Source: an uncultured Bacilli bacterium (GTDB taxonomy: Bacteria; Bacillota_I; Bacilli_A; RF39; UBA660). Taken from it: a DNA stretch of 37,757 nt. Each line of letters begins with the position of its first letter. The first letter of the stretch is position 1. The notes under the pieces are model-generated. The model was not told where the DNA came from. It saw nothing but the letters and a program-made list of their open reading frames with translations, and did not search any database. Where the stretch lies: positions 1 through 37,757 of the forward strand of contig CALVOW010000014.1 in assembly GCA_944350445.1 (NCBI GenBank), given 5' to 3'. This document shows positions 1 to 37,757 of the stretch, in pieces. The translations under genes were made by a program, and so were the position numbers.

Positions 1-21
1 TAAATCCTTATTTTATAAGGG
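1..21 (-). terminator. Probable terminator after secA
   Basis: CCTTAT (6-11) and ATAAGG (15-20) are inverted around a TTT loop, just after the secA stop codon. Only five bases of the following T-rich stretch are inside the window, so the T-tract cannot be judged. Confidence 0.45.
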
Positions 22-23
22 TT

Positions 24-2522
24 TTACGCATTTTTACCACAACAGTTTTTGTACTTTTTGCCACTTCCACAAGGACACGGATCATTTCTACCAACTTTTT
101 CTTTATTTCTCTTAGGTTGTTTAGATGTTGATGTATCACTTTCATTAGTTATTTGTTTTTTAACAACTTCTTTTCGTTCAATATTTTGTCTTATCTCTGC
201 TTTTTTTAGAAAGATAGTTGTATCTTTATCAATACGATCTAACATATTTTCATACAATTCTAATCCTTCCATTGTATAGGCACGTAACGGATCTTGACCA
301 CCATAGCCACGCATCATAACAGCCTCTCTTAAATGCGATAAAGTATTAATGTTTTCTGTCCAATATTTATCAATTACATTTAAACTTATGGCTTTTTCAA
401 ATTCATTAGACACTTCAATTGGTAAAACACTTAATTTTTCTTCATATTCATCCTTTACTTTTTGAAATATAAATTCTACGGTTTCATCAGCATTTTTAGT
501 TTTAATATCATCCTCTGAAATATGTTTATTCAATAAATCATGATTAGTAATATCTACTAAATCTTTTAAAGCCTCGCCTTCAATATGATTATCCGTAAAA
601 TGTGTATCTATTAAGTAACCAATATATGAATGAAAAGTATCTAAAACCGTTTCATGAATTGAATTATTATCTAAAATTTCATTTCTTCTTTCATAAATAT
701 CTTCTCTTTGATTATTCATAACATCATCGTATTGTAACAATTGTTTACGAATATCAAAATTGTTACCTTCAACTTTAGCTTGGGCAGATGATAAAGCATT
801 AGTGAAAGTTTTACTGCGAATAGCTTGATCTTCTTGAAATCCCATAGTTTGTAAAAGTGTTTTAATACGATCCGTTCCAAAACGAACCATTAAATCATCT
901 TCCATTGAAACAAAAAATTGACTTTCTCCTGGATCTCCTTGACGTCCAGCTCTTCCTCTTAACTGATTATCAATACGACGTGACTCATGTCTTTCTGTAC
1001 CAATTACACAAAGACCACCTAAGGCTTTTGTCTCCTCAGTTAATTTAATATCTGTTCCACGTCCTGCCATATTAGTTGCTATTGTAACAGCACCACGTTC
1101 TCCAGCATGGGAAATAATTTCCGCTTCTCTAGCATGATTTTTAGCATTTAAAACTTCATGTTTAATTCCCTTTTTACTTAATAAACCACTAATTAATTCA
1201 CTAGTTTCAACTGCAATTGTACCAACTAGTATTGGTTGACCTGTTTTATGTTTTTCTTCAATAACTCTAACAATAGCTTTATATTTACCATTTCTAGTTG
1301 GATATACTAAATCAGGATAATCAATTCTTGCAATTGGCTTATTAGTTGGAACTGGTATAACATACATATTATAAATATTTCGAAATTCTTCTTCTTCCGT
1401 TTTAGCTGTTCCTGTCATACCAGATAATTTCTTATACATTCTAAATAAATTTTGAAAAGTAATAGTTGCAACCGTTTTTGTTTCTTGATTAATTTTGACA
1501 TTTTCTTTAGCTTCAACAGCTTGATGAAGCCCATCACTCCATTGACGACCTTTCATAATACGCCCCGTAAATGGATCAACAATTAGAACCTCTCCATCTT
1601 GCACAACATAATCAAAATCTTTTTTCATTGAATAATTAGCACGTAACGCTTGATTGATATAATGAACAAGTTCAGAATTATTTATATCATATAAATTTTC
1701 TACATGAAAAAACTTTTCAGCCTTGGAGTTTCCTAAATCAGTTAAAGTAACTCCTTTCGTTTTTTCATCATAAATATAATCATCTTCAGCTTTTAAACTT
1801 TTAGCAAAATGATCAGCATCTATATATAAATTAGCACTTTTAAGTTCTCCACCAGAAATAATTAAAGGGGTCCTTGCTTCATCAATTAAAATCGAATCAA
1901 CTTCATCAATAATCGCATAATTAAGTCCTCTTTGAACTCTATTTTCTTTACGAATAACCATATTATCGCGTAAATAGTCAAATCCAAGTTCATTATTAGT
2001 AGTATATAAAATATCACAATTATACTGTTCTCTTTTTTCACGTGGAGATAATTCTCTTTTATTAATTCCAACTGTTAATCCTAATCCTTCATAAATAGGT
2101 CCCATCCACTCAGCATTACGCGTTGTTAAATACTCATTAACTGTAACAACATGAACACCTTCCCCAGTTAAAGCATTCAAATACGCTGGAAAAGTAGTAA
2201 CCAAAGTTTTTCCTTCCCCAGTTTTTAATTCAGCGATATTTCCATAATGAATAGCAATAGCTCCTACTAATTGGACATAAAAAGCTTTTTCTCCAAGTTT
2301 TCTATATGCCATTTCTCTTACAGTAGCATATGCTTCTGGTAAAAGATCATCTAATGTTTCACCATCATTAAGTCTATTTTTAAACTCTAAAGTTTTATTT
2401 TTTAAATCCTCATCACTTAACTTTTGATATTCTTCATCTAGTTCTATTATTTTATCAGCTAATAAATTAAATCTTTTTAATTCTTTATAATCATGATCAA
2501 ATAGTTTTTTTAAAAATTTCAT
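24..2522 (-). CDS. secA: Preprotein translocase ATPase SecA
   Basis: SecA is the cytoplasmic ATPase that drives unfolded preproteins through SecYEG. The 832-residue product has the usual length. It shows the Walker A motif KTGEGKT near residues 100-106, the DEVD-type Walker B box followed by DSILIDEARTPLIISG, the motor signature GTDIKLTEE.KALGGL, and the C-terminal zinc-binding SEC-C motif CPCGSGKKYKNCC close to the end (Cys 816, 818, 827, 828), which in the family contacts SecB or ribosomes. The start ATG at 2522 follows a strong GAGGAGG ribosome-binding site. A terminator separates it from hpf, so it probably has its own promoter. SecE, another subunit of the same pathway, is encoded at 31608-31817. 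The hpf-secA adjacency is common in Firmicutes. Confidence 0.98.
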   Translation of the reverse strand: MKFLKKLFDHDYKELKRFNLLADKIIELDEEYQKLSDEDLKNKTLEFKNRLNDGETLDDLLPEAYATVREMAYRKLGEKAFYVQLVGAIAIHYGNIAELKTGEGKTLVTTFPAYLNALTGEGVHVVTVNEYLTTRNAEWMGPIYEGLGLTVGINKRELSPREKREQYNCDILYTTNNELGFDYLRDNMVIRKENRVQRGLNYAIIDEVDSILIDEARTPLIISGGELKSANLYIDADHFAKSLKAEDDYIYDEKTKGVTLTDLGNSKAEKFFHVENLYDINNSELVHYINQALRANYSMKKDFDYVVQDGEVLIVDPFTGRIMKGRQWSDGLHQAVEAKENVKINQETKTVATITFQNLFRMYKKLSGMTGTAKTEEEEFRNIYNMYVIPVPTNKPIARIDYPDLVYPTRNGKYKAIVRVIEEKHKTGQPILVGTIAVETSELISGLLSKKGIKHEVLNAKNHAREAEIISHAGERGAVTIATNMAGRGTDIKLTEETKALGGLCVIGTERHESRRIDNQLRGRAGRQGDPGESQFFVSMEDDLMVRFGTDRIKTLLQTMGFQEDQAIRSKTFTNALSSAQAKVEGNNFDIRKQLLQYDDVMNNQREDIYERRNEILDNNSIHETVLDTFHSYIGYLIDTHFTDNHIEGEALKDLVDITNHDLLNKHISEDDIKTKNADETVEFIFQKVKDEYEEKLSVLPIEVSNEFEKAISLNVIDKYWTENINTLSHLREAVMMRGYGGQDPLRAYTMEGLELYENMLDRIDKDTTIFLKKAEIRQNIERKEVVKKQITNESDTSTSKQPKRNKEKVGRNDPCPCGSGKKYKNCCGKNA

Positions 2523-2551
2523 ATTGCCTCCTCGATAATTAACATTTTATC

Positions 2552-2582
2552 AAAAAATAAGCAAAATTGAAATATTTTGCTT
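2552..2582 (-). terminator. Terminator between hpf and secA
   Basis: A 9-bp perfect stem, AAGCAAAAT (2559-2567) with ATTTTGCTT (2574-2582), loop of 6, is followed on the minus strand by ATTTTTT. It sits 12 bases after the hpf stop and ends hpf transcription upstream of secA. Confidence 0.8.
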
Positions 2583-2593
2583 ATTATTATTTA

Positions 2594-3118
2594 TTATTCT
2601 TCTTCAATAACACCATACCCACCATCATGACGTTTATATACTAAGGCAATTTTATGTAATTCACTATCTTTATACATATAGAAATTATGTCCTAAAAGTT
2701 CCATTTGTAAAATTGCTTCTTCAAGATTCATAGGCTTAATTTCAATTTTCTTTCTTTTTATAACTGGTTCATCTTCTGACAAATCAATAATATCGTCTAT
2801 ATTAAATTCTTTAATTCCAGCTTTTTCTTTTTTCTTTAATTTCGTTTTATTTTTTCTAATTTGTCTTTCCAATTTATTGATTACTAAATCAACAGCTGAA
2901 TAAAAATCTTGACTTTCTTCCTCGGCTCTTAATATTAAAGTTTTAAGAGGAATTGTAACTTCTACTTTTTGAGAATAATTTCGAACTTTTACTAATACAG
3001 TTGCTCTTATATCATCATCTAAAGTATATTTATCTAGTTTTGATAATTTTTCTTTTACATAATCCTTCATTGCATCAGTAATATCTATTTTATTACCTCT
3101 AACTAAAACTTCCATCAT
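2594..3118 (-). CDS. hpf: Long-form ribosome hibernation promoting factor
   Basis: The 174-residue product has the two-part build of long HPF/RaiA: an N-terminal S30AE domain (about 1-100) and a C-terminal domain (about 125-174) carrying the conserved LEEAILQMELLGHNFYMY and DGGYGVIE segments. In Firmicutes, long HPF binds the decoding centre and dimerises 70S ribosomes into inactive 100S particles in stationary phase. The basic linker between the domains (KKIEIKP) is also typical. Two adjacent ATG codons (3118 and 3115) lie behind an AAAGGAG site; either may be used. It stands between the cold-shock gene and secA and is bounded on both sides by terminators, so it is likely a single-gene unit. 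Confidence 0.95.
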   Translation of the reverse strand: MMEVLVRGNKIDITDAMKDYVKEKLSKLDKYTLDDDIRATVLVKVRNYSQKVEVTIPLKTLILRAEEESQDFYSAVDLVINKLERQIRKNKTKLKKKEKAGIKEFNIDDIIDLSEDEPVIKRKKIEIKPMNLEEAILQMELLGHNFYMYKDSELHKIALVYKRHDGGYGVIEEE

Positions 3119-3155
3119 ATCATCTCCTTTTATATGATTATAATATCACAAAAAC

Positions 3156-3184
3156 AGAAAAAAAACTATCGTTTTTACACGATA
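3156..3184 (-). terminator. Terminator overlapping the end of the cold-shock gene
   Basis: The stem TATCGT (3167-3172) / ACGATA (3179-3184) encloses the stop codon of the cold-shock gene in its loop, and the minus strand then reads a run of eight T. Coding end and terminator share the same bases. Confidence 0.75.
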
Positions 3185-3399
3185 ATTTCTGATTTTACTA
3201 CTGAAACATTTAACGCCTGATATCCCTTTGATGTTTCTAAAAGATTGAACTCCACATACTGCCCTTCTTGCAAAGTTTTGTATCCTTCTTGGTTAATTGC
3301 TGAATAGTGAACAAATATGTCCTCCTTATCAGTAAATTCAATAAAGCCATACCCCTTTTCATTGTTAAACCACTTAACTCTACCTCTTACCACGTTCAT
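3175..3399 (-). CDS. Cold-shock domain protein (CspA family)
   Basis: This 74-residue single cold-shock domain protein binds single-stranded RNA/DNA and acts as an RNA chaperone. RNP1 is visible as KGYGFIEF and RNP2 as DIFVHYSAI. The frame is open from an ATG at 3414, but that segment contains the ribosome-binding site AAGGAG itself, so the ATG at 3399 ([11 protein letters not shown]) is the better start and gives a normal CspA N-terminus. It has a slightly extended C-terminus (SVVKSEIIV), whose last codon lies in the terminator stem. A promoter and a 5' leader lie upstream. Confidence 0.95.
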
Positions 3400-3426
3400 A
3401 TCTCTCCTTATCATATAAATTTTTTC

Positions 3427-3465
3427 AGTAGATCTACTATTTTCTTGCGCACATTAATAGTATCA
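3427..3465 (-). promoter_or_regulatory. Cold-shock gene promoter and leader palindrome
   Basis: The minus strand carries an extended -10 element TGA-TACTAT (3465-3457) with no clear -35. About 50 bases of leader follow, including the 12-bp perfect palindrome AGTAGATCTACT (3427-3438), 28 bases before the start codon. It could form a short hairpin in the leader or be a DNA operator; which one is not decidable here. Confidence 0.4.
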
Positions 3466-3640
3466 AATTTTTTTACTCTTTTTTTAATTTTTTTATAAAA
3501 TGTAAAATTTAATCTGTTTTTTACTAAATTATTAACATTTTTGTGAAATAAATGCAAAAAAATACAATTTTTTACTTTTTAAATTTTTTTTAAGGTTAAA
3601 GTTAATTTATATTATAAAATCTAAAATGGTGATAAAAAAT

Positions 3641-4240
3641 ATGATTAAAAATTTTATCATAAATAATTCTATTAGTTTAGTAAATAAAACTAATAAATAC
3701 AACAGTATAGAATTAGAAGAAATAAAATATGGTCTAGAAAGTATTTATCTAGCCATTACAAAAGTTGTTGTCATTTTATTTATTTCCGCTTGTATAGGAT
3801 TATTCAAAGAAGCAGTTTTATTTTTATTAATATTTAATTTAGTCAGAGCAACTGCTTTTGGTTTACATGCTTCCAAAAGTATATGGTGTTGGATTTCATC
3901 TAGCATTTCTTTTCTACTAATACCATTTATTTGTAAAAATGTAACATTCTCAGCCACGTTTTATATAGTTACTTCAATTATTACTATGATTATCTTTTTA
4001 TTATATGCCCCTGCTGATACTGTTAAAAGACCATTAATTAATAAAAAGAAAAGAATGTTATATAAATTACTTTCTATTATAACTGCTTCTATATTTATAT
4101 CACTAATATTTATAATTGATAATTTTCTAATAAAAAACATGCTTATATTTGCACTAATTTTAGAATCTATTTTAATTTTGCCTATAACATATAAAATATT
4201 CAAACTACCATATAGAAATTATTTAAATTATAAATTATAA
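3641..4240 (+). CDS. agrB: AgrB-like autoinducer-peptide processing protease
   Basis: AgrB is the membrane endopeptidase that cuts the C-terminal tail off the AgrD precursor and forms the thiolactone. The product is a multi-spanning membrane protein of about 199 residues, the normal AgrB size. The diagnostic catalytic pair is present: His in FGLHASK and Cys in SIWCW seven residues later (H76 and C83 from this start), the same spacing as S. aureus His77/Cys84. The family's N-terminal pattern (SLVNK...YGLE) and the later PADT/NKKKR stretch also fit. An upstream in-frame ATG at 3626 exists, but GGTGAT at 3629-3634 is well placed for the ATG at 3641. The gene is followed 45 bases later by agrD and faces agrC. 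Base composition is as AT-rich as its neighbours. Confidence 0.93.
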   Translation: MIKNFIINNSISLVNKTNKYNSIELEEIKYGLESIYLAITKVVVILFISACIGLFKEAVLFLLIFNLVRATAFGLHASKSIWCWISSSISFLLIPFICKNVTFSATFYIVTSIITMIIFLLYAPADTVKRPLINKKKRMLYKLLSIITASIFISLIFIIDNFLIKNMLIFALILESILILPITYKIFKLPYRNYLNYKL

Positions 4241-4285
4241 AATATTTTATATGTTATATATATAAAAGAATAAAAGGAGGAAAAA

Positions 4286-4411
4286 ATGAAAAAATATTTA
4301 GCTATGTTAATTGGAGCTGTTGGAATGATGGCAGCAGGAATTGCAACTACTGGATGTTGGTTAATTATCTTAGATGAACCTGAAATGCCAAAATCTATAT
4401 TAAATAAATAA
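4286..4411 (+). CDS. agrD: AgrD-like autoinducing peptide precursor (41 residues)
   Basis: This short gene directly follows agrB. An AGGAGG site at 4275-4280 sits five bases before its ATG. The precursor has the three AgrD parts: an amphipathic N-terminal helix (MKKYLAMLIGAVGMMAAGIA), a signal core TTGCWLIIL with one cysteine (Cys24), and an acidic, proline-containing tail DEPEMPKSILNK like the S. aureus DEVEVP and Listeria YEPKSP tails. By family precedent AgrB cuts after the core and closes a thiolactone from Cys24 to the new C-terminus. The mature ring is either CWLIIL (cut before Asp30) or CWLII (cut before Leu29); the N-terminal tail length cannot be told from sequence. A strong terminator follows six bases after the stop. 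Confidence 0.92.
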   Translation: MKKYLAMLIGAVGMMAAGIATTGCWLIILDEPEMPKSILNK

Positions 4412-4416
4412 TTAAT

Positions 4417-4460
4417 AAAATAAATCCTTTATTTTAATATATTATAAAGGATTTATTTTA
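4417..4460. terminator. Bidirectional terminator between agrBD and agrC
   Basis: A perfect 16-bp stem (4417-4432 with 4444-4459; core AAATCCTTTAT / ATAAAGGATTT) has an 11-base loop. It is A-rich on one side and T-rich on the other, so it can terminate agrBD on the plus strand and agrC on the minus strand. Confidence 0.88.
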
Positions 4461-4484
4461 TTGTCATTAAACATTACAAATTTA

Positions 4485-5816
4485 CTAACTTTTGTTTGTT
4501 TTAGTAGTATCAATCGTTAAAGAAACAACAAAATAATTATCTAACAATTCATACTTAACTTCAAAACAAGGAATAGATTTTAAAGTTTTATCTATATCAT
4601 ATAATCCTAATCCATGACCTTTTCCTTTGGTAGTATAACCATTTTTAGTAATTAATGATAAATCTACTTTTTCTTTATAAGTATTTGCTAAAATAAAAAT
4701 CAATTTATCATTTTCTAAATATAATACAAAATTAATTTCTTTTTCTTTTGATTCATTACTTGCATAAATTGCATTGTCAAAGTATTCTCCAATTATATCC
4801 AATAATATATTAATTTTATAAACTGTCAATTTGTTATTATTAATTTTTTTAATATCAGAGCTAACATCAACAGATATCTTCAAATTTAATGCTTCTGCTT
4901 TTGATAATTTACAATATACTAAATACCTAACAATATCAATTTTAATATAATTAAGTTTTGAAAACCAACTATACTTTTTAGTTTTATAGTTTTCAATTAA
5001 AGTATCAATATAATTATTTGCTTCTTTAATATCTGATTTTAAATAACCTTTAATAGCTATTAAGTTATTTTTATATTTATGAATTGTTGAACTATGTTTT
5101 TCAACTAAATCGGCTGATGTTTTTAAATAATCTTCTAAAATAATATATTTATCCATAATTTCTTTATTTTTCAAATATTGTTTAAGTAAAACTAATGTTA
5201 AAACCAAACAACCAGCAATTACAATAATATTTAAAACAAATTTATAATCAATTGTCCAATTATTCAAATATAAATTATACATTGAAGAAATTGCAACAAA
5301 AATTGTAATAACACCCAATATAAATGTATAAAAAATATTATTTTTATTAATTATATTAACAAAAACTTTAATCTTATTTTTTAAAAAATAAGCATAAATA
5401 CAGGATAAAATAGAAATAACAAAATTTATAAATATTGATTTTATAAAACTAAACATTACATCAATCTCAAAAATTTCTTCAACAATAATTACAAATATTG
5501 ATACAGATGTTTCAGATAATATAAATAATATATAAGTCACAACGGTATACAAAATGGCATTAACATAATCTTCATTAAAAATTAATTTAAAAATCAAAAA
5601 TAAAATACACAAAGTACCAATAATTTTACCTATATTATCAAATAACAAAGAATTTACTATAAGAAGTAAAGAAAATATTACTAACAAAAAATATTTATAA
5701 AACTTAATTTCATTTAATCTTTTATTTAAAAATATTTTACCAGAAAAGAATATTGCTAAACAACAAGCAAACGCTCCCATAAAATATTCGACCCAAGTCA
5801 TTAAATCATAATTCAT
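4485..5816 (-). CDS. agrC: AgrC-like sensor histidine kinase
   Basis: The 443-residue product has an N-terminal half of six or seven hydrophobic segments (about residues 8-213), as in AgrC-type peptide receptors, then a short dimerisation helix with the likely phospho-acceptor His246 in TIHKYKN, and a GHKL-type ATPase domain. The N box is GEYFDNAIYAS and the G box is GKGHGLGL. AgrC detects the mature autoinducing peptide at the outer membrane face and phosphorylates AgrA. Its ATG overlaps the agrA stop by four bases (ATGA), so the two are translationally coupled. The gene converges on agrBD. Family assignment (HPK10) rests on the architecture and the neighbours. Confidence 0.92.
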   Translation of the reverse strand: MNYDLMTWVEYFMGAFACCLAIFFSGKIFLNKRLNEIKFYKYFLLVIFSLLLIVNSLLFDNIGKIIGTLCILFLIFKLIFNEDYVNAILYTVVTYILFILSETSVSIFVIIVEEIFEIDVMFSFIKSIFINFVISILSCIYAYFLKNKIKVFVNIINKNNIFYTFILGVITIFVAISSMYNLYLNNWTIDYKFVLNIIVIAGCLVLTLVLLKQYLKNKEIMDKYIILEDYLKTSADLVEKHSSTIHKYKNNLIAIKGYLKSDIKEANNYIDTLIENYKTKKYSWFSKLNYIKIDIVRYLVYCKLSKAEALNLKISVDVSSDIKKINNNKLTVYKINILLDIIGEYFDNAIYASNESKEKEINFVLYLENDKLIFILANTYKEKVDLSLITKNGYTTKGKGHGLGLYDIDKTLKSIPCFEVKYELLDNYFVVSLTIDTTKTNKS

Positions 5817-6583
5817 ATTAAATCTCCCCCAATCACAACTTGTTCACTTTCTTTCAACCCTAAAAGACATAGTTCTTCTAATTCTTTCTTTTTATCCCTA
5901 GACAAACAATTTGTATATTTATCATTAAAATAAATTGCTGGAATACTTGTATTAATTTTTGTAATTTTAAAAGTATTCACAATACAACTTCTATGAACAC
6001 GAAAAAATCTTTTATCATTTTTTAATAATTTTTCAATTTTGGCAATATTTCCTCGATATTTAAATCTATCATTTATAGTTTCAATATACAAACATTCATC
6101 ATACTTATCTTTTTCAATAAATAAAATATCATTATACGGTATTCTCACGATTTCACTATCTTGTTTAAATGATAAAAACTTATTGCTATTAAAAATTTCA
6201 TAAATTTCATGAAAGCAAAGCATTAATCTATCTTCAAGTTCATCAAATTTAGAAATAAAATCTACCATAAATATTTTTTTATGAAAGGCATTTTGTATTA
6301 AATCTTGATGTGCTGTTGCAATAATTATTTGATCATTCATTGTTTTTTTAAAATTTCGTATTTCTCTGGCTAAATCAAGACCAGATTTTCCTTTTACTTC
6401 AATATCAAAAATATATATATTTTGACCAGTTAAACTTTTAATAAAATCTACCAAATTTTGGTTATATTCTGCAAAATGATATATCTTATACTGATCATCA
6501 CTTTTTCCCATAAATTTATGAATAATATCTTCATACAACTTGTCAAAATATTCTTCATCTTCATAGATAACAAAATTAATCAT
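5813..6583 (-). CDS. agrA: AgrA-like LytTR response regulator
   Basis: The 256-residue product has a receiver domain (about 1-125) with acidic residues in IYEDEE, the probable phosphorylation site Asp60 in IYIFDIEVKGKSG, and the IIIATAH strand. A LytTR DNA-binding domain (about 140-235) follows, seen in FFRVHRSCIVN and the preceding KYRGNI segment. LytTR regulators bind paired short direct repeats upstream of targets such as agrBD. The start has a TTGGAGG site. It lies 19 bases downstream of the tagO-like gene with no terminator between, so tagO-agrA-agrC may be one transcript. Confidence 0.93.
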   Translation of the reverse strand: MINFVIYEDEEYFDKLYEDIIHKFMGKSDDQYKIYHFAEYNQNLVDFIKSLTGQNIYIFDIEVKGKSGLDLAREIRNFKKTMNDQIIIATAHQDLIQNAFHKKIFMVDFISKFDELEDRLMLCFHEIYEIFNSNKFLSFKQDSEIVRIPYNDILFIEKDKYDECLYIETINDRFKYRGNIAKIEKLLKNDKRFFRVHRSCIVNTFKITKINTSIPAIYFNDKYTNCLSRDKKKELEELCLLGLKESEQVVIGGDLI

Positions 6584-6602
6584 AAATCCTCCAAGAAATT
6601 AG

Positions 6603-7667
6603 TTATTTTTTCTTCTTTTTAAATTTAATTTGTTTTTCAGTTATAATATTGGTTTTATTTATAAACCAAAAGACTAATAAAAATAATACAATATATATAC
6701 CTCTTCGAATATAAATATCCACTTGATCATTTAAAGTATAAAAAATAGAGGCAAGAGCAAATAAAATATTTACTCCATAAATAATTAACACGGTATTTCG
6801 ATGGGAAAATTTCATTCCAAGTAATTGATGATGAAGATGGAGTTTATCCGCATCAGAAATACGTTTATGTTTAATTAAACGTCTTAAAATTGCAAAAAGA
6901 GTATCTAAAATAGGAACAGCAAGTATTAAAAGGGGAACAAACACAGAAGTTAAGACAGTTCCTTTAAATCCAAGTAAAGAAATTACAGCAATAATAAAGC
7001 CTAAAAACAAAGCCCCTGAATCACCAGCAAATATCTTGGCTGGATAAAAATTATGAATTAAAAATCCTAGTGTACTACCAAGCATAATTAAGGCTAAAGT
7101 AAATTCCAAACCAGTTATTCTGCCTTGAAAAAAGCAAATTACAATAATGGTCATGAAAAAAATAGACGAAATTCCTCCAGCTAATCCATCCAATCCATCA
7201 ATTAAATTGATAATATTCATACAAGCCACAATAAAAATAATAGTAATTGGATAAGCAAAATAACCAAAGTTAATTACTAAACCAAAAGCAGTTAGTTCAC
7301 TTAAAAGAATTTGCCCATAAAAAGCTATAACCGAAGCTGACAAAATTTGCCCCACTAACTTATCTTTGGCATTTAAAGGTTTAATGTCATCTATAATCCC
7401 TGTTAATAGAATTATAAAACTACCAATTAAAATAGAATTCATTTGAATGGTATTTTGACCAAAAAACATATATCCTACTAAAAAGGCAAAAAAGATTCCT
7501 AAGCCTCCAAGTCTTGGCATTGGTTTAGTATGAACTTTTCTTTCATTTGGCACATCAAGAGCATTAACATGAACTGCGATTTTTTTTACCACCGGTATTG
7601 ACACAGCTGCTACAATTAGAGTAAAAATAATTACTTTTAAAGAATATAAAACTGTACTATTGAACAT
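6603..7667 (-). CDS. tagO: TagO/WecA-type undecaprenyl-phosphate sugar-1-phosphate transferase
   Basis: This polytopic membrane enzyme (354 residues from the chosen start) belongs to the MraY/WecA/TagO family, which moves a sugar-1-phosphate, usually GlcNAc-1-P, from a UDP-sugar onto undecaprenyl phosphate to start wall teichoic acid or other envelope glycan synthesis. Visible motifs are DVPNERKVHTKPMPRLGG, the Mg-binding GIIDDI, NLIDGLDGLAGG, AGDSGALFLGF, and the HLHHQLL motif of the cytoplasmic loop. The open frame reaches 7706, but the CGGAGG site and spacing select the ATG at 7667 (MFNSTVLYS). The basic C-terminus (KFKKKKK) is unremarkable. The exact sugar is not readable from sequence; TagO is favoured over MraY by the HLHH and NERKVH motifs. 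Confidence 0.93.
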   Translation of the reverse strand: MFNSTVLYSLKVIIFTLIVAAVSIPVVKKIAVHVNALDVPNERKVHTKPMPRLGGLGIFFAFLVGYMFFGQNTIQMNSILIGSFIILLTGIIDDIKPLNAKDKLVGQILSASVIAFYGQILLSELTAFGLVINFGYFAYPITIIFIVACMNIINLIDGLDGLAGGISSIFFMTIIVICFFQGRITGLEFTLALIMLGSTLGFLIHNFYPAKIFAGDSGALFLGFIIAVISLLGFKGTVLTSVFVPLLILAVPILDTLFAILRRLIKHKRISDADKLHLHHQLLGMKFSHRNTVLIIYGVNILFALASIFYTLNDQVDIYIRRGIYIVLFLLVFWFINKTNIITEKQIKFKKKKK

Positions 7668-7685
7668 ATTGATACCTCCGAAAAA

Positions 7686-7694
7686 ATTATAACA
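7686..7694 (-). promoter_or_regulatory. Promoter of tagO (extended -10)
   Basis: The minus strand reads TGT-TATAAT, an extended -10 box, immediately after the mbl terminator. No good -35 is present; the region 17 bases upstream is the terminator T-tract. It would drive tagO and perhaps agrA-agrC. Confidence 0.6.
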
Positions 7695-7703
7695 CTTATA
7701 TAG

Positions 7704-7748
7704 CAAAAAAACTAGTAATTTCTTTATTTTTCAAAGACTTACTAGTTA
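7704..7748 (-). terminator. Terminator of mreB/mbl
   Basis: AACTAGTAA (7710-7718) pairs with TTACTAGTT (7739-7747). The minus strand then reads seven T. The stem begins four bases after the mbl stop. Confidence 0.8.
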
Positions 7749-7751
7749 TTT

Positions 7752-8732
7752 TTAATCTAATAAATACAAATTTTCAAGTAATATTCCTGTTCCTTCAGCA
7801 ACACTTGTTAAAGGTGTTTCTGCCAAATAAATCGGAATTTTTAATTCATCTTCCAATAATTCTTTTAAACCATTAATTAAAGATCCGCCCCCTGTTAAAA
7901 CGGCACCATTTTCAATAATATCAGCTGACAATTCAGGAGGTGTATCTTCTAAAACACTTTTAGTTGCTAAAATAATCTTATTTACATCTTCTTTTAAAGA
8001 TTCCTCTATCTCTTGACTATTAATCATAATAATACTTGGCAAACCAGTTTCTAAATCACGTCCTCTTACTTCCATTTCTTCTTCTTCCGAACTTTCATAA
8101 ACTGATCCTATTTGATGTTTAATAGATTGTGCTGTCTTATCTCCTATTAATAATTTATATTTATTTTTAATATATTCTTTAATATCATTATCAAAAACAT
8201 TACCTGCTACTTTTAAAGAACGACTAACAACAATTCCACCAAGTGATAAAACGGCAATATCGGTTGTTCCACCACCAATATCAATAACCATATTGCCATT
8301 TGGTTTACTAATATCAAGTCCTACACCAATAGCAGCTGCTTTTGGTTCTTCTTCCAAATAAACCTTTTTAGCACCTAATTTCTCAGCAGCTTCCCGAATA
8401 GCATTTTTCTCAACCGGAGTAGTATCAGCTGGACAACAAATAACAATCCTTGGCTTTTTAAAGAGACCTCTAGCTTTTACTTTATTAACAAAATAATCAA
8501 GCATTAATTCAGTTATTTCAAAATCTGCAATAACTCCATCTTTCATAGGTTTTATAGCTCGTACTTTAAATGGAGTCTTGCCAAGCATATCAAAAGCTTC
8601 ATTACCAAAAGCAAGTGGTTTTCTTGTTTCCGTATCAATAGCAACAACCGATGGTTCATTTAAAATAATTCCTTGTCCTTTTACATAAATCAAGATATTT
8701 GCAGTCCCTAAATCAATTCCAATATCTTTCAT
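7752..8732 (-). CDS. mbl: MreB/Mbl-family actin-like cell-shape protein
   Basis: The 326-residue product is a bacterial actin of the usual MreB length. The ATP-binding motifs are GIDLGTANILIY near the N-terminus, DIGGGTTDIAVLS in the middle and ENGAVLTGGGSLI near the C-terminus. MreB paralogues polymerise under the membrane and direct elongation-mode peptidoglycan synthesis. Its position next to the spoIIQ-like gene recalls B. subtilis, where mbl lies near spoIIQ and spoIIID, so Mbl is the preferred paralogue, though MreB and Mbl cannot be told apart here. mreC/mreD do not follow, which also argues against the classical mreBCD operon. An AGAGGTG site precedes the ATG. Confidence 0.93.
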   Translation of the reverse strand: MKDIGIDLGTANILIYVKGQGIILNEPSVVAIDTETRKPLAFGNEAFDMLGKTPFKVRAIKPMKDGVIADFEITELMLDYFVNKVKARGLFKKPRIVICCPADTTPVEKNAIREAAEKLGAKKVYLEEEPKAAAIGVGLDISKPNGNMVIDIGGGTTDIAVLSLGGIVVSRSLKVAGNVFDNDIKEYIKNKYKLLIGDKTAQSIKHQIGSVYESSEEEEMEVRGRDLETGLPSIIMINSQEIEESLKEDVNKIILATKSVLEDTPPELSADIIENGAVLTGGGSLINGLKELLEDELKIPIYLAETPLTSVAEGTGILLENLYLLD

Positions 8733-8774
8733 ATTTCACCTCTAAAAATAGTATGAACAGATATAAAAAAAATA

Positions 8775-8800
8775 TGAAAAAAGATGATTAAAAATCACCT
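8775..8800 (-). terminator. Terminator overlapping the end of the spoIIQ-like gene
   Basis: AGATGAT (8782-8788) pairs with ATCACCT (8794-8800), one G-U pair included, and the minus strand then reads TTTTTT. The stem covers the last codons and stop of the upstream gene. Confidence 0.65.
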
Positions 8801-9411
8801 AATTTTTTTCCAATAACTTTATTTGGATCAATATTTACACCGTTTTGATATATTTCTAAATGTAAATAATTTGCAAGCGACTCATTTAACTTATTAGTTC
8901 CACTCATCCCTATTTTCATACCAATTGTAACATTTTCTCCTTTTTGAACATCTATTTCACTAAGTCCAGCATAAGAAGATACTAATTCATTATTATGTCT
9001 AATTTCAACAATTTTTCCTAATAATTCATCTTCTTTTATATCAATAACGGTTCCATCTAAAATAGCAACCACTTCAAAAGAATTATCACTTGCATAATCA
9101 AGACCTGTATTTGGCATATATGTATTATCATAATAAATAATAGATTCTTTTTGTCTATCTACATCATCATCAATATTATAAAAATATTTTACAATATTAA
9201 CACCCTCTCCTAAATAAGGATTTCCAATCGTTGTTTCAGTATTTACAACCGGAACTACATCTCCTAGTATTACAGATGATACATAAGTTAAGTTAGAAGA
9301 AGTATCCTCCATATCCATATTCATAGCACGACTTGTAAAATATAATCCAACTACTAATGTAAATATTAAACAAATATATAAAATAGGAAATACATTTGGT
9401 TTTAATTTCAT
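8788..9411 (-). CDS. SpoIIQ-like degenerate M23 (LytM) membrane protein
   Basis: This 207-residue protein has one N-terminal membrane segment (about 8-30) and an outer LytM/M23 domain (about 105-200). The catalytic zinc site is broken: the usual HxGxD is NTGLDYA, and HxH is YLHLEI, so the first His of each motif is missing. B. subtilis SpoIIQ, the forespore protein that pairs with SpoIIIAH across the intermembrane space during engulfment, is likewise a degenerate LytM protein, and it lies near mbl as here. Small size, topology and neighbours support SpoIIQ-like, but a general envelope scaffold (DipM/EnvC-like activator) remains possible. The GTG at 9420 is part of the ribosome-binding site GAGGTG, so the ATG at 9411 is chosen. 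Confidence 0.72.
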   Translation of the reverse strand: MKLKPNVFPILYICLIFTLVVGLYFTSRAMNMDMEDTSSNLTYVSSVILGDVVPVVNTETTIGNPYLGEGVNIVKYFYNIDDDVDRQKESIIYYDNTYMPNTGLDYASDNSFEVVAILDGTVIDIKEDELLGKIVEIRHNNELVSSYAGLSEIDVQKGENVTIGMKIGMSGTNKLNESLANYLHLEIYQNGVNIDPNKVIGKKLGDF

Positions 9412-9463
9412 AAAATTCACCTCATTTAAAGTATTTCCTATTCATTATTTTTTATACAATTTT

Positions 9464-9655
9464 TTAAAATATTTTTAAATAAATAAAATCATAAATAAAA
9501 TTTGTTACTAAGTATATAATAGATAATAGAATTAAAAAATAAACAACTCGCGCTTTTATAACTTGACCTTTTTTAAAAATAACATTAATATTAACAGCAT
9601 CCATAGCCCAAGTTGTTAAAATAGTTACTAATATATATAAAATAAATTTAGTCAT
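9464..9655 (-). CDS. DUF1146 (YwzB-like) small membrane protein
   Basis: The product of about 63 residues has two hydrophobic segments separated by a short basic loop (FKKGQVIKARV) and the stretch ILVTILTTWAMDAVN, which fits the DUF1146/YwzB family of small Firmicute membrane proteins; their function is unknown. The ATG at 9655 overlaps the 3' end of rpiB by eight bases; a TTG start at 9670 in the same frame is less likely. In B. subtilis ywzB also sits near murAA, spoIIQ and mbl, consistent with its place beside the spoIIQ-like gene. Confidence 0.78.
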   Translation of the reverse strand: MTKFILYILVTILTTWAMDAVNINVIFKKGQVIKARVVYFLILLSIIYLVTNFIYDFIYLKIF

Positions 9656-10112
9656 ATAAATTACTCTCAATCTTTTTTAATTTTTCAATTCTTTTTTTAT
9701 GTCTTGCTAAATTCGAAAAATCAGTATGAATAAAGGTATCAACTATTAAAATAGCCTCTTCTTTACTAGTATTAGCACTAAAAGCAACAACATTACTATC
9801 ATTATCAAGTCTAGTATAAGTAGCTTCCATAGCATTATTTACCTTAGCGCAATAAACATTTTTCATTTTATTTAAAGCTATACTAATGCCAATCCCACTA
9901 CCACAAATAGCAATTCCAAAATCTACTTCCCTACTTTGAATACATTTTCCAAGTAAATAAGCATAATCAGGATAATCACAAGAACTACTAGAATTGGTTC
10001 CACAATCTGTAATATCGACAATATCTGGTTGTTTTTTAAAATAATCAATTAATTTTTGTTTTAACTCATATCCTCTATGATCAGAAGCAAAACCAAGTTT
10101 TATTTTCTTCAT
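9648..10112 (-). CDS. rpiB: Ribose 5-phosphate isomerase B
   Basis: The 154-residue product belongs to the RpiB/LacAB family, which interconverts ribose 5-phosphate and ribulose 5-phosphate in the pentose phosphate pathway. It has SDHRGYELK at the N-terminus, the active-site Cys in AICGSGIGISIA, and the NNAMEATYTRLDNDSNVVAFSA segment with the phosphate-binding Arg. The size is typical. LacA/LacB (galactose 6-phosphate isomerase subunits) are related, but they come as pairs in lac operons, not seen here. A GGTGAT site precedes the ATG. It overlaps the downstream DUF1146 gene. Confidence 0.93.
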   Translation of the reverse strand: MKKIKLGFASDHRGYELKQKLIDYFKKQPDIVDITDCGTNSSSSCDYPDYAYLLGKCIQSREVDFGIAICGSGIGISIALNKMKNVYCAKVNNAMEATYTRLDNDSNVVAFSANTSKEEAILIVDTFIHTDFSNLARHKKRIEKLKKIESNLYD

Positions 10113-10146
10113 TTTATCACCAAACTTAATATATCATATTTATTAC

Positions 10147-10172
10147 AAAAAAAAAAGACTATTCGCCTTTTT
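10147..10172 (-). terminator. Terminator overlapping the end of rpmE
   Basis: AAAAAGAC (10152-10159) pairs with GCCTTTTT (10165-10172), including one G-U pair, and the minus strand reads ten T. The rpmE stop codon lies in the stem and loop. Confidence 0.7.
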
Positions 10173-10368
10173 CAAAACCATATTTCTTATTAAATTTATC
10201 AACACGTCCTGCTCTTGAAGTTCTACTTTGCTTTCCAGTATAAAATGGATGACATTTAGAACAAACTTCAACGTTAATTTCTGGTTTAGTTGAAATTGCT
10301 TTAAAAGTTTCTCCACAAGCACAAGTAACTGTAACTTCATAACTTTTAGGATGAATATTTTTTTTCAT
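10159..10368 (-). CDS. rpmE: Ribosomal protein L31 (zinc-binding type)
   Basis: The 69-residue product matches bacterial L31: MKKNIHPKSYEV start, CxC in TCACGETF and CSKCHPFYTGK. These cysteines mark the zinc-binding C+ form, in contrast to the Cys-less form used under zinc limitation. The reading frame extends to 10398, but that part contains the GAAAGGAG ribosome-binding site, so the ATG at 10368 is the start. It has its own strong promoter (10420-10448) and a terminator at its end, so it is a single-gene unit. Confidence 0.96.
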   Translation of the reverse strand: MKKNIHPKSYEVTVTCACGETFKAISTKPEINVEVCSKCHPFYTGKQSRTSRAGRVDKFNKKYGFEKGE

Positions 10369-10384
10369 TTTGTCTCCTTTCGCC

Positions 10385-10448
10385 ATGGTTAAAACCATAG
10401 TAATACATATTTCTCATGTAGTATAACAATTTTTATCTAAAAAAGCAA
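10385..10448 (-). promoter_or_regulatory. rpmE promoter and leader hairpin
   Basis: The minus strand has TTGCTT (10448-10443), a 17-bp spacer, and an extended -10 TGT-TATACT (box 10425-10420). The short leader contains the inverted repeat ATGGTT/AACCAT (10385-10398), just upstream of the ribosome-binding site. Leaders acting in L31 autoregulation are known in Firmicutes; this hairpin is a candidate, but the match to that class was not tested. Confidence 0.75.
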
Positions 10449-10534
10449 GTATTTTTTATTTATAATAAAAACATCTTTTTACATAATGCAATTTTAAAAA
10501 CTTAAAAATGTATTAAAAAATCTTTTTTTTAAAT

Positions 10535-11248
10535 TTATTTTTCTATTTTTTTGATAATTTCTTTAGCAATTTGTAAATAGCCTTTACTAGTTAAATGATA
10601 ATCATTTTTATTAGGTAAATAATTTTTATCTTTTTTTATAGTTTCATAGATGTCTAAATAAATAATTGAATATTTCTTAGCAATATTTTCATATTGTTGA
10701 TTTAAATAAGCAAATATCCTTTCTATATCTTTTGTTTCTTCATTAATAGGATTATAATAGCCAATTAAAATAATTTCTGTTTTCGAAAAAGAAGTAATTT
10801 CTTTAATTAAATTATCCATTTCTAAACAAAGTTTATCTAAATCGGCTTTTAAATTTGAATAGTTAATTTCTGTTTCTTGATTTAAAATTTCAACTAATTC
10901 ATCCATACCAATAGCAATTGTTACTAAATCGGCTTCTCGTAATTCTTTTTTGAAAGTATAAGTTTTATCATCATATAATAAAGATTTATTATTTTGGATA
11001 TCACTTGTTAATTCTTCTATTTTATAATTCTCTTTGGTAAATAAATCATTGTATTGATGTAATAATTGATTATTTTCAAGATATGATTTTATATAATCAT
11101 TATAACCATATCCAACATTTCCATAAGAATTCAGTCCTAAATTAAGAGAATCACCAATGACCATATAATCAATTAAATTCTTATCATTAACTTTATAAAT
11201 AATAAAAGTTAAAAATATAATTAAAATAGGAAGAATTATTTTTTTCAT
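10535..11248 (-). CDS. Membrane-anchored SGNH/GDSL hydrolase
   Basis: The 237-residue product has an N-terminal membrane anchor (about 3-20) and an outer SGNH-type esterase domain. Block I is VIGDSLNLGL with the nucleophile Ser, block III is the weak VTIAIGMDEL, and the catalytic pair is in NDYHLTSKGY (Asp and His). Such enzymes remove acyl groups from envelope polysaccharides or lipids; the substrate is unknown. It follows murA across a terminator, with a TTTTGGAGG site before the ATG. The neighbouring envelope genes suggest a wall-modifying role, which is inference. Confidence 0.8.
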   Translation of the reverse strand: MKKIILPILIIFLTFIIYKVNDKNLIDYMVIGDSLNLGLNSYGNVGYGYNDYIKSYLENNQLLHQYNDLFTKENYKIEELTSDIQNNKSLLYDDKTYTFKKELREADLVTIAIGMDELVEILNQETEINYSNLKADLDKLCLEMDNLIKEITSFSKTEIILIGYYNPINEETKDIERIFAYLNQQYENIAKKYSIIYLDIYETIKKDKNYLPNKNDYHLTSKGYLQIAKEIIKKIEK

Positions 11249-11256
11249 TTTACCTC

Positions 11257-11298
11257 CAAAATAAAAGATTAAAGATATTTTATTATATTTCTTTAATC
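11257..11298 (-). terminator. Terminator of murA
   Basis: GATTAAAGA (11267-11275) pairs perfectly with TCTTTAATC (11290-11298). The minus strand then reads TTTTATTTT. The stem overlaps the murA stop codon. Confidence 0.75.
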
Positions 11299-12536
11299 TC
11301 TATTTTAGCACCCACATTTGTCAATTTTTCTACTATTTCCTCGTATCCTCTTAAAAGATGATTAATATCAGTTATAATTGTTTCTCCCTCTGCTATTAAA
11401 GAAGCTACTAGTAAAGAAGCTCCGGCTCTTAAATCAGTTGCTTTTACTTCTAGTCCTTTTAATTTTGTTGGTCCAAGAATGGTTGCAATTGTATCTTTAA
11501 CTTGAATATTAGCTCCCATTTTATTTAAATAAGGAATATTCATAAAACGATTTTCATAAATTGTTTCTTCAACATGACTTACACCCTTAGCACTTGTTAA
11601 AAGAGTAACAAAAGGTTGTTGTAAATCGGTTGGAAAGCCAGGATAATGAAGAGTTTTTATATTAGTTGCTTTTAATTGCTTTTGACTATCAATAATTAAA
11701 TAATCCGAATGAATTTCAATATCAGCTCCCATTTCCTCCAAAACATCAGTTAAACTTTTAATATGTGAAGGAATAATATTATCAATTTTTAAATAATTCC
11801 CTATTAAGGCACCAATAATTGTATAAGTACCAGCTTCAATTCGATCAGGAATAATATCATGATTACAACCTTGTAAAGATGAAACACCAATAATGGTAAT
11901 TTCGCTAGTTCCATATCCTTCGATATTAGCTCCCATTTTATTTAACATACAAGCTAAATCAGCTATTTCAGGTTCTCTAGCAGCATTTTTAATAACTGTC
12001 TTTCCTTCAGCTAAAACCGCTACTAACATAGCATTTATAGTCGCTCCGACACTTGGCATATCAAGAGGAATAATATTTCCTTTTAGTTTTTTAGCCTGAA
12101 TTATAAATAAATCATCATTTTCTTCAATAGTTGCTCCTAAAAGGCGAAAAGCTTTTAAGGTTTGATCAATAGGTCTACTACCAATTTGACAACCACCAGG
12201 AAAATGCATCTTAACATACTTAAATCTTGCTAATAAAACCGACATAAAATAATAAGAAGCTCGAAGACGACTAGATAATTCAATTGGAATATCAACATTT
12301 TTTAAATTAGTTGTATCGATTAACATACTTCCACTAGCTCTTTTTACAGAAACATTTAAATATTTCAAAGTTTGCGTTAAAACATCAATATCGGAAATAT
12401 TGGGAACATTACATAAAGTTGTTGTTCCACTTGCTAGCAAAGTAGCTGGAATTAAGGCAACAGCACTGTTTTTAGCTCCACTTATTCGAATACTTCCTGT
12501 TAACTTTTGATTGCCTATTACTTTTAATACTTTCAT
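11283..12536 (-). CDS. murA: UDP-N-acetylglucosamine 1-carboxyvinyltransferase
   Basis: MurA transfers enolpyruvate from PEP to UDP-GlcNAc, the first committed step of peptidoglycan synthesis. The 417-residue length is standard. ISGAKNSAVALIPA near the N-terminus carries the conserved Lys-Asn pair, and FPGGCQIGSRPID carries the catalytic Cys, which also confers fosfomycin sensitivity in the family. The C-terminal DLRAGASLLVASLIAEGET segment is typical. A GTGGTGAT site precedes the ATG. Only 23 bases separate it from fba, so the two are likely cotranscribed. The fba-murA adjacency matches the fbaA-murAB pair of B. subtilis. Confidence 0.97.
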   Translation of the reverse strand: MKVLKVIGNQKLTGSIRISGAKNSAVALIPATLLASGTTTLCNVPNISDIDVLTQTLKYLNVSVKRASGSMLIDTTNLKNVDIPIELSSRLRASYYFMSVLLARFKYVKMHFPGGCQIGSRPIDQTLKAFRLLGATIEENDDLFIIQAKKLKGNIIPLDMPSVGATINAMLVAVLAEGKTVIKNAAREPEIADLACMLNKMGANIEGYGTSEITIIGVSSLQGCNHDIIPDRIEAGTYTIIGALIGNYLKIDNIIPSHIKSLTDVLEEMGADIEIHSDYLIIDSQKQLKATNIKTLHYPGFPTDLQQPFVTLLTSAKGVSHVEETIYENRFMNIPYLNKMGANIQVKDTIATILGPTKLKGLEVKATDLRAGASLLVASLIAEGETIITDINHLLRGYEEIVEKLTNVGAKIEIKEI

Positions 12537-12559
12537 ATAATCACCACTATATTTTATTT

Positions 12560-13399
12560 TTATAATTTATTTATGTTAATTTTTTCATCGATTACTTGTT
12601 TAATGGCCGAAAAACCACTACCAATTATTTTTCTTGGATCAATAACTGTTTCATTTTCTTCTAAATATTTTCTAACACTTCGACTCCATGCATCCTGAAG
12701 ATCTGAATTAATATTAATCTTCGTAATTCCTGCTTTTACACATTTTTTTAAAATCTCTAAATCTAAACTACTTCCTCCATGTAAAACCAAAGGTATCTCA
12801 ATTTCTGATGCTATTTTTTTAATTAAATCATAATCAATATTCAACTTTCCTTTATAAAGTCCATGAACTGTCCCAACAGCTGGAGCTAAGGAGTCAATAT
12901 TCGTTTCTTTTACAAATCTTAAACAATCTTCTAAATTAGTAAGATTCCCCATTTCAACTTCATCATTTTTTAAATTATTCATAGAACCAATTTCAGCTTC
13001 AACCGAAACATTATTGTTCTTAGCATAAGCTACTACTTCCTTGGTTAATTTAATATTTTCAGCTATTGGTAATTTTGATGCATCAATCATAACGGAATTA
13101 AAGCCAGCATCAATGGCTTTTATACAGCTAGAAACACTAGAACCATGATCTAAATGTAAACATACATCCGTTTTAATATTTAAATCCGACACTAAACTAA
13201 AACAAAGAGATGCAACTACATTATAGCCACCCATATATTTTATAGCACTTTCACTAACACCTAAAATTACTGGAACTTTTAATTTATCACATTCTTCTAA
13301 AATACATTTAGCCCATTCTAAATTATTGATATTAAACTGAAAAATAGCTTCATTTCTTTTCTTCGCATTTTTTAACATTTTTTTGCTATTTACTAGCAT
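12560..13399 (-). CDS. fba: Class II fructose-bisphosphate aldolase
   Basis: The 279-residue product is a zinc-dependent class II aldolase that cleaves fructose 1,6-bisphosphate to two trioses. Zinc and catalytic residues appear in CLHLDHGSS (Asp and His), VEAEIGS (Glu), GTVHGLYK (His), LVLHGGSS (His) and ITKININSD. The frame is open to 13453, but GGGTGATAAT before the ATG at 13399 marks the start (MLVNSKKML). Tagatose-bisphosphate aldolases share this fold; the B. subtilis-like neighbourhood (murA, rpmE, prfA, rpoE) favours the glycolytic enzyme. A promoter with a TTGACT box lies just upstream. Confidence 0.93.
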   Translation of the reverse strand: MLVNSKKMLKNAKKRNEAIFQFNINNLEWAKCILEECDKLKVPVILGVSESAIKYMGGYNVVASLCFSLVSDLNIKTDVCLHLDHGSSVSSCIKAIDAGFNSVMIDASKLPIAENIKLTKEVVAYAKNNNVSVEAEIGSMNNLKNDEVEMGNLTNLEDCLRFVKETNIDSLAPAVGTVHGLYKGKLNIDYDLIKKIASEIEIPLVLHGGSSLDLEILKKCVKAGITKININSDLQDAWSRSVRKYLEENETVIDPRKIIGSGFSAIKQVIDEKININKL

Positions 13400-13415
13400 A
13401 TTATCACCCAAAGAA

Positions 13416-13444
13416 AGAATACTACAATTTTCTAAAAAAGTCAA
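13416..13444 (-). promoter_or_regulatory. Promoter of fba-murA
   Basis: The minus strand has TTGACT (13444-13439), a 17-bp spacer and TATTCT (13421-13416). The -35 box overlaps the end of the T-tract of the upstream terminator. Confidence 0.7.
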
Positions 13445-13462
13445 AAAAAGCACCGAAGTGCT
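13443..13462 (-). terminator. Terminator with TTCG tetraloop
   Basis: AGCAC TTCG GTGCT on the minus strand (13462-13449), followed by seven T. The stop codon of the upstream gene is part of the stem. Confidence 0.85.
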
Positions 13463-14840
13463 ATTTTGTTATACTATTATTTAATATGTTATTTGCATCT
13501 ATAACAATCATTTGGGTATCTTCTTTATCAATAATCTCATCATTATATTCAAAAGTATCACTAGTTAAGGCATATGATGTTGCATAAGCAATATTTAAAA
13601 CTAGTTGTTTAGCATTTGGAGTTAAATCATCATAAGTAACATATCTTTCTTCGCCATTTATATTTACTCTAACTGGTTCTAAGTCTCTTATACATCTTAC
13701 AATTTCATAATTAGCAACTTGAATATATTCACGAGCTGTATCCATATTATTATTATAAAAAGCTTGATAAATAATTTCATTTCCAATATTTGAAAAATAT
13801 TTTATATAAGCTCTATCAGCTTCATTTTGAAAGAATTTTTCATAGAAGATAAAGGTTCCAGTTGTTGTTAAATCTGGATTTTCATTAGGATTATTTATAT
13901 GAGAAGCCAAATCACTAGTATTTTGAAGACGAATATTAACTAAATTATCAATACTGCAATCAAAATCTGAATCGCTATACTCATGAGGAGTAACATAACC
14001 ATCATAAATTTCAATTGCTAAAACTTGACTATTTGGATCATCTTCAAGTTGTGTAAAACTAACTTCTGGTTGATTATAAATAATTGGCGTAGCTGTTGGT
14101 GTTGGCTGAACCGTAGGAGTAGATGTCGGTTGGACTGTTGGAGTAGGTGTTGGAAGTGGAGTTGCAGTTACTGTTGGAGTTACAGTAATTAATTCTGGAC
14201 TTGGAGTAGGGGTTGTAAATTCCCATTCGATATTATTTTGTGGCTTATCATTTCCTTTTTGAGAATTTCTATTTGTTAATAAATGTCCAACATAACCACT
14301 AGCACCCATTAAAAGAACCGCACCAGTAGTAACAAGAGCAACCATTTTTTTAGTTATCTTAATATTTTTAACACCTTTAAGATCTTTATTTTCTTTTTTA
14401 ACATTTTTTTCTTTTTGCCTATTATCTATAAATAGTCCTAATTTTTCGAAATCAACATCGCCATAATAAGATCTTAATCTATCTATTATAGAGTCATAAA
14501 TATTATCATAATCTTCAGTTGAAGCTTTATCAATTCTTTCCACTTCATCATTACTATTTAAAATAGTAATACCGTCATTATCTACTTGCATATTTTTAAT
14601 ATATAAGCCAGAATATCCTTTTAAAATACCTTTTTCTTGCAATTTGTTTTTTAATTCTTCTTCAGATAAATTTTTATATTCGCTATTGCTATTTCGCATT
14701 TCATAAAATAAATTAGCAAGAATTTGCTGAAAATAATTAGGATTGGTTCGCGTTTCAATTTTATTTTCCCTAACAACTACTATTGATTTTACACTATCAG
14801 TACCATAATTTAAGTTTATCTTTACAATTTTATTTTCCAT
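13461..14840 (-). CDS. Single-pass membrane protein with Pro/Thr linker, unknown function
   Basis: I do not recognise the family. The 459-residue product has a charged N-terminal part of about 160 residues, presumably cytoplasmic (no signal peptide at the start), one membrane segment (about 166-187, VALVTTGAVLLMGASGYVGHLL), a Pro/Thr-rich linker (about 209-252) with repeats of the form TPTVQPT, and an outer domain (about 255-459) rich in Asn and Asp. This layout resembles a signal-transducing or anchored envelope protein. The linker is a low-complexity repeat in the DNA (14085-14216). The gene lies between spoIIR and fba, with its own TTGACT/TATAAT promoter, an AAAAAGGAG ribosome-binding site and a terminator, so it is an independent unit. 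Confidence 0.85.
   Translation of the reverse strand: MENKIVKINLNYGTDSVKSIVVVRENKIETRTNPNYFQQILANLFYEMRNSNSEYKNLSEEELKNKLQEKGILKGYSGLYIKNMQVDNDGITILNSNDEVERIDKASTEDYDNIYDSIIDRLRSYYGDVDFEKLGLFIDNRQKEKNVKKENKDLKGVKNIKITKKMVALVTTGAVLLMGASGYVGHLLTNRNSQKGNDKPQNNIEWEFTTPTPSPELITVTPTVTATPLPTPTPTVQPTSTPTVQPTPTATPIIYNQPEVSFTQLEDDPNSQVLAIEIYDGYVTPHEYSDSDFDCSIDNLVNIRLQNTSDLASHINNPNENPDLTTTGTFIFYEKFFQNEADRAYIKYFSNIGNEIIYQAFYNNNMDTAREYIQVANYEIVRCIRDLEPVRVNINGEERYVTYDDLTPNAKQLVLNIAYATSYALTSDTFEYNDEIIDKEDTQMIVIDANNILNNSITK
14085..14216 (-). repeat. Pro/Thr-codon repeat tract
   Basis: Short, imperfect repeats encode TPTV-, TPTVQPT- and TPTPS-type units of the linker in the surrounding gene. Such tracts change length easily by slippage. 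Confidence 0.75.
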
Positions 14841-14866
14841 AAAAACTCCTTTTTCAATCTGGCTGT

Positions 14867-14895
14867 ATTATACTATAAATAAAGAGAAAAGTCAA
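14867..14895 (-). promoter_or_regulatory. Promoter of the Pro/Thr-linker gene
   Basis: The minus strand has TTGACT (14895-14890), a 17-bp spacer and a consensus TATAAT (14872-14867), in the gap after spoIIR. It is a strong sigma-A type promoter. Confidence 0.85.
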
Positions 14896-14899
14896 ATTA

Positions 14900-15415
14900 C
14901 TACCCTATATACTCATCAAGTAATTCTTTTACAAAAAACTGATATTCAACATCTTCAGTATCTTCGTTACCATCTAAAAGACACAAAGGCGGAAACAAAA
15001 CACACCACCAATTATTACCAACCCCAGATCCCAAAGTAATCGTTAAAGATTCATATAATCCTTCTTCATAAACAACACCTTTATAAACTTTTCTTGGAAA
15101 ATAATTGTTACCAAACGAAACTAAATAATCTTCATCAGTAGTATCATCAATGACAATATTTAATCTTTCTAAATTATTTTGAATTATATCCCTGGCTTCT
15201 TCAATACTAGATACATCTTTTAATAAAGAATATAATTCTTTTTCAATATTTTTTTTGACTTCTAATTTTTCTTTTATATCTATTGTTTCATTACTATTAG
15301 CAATAATACGAATTCTGATTGATTCCTTTGGTATTATTATTTCTTCATTTTTATTATAAACTAAAATAGTTATAATAAAAGCAATTATTATTAATATTAT
15401 TGTTTTCTTTTTCAA
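14900..15415 (-). CDS. spoIIR: Stage II sporulation protein R
   Basis: SpoIIR is made in the forespore under sigma-F, is secreted, and triggers SpoIIGA to process pro-sigma-E in the mother cell. The product has an N-terminal membrane or signal segment, then IRIRIIANSNETIDIKEKL, and the family's hallmark GVGNNWWCVLFPPLCLLD. The length (171) is slightly short but normal. For the start, TTG at 15415 (LKKKTIILIII) is preferred, because the GGGTGAT ribosome-binding site lies five bases upstream; a GTG at 15424 would lie inside that site. In B. subtilis, prfA-prmC-spoIIR are also near neighbours. The ribosome-binding site is one arm of the terminator stem described separately. Confidence 0.9.
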   Translation of the reverse strand: MKKKTIILIIIAFIITILVYNKNEEIIIPKESIRIRIIANSNETIDIKEKLEVKKNIEKELYSLLKDVSSIEEARDIIQNNLERLNIVIDDTTDEDYLVSFGNNYFPRKVYKGVVYEEGLYESLTITLGSGVGNNWWCVLFPPLCLLDGNEDTEDVEYQFFVKELLDEYIG

Positions 15416-15447
15416 AAAAATCACCCTTTATCTAAATAATGGGTGAT
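15414..15447 (-). terminator. Terminator after prmC that contains the spoIIR ribosome-binding site
   Basis: On the minus strand ATCACCC (15447-15441) pairs with GGGTGAT (15426-15420), followed by seven T. The second arm is also the apparent ribosome-binding site of spoIIR, whose TTG start lies at the end of the T-tract. Confidence 0.75.
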
Positions 15448-15457
15448 TTAATATTTT

Positions 15458-16297
15458 TTATTCAGTAATATTAATATTTTTTAAAATAAATACCATACGA
15501 TCACGTCCTGCCATATCTTTTTTTGTAAACACTAAAACATCTTTTAAATATTTTTCAATTAATTCTAAAACAGCTTTTTTTTGTCGAAAACCTATTTCAA
15601 AAGCTAATATATATTTATCATTTAAATATTTTTCACACGACTTTAAAATCTTATCATAAAACTCTAAGCCATTTAAGTTTGCATATAAAGCCAAATGAGG
15701 CTCATTTTTTAAAACTATTTCCGCAACTTCCTCATTCTTACCAATATAAGGTGGATTAGAAATAATTACATCATATTTTTGATTTAAATTAGAAAATAAA
15801 TCCGATTTCAAAATATTAACGGCAACGTTTAATCTTTTAGCATTCAAACTAGCAACTTCAAGAGCAGATTCAGATATATCACTTAAAGTAATATTTAAAC
15901 TAGGATTAATTTTCTTTAAAGTAATACCAATACAACCCGATCCACATCCTAAATCTAAAACATTAAGTTCTTTTTTATTAAAAAAAACTTTATTAATTAA
16001 TTTATTAGTTTCAAAAACTAATTCTTCCGTTTCAAATCTTGGAATTAAAACTCTTTCATCGACATAAAAATTAAATCCATAAAAATTAGTTTCTTTTAAG
16101 GCATATTGAAGCGGTATTCCTTGTTCTAAATTATTTAGGCAATTTATGTATTTATCTACTAATTCCATTTCCACTATATCATTTAAATGAATATTTAATT
16201 CCAAAGGATTTAAATTTATAATTGTTGCAAGTAATAGCTTAGCTTGATCAGTATGAATGCTTTTTTTAGCTAAGCATAATAAATCTTCAACTTTCAC
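15458..16297 (-). CDS. prmC: Release factor glutamine methyltransferase
   Basis: PrmC methylates the Gln of the GGQ motif in peptide release factors, using S-adenosylmethionine. The 279-residue product has an N-terminal helical domain and a Rossmann methyltransferase domain with VLDLGCGSGCIGI (SAM binding) and the catalytic VIISNPPYIG. It starts with GTG at 16297, overlapping the prfA stop by one base, so substrate and modifying enzyme are translated from one transcript. A GTGGTGAA site lies in the end of prfA. Confidence 0.96.
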   Translation of the reverse strand: MKVEDLLCLAKKSIHTDQAKLLLATIINLNPLELNIHLNDIVEMELVDKYINCLNNLEQGIPLQYALKETNFYGFNFYVDERVLIPRFETEELVFETNKLINKVFFNKKELNVLDLGCGSGCIGITLKKINPSLNITLSDISESALEVASLNAKRLNVAVNILKSDLFSNLNQKYDVIISNPPYIGKNEEVAEIVLKNEPHLALYANLNGLEFYDKILKSCEKYLNDKYILAFEIGFRQKKAVLELIEKYLKDVLVFTKKDMAGRDRMVFILKNINITE

Positions 16298-17352
16298 TAT
16301 TCACCACTGACTTTTAATTTTTGATCAGCTGTTATTAAAGCTTCAATAATTTCATCTAATTCGCCTTCCATAACTCGATCTAATTGCTTGGTCGTAAAAC
16401 CGATTCGATGATCAGTTACCCGGTTTTGAGGATAATTATAAGTTCTAATTTTTTCACTTCTATCTCCTGATCCAATTTTATTTTTTCGAATCTCACCATT
16501 TATAGCTTCTTCCTTAGCAAGCATAGCATCATAGACACGACTTTTTAAAATTTGCATAGCCTTTTCCCGGTTTTTAATTTGACTACGTTCATTTTGACAA
16601 GTAACAACAATTCCCGTTGGAATATGGGTCATACGAACCGCACTATCTGTGGTATTAACATGTTGACCACCAGCACCACTACTGCGATAAATATCAATGC
16701 GAATATCACTTTCTTTAATATCAACTTCTAAATCATCAGCTTCAGGCATAACTAAAACTGTCGCTGTTGAAGTTTGAATTCTCCCATTAGCTTCGGTTAC
16801 GGGAACTCTTTGAACTCGATGCGATCCACTTTCATATTTTAATTTCGAATAAACATTTTTTCCTTTTACCATAAATTCTATTAAAGTATAACCACCACTT
16901 GCACCATCAATCGAATTTAATACCTCAACTTGAAAGCCTTGTTTTATAGCATACTTTTCGTACATGCGAAATAAATCTCCAGCAAAGATATTTCCTTCAT
17001 CACCACCAGCTGCTCCCCGAATTTCCATGATAACGTTTTTAAAATCATTTTTGTCTTTGGGAATTAATAAAGTTTCAAGTTCTTGTTCTATGGAACTTTT
17101 TTCTTGATTTAATCGTTCAATTTCTTCCAAAGCAAAATCTTTTAAATCTTCTTCTTTTAACATTTCGTGAGCTTCTTTTAAATCTGTTAAGACGTTTTTA
17201 TACTTATTATAACAATTAACTGTATCTTCTATTGAAGAAAGTTCAATTGATAAGTCTTTTGATTTTTTTATATCATTTAAAACGTCAGGTTGCATTAATA
17301 ATTCTTGGATTTCGTGATAGCGTTTTTCAATTAAGTCTAAACGTTCAATCAT
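16297..17352 (-). CDS. prfA: Peptide chain release factor 1
   Basis: RF1 ends translation at UAA and UAG. The 351-residue product carries the catalytic GGQ in [17 protein letters not shown] and the codon-recognition loop region before it ([24 protein letters not shown]). The prediction that RF1 and RF2 are both needed agrees with the use of TGA as stop in this window. The start has a GGAGGC site 12 bases after the rpoE stop. The rpoE-prfA-prmC order and close spacing make an operon. Confidence 0.97.
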
Positions 17353-17364
17353 AAAGCCTCCTAT

Positions 17365-17802
17365 TTATTCACTTAAATCATCTTCATCTAAAACAACTAA
17401 ATTTGATAAATCTTCTTCATCTGTATCATCAAAATCATCAGAAACATCCACATCATCGGTATATTCATCACCATACTCATCTTCAACTATCTCACCATCA
17501 TCTTTAATTTCATCTAAAAAAGTATCCTCTTCTTCAATTGAATCAACAATTACTTTGTCTGATGTATGACGTTTTCTTAAATCCCAAAGACCATCTACTA
17601 AAATAAATCTCTTATCAGTTGCAAGGGAAGTATAATAATCACCAATTTTATTTTCAATTGTTGATGCTGGTAACTCTAAAAGGGAAACAATTTTTCCAAA
17701 TAAATCTAAAGTATTCATTCCTTTTTTATTATTTTCTAATAGTAAAAAAGTAATATCTTTATAAGATAAATTTTCAACATCCTCTTTTTTAATCTCTTTC
17801 AT
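17365..17802 (-). CDS. rpoE: RNA polymerase delta subunit
   Basis: Delta is found in Firmicutes and helps release RNA polymerase and recycle it. The product (145 residues) has the folded N-terminal domain (about 1-85; MKEIKKEDVENLSYKDITFLLLE, ending DGLWDLRKRH) and a long, disordered acidic tail of Asp and Glu (about 95-145), the family's signature. The frame is open from an ATG at 17820, but the GGAGG site lies inside it, before the ATG at 17802. It follows a small unassigned gene and leads into prfA. Confidence 0.93.
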   Translation of the reverse strand: MKEIKKEDVENLSYKDITFLLLENNKKGMNTLDLFGKIVSLLELPASTIENKIGDYYTSLATDKRFILVDGLWDLRKRHTSDKVIVDSIEEEDTFLDEIKDDGEIVEDEYGDEYTDDVDVSDDFDDTDEEDLSNLVVLDEDDLSE

Positions 17803-17824
17803 TAAATCCTCCACAAACATTTAT

Positions 17825-18160
17825 TTAATTAATAAAAATTTCAATTTCAAAATTATCACTTTCTATTTTATATTTTACATAAAAATAATTCTTCTTATTT
17901 TCAAGTTCTAATAAATCAAAATGAAAATGAAATTTTCGCTTATTTTCTGAATCAATAATAAAACATATTTTTTCATTAAAAGCAAATACTATTTCTAGGA
18001 ATTTAGTTATTCGTTTTAACGTATTAGTTTTAAAATCTAAAATCATTTTACTATCTTTATCTAAAAATTTTAATGTATTGTCTATTAAAATTCCATTTAT
18101 ATTGTATTCATCTTTTGTATTTATTAAACAATATTTTACTAATAAATTTACTTTTCCCAT
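17825..18160 (-). CDS. Small hypothetical protein (possible YwiB/DUF1934 type)
   Basis: The product has 111 residues and is rich in Lys, Asn and Phe, with alternating hydrophobic residues that suggest a beta-barrel. No signal peptide is visible. Its place before rpoE recalls ywiB (DUF1934, calycin-like barrel) near rpoE in B. subtilis, but sequence similarity is too weak for me to assign it. The ATG has a GGTGAA site, and the gene starts the rpoE-prfA-prmC transcript. Confidence 0.7.
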   Translation of the reverse strand: MGKVNLLVKYCLINTKDEYNINGILIDNTLKFLDKDSKMILDFKTNTLKRITKFLEIVFAFNEKICFIIDSENKRKFHFHFDLLELENKKNYFYVKYKIESDNFEIEIFIN

Positions 18161-18195
18161 TTTTCACCAATATGCAATAATACATATCGACATGC

Positions 18196-18204
18196 ATTAT
18201 ATCA
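18196..18204 (-). promoter_or_regulatory. Promoter of the rpoE-prfA-prmC unit
   Basis: The minus strand reads TGA-TATAAT, an extended -10 box. The -35 region is weak. It stands between the divergent rpoE operon and the penicillin-binding-protein gene. Confidence 0.6.
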
Positions 18205-18268
18205 TAAATGATTAAATTTGAACACATATTTTTACATTTTTTTGAAGATAATAAAAATAGGTGATTCG

Positions 18269-20239
18269 ATGAAGTTTTTAAAAAAAATTGTTAAATTTAT
18301 GATTATTATCACCTTTATTGGTGTTATTTTTATATCAGGAATTTATTTATATGCTAAAATGATTCCCAAATTAGATATTAATCAAACAGGAAGTTACTAT
18401 TTATATGATCAAAATGCAGAATTGTTTTTTCAAGGTAATGGAACAAGTGAATGGGCTAAATTAGAAGAAATTAGTCCGTATGTTTTAGATGCAACGATTA
18501 CAATTGAAGATAAAGATTTTTATTCACATCATGGATTTGATGTTTTAAGAATTATAAAGGCTATGTATACAAATATTATTAGTGGAAGTTATAAACAAGG
18601 AGCTTCAACAATTACCCAACAATATGCTAAGAATTTATATTTAGAATTTGATAAAACCTGGGAGAGAAAAATAAAAGAACTTTGGTATACAATTCAACTT
18701 GAAACCCATTATGAAAAAGATGAGATTTTAGAAGGTTACTTAAATTGTATTAATTATGGTCATGGAATTTATGGCATTGAAAATGCTAGTAAATTTTATT
18801 TTAATAAAAAAGCTAGTGAATTAACCTTAGCTGAAGCTAGCATGTTAGTTGGTATTCCCAAATCACCTAGTAACTATTCACCACTTGTCAATTTAGAACT
18901 GGCCAAGGAAAGACAACTTTACATTTTAAATACAATGTTAAAAGAAGAAGTTATTACAAAAGAAGAGTATGATCTAGCAGTAGGGGAAGAATTAACTTTT
19001 TATGGTAAAAAAGATAAAATAAATTTAAATACTTTAATGTATTATCAAGATGCTGTTTTAGATGAATTAGAAAGTATGGATAATATCATTGAAACTTATT
19101 TACAAAAAGGGGGAATTAAAGTCTACACAACCTTAGATATTGCGGCGCAAACTAGTTTAGAGGAAAGTATTCAAGAAAACATGAAAGATAATGAAGAAAT
19201 CCAAGTAAGTGGCATTATGATGGAACCTGAAACTGGGGCAGTTCTTGCTTTGGTTGGCGGAAGAGATTATAATAAATCAGAATATAATCGAGCAATTACC
19301 TCCAAAAGACAAGTTGGATCAATTATGAAACCTTTTTTATACTATAATGCCTTAGAAAATGGGTTTACAGCTAGTACTTCGTTTTTATCTCAACAAACAA
19401 GTTTTACCTTAGGAGTAGATAATGTCTATTCTCCGCAAAATTATAATAATTTATATCCTAATAAAGCTATTAGCATGGCATCAGCTATCGCTTTTTCCGA
19501 CAATATTTATGCTATTAAAACACATTTATTCTTAGGAGAAAGTAATTTAGTTGACACAGCTAAAAGAGTAGGGATAAAAACGGAATTAGAGCCCATTGCA
19601 TCCCTTCCCCTTGGAACGGTTGAATTAACTAATTTAGAAATTACTAATGCCTATGCAACTCTTGCTAATCTGGGAACTAAAAATGAACCATATTTTATTG
19701 AAAGAATTGAAGATATGGAAGGAAATATTTTATATGAACATAAAAATACAAGTGAAGTAGTTTTAAATAAAAGTTTAACCTTTATTTTAAATGATTTATT
19801 AAAGGGAACTTATGATTATAATATGGTTGATTATACATATCCTACTAATATATCGATTGCTTCTCTTTTAACTCATGATTATGGAATTAAATCAGGTTCA
19901 ACTGATACAGACAACTGGATTATTGGCTTTAACCAAGATATTGTAACATCTGTTTGGATAGGCTATGATGATAACAAAGATTTAGCAGAAAGTGATTTTA
20001 AATACTCTAAGAAAATATTTGCTAATGCAGTTGAAAATTACTTAAAAGATAAAGAAACAAATTGGTATGATATTCCCGAAAATGTTGTAGGGGTAGTAGT
20101 TGATCCAATCACGGGTAATTTGGCAACCGATGAATCTGAACATAAAAAAATTCTTTATTATATAAAAGGAACGGAACCAAGTTATACTCAAGAAGTTTTT
20201 GATGAATATGAAGAAAAAAAAGAAGAAATTACAGAATAA
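18269..20239 (+). CDS. Bifunctional class A penicillin-binding protein
   Basis: The 656-residue product has one N-terminal membrane anchor (about 5-30), a GT51 glycosyltransferase domain with the catalytic IEDKDFYSHHGFD and GASTITQQYAKNL motifs, then a transpeptidase domain with SxxK in GSIMKPF, SxN in FSDNIYA and KSG in YGIKSGST. It polymerises and cross-links peptidoglycan outside the cell. The frame is open from TTG at 18218, but GGTGAT before the ATG at 18269 (MKFLKKIVK) is the better start. The family is PBP1A/PbpF-like; the short C-terminus has no extra domain. The gene converges with pduL, overlapping it by 11 bases. Confidence 0.95.
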   Translation: MKFLKKIVKFMIIITFIGVIFISGIYLYAKMIPKLDINQTGSYYLYDQNAELFFQGNGTSEWAKLEEISPYVLDATITIEDKDFYSHHGFDVLRIIKAMYTNIISGSYKQGASTITQQYAKNLYLEFDKTWERKIKELWYTIQLETHYEKDEILEGYLNCINYGHGIYGIENASKFYFNKKASELTLAEASMLVGIPKSPSNYSPLVNLELAKERQLYILNTMLKEEVITKEEYDLAVGEELTFYGKKDKINLNTLMYYQDAVLDELESMDNIIETYLQKGGIKVYTTLDIAAQTSLEESIQENMKDNEEIQVSGIMMEPETGAVLALVGGRDYNKSEYNRAITSKRQVGSIMKPFLYYNALENGFTASTSFLSQQTSFTLGVDNVYSPQNYNNLYPNKAISMASAIAFSDNIYAIKTHLFLGESNLVDTAKRVGIKTELEPIASLPLGTVELTNLEITNAYATLANLGTKNEPYFIERIEDMEGNILYEHKNTSEVVLNKSLTFILNDLLKGTYDYNMVDYTYPTNISIASLLTHDYGIKSGSTDTDNWIIGFNQDIVTSVWIGYDDNKDLAESDFKYSKKIFANAVENYLKDKETNWYDIPENVVGVVVDPITGNLATDESEHKKILYYIKGTEPSYTQEVFDEYEEKKEEITE

Positions 20240-20789
20240 TTTCTACTTCTTCGCCATTTTTTAATAAAAAAGCATTAGCATCATCAGTATCTAAATGAAC
20301 TTCAAAATAAGCTTCTTTTGAATCTTTTAAATGAACATGTTCTAAAATGCCACCTTTTTCGCCTTCTATTTTTAAACTAACTTCTTTAATTCCGACTAAA
20401 TTTTTTTGACGACGAATCTCTTCATTAATATGAATATGACGAGTAGCAATAATTCCCGCTTCTCTTTCAATTTGCTCCAATGGACTAATTATTGTTAATA
20501 AAGAGGCTCCTTCTAAATCTCCAGAATCACGAACAGGTGGATTAATTCCTAATTTATAAGCATCGGTTTTACTAACTTCAACTTGCGTATAATCTCTTAC
20601 TGGTCCTAAAACCCGAACATTTTCTATTACACCCTTAGGTCCAGCAATAGAAACGGTTAAATTGCTAGCAAATTGTCCTGGTTGCTTTAAATTATTCCGA
20701 ATGTCCATTTTAGTATCTTTAAATAATATTTTATAATCTTCATGACTTAAGTGAACATGACGATTACTAACTCCAACTTGAATTTTCAT
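20229..20789 (-). CDS. pduL: PduL-type phosphate acyltransferase
   Basis: PduL enzymes interconvert acyl-CoA and acyl phosphate (acetyl or propionyl) and are unrelated to Pta. The product has 186 residues with two PduL repeats: VGVSNRHVHLS, QPGQFASN, VRVLGPVRDYTQVEVS, PPVRDSGDLEG, ATRHIHI and LEHVHL. The His residues bind the zinc ions. The frame is open to 20897, but AGAAGG before the ATG at 20789 (MKIQVGVSN) marks the start. There is no microcompartment shell gene nearby and no N-terminal targeting extension, so it probably works as a cytosolic phosphotransacetylase for acetate/ATP formation. Confidence 0.92.
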   Translation of the reverse strand: MKIQVGVSNRHVHLSHEDYKILFKDTKMDIRNNLKQPGQFASNLTVSIAGPKGVIENVRVLGPVRDYTQVEVSKTDAYKLGINPPVRDSGDLEGASLLTIISPLEQIEREAGIIATRHIHINEEIRRQKNLVGIKEVSLKIEGEKGGILEHVHLKDSKEAYFEVHLDTDDANAFLLKNGEEVEIIL

Positions 20790-20808
20790 ATAACCTTCTT
20801 TCGAATTT

Positions 20809-20817
20809 ATTATAGCA
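20809..20817 (-). promoter_or_regulatory. Promoter of pduL
   Basis: The minus strand reads TGC-TATAAT, an extended -10, 20 bases before the start codon. It lies in the 78-base space shared with the divergent gerQ. Confidence 0.6.
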
Positions 20818-20867
20818 AAATATAGGTATTTTTTAAAGTTTTTTTCATAGAATTTACAGGAGGGAAA

Positions 20868-21203
20868 ATGAATAATTATAGTTACCAAAGTTATCAAGGA
20901 TCAAGACAAATGGAACCAAATTATATTCCAAGTCAAAGTTCATCACCACCAGGAGTAGGCGGAGTAGTTCAAGGAAATATTTTTTATGCTGAATATATTT
21001 TAAATCAAAATATAGGTAAAAAAATAAAAGTTTATATGTCTTTTGCTGATTCTATTGAATGGCGAGATCGCATTTTTGAAGGAACATTAGAAGCTGTAGG
21101 AAGGGAATTTTTACTGATTTCTGATCGCCAAAATAATAAATGGTATATGCTTTGGAGTATTTATATAGACTTTCTTGAATTTAGTGACGAAGTTATTTTT
21201 TAA
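20868..21203 (+). CDS. gerQ: GerQ-like spore coat protein
   Basis: The 111-residue product has a Gln/Tyr/Ser/Pro-rich N-terminus (about 1-35) and a conserved domain with IGKKIKVYMSFADS, IFEGTLEAVGREFLLISD and WSIYIDFLEF, which fits GerQ (YwdL). In Bacillus, GerQ is a coat protein made in the mother cell, cross-linked by transglutaminase and needed to place the germination lytic enzyme CwlJ. It is shorter than the B. subtilis protein, mainly at the N-terminus. ACAGGAGGG precedes the ATG. It is divergent from pduL. With spoIIR and the spoIIQ-like gene, it points to a spore-forming ancestry or ability. Confidence 0.85.
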   Translation: MNNYSYQSYQGSRQMEPNYIPSQSSSPPGVGGVVQGNIFYAEYILNQNIGKKIKVYMSFADSIEWRDRIFEGTLEAVGREFLLISDRQNNKWYMLWSIYIDFLEFSDEVIF

Positions 21204-21205
21204 TA

Positions 21206-21234
21206 TTGTAAATTGTGATTACTTTTAGTATAAT
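21206..21234 (+). promoter_or_regulatory. Promoter of the LemA-like gene
   Basis: TTGTAA (21206-21211), 17-bp spacer, TATAAT (21229-21234), then a GGTGAT ribosome-binding site and ATG at 21250. Confidence 0.8.
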
Positions 21235-21249
21235 ATTTATGGTGATAAT

Positions 21250-21798
21250 ATGAATAATATATTAATACTAGCCATTTGTATACTAATTTTAATCATTTTA
21301 TTTATAATCATTATTTTAATAATTAGTAAAAAGAAAATACAAGAAGTTATAACACCTCTGGATATTTCCAAAGAAGAAATAAATGATTATTTAAAACAAA
21401 AATATAAATTATATAAAGAAATAACTAAATTTATTAAAGATAATTTAAGTATTAAAGAAGAGGCTTTTCAAGAATTCTTAGCTTTTAATCAAAAAGAATG
21501 TACGCAAAGTAATTTAATTACTATTTTAGATAAAACAACTTACGAAATTAATGAATATGTTGATAAATATGATGAACTTTTAAAAAATAAAGATTTCTTA
21601 AAACTAAAAAAAGATTTATATTATGTTCAAGTAAATTTAGAAGCTTGTATTGATTACTATAACAATAAAATTATTTTCTATAATAATTTAAAAAATACTG
21701 GACCTACTAGTTTTGCTACAAAATTCTTTGAATTCGAAGAATTTGCAAGTATTACAAATGAAAAGAAAGAAATATCTAGATTAATTAATTTAAACTAG
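21250..21798 (+). CDS. LemA-like membrane-anchored helical protein
   Basis: The 182-residue product has a strongly hydrophobic N-terminal segment (about 3-26) and an all-helical remainder. The last third (YYVQVNLEACIDYYNNKII, then FYNNL and the ATKFFEFEEF stretch) matches the pattern of the LemA family, where R-x-x-YN-x-x-V-x-x-YN is followed by a short hydrophobic tail. The family's function is not known; it is membrane-anchored. It has its own promoter. Its stop lies in the terminator shared with cdaR, which converges on it. Assignment is by pattern only. Confidence 0.75.
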   Translation: MNNILILAICILILIILFIIIILIISKKKIQEVITPLDISKEEINDYLKQKYKLYKEITKFIKDNLSIKEEAFQEFLAFNQKECTQSNLITILDKTTYEINEYVDKYDELLKNKDFLKLKKDLYYVQVNLEACIDYYNNKIIFYNNLKNTGPTSFATKFFEFEEFASITNEKKEISRLINLN

Positions 21799-21808
21799 AT
21801 ATTTCTTT
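21767..21808. terminator. Bidirectional terminator between the LemA-like gene and cdaR
   Basis: AAGAAATATCTAG (21767-21779) pairs perfectly with CTAGATATTTCTT (21795-21807), and the plus strand continues TTTT. The stem contains the last codons of the LemA-like gene. The minus strand also ends in a T-rich run, so it can serve cdaR. Confidence 0.85.
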
Positions 21809-21809
21809 T

Positions 21810-23165
21810 TTATTCATAAATTTCAACTCTTACTTTTTGGGTTTTCGAAGTATAACTTAACCTTAAATCATCTCCCGTTACTTTAACATCAACCTCATAT
21901 GTTCCTGGAGTTGTATATTCTGATAAATCAATAGTAGCAGTAATTGTTGAAGTATCTAAATCATCTAATAGTTCTTTACTTCCTCTAACAATAACTGAAA
22001 CTGTACTATTTTCTTCATTTAAAGCTGTAACTTTTAAGCCTTCAGCTAAATTAATAGTTTGAATACCAATTCCGGATACTTCTTTTTGTTCTTCTGCACC
22101 AACATTTACTTTAACAGTAACTGTTTTTTCACTCATTTCCCGAACACCACTTGGTTTTTCTAAATTAACAGTAAATTCTTTATATGCAGATAAATTAGTA
22201 ATATCAATTCTAACTGGAATATATTCAATTTCTTTTAAACTTTCTTCATCACCGTAAATAGTAACATTAGAAATATTGGTAGTTGTCGATTCAATTGCAT
22301 AACCAAGAGCAATATCACCAACTGGAACAACTCTAATTGGAACAACTTTACTAACTGACGTAATGTTTAAAGTTGCATCAACTGTCTCAGGTAAAATTTC
22401 CACATCAACAATTTCTCCGGCATCATTATAAGCTACTAATTTATTATTACTAATAGAAGCTTCTCCAACTGTTGGTTCAACTAAATTATTGACATCAATT
22501 AAAGCTTTTACGTAAGCAACTGTTTCTAATTTTTTAGCTGATCCTTTAATAGTTACTTCCGTTTGACTTAAAGATATACTACTAATATCTAATTTACTAT
22601 CTAAGTTATTGCGATGTAAAACTTCGGCTGTTACTTCTCTAGTTGAACTTACTTTATCATAGATAATAACTGTTACTTGACTAGGATCAATTTTATAATC
22701 TACCGATGAGATAGCTTGACGATATTTTAAACTAACTTTATGAGTTCCGGCTGATAATTCCCTTAAATCAACCGATATTTCTTGACTGGGATATTGTTTA
22801 GCTAAATAAATATCGCTTTGTCTTCCAATTAAAACGACATCAACTGTTTCAGGTAATCCTTCAACAACATATGCTTCTTCATTATAAATTGCTGTTACTG
22901 GTTGACTATACAAAATTTCCGCTGAATTATCAACTAAAGCACTGGAATTTTGATCAACAAAATAAAAAACTAAAAAGGCAAGTAATAAGGATATAACAAT
23001 AAGTGATTGTTTATTAGTAAATAATTTTTCAAAAGTTTTATTATTTTTGGAAAATAATTCCGAAATTTTCAAAAATAATTTCATAATTGGTGTAATAATA
23101 ATTCGATCAATGAAACGAAGAATTTTTCCAATAAAAAGACATATTTTTTTAATTATCTTCTTCAT
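21810..23165 (-). CDS. cdaR: CdaR/YbbR-domain regulator of diadenylate cyclase
   Basis: CdaR is a membrane-anchored protein with outer YbbR domains that modulates CdaA, the c-di-AMP synthase. The 451-residue product has a membrane segment (about 50-68, SLIVISLLLAFLVFYFV) and several YbbR repeats, seen in repeated motifs such as VDLRELSAGTHKV, VTIKGSAKKLETV and VRIDITNLSAYKEF. The frame is open from an earlier ATG at 23180, but GAGGAGG lies inside that stretch, before the ATG at 23165. It overlaps the end of cdaA by 17 bases, so the two are coupled. glmM, which usually follows in Firmicutes, is absent here. Confidence 0.93.
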   Translation of the reverse strand: MKKIIKKICLFIGKILRFIDRIIITPIMKLFLKISELFSKNNKTFEKLFTNKQSLIVISLLLAFLVFYFVDQNSSALVDNSAEILYSQPVTAIYNEEAYVVEGLPETVDVVLIGRQSDIYLAKQYPSQEISVDLRELSAGTHKVSLKYRQAISSVDYKIDPSQVTVIIYDKVSSTREVTAEVLHRNNLDSKLDISSISLSQTEVTIKGSAKKLETVAYVKALIDVNNLVEPTVGEASISNNKLVAYNDAGEIVDVEILPETVDATLNITSVSKVVPIRVVPVGDIALGYAIESTTTNISNVTIYGDEESLKEIEYIPVRIDITNLSAYKEFTVNLEKPSGVREMSEKTVTVKVNVGAEEQKEVSGIGIQTINLAEGLKVTALNEENSTVSVIVRGSKELLDDLDTSTITATIDLSEYTTPGTYEVDVKVTGDDLRLSYTSKTQKVRVEIYE

Positions 23166-23973
23166 AAACTTCCTCCTCATCTGGACTTGTTGTTTCGTTA
23201 TCTAAGGTTTTAGGACGCAATTCATCAATTAACATCATTCTAGCATCATCTAAGGATAAATTATAGAAAAGTTCTCCCTTTACAGCAATAGAAATACGAC
23301 CTGTTTCTTCGGATACTACAATACTAATAGCATCGGTTTCTTCGGCAATTCCCAAAGCTGCACGATGACGAGTCCCAAGACGTTTGTTTAATTTAATGTT
23401 ATTACTTGTTGGAAAAACGGCTCCGGCACAACTAATTCTATTTCCTTGAATAATAACCGCTCCATCATGTAATGGGTTATTAGGAAAAAATATAGAAACT
23501 AATAATTCGTTAGTTAAATCAGCATATAATGGTTTAGCTTTATCAATATAATCAGATAAACTAACATCACGTTCAATTACAATCAAAGCTCCAATTCGCG
23601 TTTTTCTACAATAATCAACTGCTTGAATAATTTCATAAACTAATTTTTCACGTTCGTCAACCGTTAAAATCTTATGACGACCTAATAATTGACTTCGACC
23701 AAGTTGTTCTAAGGCGCCCCGAATTTCTGGTTGAAAAATAATAATTAAAGCTAATGGTCCCCATTCAATTACATATTCAAGTAATAAGCCAACCGTTGTA
23801 AAACCAGCAAAATCACTTATTAGTTTAATCAATATAATAACTAAAACACCTTTTATTAAAAGTGACATTTTCACATTATTTTTAAAATTCTTTAAAATAT
23901 AATAAAACATTACCCATACAATAGCAATATCAATAACATTTTTTATAATATTTAAAATACTATCCCAAGTCAT
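23149..23973 (-). CDS. cdaA: Diadenylate cyclase CdaA
   Basis: CdaA makes the essential second messenger c-di-AMP from two ATP, controlling potassium and osmolyte balance and wall homeostasis. The 274-residue product has three N-terminal membrane helices (within about 5-85) and a DAC domain with the catalytic LHDGAVII and GTRHRAALGIAE motifs, and a Glu-rich C-terminus. The ATG has an AAGGAG site. A sigma-A type promoter lies just upstream. The cdaA-cdaR pair is conserved in Firmicutes. Confidence 0.96.
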   Translation of the reverse strand: MTWDSILNIIKNVIDIAIVWVMFYYILKNFKNNVKMSLLIKGVLVIILIKLISDFAGFTTVGLLLEYVIEWGPLALIIIFQPEIRGALEQLGRSQLLGRHKILTVDEREKLVYEIIQAVDYCRKTRIGALIVIERDVSLSDYIDKAKPLYADLTNELLVSIFFPNNPLHDGAVIIQGNRISCAGAVFPTSNNIKLNKRLGTRHRAALGIAEETDAISIVVSEETGRISIAVKGELFYNLSLDDARMMLIDELRPKTLDNETTSPDEEEVYEEDN

Positions 23974-23996
23974 AAAAAATCTCCTTATGTTAAATA

Positions 23997-24025
23997 ATTA
24001 TAGCAAAAAAAAGGAAAATAGTAAA
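23997..24025 (-). promoter_or_regulatory. Promoter of cdaA-cdaR
   Basis: The minus strand has TTTACT (24025-24020), 17-bp spacer and an extended -10 TGC-TATAAT (box 24002-23997). Confidence 0.75.
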
Positions 24026-24044
24026 TAGCCAGATTTTTGAAGAC

Positions 24045-24785
24045 TTATAAATTATCTTTTCGTTTAAAAATTGCTAAATAGCGCATCAAGAAGCAAATTC
24101 CAATTAATAACAACAATTGAATAAACGATGCTGTTATTTCCAAAAGAAAAGTAGAGTAGGGAGTTATCTTAAAAAAATTAAATATAAAAAAGGCCTTAGG
24201 AATTATTCCAGTTGAAGAATTAAAAGGAAAAATTGGCATAAACTCTCCTAAAATAAGAAAAAGAAGAAGAAGAAAAGTTATTTTGGTTCCAAATCTTTGA
24301 TTACAATAAAAGAAGATCATCGTTAATAAATTTAAATAAATTAAGACTCTAATCATATAAAAAATTAAATATTCTAAATTAGAAATATTATAAAGTTGAA
24401 ATGGAATTATCTTAATTTTATAATCAACTGAAACCCAAGCAAAAAAAAGACATAAAATTAAACTAATAAGTAAAGTTAAGTTTAAATATAAAAGGCATTT
24501 TTTTAAAATTCCTTTTAAATAAGCTTGATAATTTTTATATTTTAATATAAAAGCACTAATTTTATATTGTTTAGATAAGCTAATAATATTTAAAAATACT
24601 AATAAAAATAGCATCGTAATATGAAAATTAGAAGTAAAACAAGCTAATAATTGATTATAAAAATTAGCATCTAATAAATAAACATCAAAAATAGCTGGAA
24701 GCGAGCCTATAAAAATTATTAATATAGTAAAAATAACAGTTCGATTTTTAATAATGGTAAGTAAATCTTTTAATTCCTTTATCAT
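24045..24785 (-). CDS. ABC transporter membrane protein (unassigned)
   Basis: The 246-residue product has about six hydrophobic segments spread over its length and no soluble domain, so it is a small ABC-2-like permease subunit. It overlaps the ATPase gene by four bases and is the last gene of the three-gene unit. It could pair with the other membrane protein (25414-26337) as a hetero-dimeric exporter. Substrate unknown. Lys-rich cytoplasmic loops (for example KQYKISAFILKYK) fit the inside-positive rule. Confidence 0.82.
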   Translation of the reverse strand: MIKELKDLLTIIKNRTVIFTILIIFIGSLPAIFDVYLLDANFYNQLLACFTSNFHITMLFLLVFLNIISLSKQYKISAFILKYKNYQAYLKGILKKCLLYLNLTLLISLILCLFFAWVSVDYKIKIIPFQLYNISNLEYLIFYMIRVLIYLNLLTMIFFYCNQRFGTKITFLLLLFLILGEFMPIFPFNSSTGIIPKAFFIFNFFKITPYSTFLLEITASFIQLLLLIGICFLMRYLAIFKRKDNL

Positions 24786-25417
24786 TTATCTAAACTCCTA
24801 ACATGTGAAGCATCAAAATAATAGATAAAATCCGATAATTCATATAGATCTTCTTTTATATGCGTTGATAATAAAATTATTTTTTTATCTTTAATTGATT
24901 TTAAATAATTCTTAATTTTTAAAACACTAGCATCTTCAATTCCATTAAATGGTTCGTCTAAAATTAAAAGTTCGGGATCTTCCATAATGGCAGATGCAAT
25001 ACCAAGCTTTTGTTTCATTCCAAGAGAATATTTACTATATTTTTTATCTTTTTCCTTAGTCAAATTAACAATTTCTAAGGCTTCAAGAATTTCTTTTTCA
25101 CCAATTTTTGAATTAATATTGGCTAAAATTTTCAAATTTTCCAAACCAGTTAAGTTACTGAAAAATTTCGGTCCATCGATTAAAACACCAATATTTGGTA
25201 TAAATTCTTTTTTATAATCAATTTCTCGGTCATTAAGGAAAATTGACCCACTAGAAGCTAAATAAAGACCTGTAATAATTTTTAACAAAACACTTTTGCC
25301 ACTGCCATTTCGTCCAGAAAAACCATAAATATTGCCACTTTCTAGGTGCATAGAAACATCATTTAAAACATAATTTCCATTAAACTTTTTACTTACATTT
25401 TTAATATCAATAATCAT
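24782..25417 (-). CDS. ABC transporter ATP-binding protein
   Basis: The 211-residue product is a short ABC ATPase: Walker A GRNGSGKS, signature YSLGMKQKLGIASA, Walker B LLILDEPFNGIE and the H-loop LLSTHIKED. The YGFSGRNGSGKS and SLGMKQKLG variants are typical of ABC-2 type exporter ATPases such as those for antimicrobial-peptide immunity. It overlaps its membrane-protein genes by four bases on each side, giving a permease-ATPase-permease unit. Confidence 0.95.
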   Translation of the reverse strand: MIIDIKNVSKKFNGNYVLNDVSMHLESGNIYGFSGRNGSGKSVLLKIITGLYLASSGSIFLNDREIDYKKEFIPNIGVLIDGPKFFSNLTGLENLKILANINSKIGEKEILEALEIVNLTKEKDKKYSKYSLGMKQKLGIASAIMEDPELLILDEPFNGIEDASVLKIKNYLKSIKDKKIILLSTHIKEDLYELSDFIYYFDASHVRSLDK

Positions 25418-26337
25418 AATTCCTCCCGATTATTTTTCTCACAATCTATAATTAATTTTTCTTTACTACGATATGCTAGATAAACAAAAAGACTTGATAA
25501 TAAGAGAATACTAATAGCAAATTCTAATCTCTCCAAAGGACCAATGGCATTATTAACATTAAAAGCAAAAACACCATTTAAGGTAAATAACTCACCAACT
25601 GTATCTAAAAATAAGAAATTTTGAAAAATAATATAATTAACTCCTACTGCAAAAATTAAATAGACAGCCAAGTAAATAAGAAAAGATGTTAAAATAGCTG
25701 AAAAATAATCATGTTTAAAGCGAAGAGCAATCGCTAAAATATTTAAATAAACAACTGATAAAAGTAAACTATTTATTAGATATATGGCTAAAAAGAGAAT
25801 TGGCTTATTTGTTAAAGCAACTAAGTTATAATCAAAAAATTGAAAAGAAGATGACGACATTTTTGTGAATGAATAAACCATTAAAAAGAAAATAAGAAGA
25901 ATAATTGGAAATAGCCAAATATAGCGATAAAAACGTTTAAATAACTCTTTTAAAAAAGTTGAATATTTCTGCTTTGTTAAATAAGTTATTAAAACTTGAT
26001 CTTTAAATAAAGAAGAAATACCAACAAGAGTTGGAATAGTCAAAATGAAAAAAGCAAAAAAGTCAATTAAGATTAAAGATGAATCAAGTAAATTAAAAAT
26101 AGTACCAAAAAAAGTGGGTGTCATATATTCATTAGCACTGATATACTCTTCTAATAGTAATTGACACATATCAACATCTATATCTGTTTTGTCAACACAC
26201 TCTTTTGTATAATAATTATGAAGAATATTTAAATTATTTTCATAATCATTTTTAATTTCTAAAACTTTAAAGACAATAAATGAAGTTAAAAATGTAAATA
26301 TTATTATGATTAATAAATGCTTTTTTAAAAATTTCAT
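25414..26337 (-). CDS. ABC transporter membrane protein with outer loop (unassigned)
   Basis: The 307-residue product has an N-terminal membrane segment (about 7-25), a loop of about 60 residues with two Cys (ECVDKTDIDVDMC; likely outside and perhaps disulfide-linked), then about five more hydrophobic segments. This fits an ABC-2 type permease. It is the first gene of the unit, with a GGTAGG site and a TGC-TATTAT extended -10 upstream, directly after the rplL terminator. Substrate unknown. Confidence 0.82.
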   Translation of the reverse strand: MKFLKKHLLIIIIFTFLTSFIVFKVLEIKNDYENNLNILHNYYTKECVDKTDIDVDMCQLLLEEYISANEYMTPTFFGTIFNLLDSSLILIDFFAFFILTIPTLVGISSLFKDQVLITYLTKQKYSTFLKELFKRFYRYIWLFPIILLIFFLMVYSFTKMSSSSFQFFDYNLVALTNKPILFLAIYLINSLLLSVVYLNILAIALRFKHDYFSAILTSFLIYLAVYLIFAVGVNYIIFQNFLFLDTVGELFTLNGVFAFNVNNAIGPLERLEFAISILLLSSLFVYLAYRSKEKLIIDCEKNNREEL

Positions 26338-26375
26338 ATTTTCCTACCTTATAAAATAATAATAGCATAAAAGTA

Positions 26376-26408
26376 TAAAAAAAAGAAGATTTAATCTTTC
26401 AATCTTCT
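26376..26408 (-). terminator. Terminator of the rplJ-rplL unit
   Basis: On the minus strand, AGAAGATT and AATCTTCT flank a short loop (about 26408-26383), followed by eight T. It lies just after the rplL stop. Confidence 0.8.
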
Positions 26409-26414
26409 ATTTCT

Positions 26415-26783
26415 TTATTTAACTTCTACTTCTGCGCCAGCTTCTTCTAACTTAGCTTTGATTTCATTAGCTTCATCAACAGAAATATTTTCTTTAACAG
26501 CTCCACCGTTATCAGCAATGTCTTTAGATTCTTTTAATCCAAGACCAGTAATTTCTTTAATTATTTTGATAACGTTAACCTTAGCTGCTCCTGCATTTAC
26601 AAGTGTTACAGTAACAACTTTTGGTCCTTCTTCTACTGCTTCTGCTTGAACTGGTGCTGCAACTGCAACACTACTTGGATCTACTCCAAATTCCTCTTTC
26701 ATTGCATCTACTAAATCTTTAATTTCTAAAAGATTCATTTCTTTTAATGCACTAATAAAATCTTCTCTTGTTAATTTTGCCAT
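26415..26783 (-). CDS. rplL: Ribosomal protein L7/L12
   Basis: The 122-residue product has the N-terminal dimerisation domain, the Ala/Val-rich hinge (VAVAAPVQAEAVEEG) and the C-terminal factor-binding domain with KVNVIKIIKEITGLGLKESKD. It is the stalk protein that recruits translation GTPases. It follows rplJ by 19 bases, with a GGGAGG site, and a terminator follows. Confidence 0.98.
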   Translation of the reverse strand: MAKLTREDFISALKEMNLLEIKDLVDAMKEEFGVDPSSVAVAAPVQAEAVEEGPKVVTVTLVNAGAAKVNVIKIIKEITGLGLKESKDIADNGGAVKENISVDEANEIKAKLEEAGAEVEVK

Positions 26784-26802
26784 TTTAAATTCCTCCCTTA
26801 TT

Positions 26803-27300
26803 TTAATTATTTTCTTCTAATTTTTTAGCATATAAATCTAAACAAATTGCTAAATCTTTTGGTATTGCTAACATTCCACCAGCAAGCATTGTAAGTAATC
26901 CTTCTCTTGATGGAATAGTTGCAAGTTGTTCTAATTTTTCACTAGTTGTAATTTCTTTATCTACTAATCCTACTTTTAAAGTAATTGCTTTATGCTTTTT
27001 CATAAAATTAGAAATTACTTTAATAGGTGCGATTTGATCAGTACTATAAGCAAGAGCACTTGGTCCATTTAAATATTCTAAAATATCAATATTTAAATCA
27101 TTAAAAGCTCTGCTCATTAAAGTATTTTTATATACTTTATATTCACTATTAGCTTCTTTAAGTGCTAATCTTAATTCTTTAATTTCCGCATCAGTTAAAC
27201 CGCGATAATCAAATAAAACAACACCATTAGAATTTTCAACTTTTTCTTTGATTTCATCAATAATTAATTGTTTTTGTTCTAATATCTTAGGATTTGCCAT
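26803..27300 (-). CDS. rplJ: Ribosomal protein L10
   Basis: The 165-residue product has the L10 rRNA-binding N-terminal domain (GVVLFDYRGLTDAEIKELR, VYKNTLMSRA) and the C-terminal helix that binds L7/L12 dimers. It is preceded by an L10 leader, through which the L10-L12 complex represses its own synthesis. It starts an rplJ-rplL transcript from a strong promoter in the end of rplA. A TAAGGAGG site precedes the ATG. Confidence 0.97.
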   Translation of the reverse strand: MANPKILEQKQLIIDEIKEKVENSNGVVLFDYRGLTDAEIKELRLALKEANSEYKVYKNTLMSRAFNDLNIDILEYLNGPSALAYSTDQIAPIKVISNFMKKHKAITLKVGLVDKEITTSEKLEQLATIPSREGLLTMLAGGMLAIPKDLAICLDLYAKKLEENN

Positions 27301-27335
27301 ATTACCTCCTTATGATTATTTATATTTATTTAAGG

Positions 27336-27430
27336 CCAAATAAAAGTCCTTCGAAAAGGACTTTAAATAGATTACTATATTTATAGTCCTCGGTAGGATT
27401 TACAAAATTACCTACTGTCTTTGGCACCAC
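27336..27430 (-). ncRNA. Ribosomal protein L10 leader with attenuator
   Basis: The minus-strand leader between the promoter and rplJ contains GTGGTGCCAAAGACAGTAGG and, farther on, CCTACCGAGGA, the pairing arms and loop of the known L10 leader. It ends in an attenuator hairpin, AAAGTCCTT (27364-27356) with AAGGACTTT (27351-27343) and TTTTATTT. Binding of the L10-L12 complex to the leader favours termination in this family. Confidence 0.93.
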
Positions 27431-27445
27431 TTAATAAACAAAATT

Positions 27446-27473
27446 ATTATAACATTATTTTTTTATTTGTCAA
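27446..27473 (-). promoter_or_regulatory. Promoter of rplJ-rplL
   Basis: The minus strand has a consensus TTGACA (27473-27468), a 16-bp spacer, and an extended -10 TGT-TATAAT (box 27451-27446). The -35 box lies in the last codons of rplA. Confidence 0.9.
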
Positions 27474-28161
27474 ATGAATTAAGATTAATTTTTATTCCAG
27501 GACCCATAGTAGATGAAATGCTAATATTTTTAACATAATCACCTTTTACAGTAGCTGGTTTTAATTTTAAAATTGTATTTACAAATGTATTTAAATTTTC
27601 GATAAGCTTATCTTCTTCAAAACTAGCTTTACCAATAATACCATGAATATTTCCAAAACTATCGGTACGATATTCAACACGACCTGATTTAACATCATTT
27701 ACAGCTTTAACAACATCAGTTGTAACTGTTCCAGTTTTTGGATTTGGCATCAAACCTTTTGGTCCTAAAATACGACCTAATTTACCAAGAAGTGGCATTG
27801 TATCAGGCGTTGCAATTAAAGTATCAAAATCAAACCAATTTTCTTTTTCGATTTTTTCAATCATATCCACATCGCCTACAAAATCAGCTCCAGCCTCTCT
27901 GGCAGCATTTGCAGCTTCACCTCTAGCAATAACTAAAACTTTCTTTGTTTTTCCAGTTCCATTTGGTAGGACAATAGCACCTCTTAATTGTTGATCAGCT
28001 TTTTTAGTATCAAGGTTTAAATACATTGCAATTTCGATAGTTCCATCAAATTTACTATTTGCGGTTTCTTTAACCAACTTAACTGCTTCTTCTTTCGAAT
28101 ATAACTTATCTTTTTCAATTTTTTCTAAAGCTTCATTATATCTTTTTCCTCTTTTTTTCAT
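27463..28161 (-). CDS. rplA: Ribosomal protein L1
   Basis: The 232-residue product is full length; it shows [36 protein letters not shown] and the C-terminal [12 protein letters not shown]1 binds the mobile stalk of 23S rRNA and represses its own operon by binding an mRNA copy of that site. An AAGGAGG site precedes the ATG, immediately behind an L1-target-like hairpin (28174-28201). It follows rplK by 63 bases. Confidence 0.98.
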
Positions 28162-28173
28162 TTTTACCTCCTT

Positions 28174-28219
28174 GTGGTTCTAGCGGACGACATCCTTCCA
28201 CATAGGTTAGACCTATATG
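28174..28219 (-). promoter_or_regulatory. L1-target-like RNA element before rplA
   Basis: On the minus strand GTGG-AAGG (28201-28194) and GAA-CCAC (28180-28174) form a stem like the GTGGGAG...TACCAC core of the L1 binding site in 23S rRNA. It abuts the rplA AAGGAGG site. A second small hairpin, ATAGGT/ACCTAT, lies just upstream (28203-28217). The element would let L1 block its own translation; this is inference. Confidence 0.5.
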
Positions 28220-28224
28220 ATTAT

Positions 28225-28650
28225 CTATTCTTTTATTTCAATTCCCATATTAATTGCTGTTCCTTTAACAGTTTTAATAGCTGCATCAAGGTCATAAGCA
28301 TTTAAATCTGGTAATTTAATAGTAGCAATTTCTTTAACTTGCTCTTCTGTTAAAGATCCAACTATTTCATTTTTTCCTTTAACAGATCCTTTTTGTACTT
28401 TGGCATACTTTTTAATTAAAAATGGAGTAGGTGGGGTTTTAACTACAAAATCAAAACTTCTATCATCATAAATAGTAATTTCAACTGGAGCTACATCTCC
28501 CATTTTATCTCTTGTTGCATCATTATATTTAGTACAAAATTCTTGTAAATTAATTCCCGCAGGTCCTAAAACTGTTCCAACTGGTGGAGCTGGAGTAGCT
28601 TTTCCTGCTTGAATTTCTAATTTAATTTTTTTTACAACTTCCTTTGCCAC
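28225..28650 (-). CDS. rplK: Ribosomal protein L11
   Basis: The 141-residue product is the normal L11 length from the GTG at 28650 (MAKEVVKKIKLEI); a GTG at 28659 is too close to the AAAGGA site. It shows GKATPAPPVGTVLGPAGINL and KGKNEIVGSLTEEQVKEIA. L11 forms the GTPase-associated centre with the L10-L12 stalk. It is separated from nusG by three genes not normally there and has its own promoter and leader. Confidence 0.97.
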   Translation of the reverse strand: MAKEVVKKIKLEIQAGKATPAPPVGTVLGPAGINLQEFCTKYNDATRDKMGDVAPVEITIYDDRSFDFVVKTPPTPFLIKKYAKVQKGSVKGKNEIVGSLTEEQVKEIATIKLPDLNAYDLDAAIKTVKGTAINMGIEIKE

Positions 28651-28688
28651 GAAAAACACATCCTTTCATTTTTTGATTTGCTTCGTGA

Positions 28689-28749
28689 GTGGTCCAAATA
28701 GCTAACTTTGTCCGCCTTTATATTAAAAGTTAAGACATTTGCCTCCCAC
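28689..28749 (-). promoter_or_regulatory. L1-target-like leader of rplK-rplA
   Basis: The minus strand opens with GTGGGAGGC (28749-28741) and closes with GGACCAC (28695-28689), the two sides of the L1 binding core seen in 23S rRNA and in L11-L1 operon leaders of other bacteria. About 45 bases lie between. It is within the leader expected from the 28783-28811 promoter. Confidence 0.65.
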
Positions 28750-28782
28750 TTAAATCTATATTAATTAAAATATAGCATTATG

Positions 28783-28811
28783 ATAATATCATTATTTTCT
28801 AAGAAAATCAA
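28783..28811 (-). promoter_or_regulatory. Promoter of rplK-rplA
   Basis: The minus strand has TTGATT (28811-28806), 17-bp spacer and an extended -10 TGA-TATTAT (box 28788-28783). The -35 lies in one copy of the 38-bp repeat that matches the end of a kinase-like gene. Confidence 0.7.
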
Positions 28812-28838
28812 GATTTTTTAAAGGTTTTTGGTATTAAA
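28801..28838. repeat. 38-bp direct repeat, copy A (kinase-gene 3' end remnant)
   Basis: This stretch is identical at 37 of 38 positions to 29602-29639, which holds the last codons of the kinase-like gene at 29609-30319. On the minus strand copy A still reads -LIPKTFKKS-stop, against -LIPKTYKKS-stop in copy B. It has no gene attached. The 763 bases between the copies (28839-29601) contain one small gene and an inverted repeat. Confidence 0.9.
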
Positions 28839-28918
28839 ATTAATTTTAATTTTGAATTTCATTTTTAATAAATGTGGTATTTAGTCTAATTATAATATAA
28901 AATATGACATGTTTTATG

Positions 28919-28996
28919 TAGATATAAAAAGGATTGAAAAAATTGAAAACATATAAACAAAAAAACAAACAAAAGATTCAAAACTTTTTATATCTA
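28919..28996. repeat. 20-bp near-perfect inverted repeat with A-rich loop
   Basis: 28919-28938 and 28977-28996 are inverted copies, 18 of 20 paired (core TAGATATAAAAAG / CTTTTTATATCTA). The 38-base loop is almost only A with some C and G on the plus strand. It lies downstream of the small helical gene and could terminate its transcript poorly, or be a remnant of terminal repeats. The rest of 28750-29032 shows no gene I would support. Confidence 0.75.
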
Positions 28997-29032
28997 AACT
29001 ATAAATTGGAATTTATAAGTTTTCTTCAATTA

Positions 29033-29452
29033 TTATGGTAATGAAATAAAATTCAATAATCTTTCTTTTTCTTCTATATCAGTTAGAAAGTAGATACAAC
29101 CACTTTCTAATATATCTTTTATAAATTTTTTATCATTCTTTTTTAATAGCTTATCTACAACATATTTTTGATCTAGTATATTATTTTGAGTAGAAAAATC
29201 ATTACAATAATCTAAAAATCCTAATAATAATTCGATATCTCCTTTATCGATAAAATAATCAATTATTTTATTTCTATTATAATCCCAATAGATAGCGATT
29301 AAAGTGATTAAAGTATCTGCGGCATCATCCTTAATTAATTTAGCAACCAAATTATTAAATTCATCAACAGTCAATTTTGTAATTAGTGTATGATAAGGTC
29401 CTTCATTACATTGTTTTATTATCTTTTTCTCTTTATAATTATAATTACTCAT
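29033..29452 (-). CDS. Small helical-repeat-like protein, unknown function
   Basis: I do not recognise the family. The 139-residue product is predicted mostly helical, with units such as TLITLIAIYWDYNRNKIIDYFIDKGDIELLLGFLDYC that resemble ankyrin- or HEAT-like pairs, no membrane segment and no signal peptide. An AGGAG site precedes the ATG. The gene lies in the 763-bp segment bounded by the 38-bp repeats, between a kinase-like gene and rplK. It may interact with its kinase-like neighbours; this is a guess from position. Confidence 0.75.
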   Translation of the reverse strand: MSNYNYKEKKIIKQCNEGPYHTLITKLTVDEFNNLVAKLIKDDAADTLITLIAIYWDYNRNKIIDYFIDKGDIELLLGFLDYCNDFSTQNNILDQKYVVDKLLKKNDKKFIKDILESGCIYFLTDIEEKERLLNFISLP

Positions 29453-29601
29453 TTTTTATCTCCTCTTAACAAATTATCATTTTTATAATTAATCAATAAA
29501 TTTTTTTTAAATAATATCGGATACACAAAAGTTAAAAAATGGGCAAACACATATATAACAACGATTTACTCATTTTAAATGTCAAACTCAAGTTAATTTC
29601 A
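29453..29601. other. AT-rich gap between helical-protein gene and kinase-like gene
   Basis: No reading frame is worth annotating. On the minus strand a TTGACA (near 29564) and several TATTAT-like boxes could start transcription of the downstream helical-protein gene, but the spacings are not convincing. Confidence 0.4.
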
Positions 29602-29639
29602 AAGAAAATCAAGATTTTTTATAGGTTTTTGGTATTAAA
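29602..29639. repeat. 38-bp direct repeat, copy B (end of kinase-like gene)
   Basis: This is the partner of 28801-28838 (37 of 38 identical). It covers the last codons and stop of the kinase-like gene at 29609-30319. Confidence 0.9.
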
Positions 29640-30319
29640 TCACCTATTGTTTTAACTTCTTGATTAAATTTTGTTTCAAGTTCTAATATAAGTGTATCCA
29701 AAAACTCTAAAAATGGACAATAACGAACATCTTTACTTGTTATAAAAAAATCATACAATTTGGGATTTTCTTCTTTTAAATTAAGATAATCTTTTAACCA
29801 AGATAACCCACTATTATATAAAGCCGAAGATAAATTAATATCTATTCTAGCTTGATTTAGAGCACTAACATCTGGTAATTTATACCATCTACCTGTATCT
29901 ATTATATAAAAGCAATTACTTTTTAAATCAAATAAAATATTGTCAAGACAAAGATCTACCATATAAATATCTGAAAATTGTCGAATTTCTTCTTGTAGAA
30001 TAGTATAAGCTTCTTTTAATTTTGCAACTTCCAAATCAGTTGGAAAACCATTAATAATTTTTTCTCCTGGAAAATAAGACATAGTATTAGCAACAACCGC
30101 ATTTGTTTCTACATCAACTAATATATCTTTGGGAAAAGCTATATACAAAGACTTTTTATCAGCAAATTTTATATTATTTAATCTTTTAGGCTGAAAATAA
30201 ATTTTAATTATATCACTGGTTCCTTTAAGAAAATAACAATTACTTTCTTCACCAATTCCCATTGGTTCTTCTTTTTGAATTATTTCTAACATTTTTTTAT
30301 TAATAATTTTTGTTGCCAT
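29609..30319 (-). CDS. Protein-kinase-fold protein, copy 1
   Basis: The 236-residue product looks like a compact protein-kinase-fold enzyme. A glycine-poor loop EESNCYFLKGTSDIIKIYF carries a possible ATP-binding Lys; the hinge is MSYFPGEK; the catalytic loop is MVDLCLDNILFD (Asp and Asn kept, Lys of HRDLKxxN changed to Cys); the DFG position is IDTGRWY. The core acidic residues are thus kept, and activity is possible. It is a clear paralogue of the next gene upstream (30345-31049), from which it is 25 bases away, and follows nusG in the same direction. A TTAGGAG site precedes the ATG. Substrate unknown. Its 3' end is duplicated next to rplK. Confidence 0.75.
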   Translation of the reverse strand: MATKIINKKMLEIIQKEEPMGIGEESNCYFLKGTSDIIKIYFQPKRLNNIKFADKKSLYIAFPKDILVDVETNAVVANTMSYFPGEKIINGFPTDLEVAKLKEAYTILQEEIRQFSDIYMVDLCLDNILFDLKSNCFYIIDTGRWYKLPDVSALNQARIDINLSSALYNSGLSWLKDYLNLKEENPKLYDFFITSKDVRYCPFLEFLDTLILELETKFNQEVKTIGDLIPKTYKKS

Positions 30320-30344
30320 ATAATCTCCTAAAAAATAAATACTA

Positions 30345-31049
30345 TTATTTTTTATAATTTAAATCACCTATTGTTTTAACTTTTTCATTATTTCGTTCAG
30401 ACATTTTAATCTCTAATTCCTCTAAAAATTCCATTGGTAAACTTTGATTTGCCAATTTATGCATACGATAAAGTTCATGCAAATTTTTATCTTGATTTAA
30501 AGGATTATTTACCCAATCTAAACTACCTTTACATAAAGCAAACATTAATTGCCAATTTAAATTTTCTAAATTTTCATTAACAACATTTTCTTCAGGATAC
30601 CAACGACTAGTATCAATTAAATTAAATTTCTTCTTTTCATAATCAAATAAAATATTATCAAGACAAAGATCTACCATATTGATATTAGGAAACTTTTGTA
30701 TTTCTAATTTTAATGTTTGATAAGCTTGTTTTAAATCGCTTAATAGTAAATTAGGACGCAAACCCGAAGGATAATCAAGTGGCATAAATTTCTCACCAGG
30801 CATATAATTCATAGTATAGCCAGCAATTTGTCCACAACAAGAATCAATCAAGGTATCAATTGGAAAAGAGATATACAAAGATTTTTCTTCTGAAAAATAG
30901 ATTTTTCGCCAATTAAAGTAAATATGAAATAGTTTAGCAACCACATTATCATCTTCTAAAAAGTAACAACTACCTTCTTTTCCATGATTAATTGCATAAC
31001 CATATCGTATTTCTTCAAGATACCTACGTTCAACCAAAATTTTTCCCAT
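30345..31049 (-). CDS. Protein-kinase-fold protein, copy 2
   Basis: The 234-residue paralogue of the gene at 29609-30319 shares KSLYISFPIDTLID, MNYMPGEKF, NMVDLCLDNILFD, IDTSRWYPEE and the end motif KVKTIGDL. The loop is GKEGSCYFLEDDNVVAKLF, with Lys in VVAKLF. The two genes also share 39 bases around the catalytic loop with one mismatch. It starts ten bases after the nusG stop, with an AAGGAG site, so it is very likely read from the secE-nusG transcript. Kinases of this kind could modify the transcription or translation machinery, but nothing in the sequence names a target. Confidence 0.78.
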   Translation of the reverse strand: MGKILVERRYLEEIRYGYAINHGKEGSCYFLEDDNVVAKLFHIYFNWRKIYFSEEKSLYISFPIDTLIDSCCGQIAGYTMNYMPGEKFMPLDYPSGLRPNLLLSDLKQAYQTLKLEIQKFPNINMVDLCLDNILFDYEKKKFNLIDTSRWYPEENVVNENLENLNWQLMFALCKGSLDWVNNPLNQDKNLHELYRMHKLANQSLPMEFLEELEIKMSERNNEKVKTIGDLNYKK

Positions 31050-31059
31050 TTTTTTCTCC

Positions 31060-31596
31060 TTAAGCTTTTTTTATTTGATTCAATTCACATTCAATTGTCG
31101 TTTCTTGACCAAATAAATCAACAATTGCATTAACTTGCTTGTTCTCTTCGTCAATTGATTCAATTTTTCCAAACATACCTGAGAATGGTCCATCAACAAT
31201 TTTAATTTGATCTCCATCATTCAAATCATTTTTAATATCAATTCTAGCCATTCCCATACTATTTAAAATATTATCAACTTCATAAGGTTGAAGTGGAGTA
31301 GGTTTAGCACCTTTTCCACTAGAACCAATAAAACCGGTTACCCCAGGCGTATTACGAACTACAAACCAAGCCTCATCGCTCATAACCATTTCAACTAATA
31401 TATAACCTGGAAATATTTTCTTAATTTTTTCCTTTTGAACACCATTTTTTTCTTCAATTACTTTCTCTTCTGGGACAATTACTCGATAAATATAATCTTT
31501 CATATCCATAGAATTTGCACGCATTTCTAGTTTTTCTTTTACTTTGTTTTCATGTCCTGAATAAGTATTAACTACATACCATTGTTTCTCTTCCAT
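31060..31596 (-). CDS. nusG: Transcription termination/antitermination factor NusG
   Basis: The 178-residue product has the NGN domain (WYVVNTYSGHENKVKEKLE, FPGYILVEMVM, VVRNTPGVTGFIG) and the C-terminal KOW domain (DGDQIKIVDGPFSGMFGKI). NusG binds RNA polymerase and couples it with the ribosome and Rho. It follows secE by 11 bases. Normally rplK comes next; here two kinase-like genes do. Confidence 0.97.
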   Translation of the reverse strand: MEEKQWYVVNTYSGHENKVKEKLEMRANSMDMKDYIYRVIVPEEKVIEEKNGVQKEKIKKIFPGYILVEMVMSDEAWFVVRNTPGVTGFIGSSGKGAKPTPLQPYEVDNILNSMGMARIDIKNDLNDGDQIKIVDGPFSGMFGKIESIDEENKQVNAIVDLFGQETTIECELNQIKKA

Positions 31597-31607
31597 CTAA
31601 ACCCCTC

Positions 31608-31817
31608 CTATATTAATGTTTTTACAAGTGCCATAATAAGTTCAATCAAATAAAAATATACACCAAAAAATATTACAAAACAAATCGTTGCAACACTATA
31701 TTTAACCATATCTTTTTTATTTGGAAAATGAACTTTTGACATTTCCTTTTTAATTTGTTTAAAAAGACCATCTTTTTTTACATCTTTTGTTTCTTTTTTA
31801 TTTACTTTTTTTCCCAT
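31608..31817 (-). CDS. secE: Preprotein translocase subunit SecE
   Basis: The 69-residue product is a short, single-span SecE: a basic N-terminus, the conserved FKQIKKEMSKVHFPNKKDMVKYS and one membrane helix (about 43-65). It is part of SecYEG. GGGAG precedes the ATG. It is the first gene of the secE-nusG transcript. Confidence 0.95.
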   Translation of the reverse strand: MGKKVNKKETKDVKKDGLFKQIKKEMSKVHFPNKKDMVKYSVATICFVIFFGVYFYLIELIMALVKTLI

Positions 31818-31869
31818 AGTTTCTCCCTTTTTAAAGTTAAATAAAAAACACTTTCGTGCCTATGCATAT

Positions 31870-31898
31870 AAAATATCATAATTTATATGAAAAAGCAA
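31870..31898 (-). promoter_or_regulatory. Promoter of secE-nusG within nested inverted repeats
   Basis: The minus strand has TTGCTT (31898-31893), 17-bp spacer and extended -10 TGA-TATTTT (box 31875-31870). The promoter lies between AAAAACACTT and AAGTGTTTTT, which are inverted copies; the latter, with CACGAAAGTG, is followed by six T and could also terminate upstream transcription. Confidence 0.75.
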
Positions 31899-31928
31899 GT
31901 GTTTTTCAATTTAAACTCTTCAATTTTT

Positions 31929-32534
31929 TTATCTTAAAATAAAAGTATAAACAAATAAACCAATTAAATAAATAAGAGTTAAAATACTTGGAATAAATAA
32001 AATATTAACATAGGCTGTTTCTTCATTAACAAAAGCCCGACCAATTGCAGTTGACAAAGTTTTTCTTCTAACATTAGTATTTTGATTGCTATTAGCTTGT
32101 TGTTTTTTAACTAAATAATCATTCATATAACAAACATTAAGACGTCTAAAAACTTCTTCATAATATTCATAAATTTCTTCGGGAATAATTCCTAGTTGAT
32201 TAAATTTTTCTAAATTATCTTGTAAAAAGTTAAAATGTTCTTGATTCATATTACCATCGACTGGCATGTGATTATAGGCAAAAAGACCAATTTTTGAATT
32301 TTGAAAAATATTTATTTCCTTGGCATTTTGACAAGCACTCAAATTTCCTAAAACCAAGCGAAAAGAATTAAATGTTAATTTACCATTTTCTAAAACTATT
32401 TTTTTAGGATTAAAATCATAAATATAAAAATTATTATTGTGTAAATATTCAAGCCAAGAATCAAGTTGAATAAGAAAATTGGTTAACTGAACGGGATCAG
32501 TTGATATTTCTTCAATTTTTTCAAAAAGGGTCAT
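31929..32534 (-). CDS. Tail-anchored pseudokinase-like protein
   Basis: The 201-residue product ends in one hydrophobic helix (about 176-199), so it is probably tail-anchored with the main part in the cytoplasm. The segment YLHNNNFYIYDFNPKKIVLENGKL, followed by TFNSFRLV, mimics the HRDLKPENILLDENG...DFG region of protein kinases, but the catalytic Asn is Lys and DFG is replaced, so it is likely inactive. The N-lobe is missing. It resembles in outline the C-lobe half of EssB-type pseudokinases, without evidence for a type VII system here. A GAGGTGAT site precedes the ATG. Confidence 0.65.
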   Translation of the reverse strand: MTLFEKIEEISTDPVQLTNFLIQLDSWLEYLHNNNFYIYDFNPKKIVLENGKLTFNSFRLVLGNLSACQNAKEINIFQNSKIGLFAYNHMPVDGNMNQEHFNFLQDNLEKFNQLGIIPEEIYEYYEEVFRRLNVCYMNDYLVKKQQANSNQNTNVRRKTLSTAIGRAFVNEETAYVNILFIPSILTLIYLIGLFVYTFILR

Positions 32535-32548
32535 AAAATCACCTCACT

Positions 32549-32586
32549 TTAAGATTATAAGCATCCTATCTTAATTAAGATTATAA
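32549..32586 (-). promoter_or_regulatory. Tandem -10-like direct repeats upstream of the pseudokinase gene
   Basis: TTAAGATTATAA occurs at 32549-32560 and again at 32575-32586, 26 bases apart. On the minus strand each contains TATAAT, the nearer copy in a TGCT-TATAAT context. They may be two promoters or operator sites. Confidence 0.5.
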
Positions 32587-32630
32587 CACTAAAAATTTAA
32601 GATGTAAATTATCTTCGAAAAATTAACTAA

Positions 32631-32664
32631 AAACTGCTAAGAGAATAATTCTTTTAGCAGTTTA
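32631..32664. terminator. Terminator of the arc operon
   Basis: AAACTGCTAA-g-AGAAT and ATTCT-t-TTAGCAGTTT form a long stem with a short loop just after the arcD-like stop. The minus strand continues TTTTAG, so it terminates the arc operon. Confidence 0.8.
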
Positions 32665-32668
32665 GATT

Positions 32669-34114
32669 TTATATTAATAAAGAAACAAATTCTAAAATTA
32701 TAATATTAACAAGAGCAATTGTAATAACTATTTTTAAAGCCCATTTAAACCAAGTTGTATATTCGACCTTAGCAAGAGCAAGACCACCCATAATAGCACC
32801 ACAAGTTGGAGTAATTAAATTAACAAGCCCATTGGCTGATACAAGAGTCATAATAGCAACTTCACTACTATATCCCAAATTAGTAGCAAGCGGAGTTATA
32901 ATTGGCGTTGATAAAGCTGCTAAGCCACTTGATGACGGAACTAAAATTGATAAAACAATATGAAGTAGATAATTAAGTGGTACAAATAAAAATTCTGGTA
33001 AATTTTTAAGTAAATTACTAGCATTATAGATTATATAATTATCTAAATAGGTTGTTTGCATTAAAACACTTGCACCTCTAGCAACCGCAATAATTAAAAT
33101 TACGCCAATCATATCATTAGCTCCATCAATAAATGTATCAACAATATCTTTTTCTTTCATTTTATTAACAAGAGCTATAATAATTGTCATAACTAAAAAC
33201 CATAAAGCAGCCTCGTAAAACCACCAATTACCAAGACTTGATCCAGTTAACCAACCAGTAAATTTATCAAAGAAAGTTATATTAAATTCGCCCCAGGGAA
33301 TAAAACCAATTATCATAATAATAAAAGTAAACATAAGTAAAACTAAAGTAATCTTTTGTCTGGTTGTTAATTTTACTTCTTTTTTATTATGTTCTATTTC
33401 AATTTCTTCTTTGAACTTTTTCTCCATATTTTTCTGTTCTCTTAATGATAGGAAAGTCGAACCTTTATCTTGTTTAACTTTTTTAGCATAACGCATAACA
33501 AAGAAAATAGAAATTAATAAAGTTGTAATCCAAAGTAAAAAGCCAATAAAAATGACATAACCTTGATTTACTTTAATACCATCTGGCAAGCTACTAATAG
33601 CTGCTCCTACGGCAAAAGGATTAATAGTTGAGCCTAAAACTCCTGATCCTGCCCCAAGTAATACCACAGCTGACCCTACTAAGGTATCCATTCCAGCTGC
33701 AACCATACAGGCCGCAATTAAAACATAAAAGCCTACGGTTTCTTCAAGCATTCCATAAGTAGTTCCACCAATTGAAAAGATTAACATCAAAATAGGAATT
33801 AAAACTAATTCATTACCTTTTAATTTTTTTACTAATACTTTAATTCCTGTTTCCAAAGCACCCGTTTTGGTTAAAATTCCTAAGAAGCCTCCTAAAACTA
33901 AAATAAATATACTAACATCAACCGCATCAGCAAAGCCTAGAATAGGGGATAATAAAATATCGGATAATTTAGCTCCAACCGTTCCACTTCCGTTAACAAT
34001 TTCCTCACCAACAAAACTAGCATTTGGAAGAAGATGCGATAATATTCCAAGTAAAAAGATTAAAATTAAAATAATCGAAAAAGCTGATAAAATTGTTTTT
34101 CTTCTTTTAACCAT
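32669..34114 (-). CDS. ArcD-like/YfcC-family arginine-ornithine exchanger
   Basis: The 481-residue product has about twelve membrane segments and motifs of the YfcC family: FSIGGTTYGMLEET, GSGVLGSTINPFAVG and LVSANGLVNLITPTCGAIMGG. Members next to arc genes exchange arginine for ornithine. As the last gene of arcA-arcB-arcC-arcD, it is most likely the ornithine/arginine antiporter (ArcD2 type). Its ATG shares one base with the arcC stop (TAATG); the GGAGG site lies in the last arcC codons. A charged loop (about 207-250) divides the two halves. Confidence 0.87.
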   Translation of the reverse strand: MVKRRKTILSAFSIILILIFLLGILSHLLPNASFVGEEIVNGSGTVGAKLSDILLSPILGFADAVDVSIFILVLGGFLGILTKTGALETGIKVLVKKLKGNELVLIPILMLIFSIGGTTYGMLEETVGFYVLIAACMVAAGMDTLVGSAVVLLGAGSGVLGSTINPFAVGAAISSLPDGIKVNQGYVIFIGFLLWITTLLISIFFVMRYAKKVKQDKGSTFLSLREQKNMEKKFKEEIEIEHNKKEVKLTTRQKITLVLLMFTFIIMIIGFIPWGEFNITFFDKFTGWLTGSSLGNWWFYEAALWFLVMTIIIALVNKMKEKDIVDTFIDGANDMIGVILIIAVARGASVLMQTTYLDNYIIYNASNLLKNLPEFLFVPLNYLLHIVLSILVPSSSGLAALSTPIITPLATNLGYSSEVAIMTLVSANGLVNLITPTCGAIMGGLALAKVEYTTWFKWALKIVITIALVNIIILEFVSLLI

Positions 34115-35055
34115 TAGTTTCCTCCAATAATTTTTGTTCCAACTCCATCTAAAAAAGCTTTATCGGCTTGTTCAAGGGAGGTAATAATAGCTTTTTTATT
34201 TGAAGACTTAACAAATTCAATACATGCTTTAACTTTTGGTAACATACTACCACTTGCAAATTCATGATTATCAATATGTTTAAGAGCTTCACTGACTGTC
34301 ATTACATCAATTCCTTGTTGCATATCGGTATTAAAATTTAAATAAACTTTATCAATAGAAGTTAAAATTAACAAAGTATCGGCACCTATTTCTTTGGCAA
34401 GTAGGGCACTTGATAAATCTTTATCAATTACAGCATCAACACCTTCTAATAATTTTATTTTATCTGTTTTTATAACTGGTATTCCACCACCTCCAACAGC
34501 AATGACAACAATATCATTATCTAAAAGAGTTTTTATAACTCTTTTTTCGATTATATCAATTGGAGTAGGTGAAGGAACAACTCTTCGGTAACCTCTTCCA
34601 GCATCGTTTACAAAAGTATAACCTTTTTCTTTGGCAATTTTTAAAGATTCTTCCTCGGAATAAAAACCACCAATTGGTTTTGTCGGATTTAAAAAAGCCT
34701 TATCATTTGGATCCACTAATACTTGGGTTATAACGGTTGCACAATCTTTTTTTATTTTCTCTCTTTCTAATTCATCTTGAAGAACTTGTTGTAATTGATA
34801 GCCAATATAGCCTTGACTCATACTTCCACATTCAGCAAAAGGCATAAAAGGTGTTTTAACCTCACCAACAGCTGAATATTCCATAGCAAGGGAAATTTGA
34901 CCTACTTGCGGACCATTACCATGTGTTAACACTACTTGATTACCATCTTTAATTAATTTAACAATAATTCTAGCCACACTTTCTAATTTTTCTAATTGCT
35001 CCTTAGGTGTGGTTCCTAAGGCATTTCCTCCAAGGGCAACTACAATTTTACTCAC
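34114..35055 (-). CDS. arcC: Carbamate kinase
   Basis: ArcC makes ATP from carbamoyl phosphate and ADP, the ATP-yielding step of the arginine deiminase pathway. The 313-residue product has [36 protein letters not shown] and [10 protein letters not shown], all typical. It starts with GTG at 35055, overlapping the argF-type gene by eight bases, with a GGAGG site in the overlap. Confidence 0.97.
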
Positions 35056-36049
35056 TTATATTTCCTCCTAATGTTGCTAATAATATAGCTTTTATGGTGT
35101 GCATTCTATTTTCAGCTTCAACAAATACTTTTGATTTATCTGATAAAAATACTTCATCAGTTACTTCCATTTCTTTTAAATTAAATTTTTCATAAATTTC
35201 TCGACCAATTGTTGTATTTAAATCATGAAAAGAGGGTAGGCAATGTAAAAAAATAGCATTTGGATTAGCTAAATCCAGCATTTCTTTGTTTACTTGATAA
35301 GGTTTTAATAAATTAATTCGCTCTTTCCAAATATCATCACTTTCACCCATTGAAACCCAGACATCTGTATAAATTACGTTGGCATTTTTTAAAGCCTCAT
35401 CTTTATTATCAGTAAAATTAATTACACAATTATTTTTTAAAGCAATTTGCTTGCATTCCTCTATTAAATTAGTATTTGGTCTTAATTCTTTAGGACTTAA
35501 AGCTGTAAAATCAATTCCCATTTTACTACATGCAACCATTAAAGAATTAGCAACATTATTTCTAGCATCGCCACAAAAAACTAATTTTAAACCTTTTAAA
35601 TAGCCAAAATTTTCTTCGATAGTCATTAAATCAGCTAACATTTGGGTTGGGTGAAATTCATTGGTTAAACCATTCCAAACCGGAACGCCAGCATTTTTTC
35701 CTAAATTTTCGACAATTTCTTGTTCAAATCCCCGATACTCAATACCATCATACATACGACCTAATACTTTGGCTGTATCTTCAATACTTTCTTTTTTTCC
35801 CATTTGACTACTAGCTGGATCTAAATAAGTTACTCCCATACCTAAATCATAACCAGCAACTTCAAATGCACATCTTGTTCTAGTTGAAGTTTTTTCAAAT
35901 AATAAAACAATATTTTTTCCTTTTAAATAAGGTTTTTGCATTCCTTCTTTTTTTTCTTGTTTTAATTTATGCGACAAATCCAATAGATAACGAATTTCCT
36001 CTTCGGTATAATCTAATAATTTTAAAAAACTTCTGCCTTGTAAATTCAT
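35048..36049 (-). CDS. arcB: Ornithine carbamoyltransferase (catabolic)
   Basis: The 333-residue enzyme has [15 protein letters not shown] (carbamoyl phosphate binding), [11 protein letters not shown] and [10 protein letters not shown] (ornithine/carbamoyl site). In this context it works in the catabolic direction, splitting citrulline with phosphate into ornithine and carbamoyl phosphate. The frame is open to 36082, but AGGGAGG before the ATG at 36049 is the start; this ATG overlaps the arcA TGA stop (ATGA). Confidence 0.96.
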
Positions 36050-37290
36050 TTTTCCTCCCTTCGAAGTGGCATACTCATACACCTTGGACCACCACGACCT
36101 CTTGATAATTCGGCACTTGCCATCTCAATTACTTTAATACCATTTTCTCGTAAATAAGCATTAGTAATATTATTACGATTATAAACAATTACAACTCCTG
36201 GAGCAATACATAACGTGTTAGTTCCATCATTCCACTGTTCTCTTTGACTTGCTACATCATCGCCACCGGCACATGGAAACAAAGTAATTGGACGATTTAA
36301 ATAACTTGTTAATATATTTTCTAAGGAATCATTTATTTCTCGAACGTTTAAATCTTCATCACTATCCGGATCATTTCCTTCTTTAATTTCAAATACTTGA
36401 AGAGTTTTCATAATTCCTGGATGATAGGTAAACTTATCAACATCAATCTGCGTAAAAACTGTATCTAAATGCATAAAAGCTCTTGAATTTGGAATATTAA
36501 AAGCTAAAATAGTATCAATTTGACAATTAGGATTTTTGAATAAATTCTTAGCTAATTTATCAATAGCACCAGCTTCTGTCCTTTGAGATATTCCAACAGC
36601 TAAAATATGTTCATTTAAATTTAAAATATCTCCACCTTCAATATGCCAATCATAATACCTATCATAATACTTTTCAATATTATTTTTAAACTTAGGATGA
36701 TAATTAAAAATATATTCAGCATAAATAGTTTCTCTATTTCTAGTTACCGAATACATTTTATTTAAAACCACTCCATTACCAACACTTGCAAAAGGATCTC
36801 TTGTAAAATATAAATTTGGCATAGGCTCTAAAATAAAATCTGTTTCTGCGGTAACTAAATCAACTAAAGATTTTTCCATTACTCTTTTATTTCTATCTAA
36901 TTCATAAATTTGCACACCTTCCATTGTCTTCAAAACTAATTCTTTGGCATCTTCAATAGACATTAAATAAATAAATACTAAATCACGATATTTGGGAGTA
37001 TTTACACCACCTTCTTTAATAAATTGTTTTATAAATTTTTCTTTTATTTCGGGATTTAAATTTAAGGTTTCTGCCATTAAATCTTCTAAATAATACACTT
37101 TAACACCATTATCTCTTAAAATTTGGACGAATTCATCATGTTCTGCTTGAGCAACTTTTAAATAGGGAATATCGTCAAATAGTAACCGATGAAGTGTATC
37201 GGGAGTTAAATTCAAAAGCTCCTTTCCTGGTCTATGGACCAATACTTCTTTTAATGGTTTTATTTCACTTGTTACATTAATTGCACTCAT
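36046..37290 (-). CDS. arcA: Arginine deiminase
   Basis: ArcA hydrolyses arginine to citrulline and ammonia. The 414-residue product has [12 protein letters not shown], the catalytic [10 protein letters not shown] region and the nucleophile Cys in [13 protein letters not shown]. Its last codons hold the ribosome-binding site of arcB. It is the first gene of the arc operon. Ammonia release protects against acid, and the pathway gives one ATP per arginine. A TAAGGAGG site precedes the ATG. Confidence 0.97.
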
Positions 37291-37514
37291 AATCCTCCTT
37301 ATACTTATACATTTAATTCATATTCTCTTTATTATTTTGTCAATATCGAGGAAAATAATTCGCATAATAAAAATTTTTTAACAGTAATTTCCAAATCTAT
37401 TTATCCTCTATTATAGATTTATTATAACACGTTATCTTTTTTTAAATGATATAAAAGTTAAAAGAAGACAAAAATTTGACAAAAATATCACCTAATATTA
37501 ACCAATATTATCAT
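37291..37514 (-). promoter_or_regulatory. arcA upstream region with two promoter candidates
   Basis: An extended -10 TGT-TATAAT (37439-37431) and, nearer, TTGACA (37343-37338) with TATGAA 15 bases on are both possible starts; the first has no -35 and the second a short spacer. I looked for an ArgR/ARC box and found only single half-sites. No gene is seen in this region. Confidence 0.4.
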
Positions 37515-37546
37515 AAAAAAAATAGTTTAGATAAAACCAAAACTAT
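37515..37546 (-). terminator. Terminator of the Rpn-type gene
   Basis: ATAGTTT (37522-37528) pairs with AAACTAT (37540-37546), and the minus strand reads eight T (37522-37515). It lies 12 bases after the stop of the gene at the right edge. Confidence 0.75.
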
Positions 37547-37557
37547 CTTTTAAATTA

Positions 37558-37757
37558 TTATAAATTTTCTTCAATTTTTTTTATCTCTTCAAAGGATAAA
37601 TTAGTATATTTGCTAATTACATCAAATGGTAAATTATCATTTAACATACTTTTAGCAATTTCTCTTTTTTCATGGTTAGCACCATCAGCAAAACCTTGTT
37701 CAAGACCTTTTTTATGTCCATCTTCTTCATAGGCTAACTTTGTTAATTCATCCATTT
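37558..37757 (-). CDS. Rpn/PD-(D/E)XK nuclease family transposase, C-terminal part
   Basis: Only the last 65 residues are in the window; the gene runs off the right edge. The segment GHKKGLEQGFADGANHEKREIAKSMLNDNLPFDVISKYTNLSFEEIKKI has the helical, Glu-rich tail of Rpn-type recombination-promoting nuclease/transposase proteins, where EKGIEQGIE-type repeats precede a short LxxEEIxxITGLSxEEI-like helix pair. The catalytic PD-(D/E)XK part would be outside the window. Domain assignment from the tail only. Confidence 0.7.
   Translation of the reverse strand, partial: MDELTKLAYEEDGHKKGLEQGFADGANHEKREIAKSMLNDNLPFDVISKYTNLSFEEIKKIEENL

Follow-up and report, generated by a model that had tools for sequence, protein, structure and literature searches.

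The question raised by this locus is whether signal genes and receptor genes that face each other from opposite strands constitute a working agr-type quorum-sensing system. We addressed it in the window, that is, the whole 37,757-nt stretch of DNA analysed, and in genomes of its taxonomic family, which is most likely RF39/UBA660, a group of uncultured gut Bacilli.

The window carries a complete agr locus

The initial annotation had described a complete agr locus in which agrA-agrC on the minus strand converge on agrBD on the plus strand. All four genes were found with Pfam or NCBIfam family matches, and their strands confirmed the convergence; the four genes therefore do not form a co-directional agrBDCA operon. 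The features of the region are as follows.

3175..3414, minus strand: cspA, divergent neighbour of agrB (PF00313)
3545..3600, plus strand: LytTR/AgrA-like tandem half-site region, a family feature; the window copy is degenerate (2.2 bits)
3610-3620, plus strand: predicted -10 region of the agrBD promoter, TATTATAAAAT, placed in the window from a family-wide motif
3628-3633, plus strand: ribosome-binding site (RBS) of agrB, GGTGAT
3641..4240, plus strand: agrB, encoding the predicted AgrD-processing membrane peptidase/cyclase (PF04647, 4e-31)
4183..4258, plus strand: 18-bp perfect inverted repeat pairing the 3' end of agrB with the agrB-agrD gap (z -3.7)
4286..4411, plus strand: agrD, signal precursor (TIGR04223, 25 bits; cut-off 19)
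4414-4432/4444-4462: perfect inverted repeat of 19 bp around an 11-nt loop, separating agrD from agrC; putative bidirectional terminator
4485..5816, minus strand: agrC, receptor histidine kinase (PF14501, 8e-10; HisKinAgrCStaph, 1e-11)
5813..6583, minus strand: agrA, response regulator with a LytTR domain (PF04397, 1e-15; NF046049 AgrA, 5e-15)
6603..7706, minus strand: tagO/wecA-type glycosyltransferase gene, 19 bp upstream of agrA (PF00953, 5e-37)

The agrB reading frame can be extended to a mechanical ORF start at 3626; the annotated start at 3641 was preferred because this start and its RBS are both common to most of the closest relatives. agrB and agrD lie 45 bp apart on the same strand and are predicted to form a single transcription unit, in which agrD has a strong RBS (GGAGG). 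agrC and agrA overlap by 4 nt.

The catalytic His/Cys pair of AgrB, seven residues apart as annotated (GLHASKSIWC in the window), was invariant in all 179 aligned sequences from the 181 distinct agrB genes that the family loci yielded. An AlphaFold2 model of AgrB (pLDDT 83.8) was all-helical with seven helices, and a fold search with it against the PDB returned no matching solved structure (best E 2.5). AgrD has the annotated 41 residues and scores above its model cut-off; an alignment of its relatives displayed an amphipathic leader, a Cys/Ser ring residue and an acidic tail. The annotation of an AgrC-type sensor and a LytTR regulator was also borne out. AgrC has the make-up of a multi-pass sensor joined to an HPK10-type kinase, with a membrane sensor (residues 1-215, its spans judged from sequence only), the phospho-acceptor His246 and a GHKL ATPase, and His246 and three ATP-site residues (Asn348, Gly402 and Gly404) were invariant in 143 of 143 sequences. 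Its match to the NCBIfam AgrC model falls below the staphylococcal equivalog cut-off, and it is therefore a homologue, not an orthologue, of the staphylococcal model. In AgrA, the LytTR domain scored above its cut-off and the receiver domain just below (27.2 bits against 30.2), with Asp9, Asp60 and Lys112, which include the phospho-Asp, invariant among 13 aligned AgrAs. Judged by these sequence features, the locus is a genuine agr system. An Rfam search gave no match at the agr locus, and thus no known RNAIII-like RNA in the window; an ordinary ribosomal protein L10 leader (RF00557) lies elsewhere in the window, at 27331-27442 on the minus strand.

The annotation had also placed a 16-bp bidirectional terminator between the converging genes. 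A terminator-like hairpin does lie between the two stop codons; its stem is longer than claimed, at 19 bp. The repeat folds at z about -6.4 on both strands relative to shuffles. A simple terminator scan of the window reported none, because this hairpin is too AT-rich for it. Hairpins with an A-tract, a stem-loop and a T-tract occur at the equivalent place family-wide, and 97 of 142 folded better than all 20 of their shuffles. The second repeat, at 4183-4258, had similar counterparts in two close relatives only (L096 and L097).

The convergent layout is close to fixed in the family

AgrB was present in 195/291 genomes and 116/150 genera of the family. Where a receptor gene was found downstream of agrB, agrC/agrA converged on agrBD in 162 of 164 loci, the exceptions being L045 and L067. 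Outside the family, the comparison was made within the same class (Bacilli), as a search at phylum level gave matches from no other class, with Clostridia covered by literature only: in a class-wide sample, AgrB matched in 22 non-family genomes out of roughly 260, of which 17 passed the family cut-off, and none of the 14 loci with a neighbouring agrC was convergent, all having it on the agrB strand. The convergent layout is thus nearly a fixed trait of the family, and the other members of the class that were sampled lacked it. The word 'unusual' in the initial annotation holds against these 14 other Bacilli loci but not within the lineage itself, where the layout is nearly universal.

The chromosomal site is conserved as well. 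cspA adjoins agrB in 105 of 118 family loci within a conserved secA-hpf-cspA flank, and the opposite flank is tagO-mbl-spoIIQ in the part of the family that includes the window; a site conserved in this way points to vertical inheritance. In 29/84 family loci, the gene immediately upstream of agrA is tagO. Read-through from tagO into agrA-agrC is therefore likely in the window genome, where the gap is short, but not general in the family.

Close relatives of the window are uncultured Bacilli sampled from the gut, including that of rabbits and the rumen; some had been filed as Clostridia or Erysipelotrichaceae, and an order-level search found only the window's family, with small genomes. The family fits what has been published on RF39/UBA660, namely peptidoglycan plus spoIIQ/spoIIM (PMC10868615) and reduced genomes (PMC13155120). 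The literature examined on RF39/UBA660-type lineages, including these two papers, makes no mention of quorum sensing. The earlier suggestion that agr is perhaps undescribed in such a spore-gene-carrying, AT-rich lineage agrees with the literature searched, which held no description of it.

Predicted signals are diverse and some may be closed by threonine

The window AgrD contains the predicted ring CWLIIL (4355-4372), followed by the acidic tail DEPEMPKSILNK. Among 170 family AgrDs, 166 distinct rings were found, so that almost each species has a predicted signal of its own; nearly all were hydrophobic, and the acidic tail was conserved. Variable rings beside a conserved tail form the pattern that would be expected of diversifying signals. 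In staphylococcal AgrD, the Cys stands five residues before the tail. In the family, the Cys-to-tail distance was six residues in 135 AgrDs, seven in 11 and five in 4, and the typical ring is therefore predicted to have six residues if AgrB cuts at the same place as in staphylococci. Six-residue rings have been predicted in some clostridia too (PMC10301443).

In 21 AgrDs the ring Cys was absent, and its exact place was taken by Thr in 15 and by Ser in 6. The 15 Thr-type genes (L003, L009, L020, L040, L053, L066, L073, L107, L118, L122, L198, L205, L215, L216 and L242, with L009 assigned by eye) have the Thr exactly six residues ahead of the acidic tail and an intact AgrB, and the AgrBs paired with Thr- and Ser-type AgrDs retained the catalytic His/Cys pair. 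Ser/Thr made up only 2.8% of residues at other ring positions and about 30% in the leader residues directly before the ring, so that their occurrence at the Cys position is not due to chance on either yardstick. On a quick FastTree phylogeny of AgrB, upon which these counts depend, Thr required eight changes and Ser three. From these sequences, the Thr-type relatives are predicted to make Thr-closed peptides. In Staphylococcus intermedius and in Enterococcus faecalis (GBAP), a hydroxyl residue likewise replaces Cys in closing the ring, as predicted for the Ser/Thr relatives; that residue is Ser in both (PMC12312760; PMC10482373), whereas 15 relatives here have Thr and the window AgrD is of the Cys type. 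Ser-closed lactones are thus known, and the literature searched, which covered few subscription papers, contained no Thr-closed AIP. We give an even chance to the broader proposal that this family amounts to a large natural collection of agr signals: AgrB would tolerate a third residue for ring closure, and Thr-closed AIPs would have arisen several times beside the Cys and Ser types, with one and the same convergent locus producing all three.

AgrA probably activates agrBD in many family members

Family-wide, agrBD promoters shared an extended -10 element (TGnTATAAT) about 29 nt ahead of the start; a promoter scan of the window gave hits at the shuffled level only. Upstream of the -10 element, the family promoters showed a direct-repeat signal whose lag is exactly 21 bp (z 7.9). 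Anchoring on the -10 element resolved the repeat into two CnnTTnAnGC half-sites at a fixed distance from it, with a log-likelihood ratio (LLR) of 412 against 25 +/- 5 for shuffles; the null consisted of mononucleotide shuffles and the sequences are related, so that the size of the statistic is inflated though the effect is clear. A free EM search for half-sites without this anchoring returned a poly-T motif instead and was discarded. LytTR regulators recognise pairs of 9-bp repeats with 12 bp between them, which gives a period of 21 bp, and AgrA's ACAGTTAAG resembles the family half-site. Because the tandem half-sites match this LytTR/AgrA pattern, AgrA probably activates agrBD in many members of the family. 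The window's own site is poor, so that this species may autoinduce weakly or not at all.

An exact consensus scan of 283 genomes for further AgrA targets was rejected, as the matches mostly looked coding and 21 nt is a multiple of the codon length. Separately, the region upstream of cspA in the window (3418-3470), between cspA and the agrBD promoter, contains the palindrome GTAGATCTAC and TTGCGCA, and this region is largely conserved among close relatives.

Proposed mechanism and comparison with known agr systems

With a probability of roughly 0.8, we read the locus as a working agr-type quorum-sensing system made of two converging transcription units, namely an agrBD signal unit with its own promoter and an AgrC-AgrA response unit, separated by a hairpin. 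agrBD would be transcribed from its extended -10 promoter, divergently from cspA, giving AgrD. AgrB would cut AgrD ahead of the acidic DEPEMP tail, a site extrapolated from staphylococcal AgrD, and would close a thiolactone from Cys24 to form the six-residue ring. The exported peptide would bind the membrane part of AgrC, which would then phosphorylate AgrA; phosphorylated AgrA probably activates agrBD through the tandem LytTR sites upstream of its promoter, and may also act on a downstream regulon. From the other side, agrAC would be transcribed, here probably through tagO read-through, so that the supply of receptor would depend on how strongly cell-wall genes are expressed, independently of the signal loop. 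Both transcripts would end at the hairpin that separates agrD from agrC.

Staphylococcus aureus agrBDCA has the same four proteins, an AgrD tail DEPE.P, His/Cys catalysis by AgrB and an AgrC/AgrA phosphorelay. Its agr genes (RNAII, P2) all run in one direction as a single operon, which has full positive feedback and is accompanied by RNAIII (PMC10482373), whereas the window has two converging units, a predicted ring one residue longer and no RNAIII-like Rfam match. Listeria monocytogenes also has agr in a Bacilli lineage and a short cyclic thiolactone peptide, but its four genes are transcribed from one autoregulated promoter and a pentameric ring is favoured (PMC11297923). Two-operon agr systems (agrBD, agrCA) are already known in clostridia (PMC12312760; PMC10301443). 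In Clostridium acetobutylicum, too, agrBD and agrCA are separate units and the rings are predicted to have six residues; the passages of PMC10301443 consulted do not describe a convergent orientation there, and the window differs further in its gene order agrA-agrC, next to cspA and tagO. A convergent agr arrangement at a conserved site was not found described in the literature searched.

If the reading of a working convergent system is right, agr signalling, so far centred mostly on pathogens, would become a trait that a large uncultured gut lineage carries almost throughout, its signal and receptor being separately controlled and each species having about one signal type. The family would then offer a natural experiment on the evolution of signal specificity, and the reading predicts its ring chemistry, namely six-residue rings and Thr closure.

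Signal and receptor halves are separable

In genome G221 (locus L249, 4469-8599), which belongs to the window's genus, agrBD was absent and agrC-agrA were kept beside tagO, with a 671-aa BspA-type leucine-rich-repeat protein in place of agrBD; this genome is a possible listener without a signal of its own. A second genome (L263) also retained agrC-agrA without agrBD. In five further loci (L250, L251, L255, L257 and L265), agrBDC had gone and agrA was the only agr gene left between cspA and the operon that follows; tblastn detected no agrB or agrC remnant at the site in these five genomes. The loss of agrBD while agrC-agrA stay indicates that the two halves evolve separately, and such loss can leave listeners. 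The separate control of signal and receptor proposed in the annotation is not new by itself (PMC12312760; PMC10301443).

The persistence of agrCA without agrBD would also be expected if agrBD made a peptide while AgrC-AgrA answered some other signal, perhaps a foreign one, so that the units were neighbours and not partners. The test for covariation of AgrD and AgrC that the initial annotation proposed gave a weak signal between ring and sensor (partial Mantel r 0.06, p 0.004), which decides neither way because rings are saturated between species; it was no stronger than that of the rings with the AgrC kinase half (r 0.05) or with AgrB (r 0.11), and thus was not specific to the sensor, as this alternative would have it. 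However, adjacency was kept in 162/164 loci over more than 100 genera, the kinase matches the AgrC model, and LytTR-type tandem sites lie at the agrBD promoter. We consider it unlikely that the two units are not partners.

The very high ring diversity and strong hydrophobicity would suit a cyclic peptide that serves mainly against competitors, by killing them or by blocking their signals, and less to report the density of its producer's own population. Such a role is improbable, as the locus almost always includes an AgrC-AgrA pair dedicated to it and has no constant gene for self-immunity. Least probable of all is a decaying agr remnant in a reducing genome: family genomes are small, some members lost agrBD or agrBDC, and the window's AgrA-like site is degenerate, but its four genes are intact with all key residues, and close relatives have the same intact locus with AgrB 67-71% identical.

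Several loci, including L035, L048, L062, L191 and L235, had two or three agrC matches each. These may be tandem copies facing one agrBD, perhaps two receptors per signal, and some matches may be fragments. In L065, agrC and agrA are separated by the gene of a 424-aa membrane protein (7228-8502) whose C-terminal part resembles AgrB and includes an H..C pair. An interpretation of this match as a kinase fusion was rejected, since the protein is not a kinase and the AgrB resemblance covers only part of its greater length. Long-frame partial AgrB matches resembling this protein also occurred in G134, G172 and G035.
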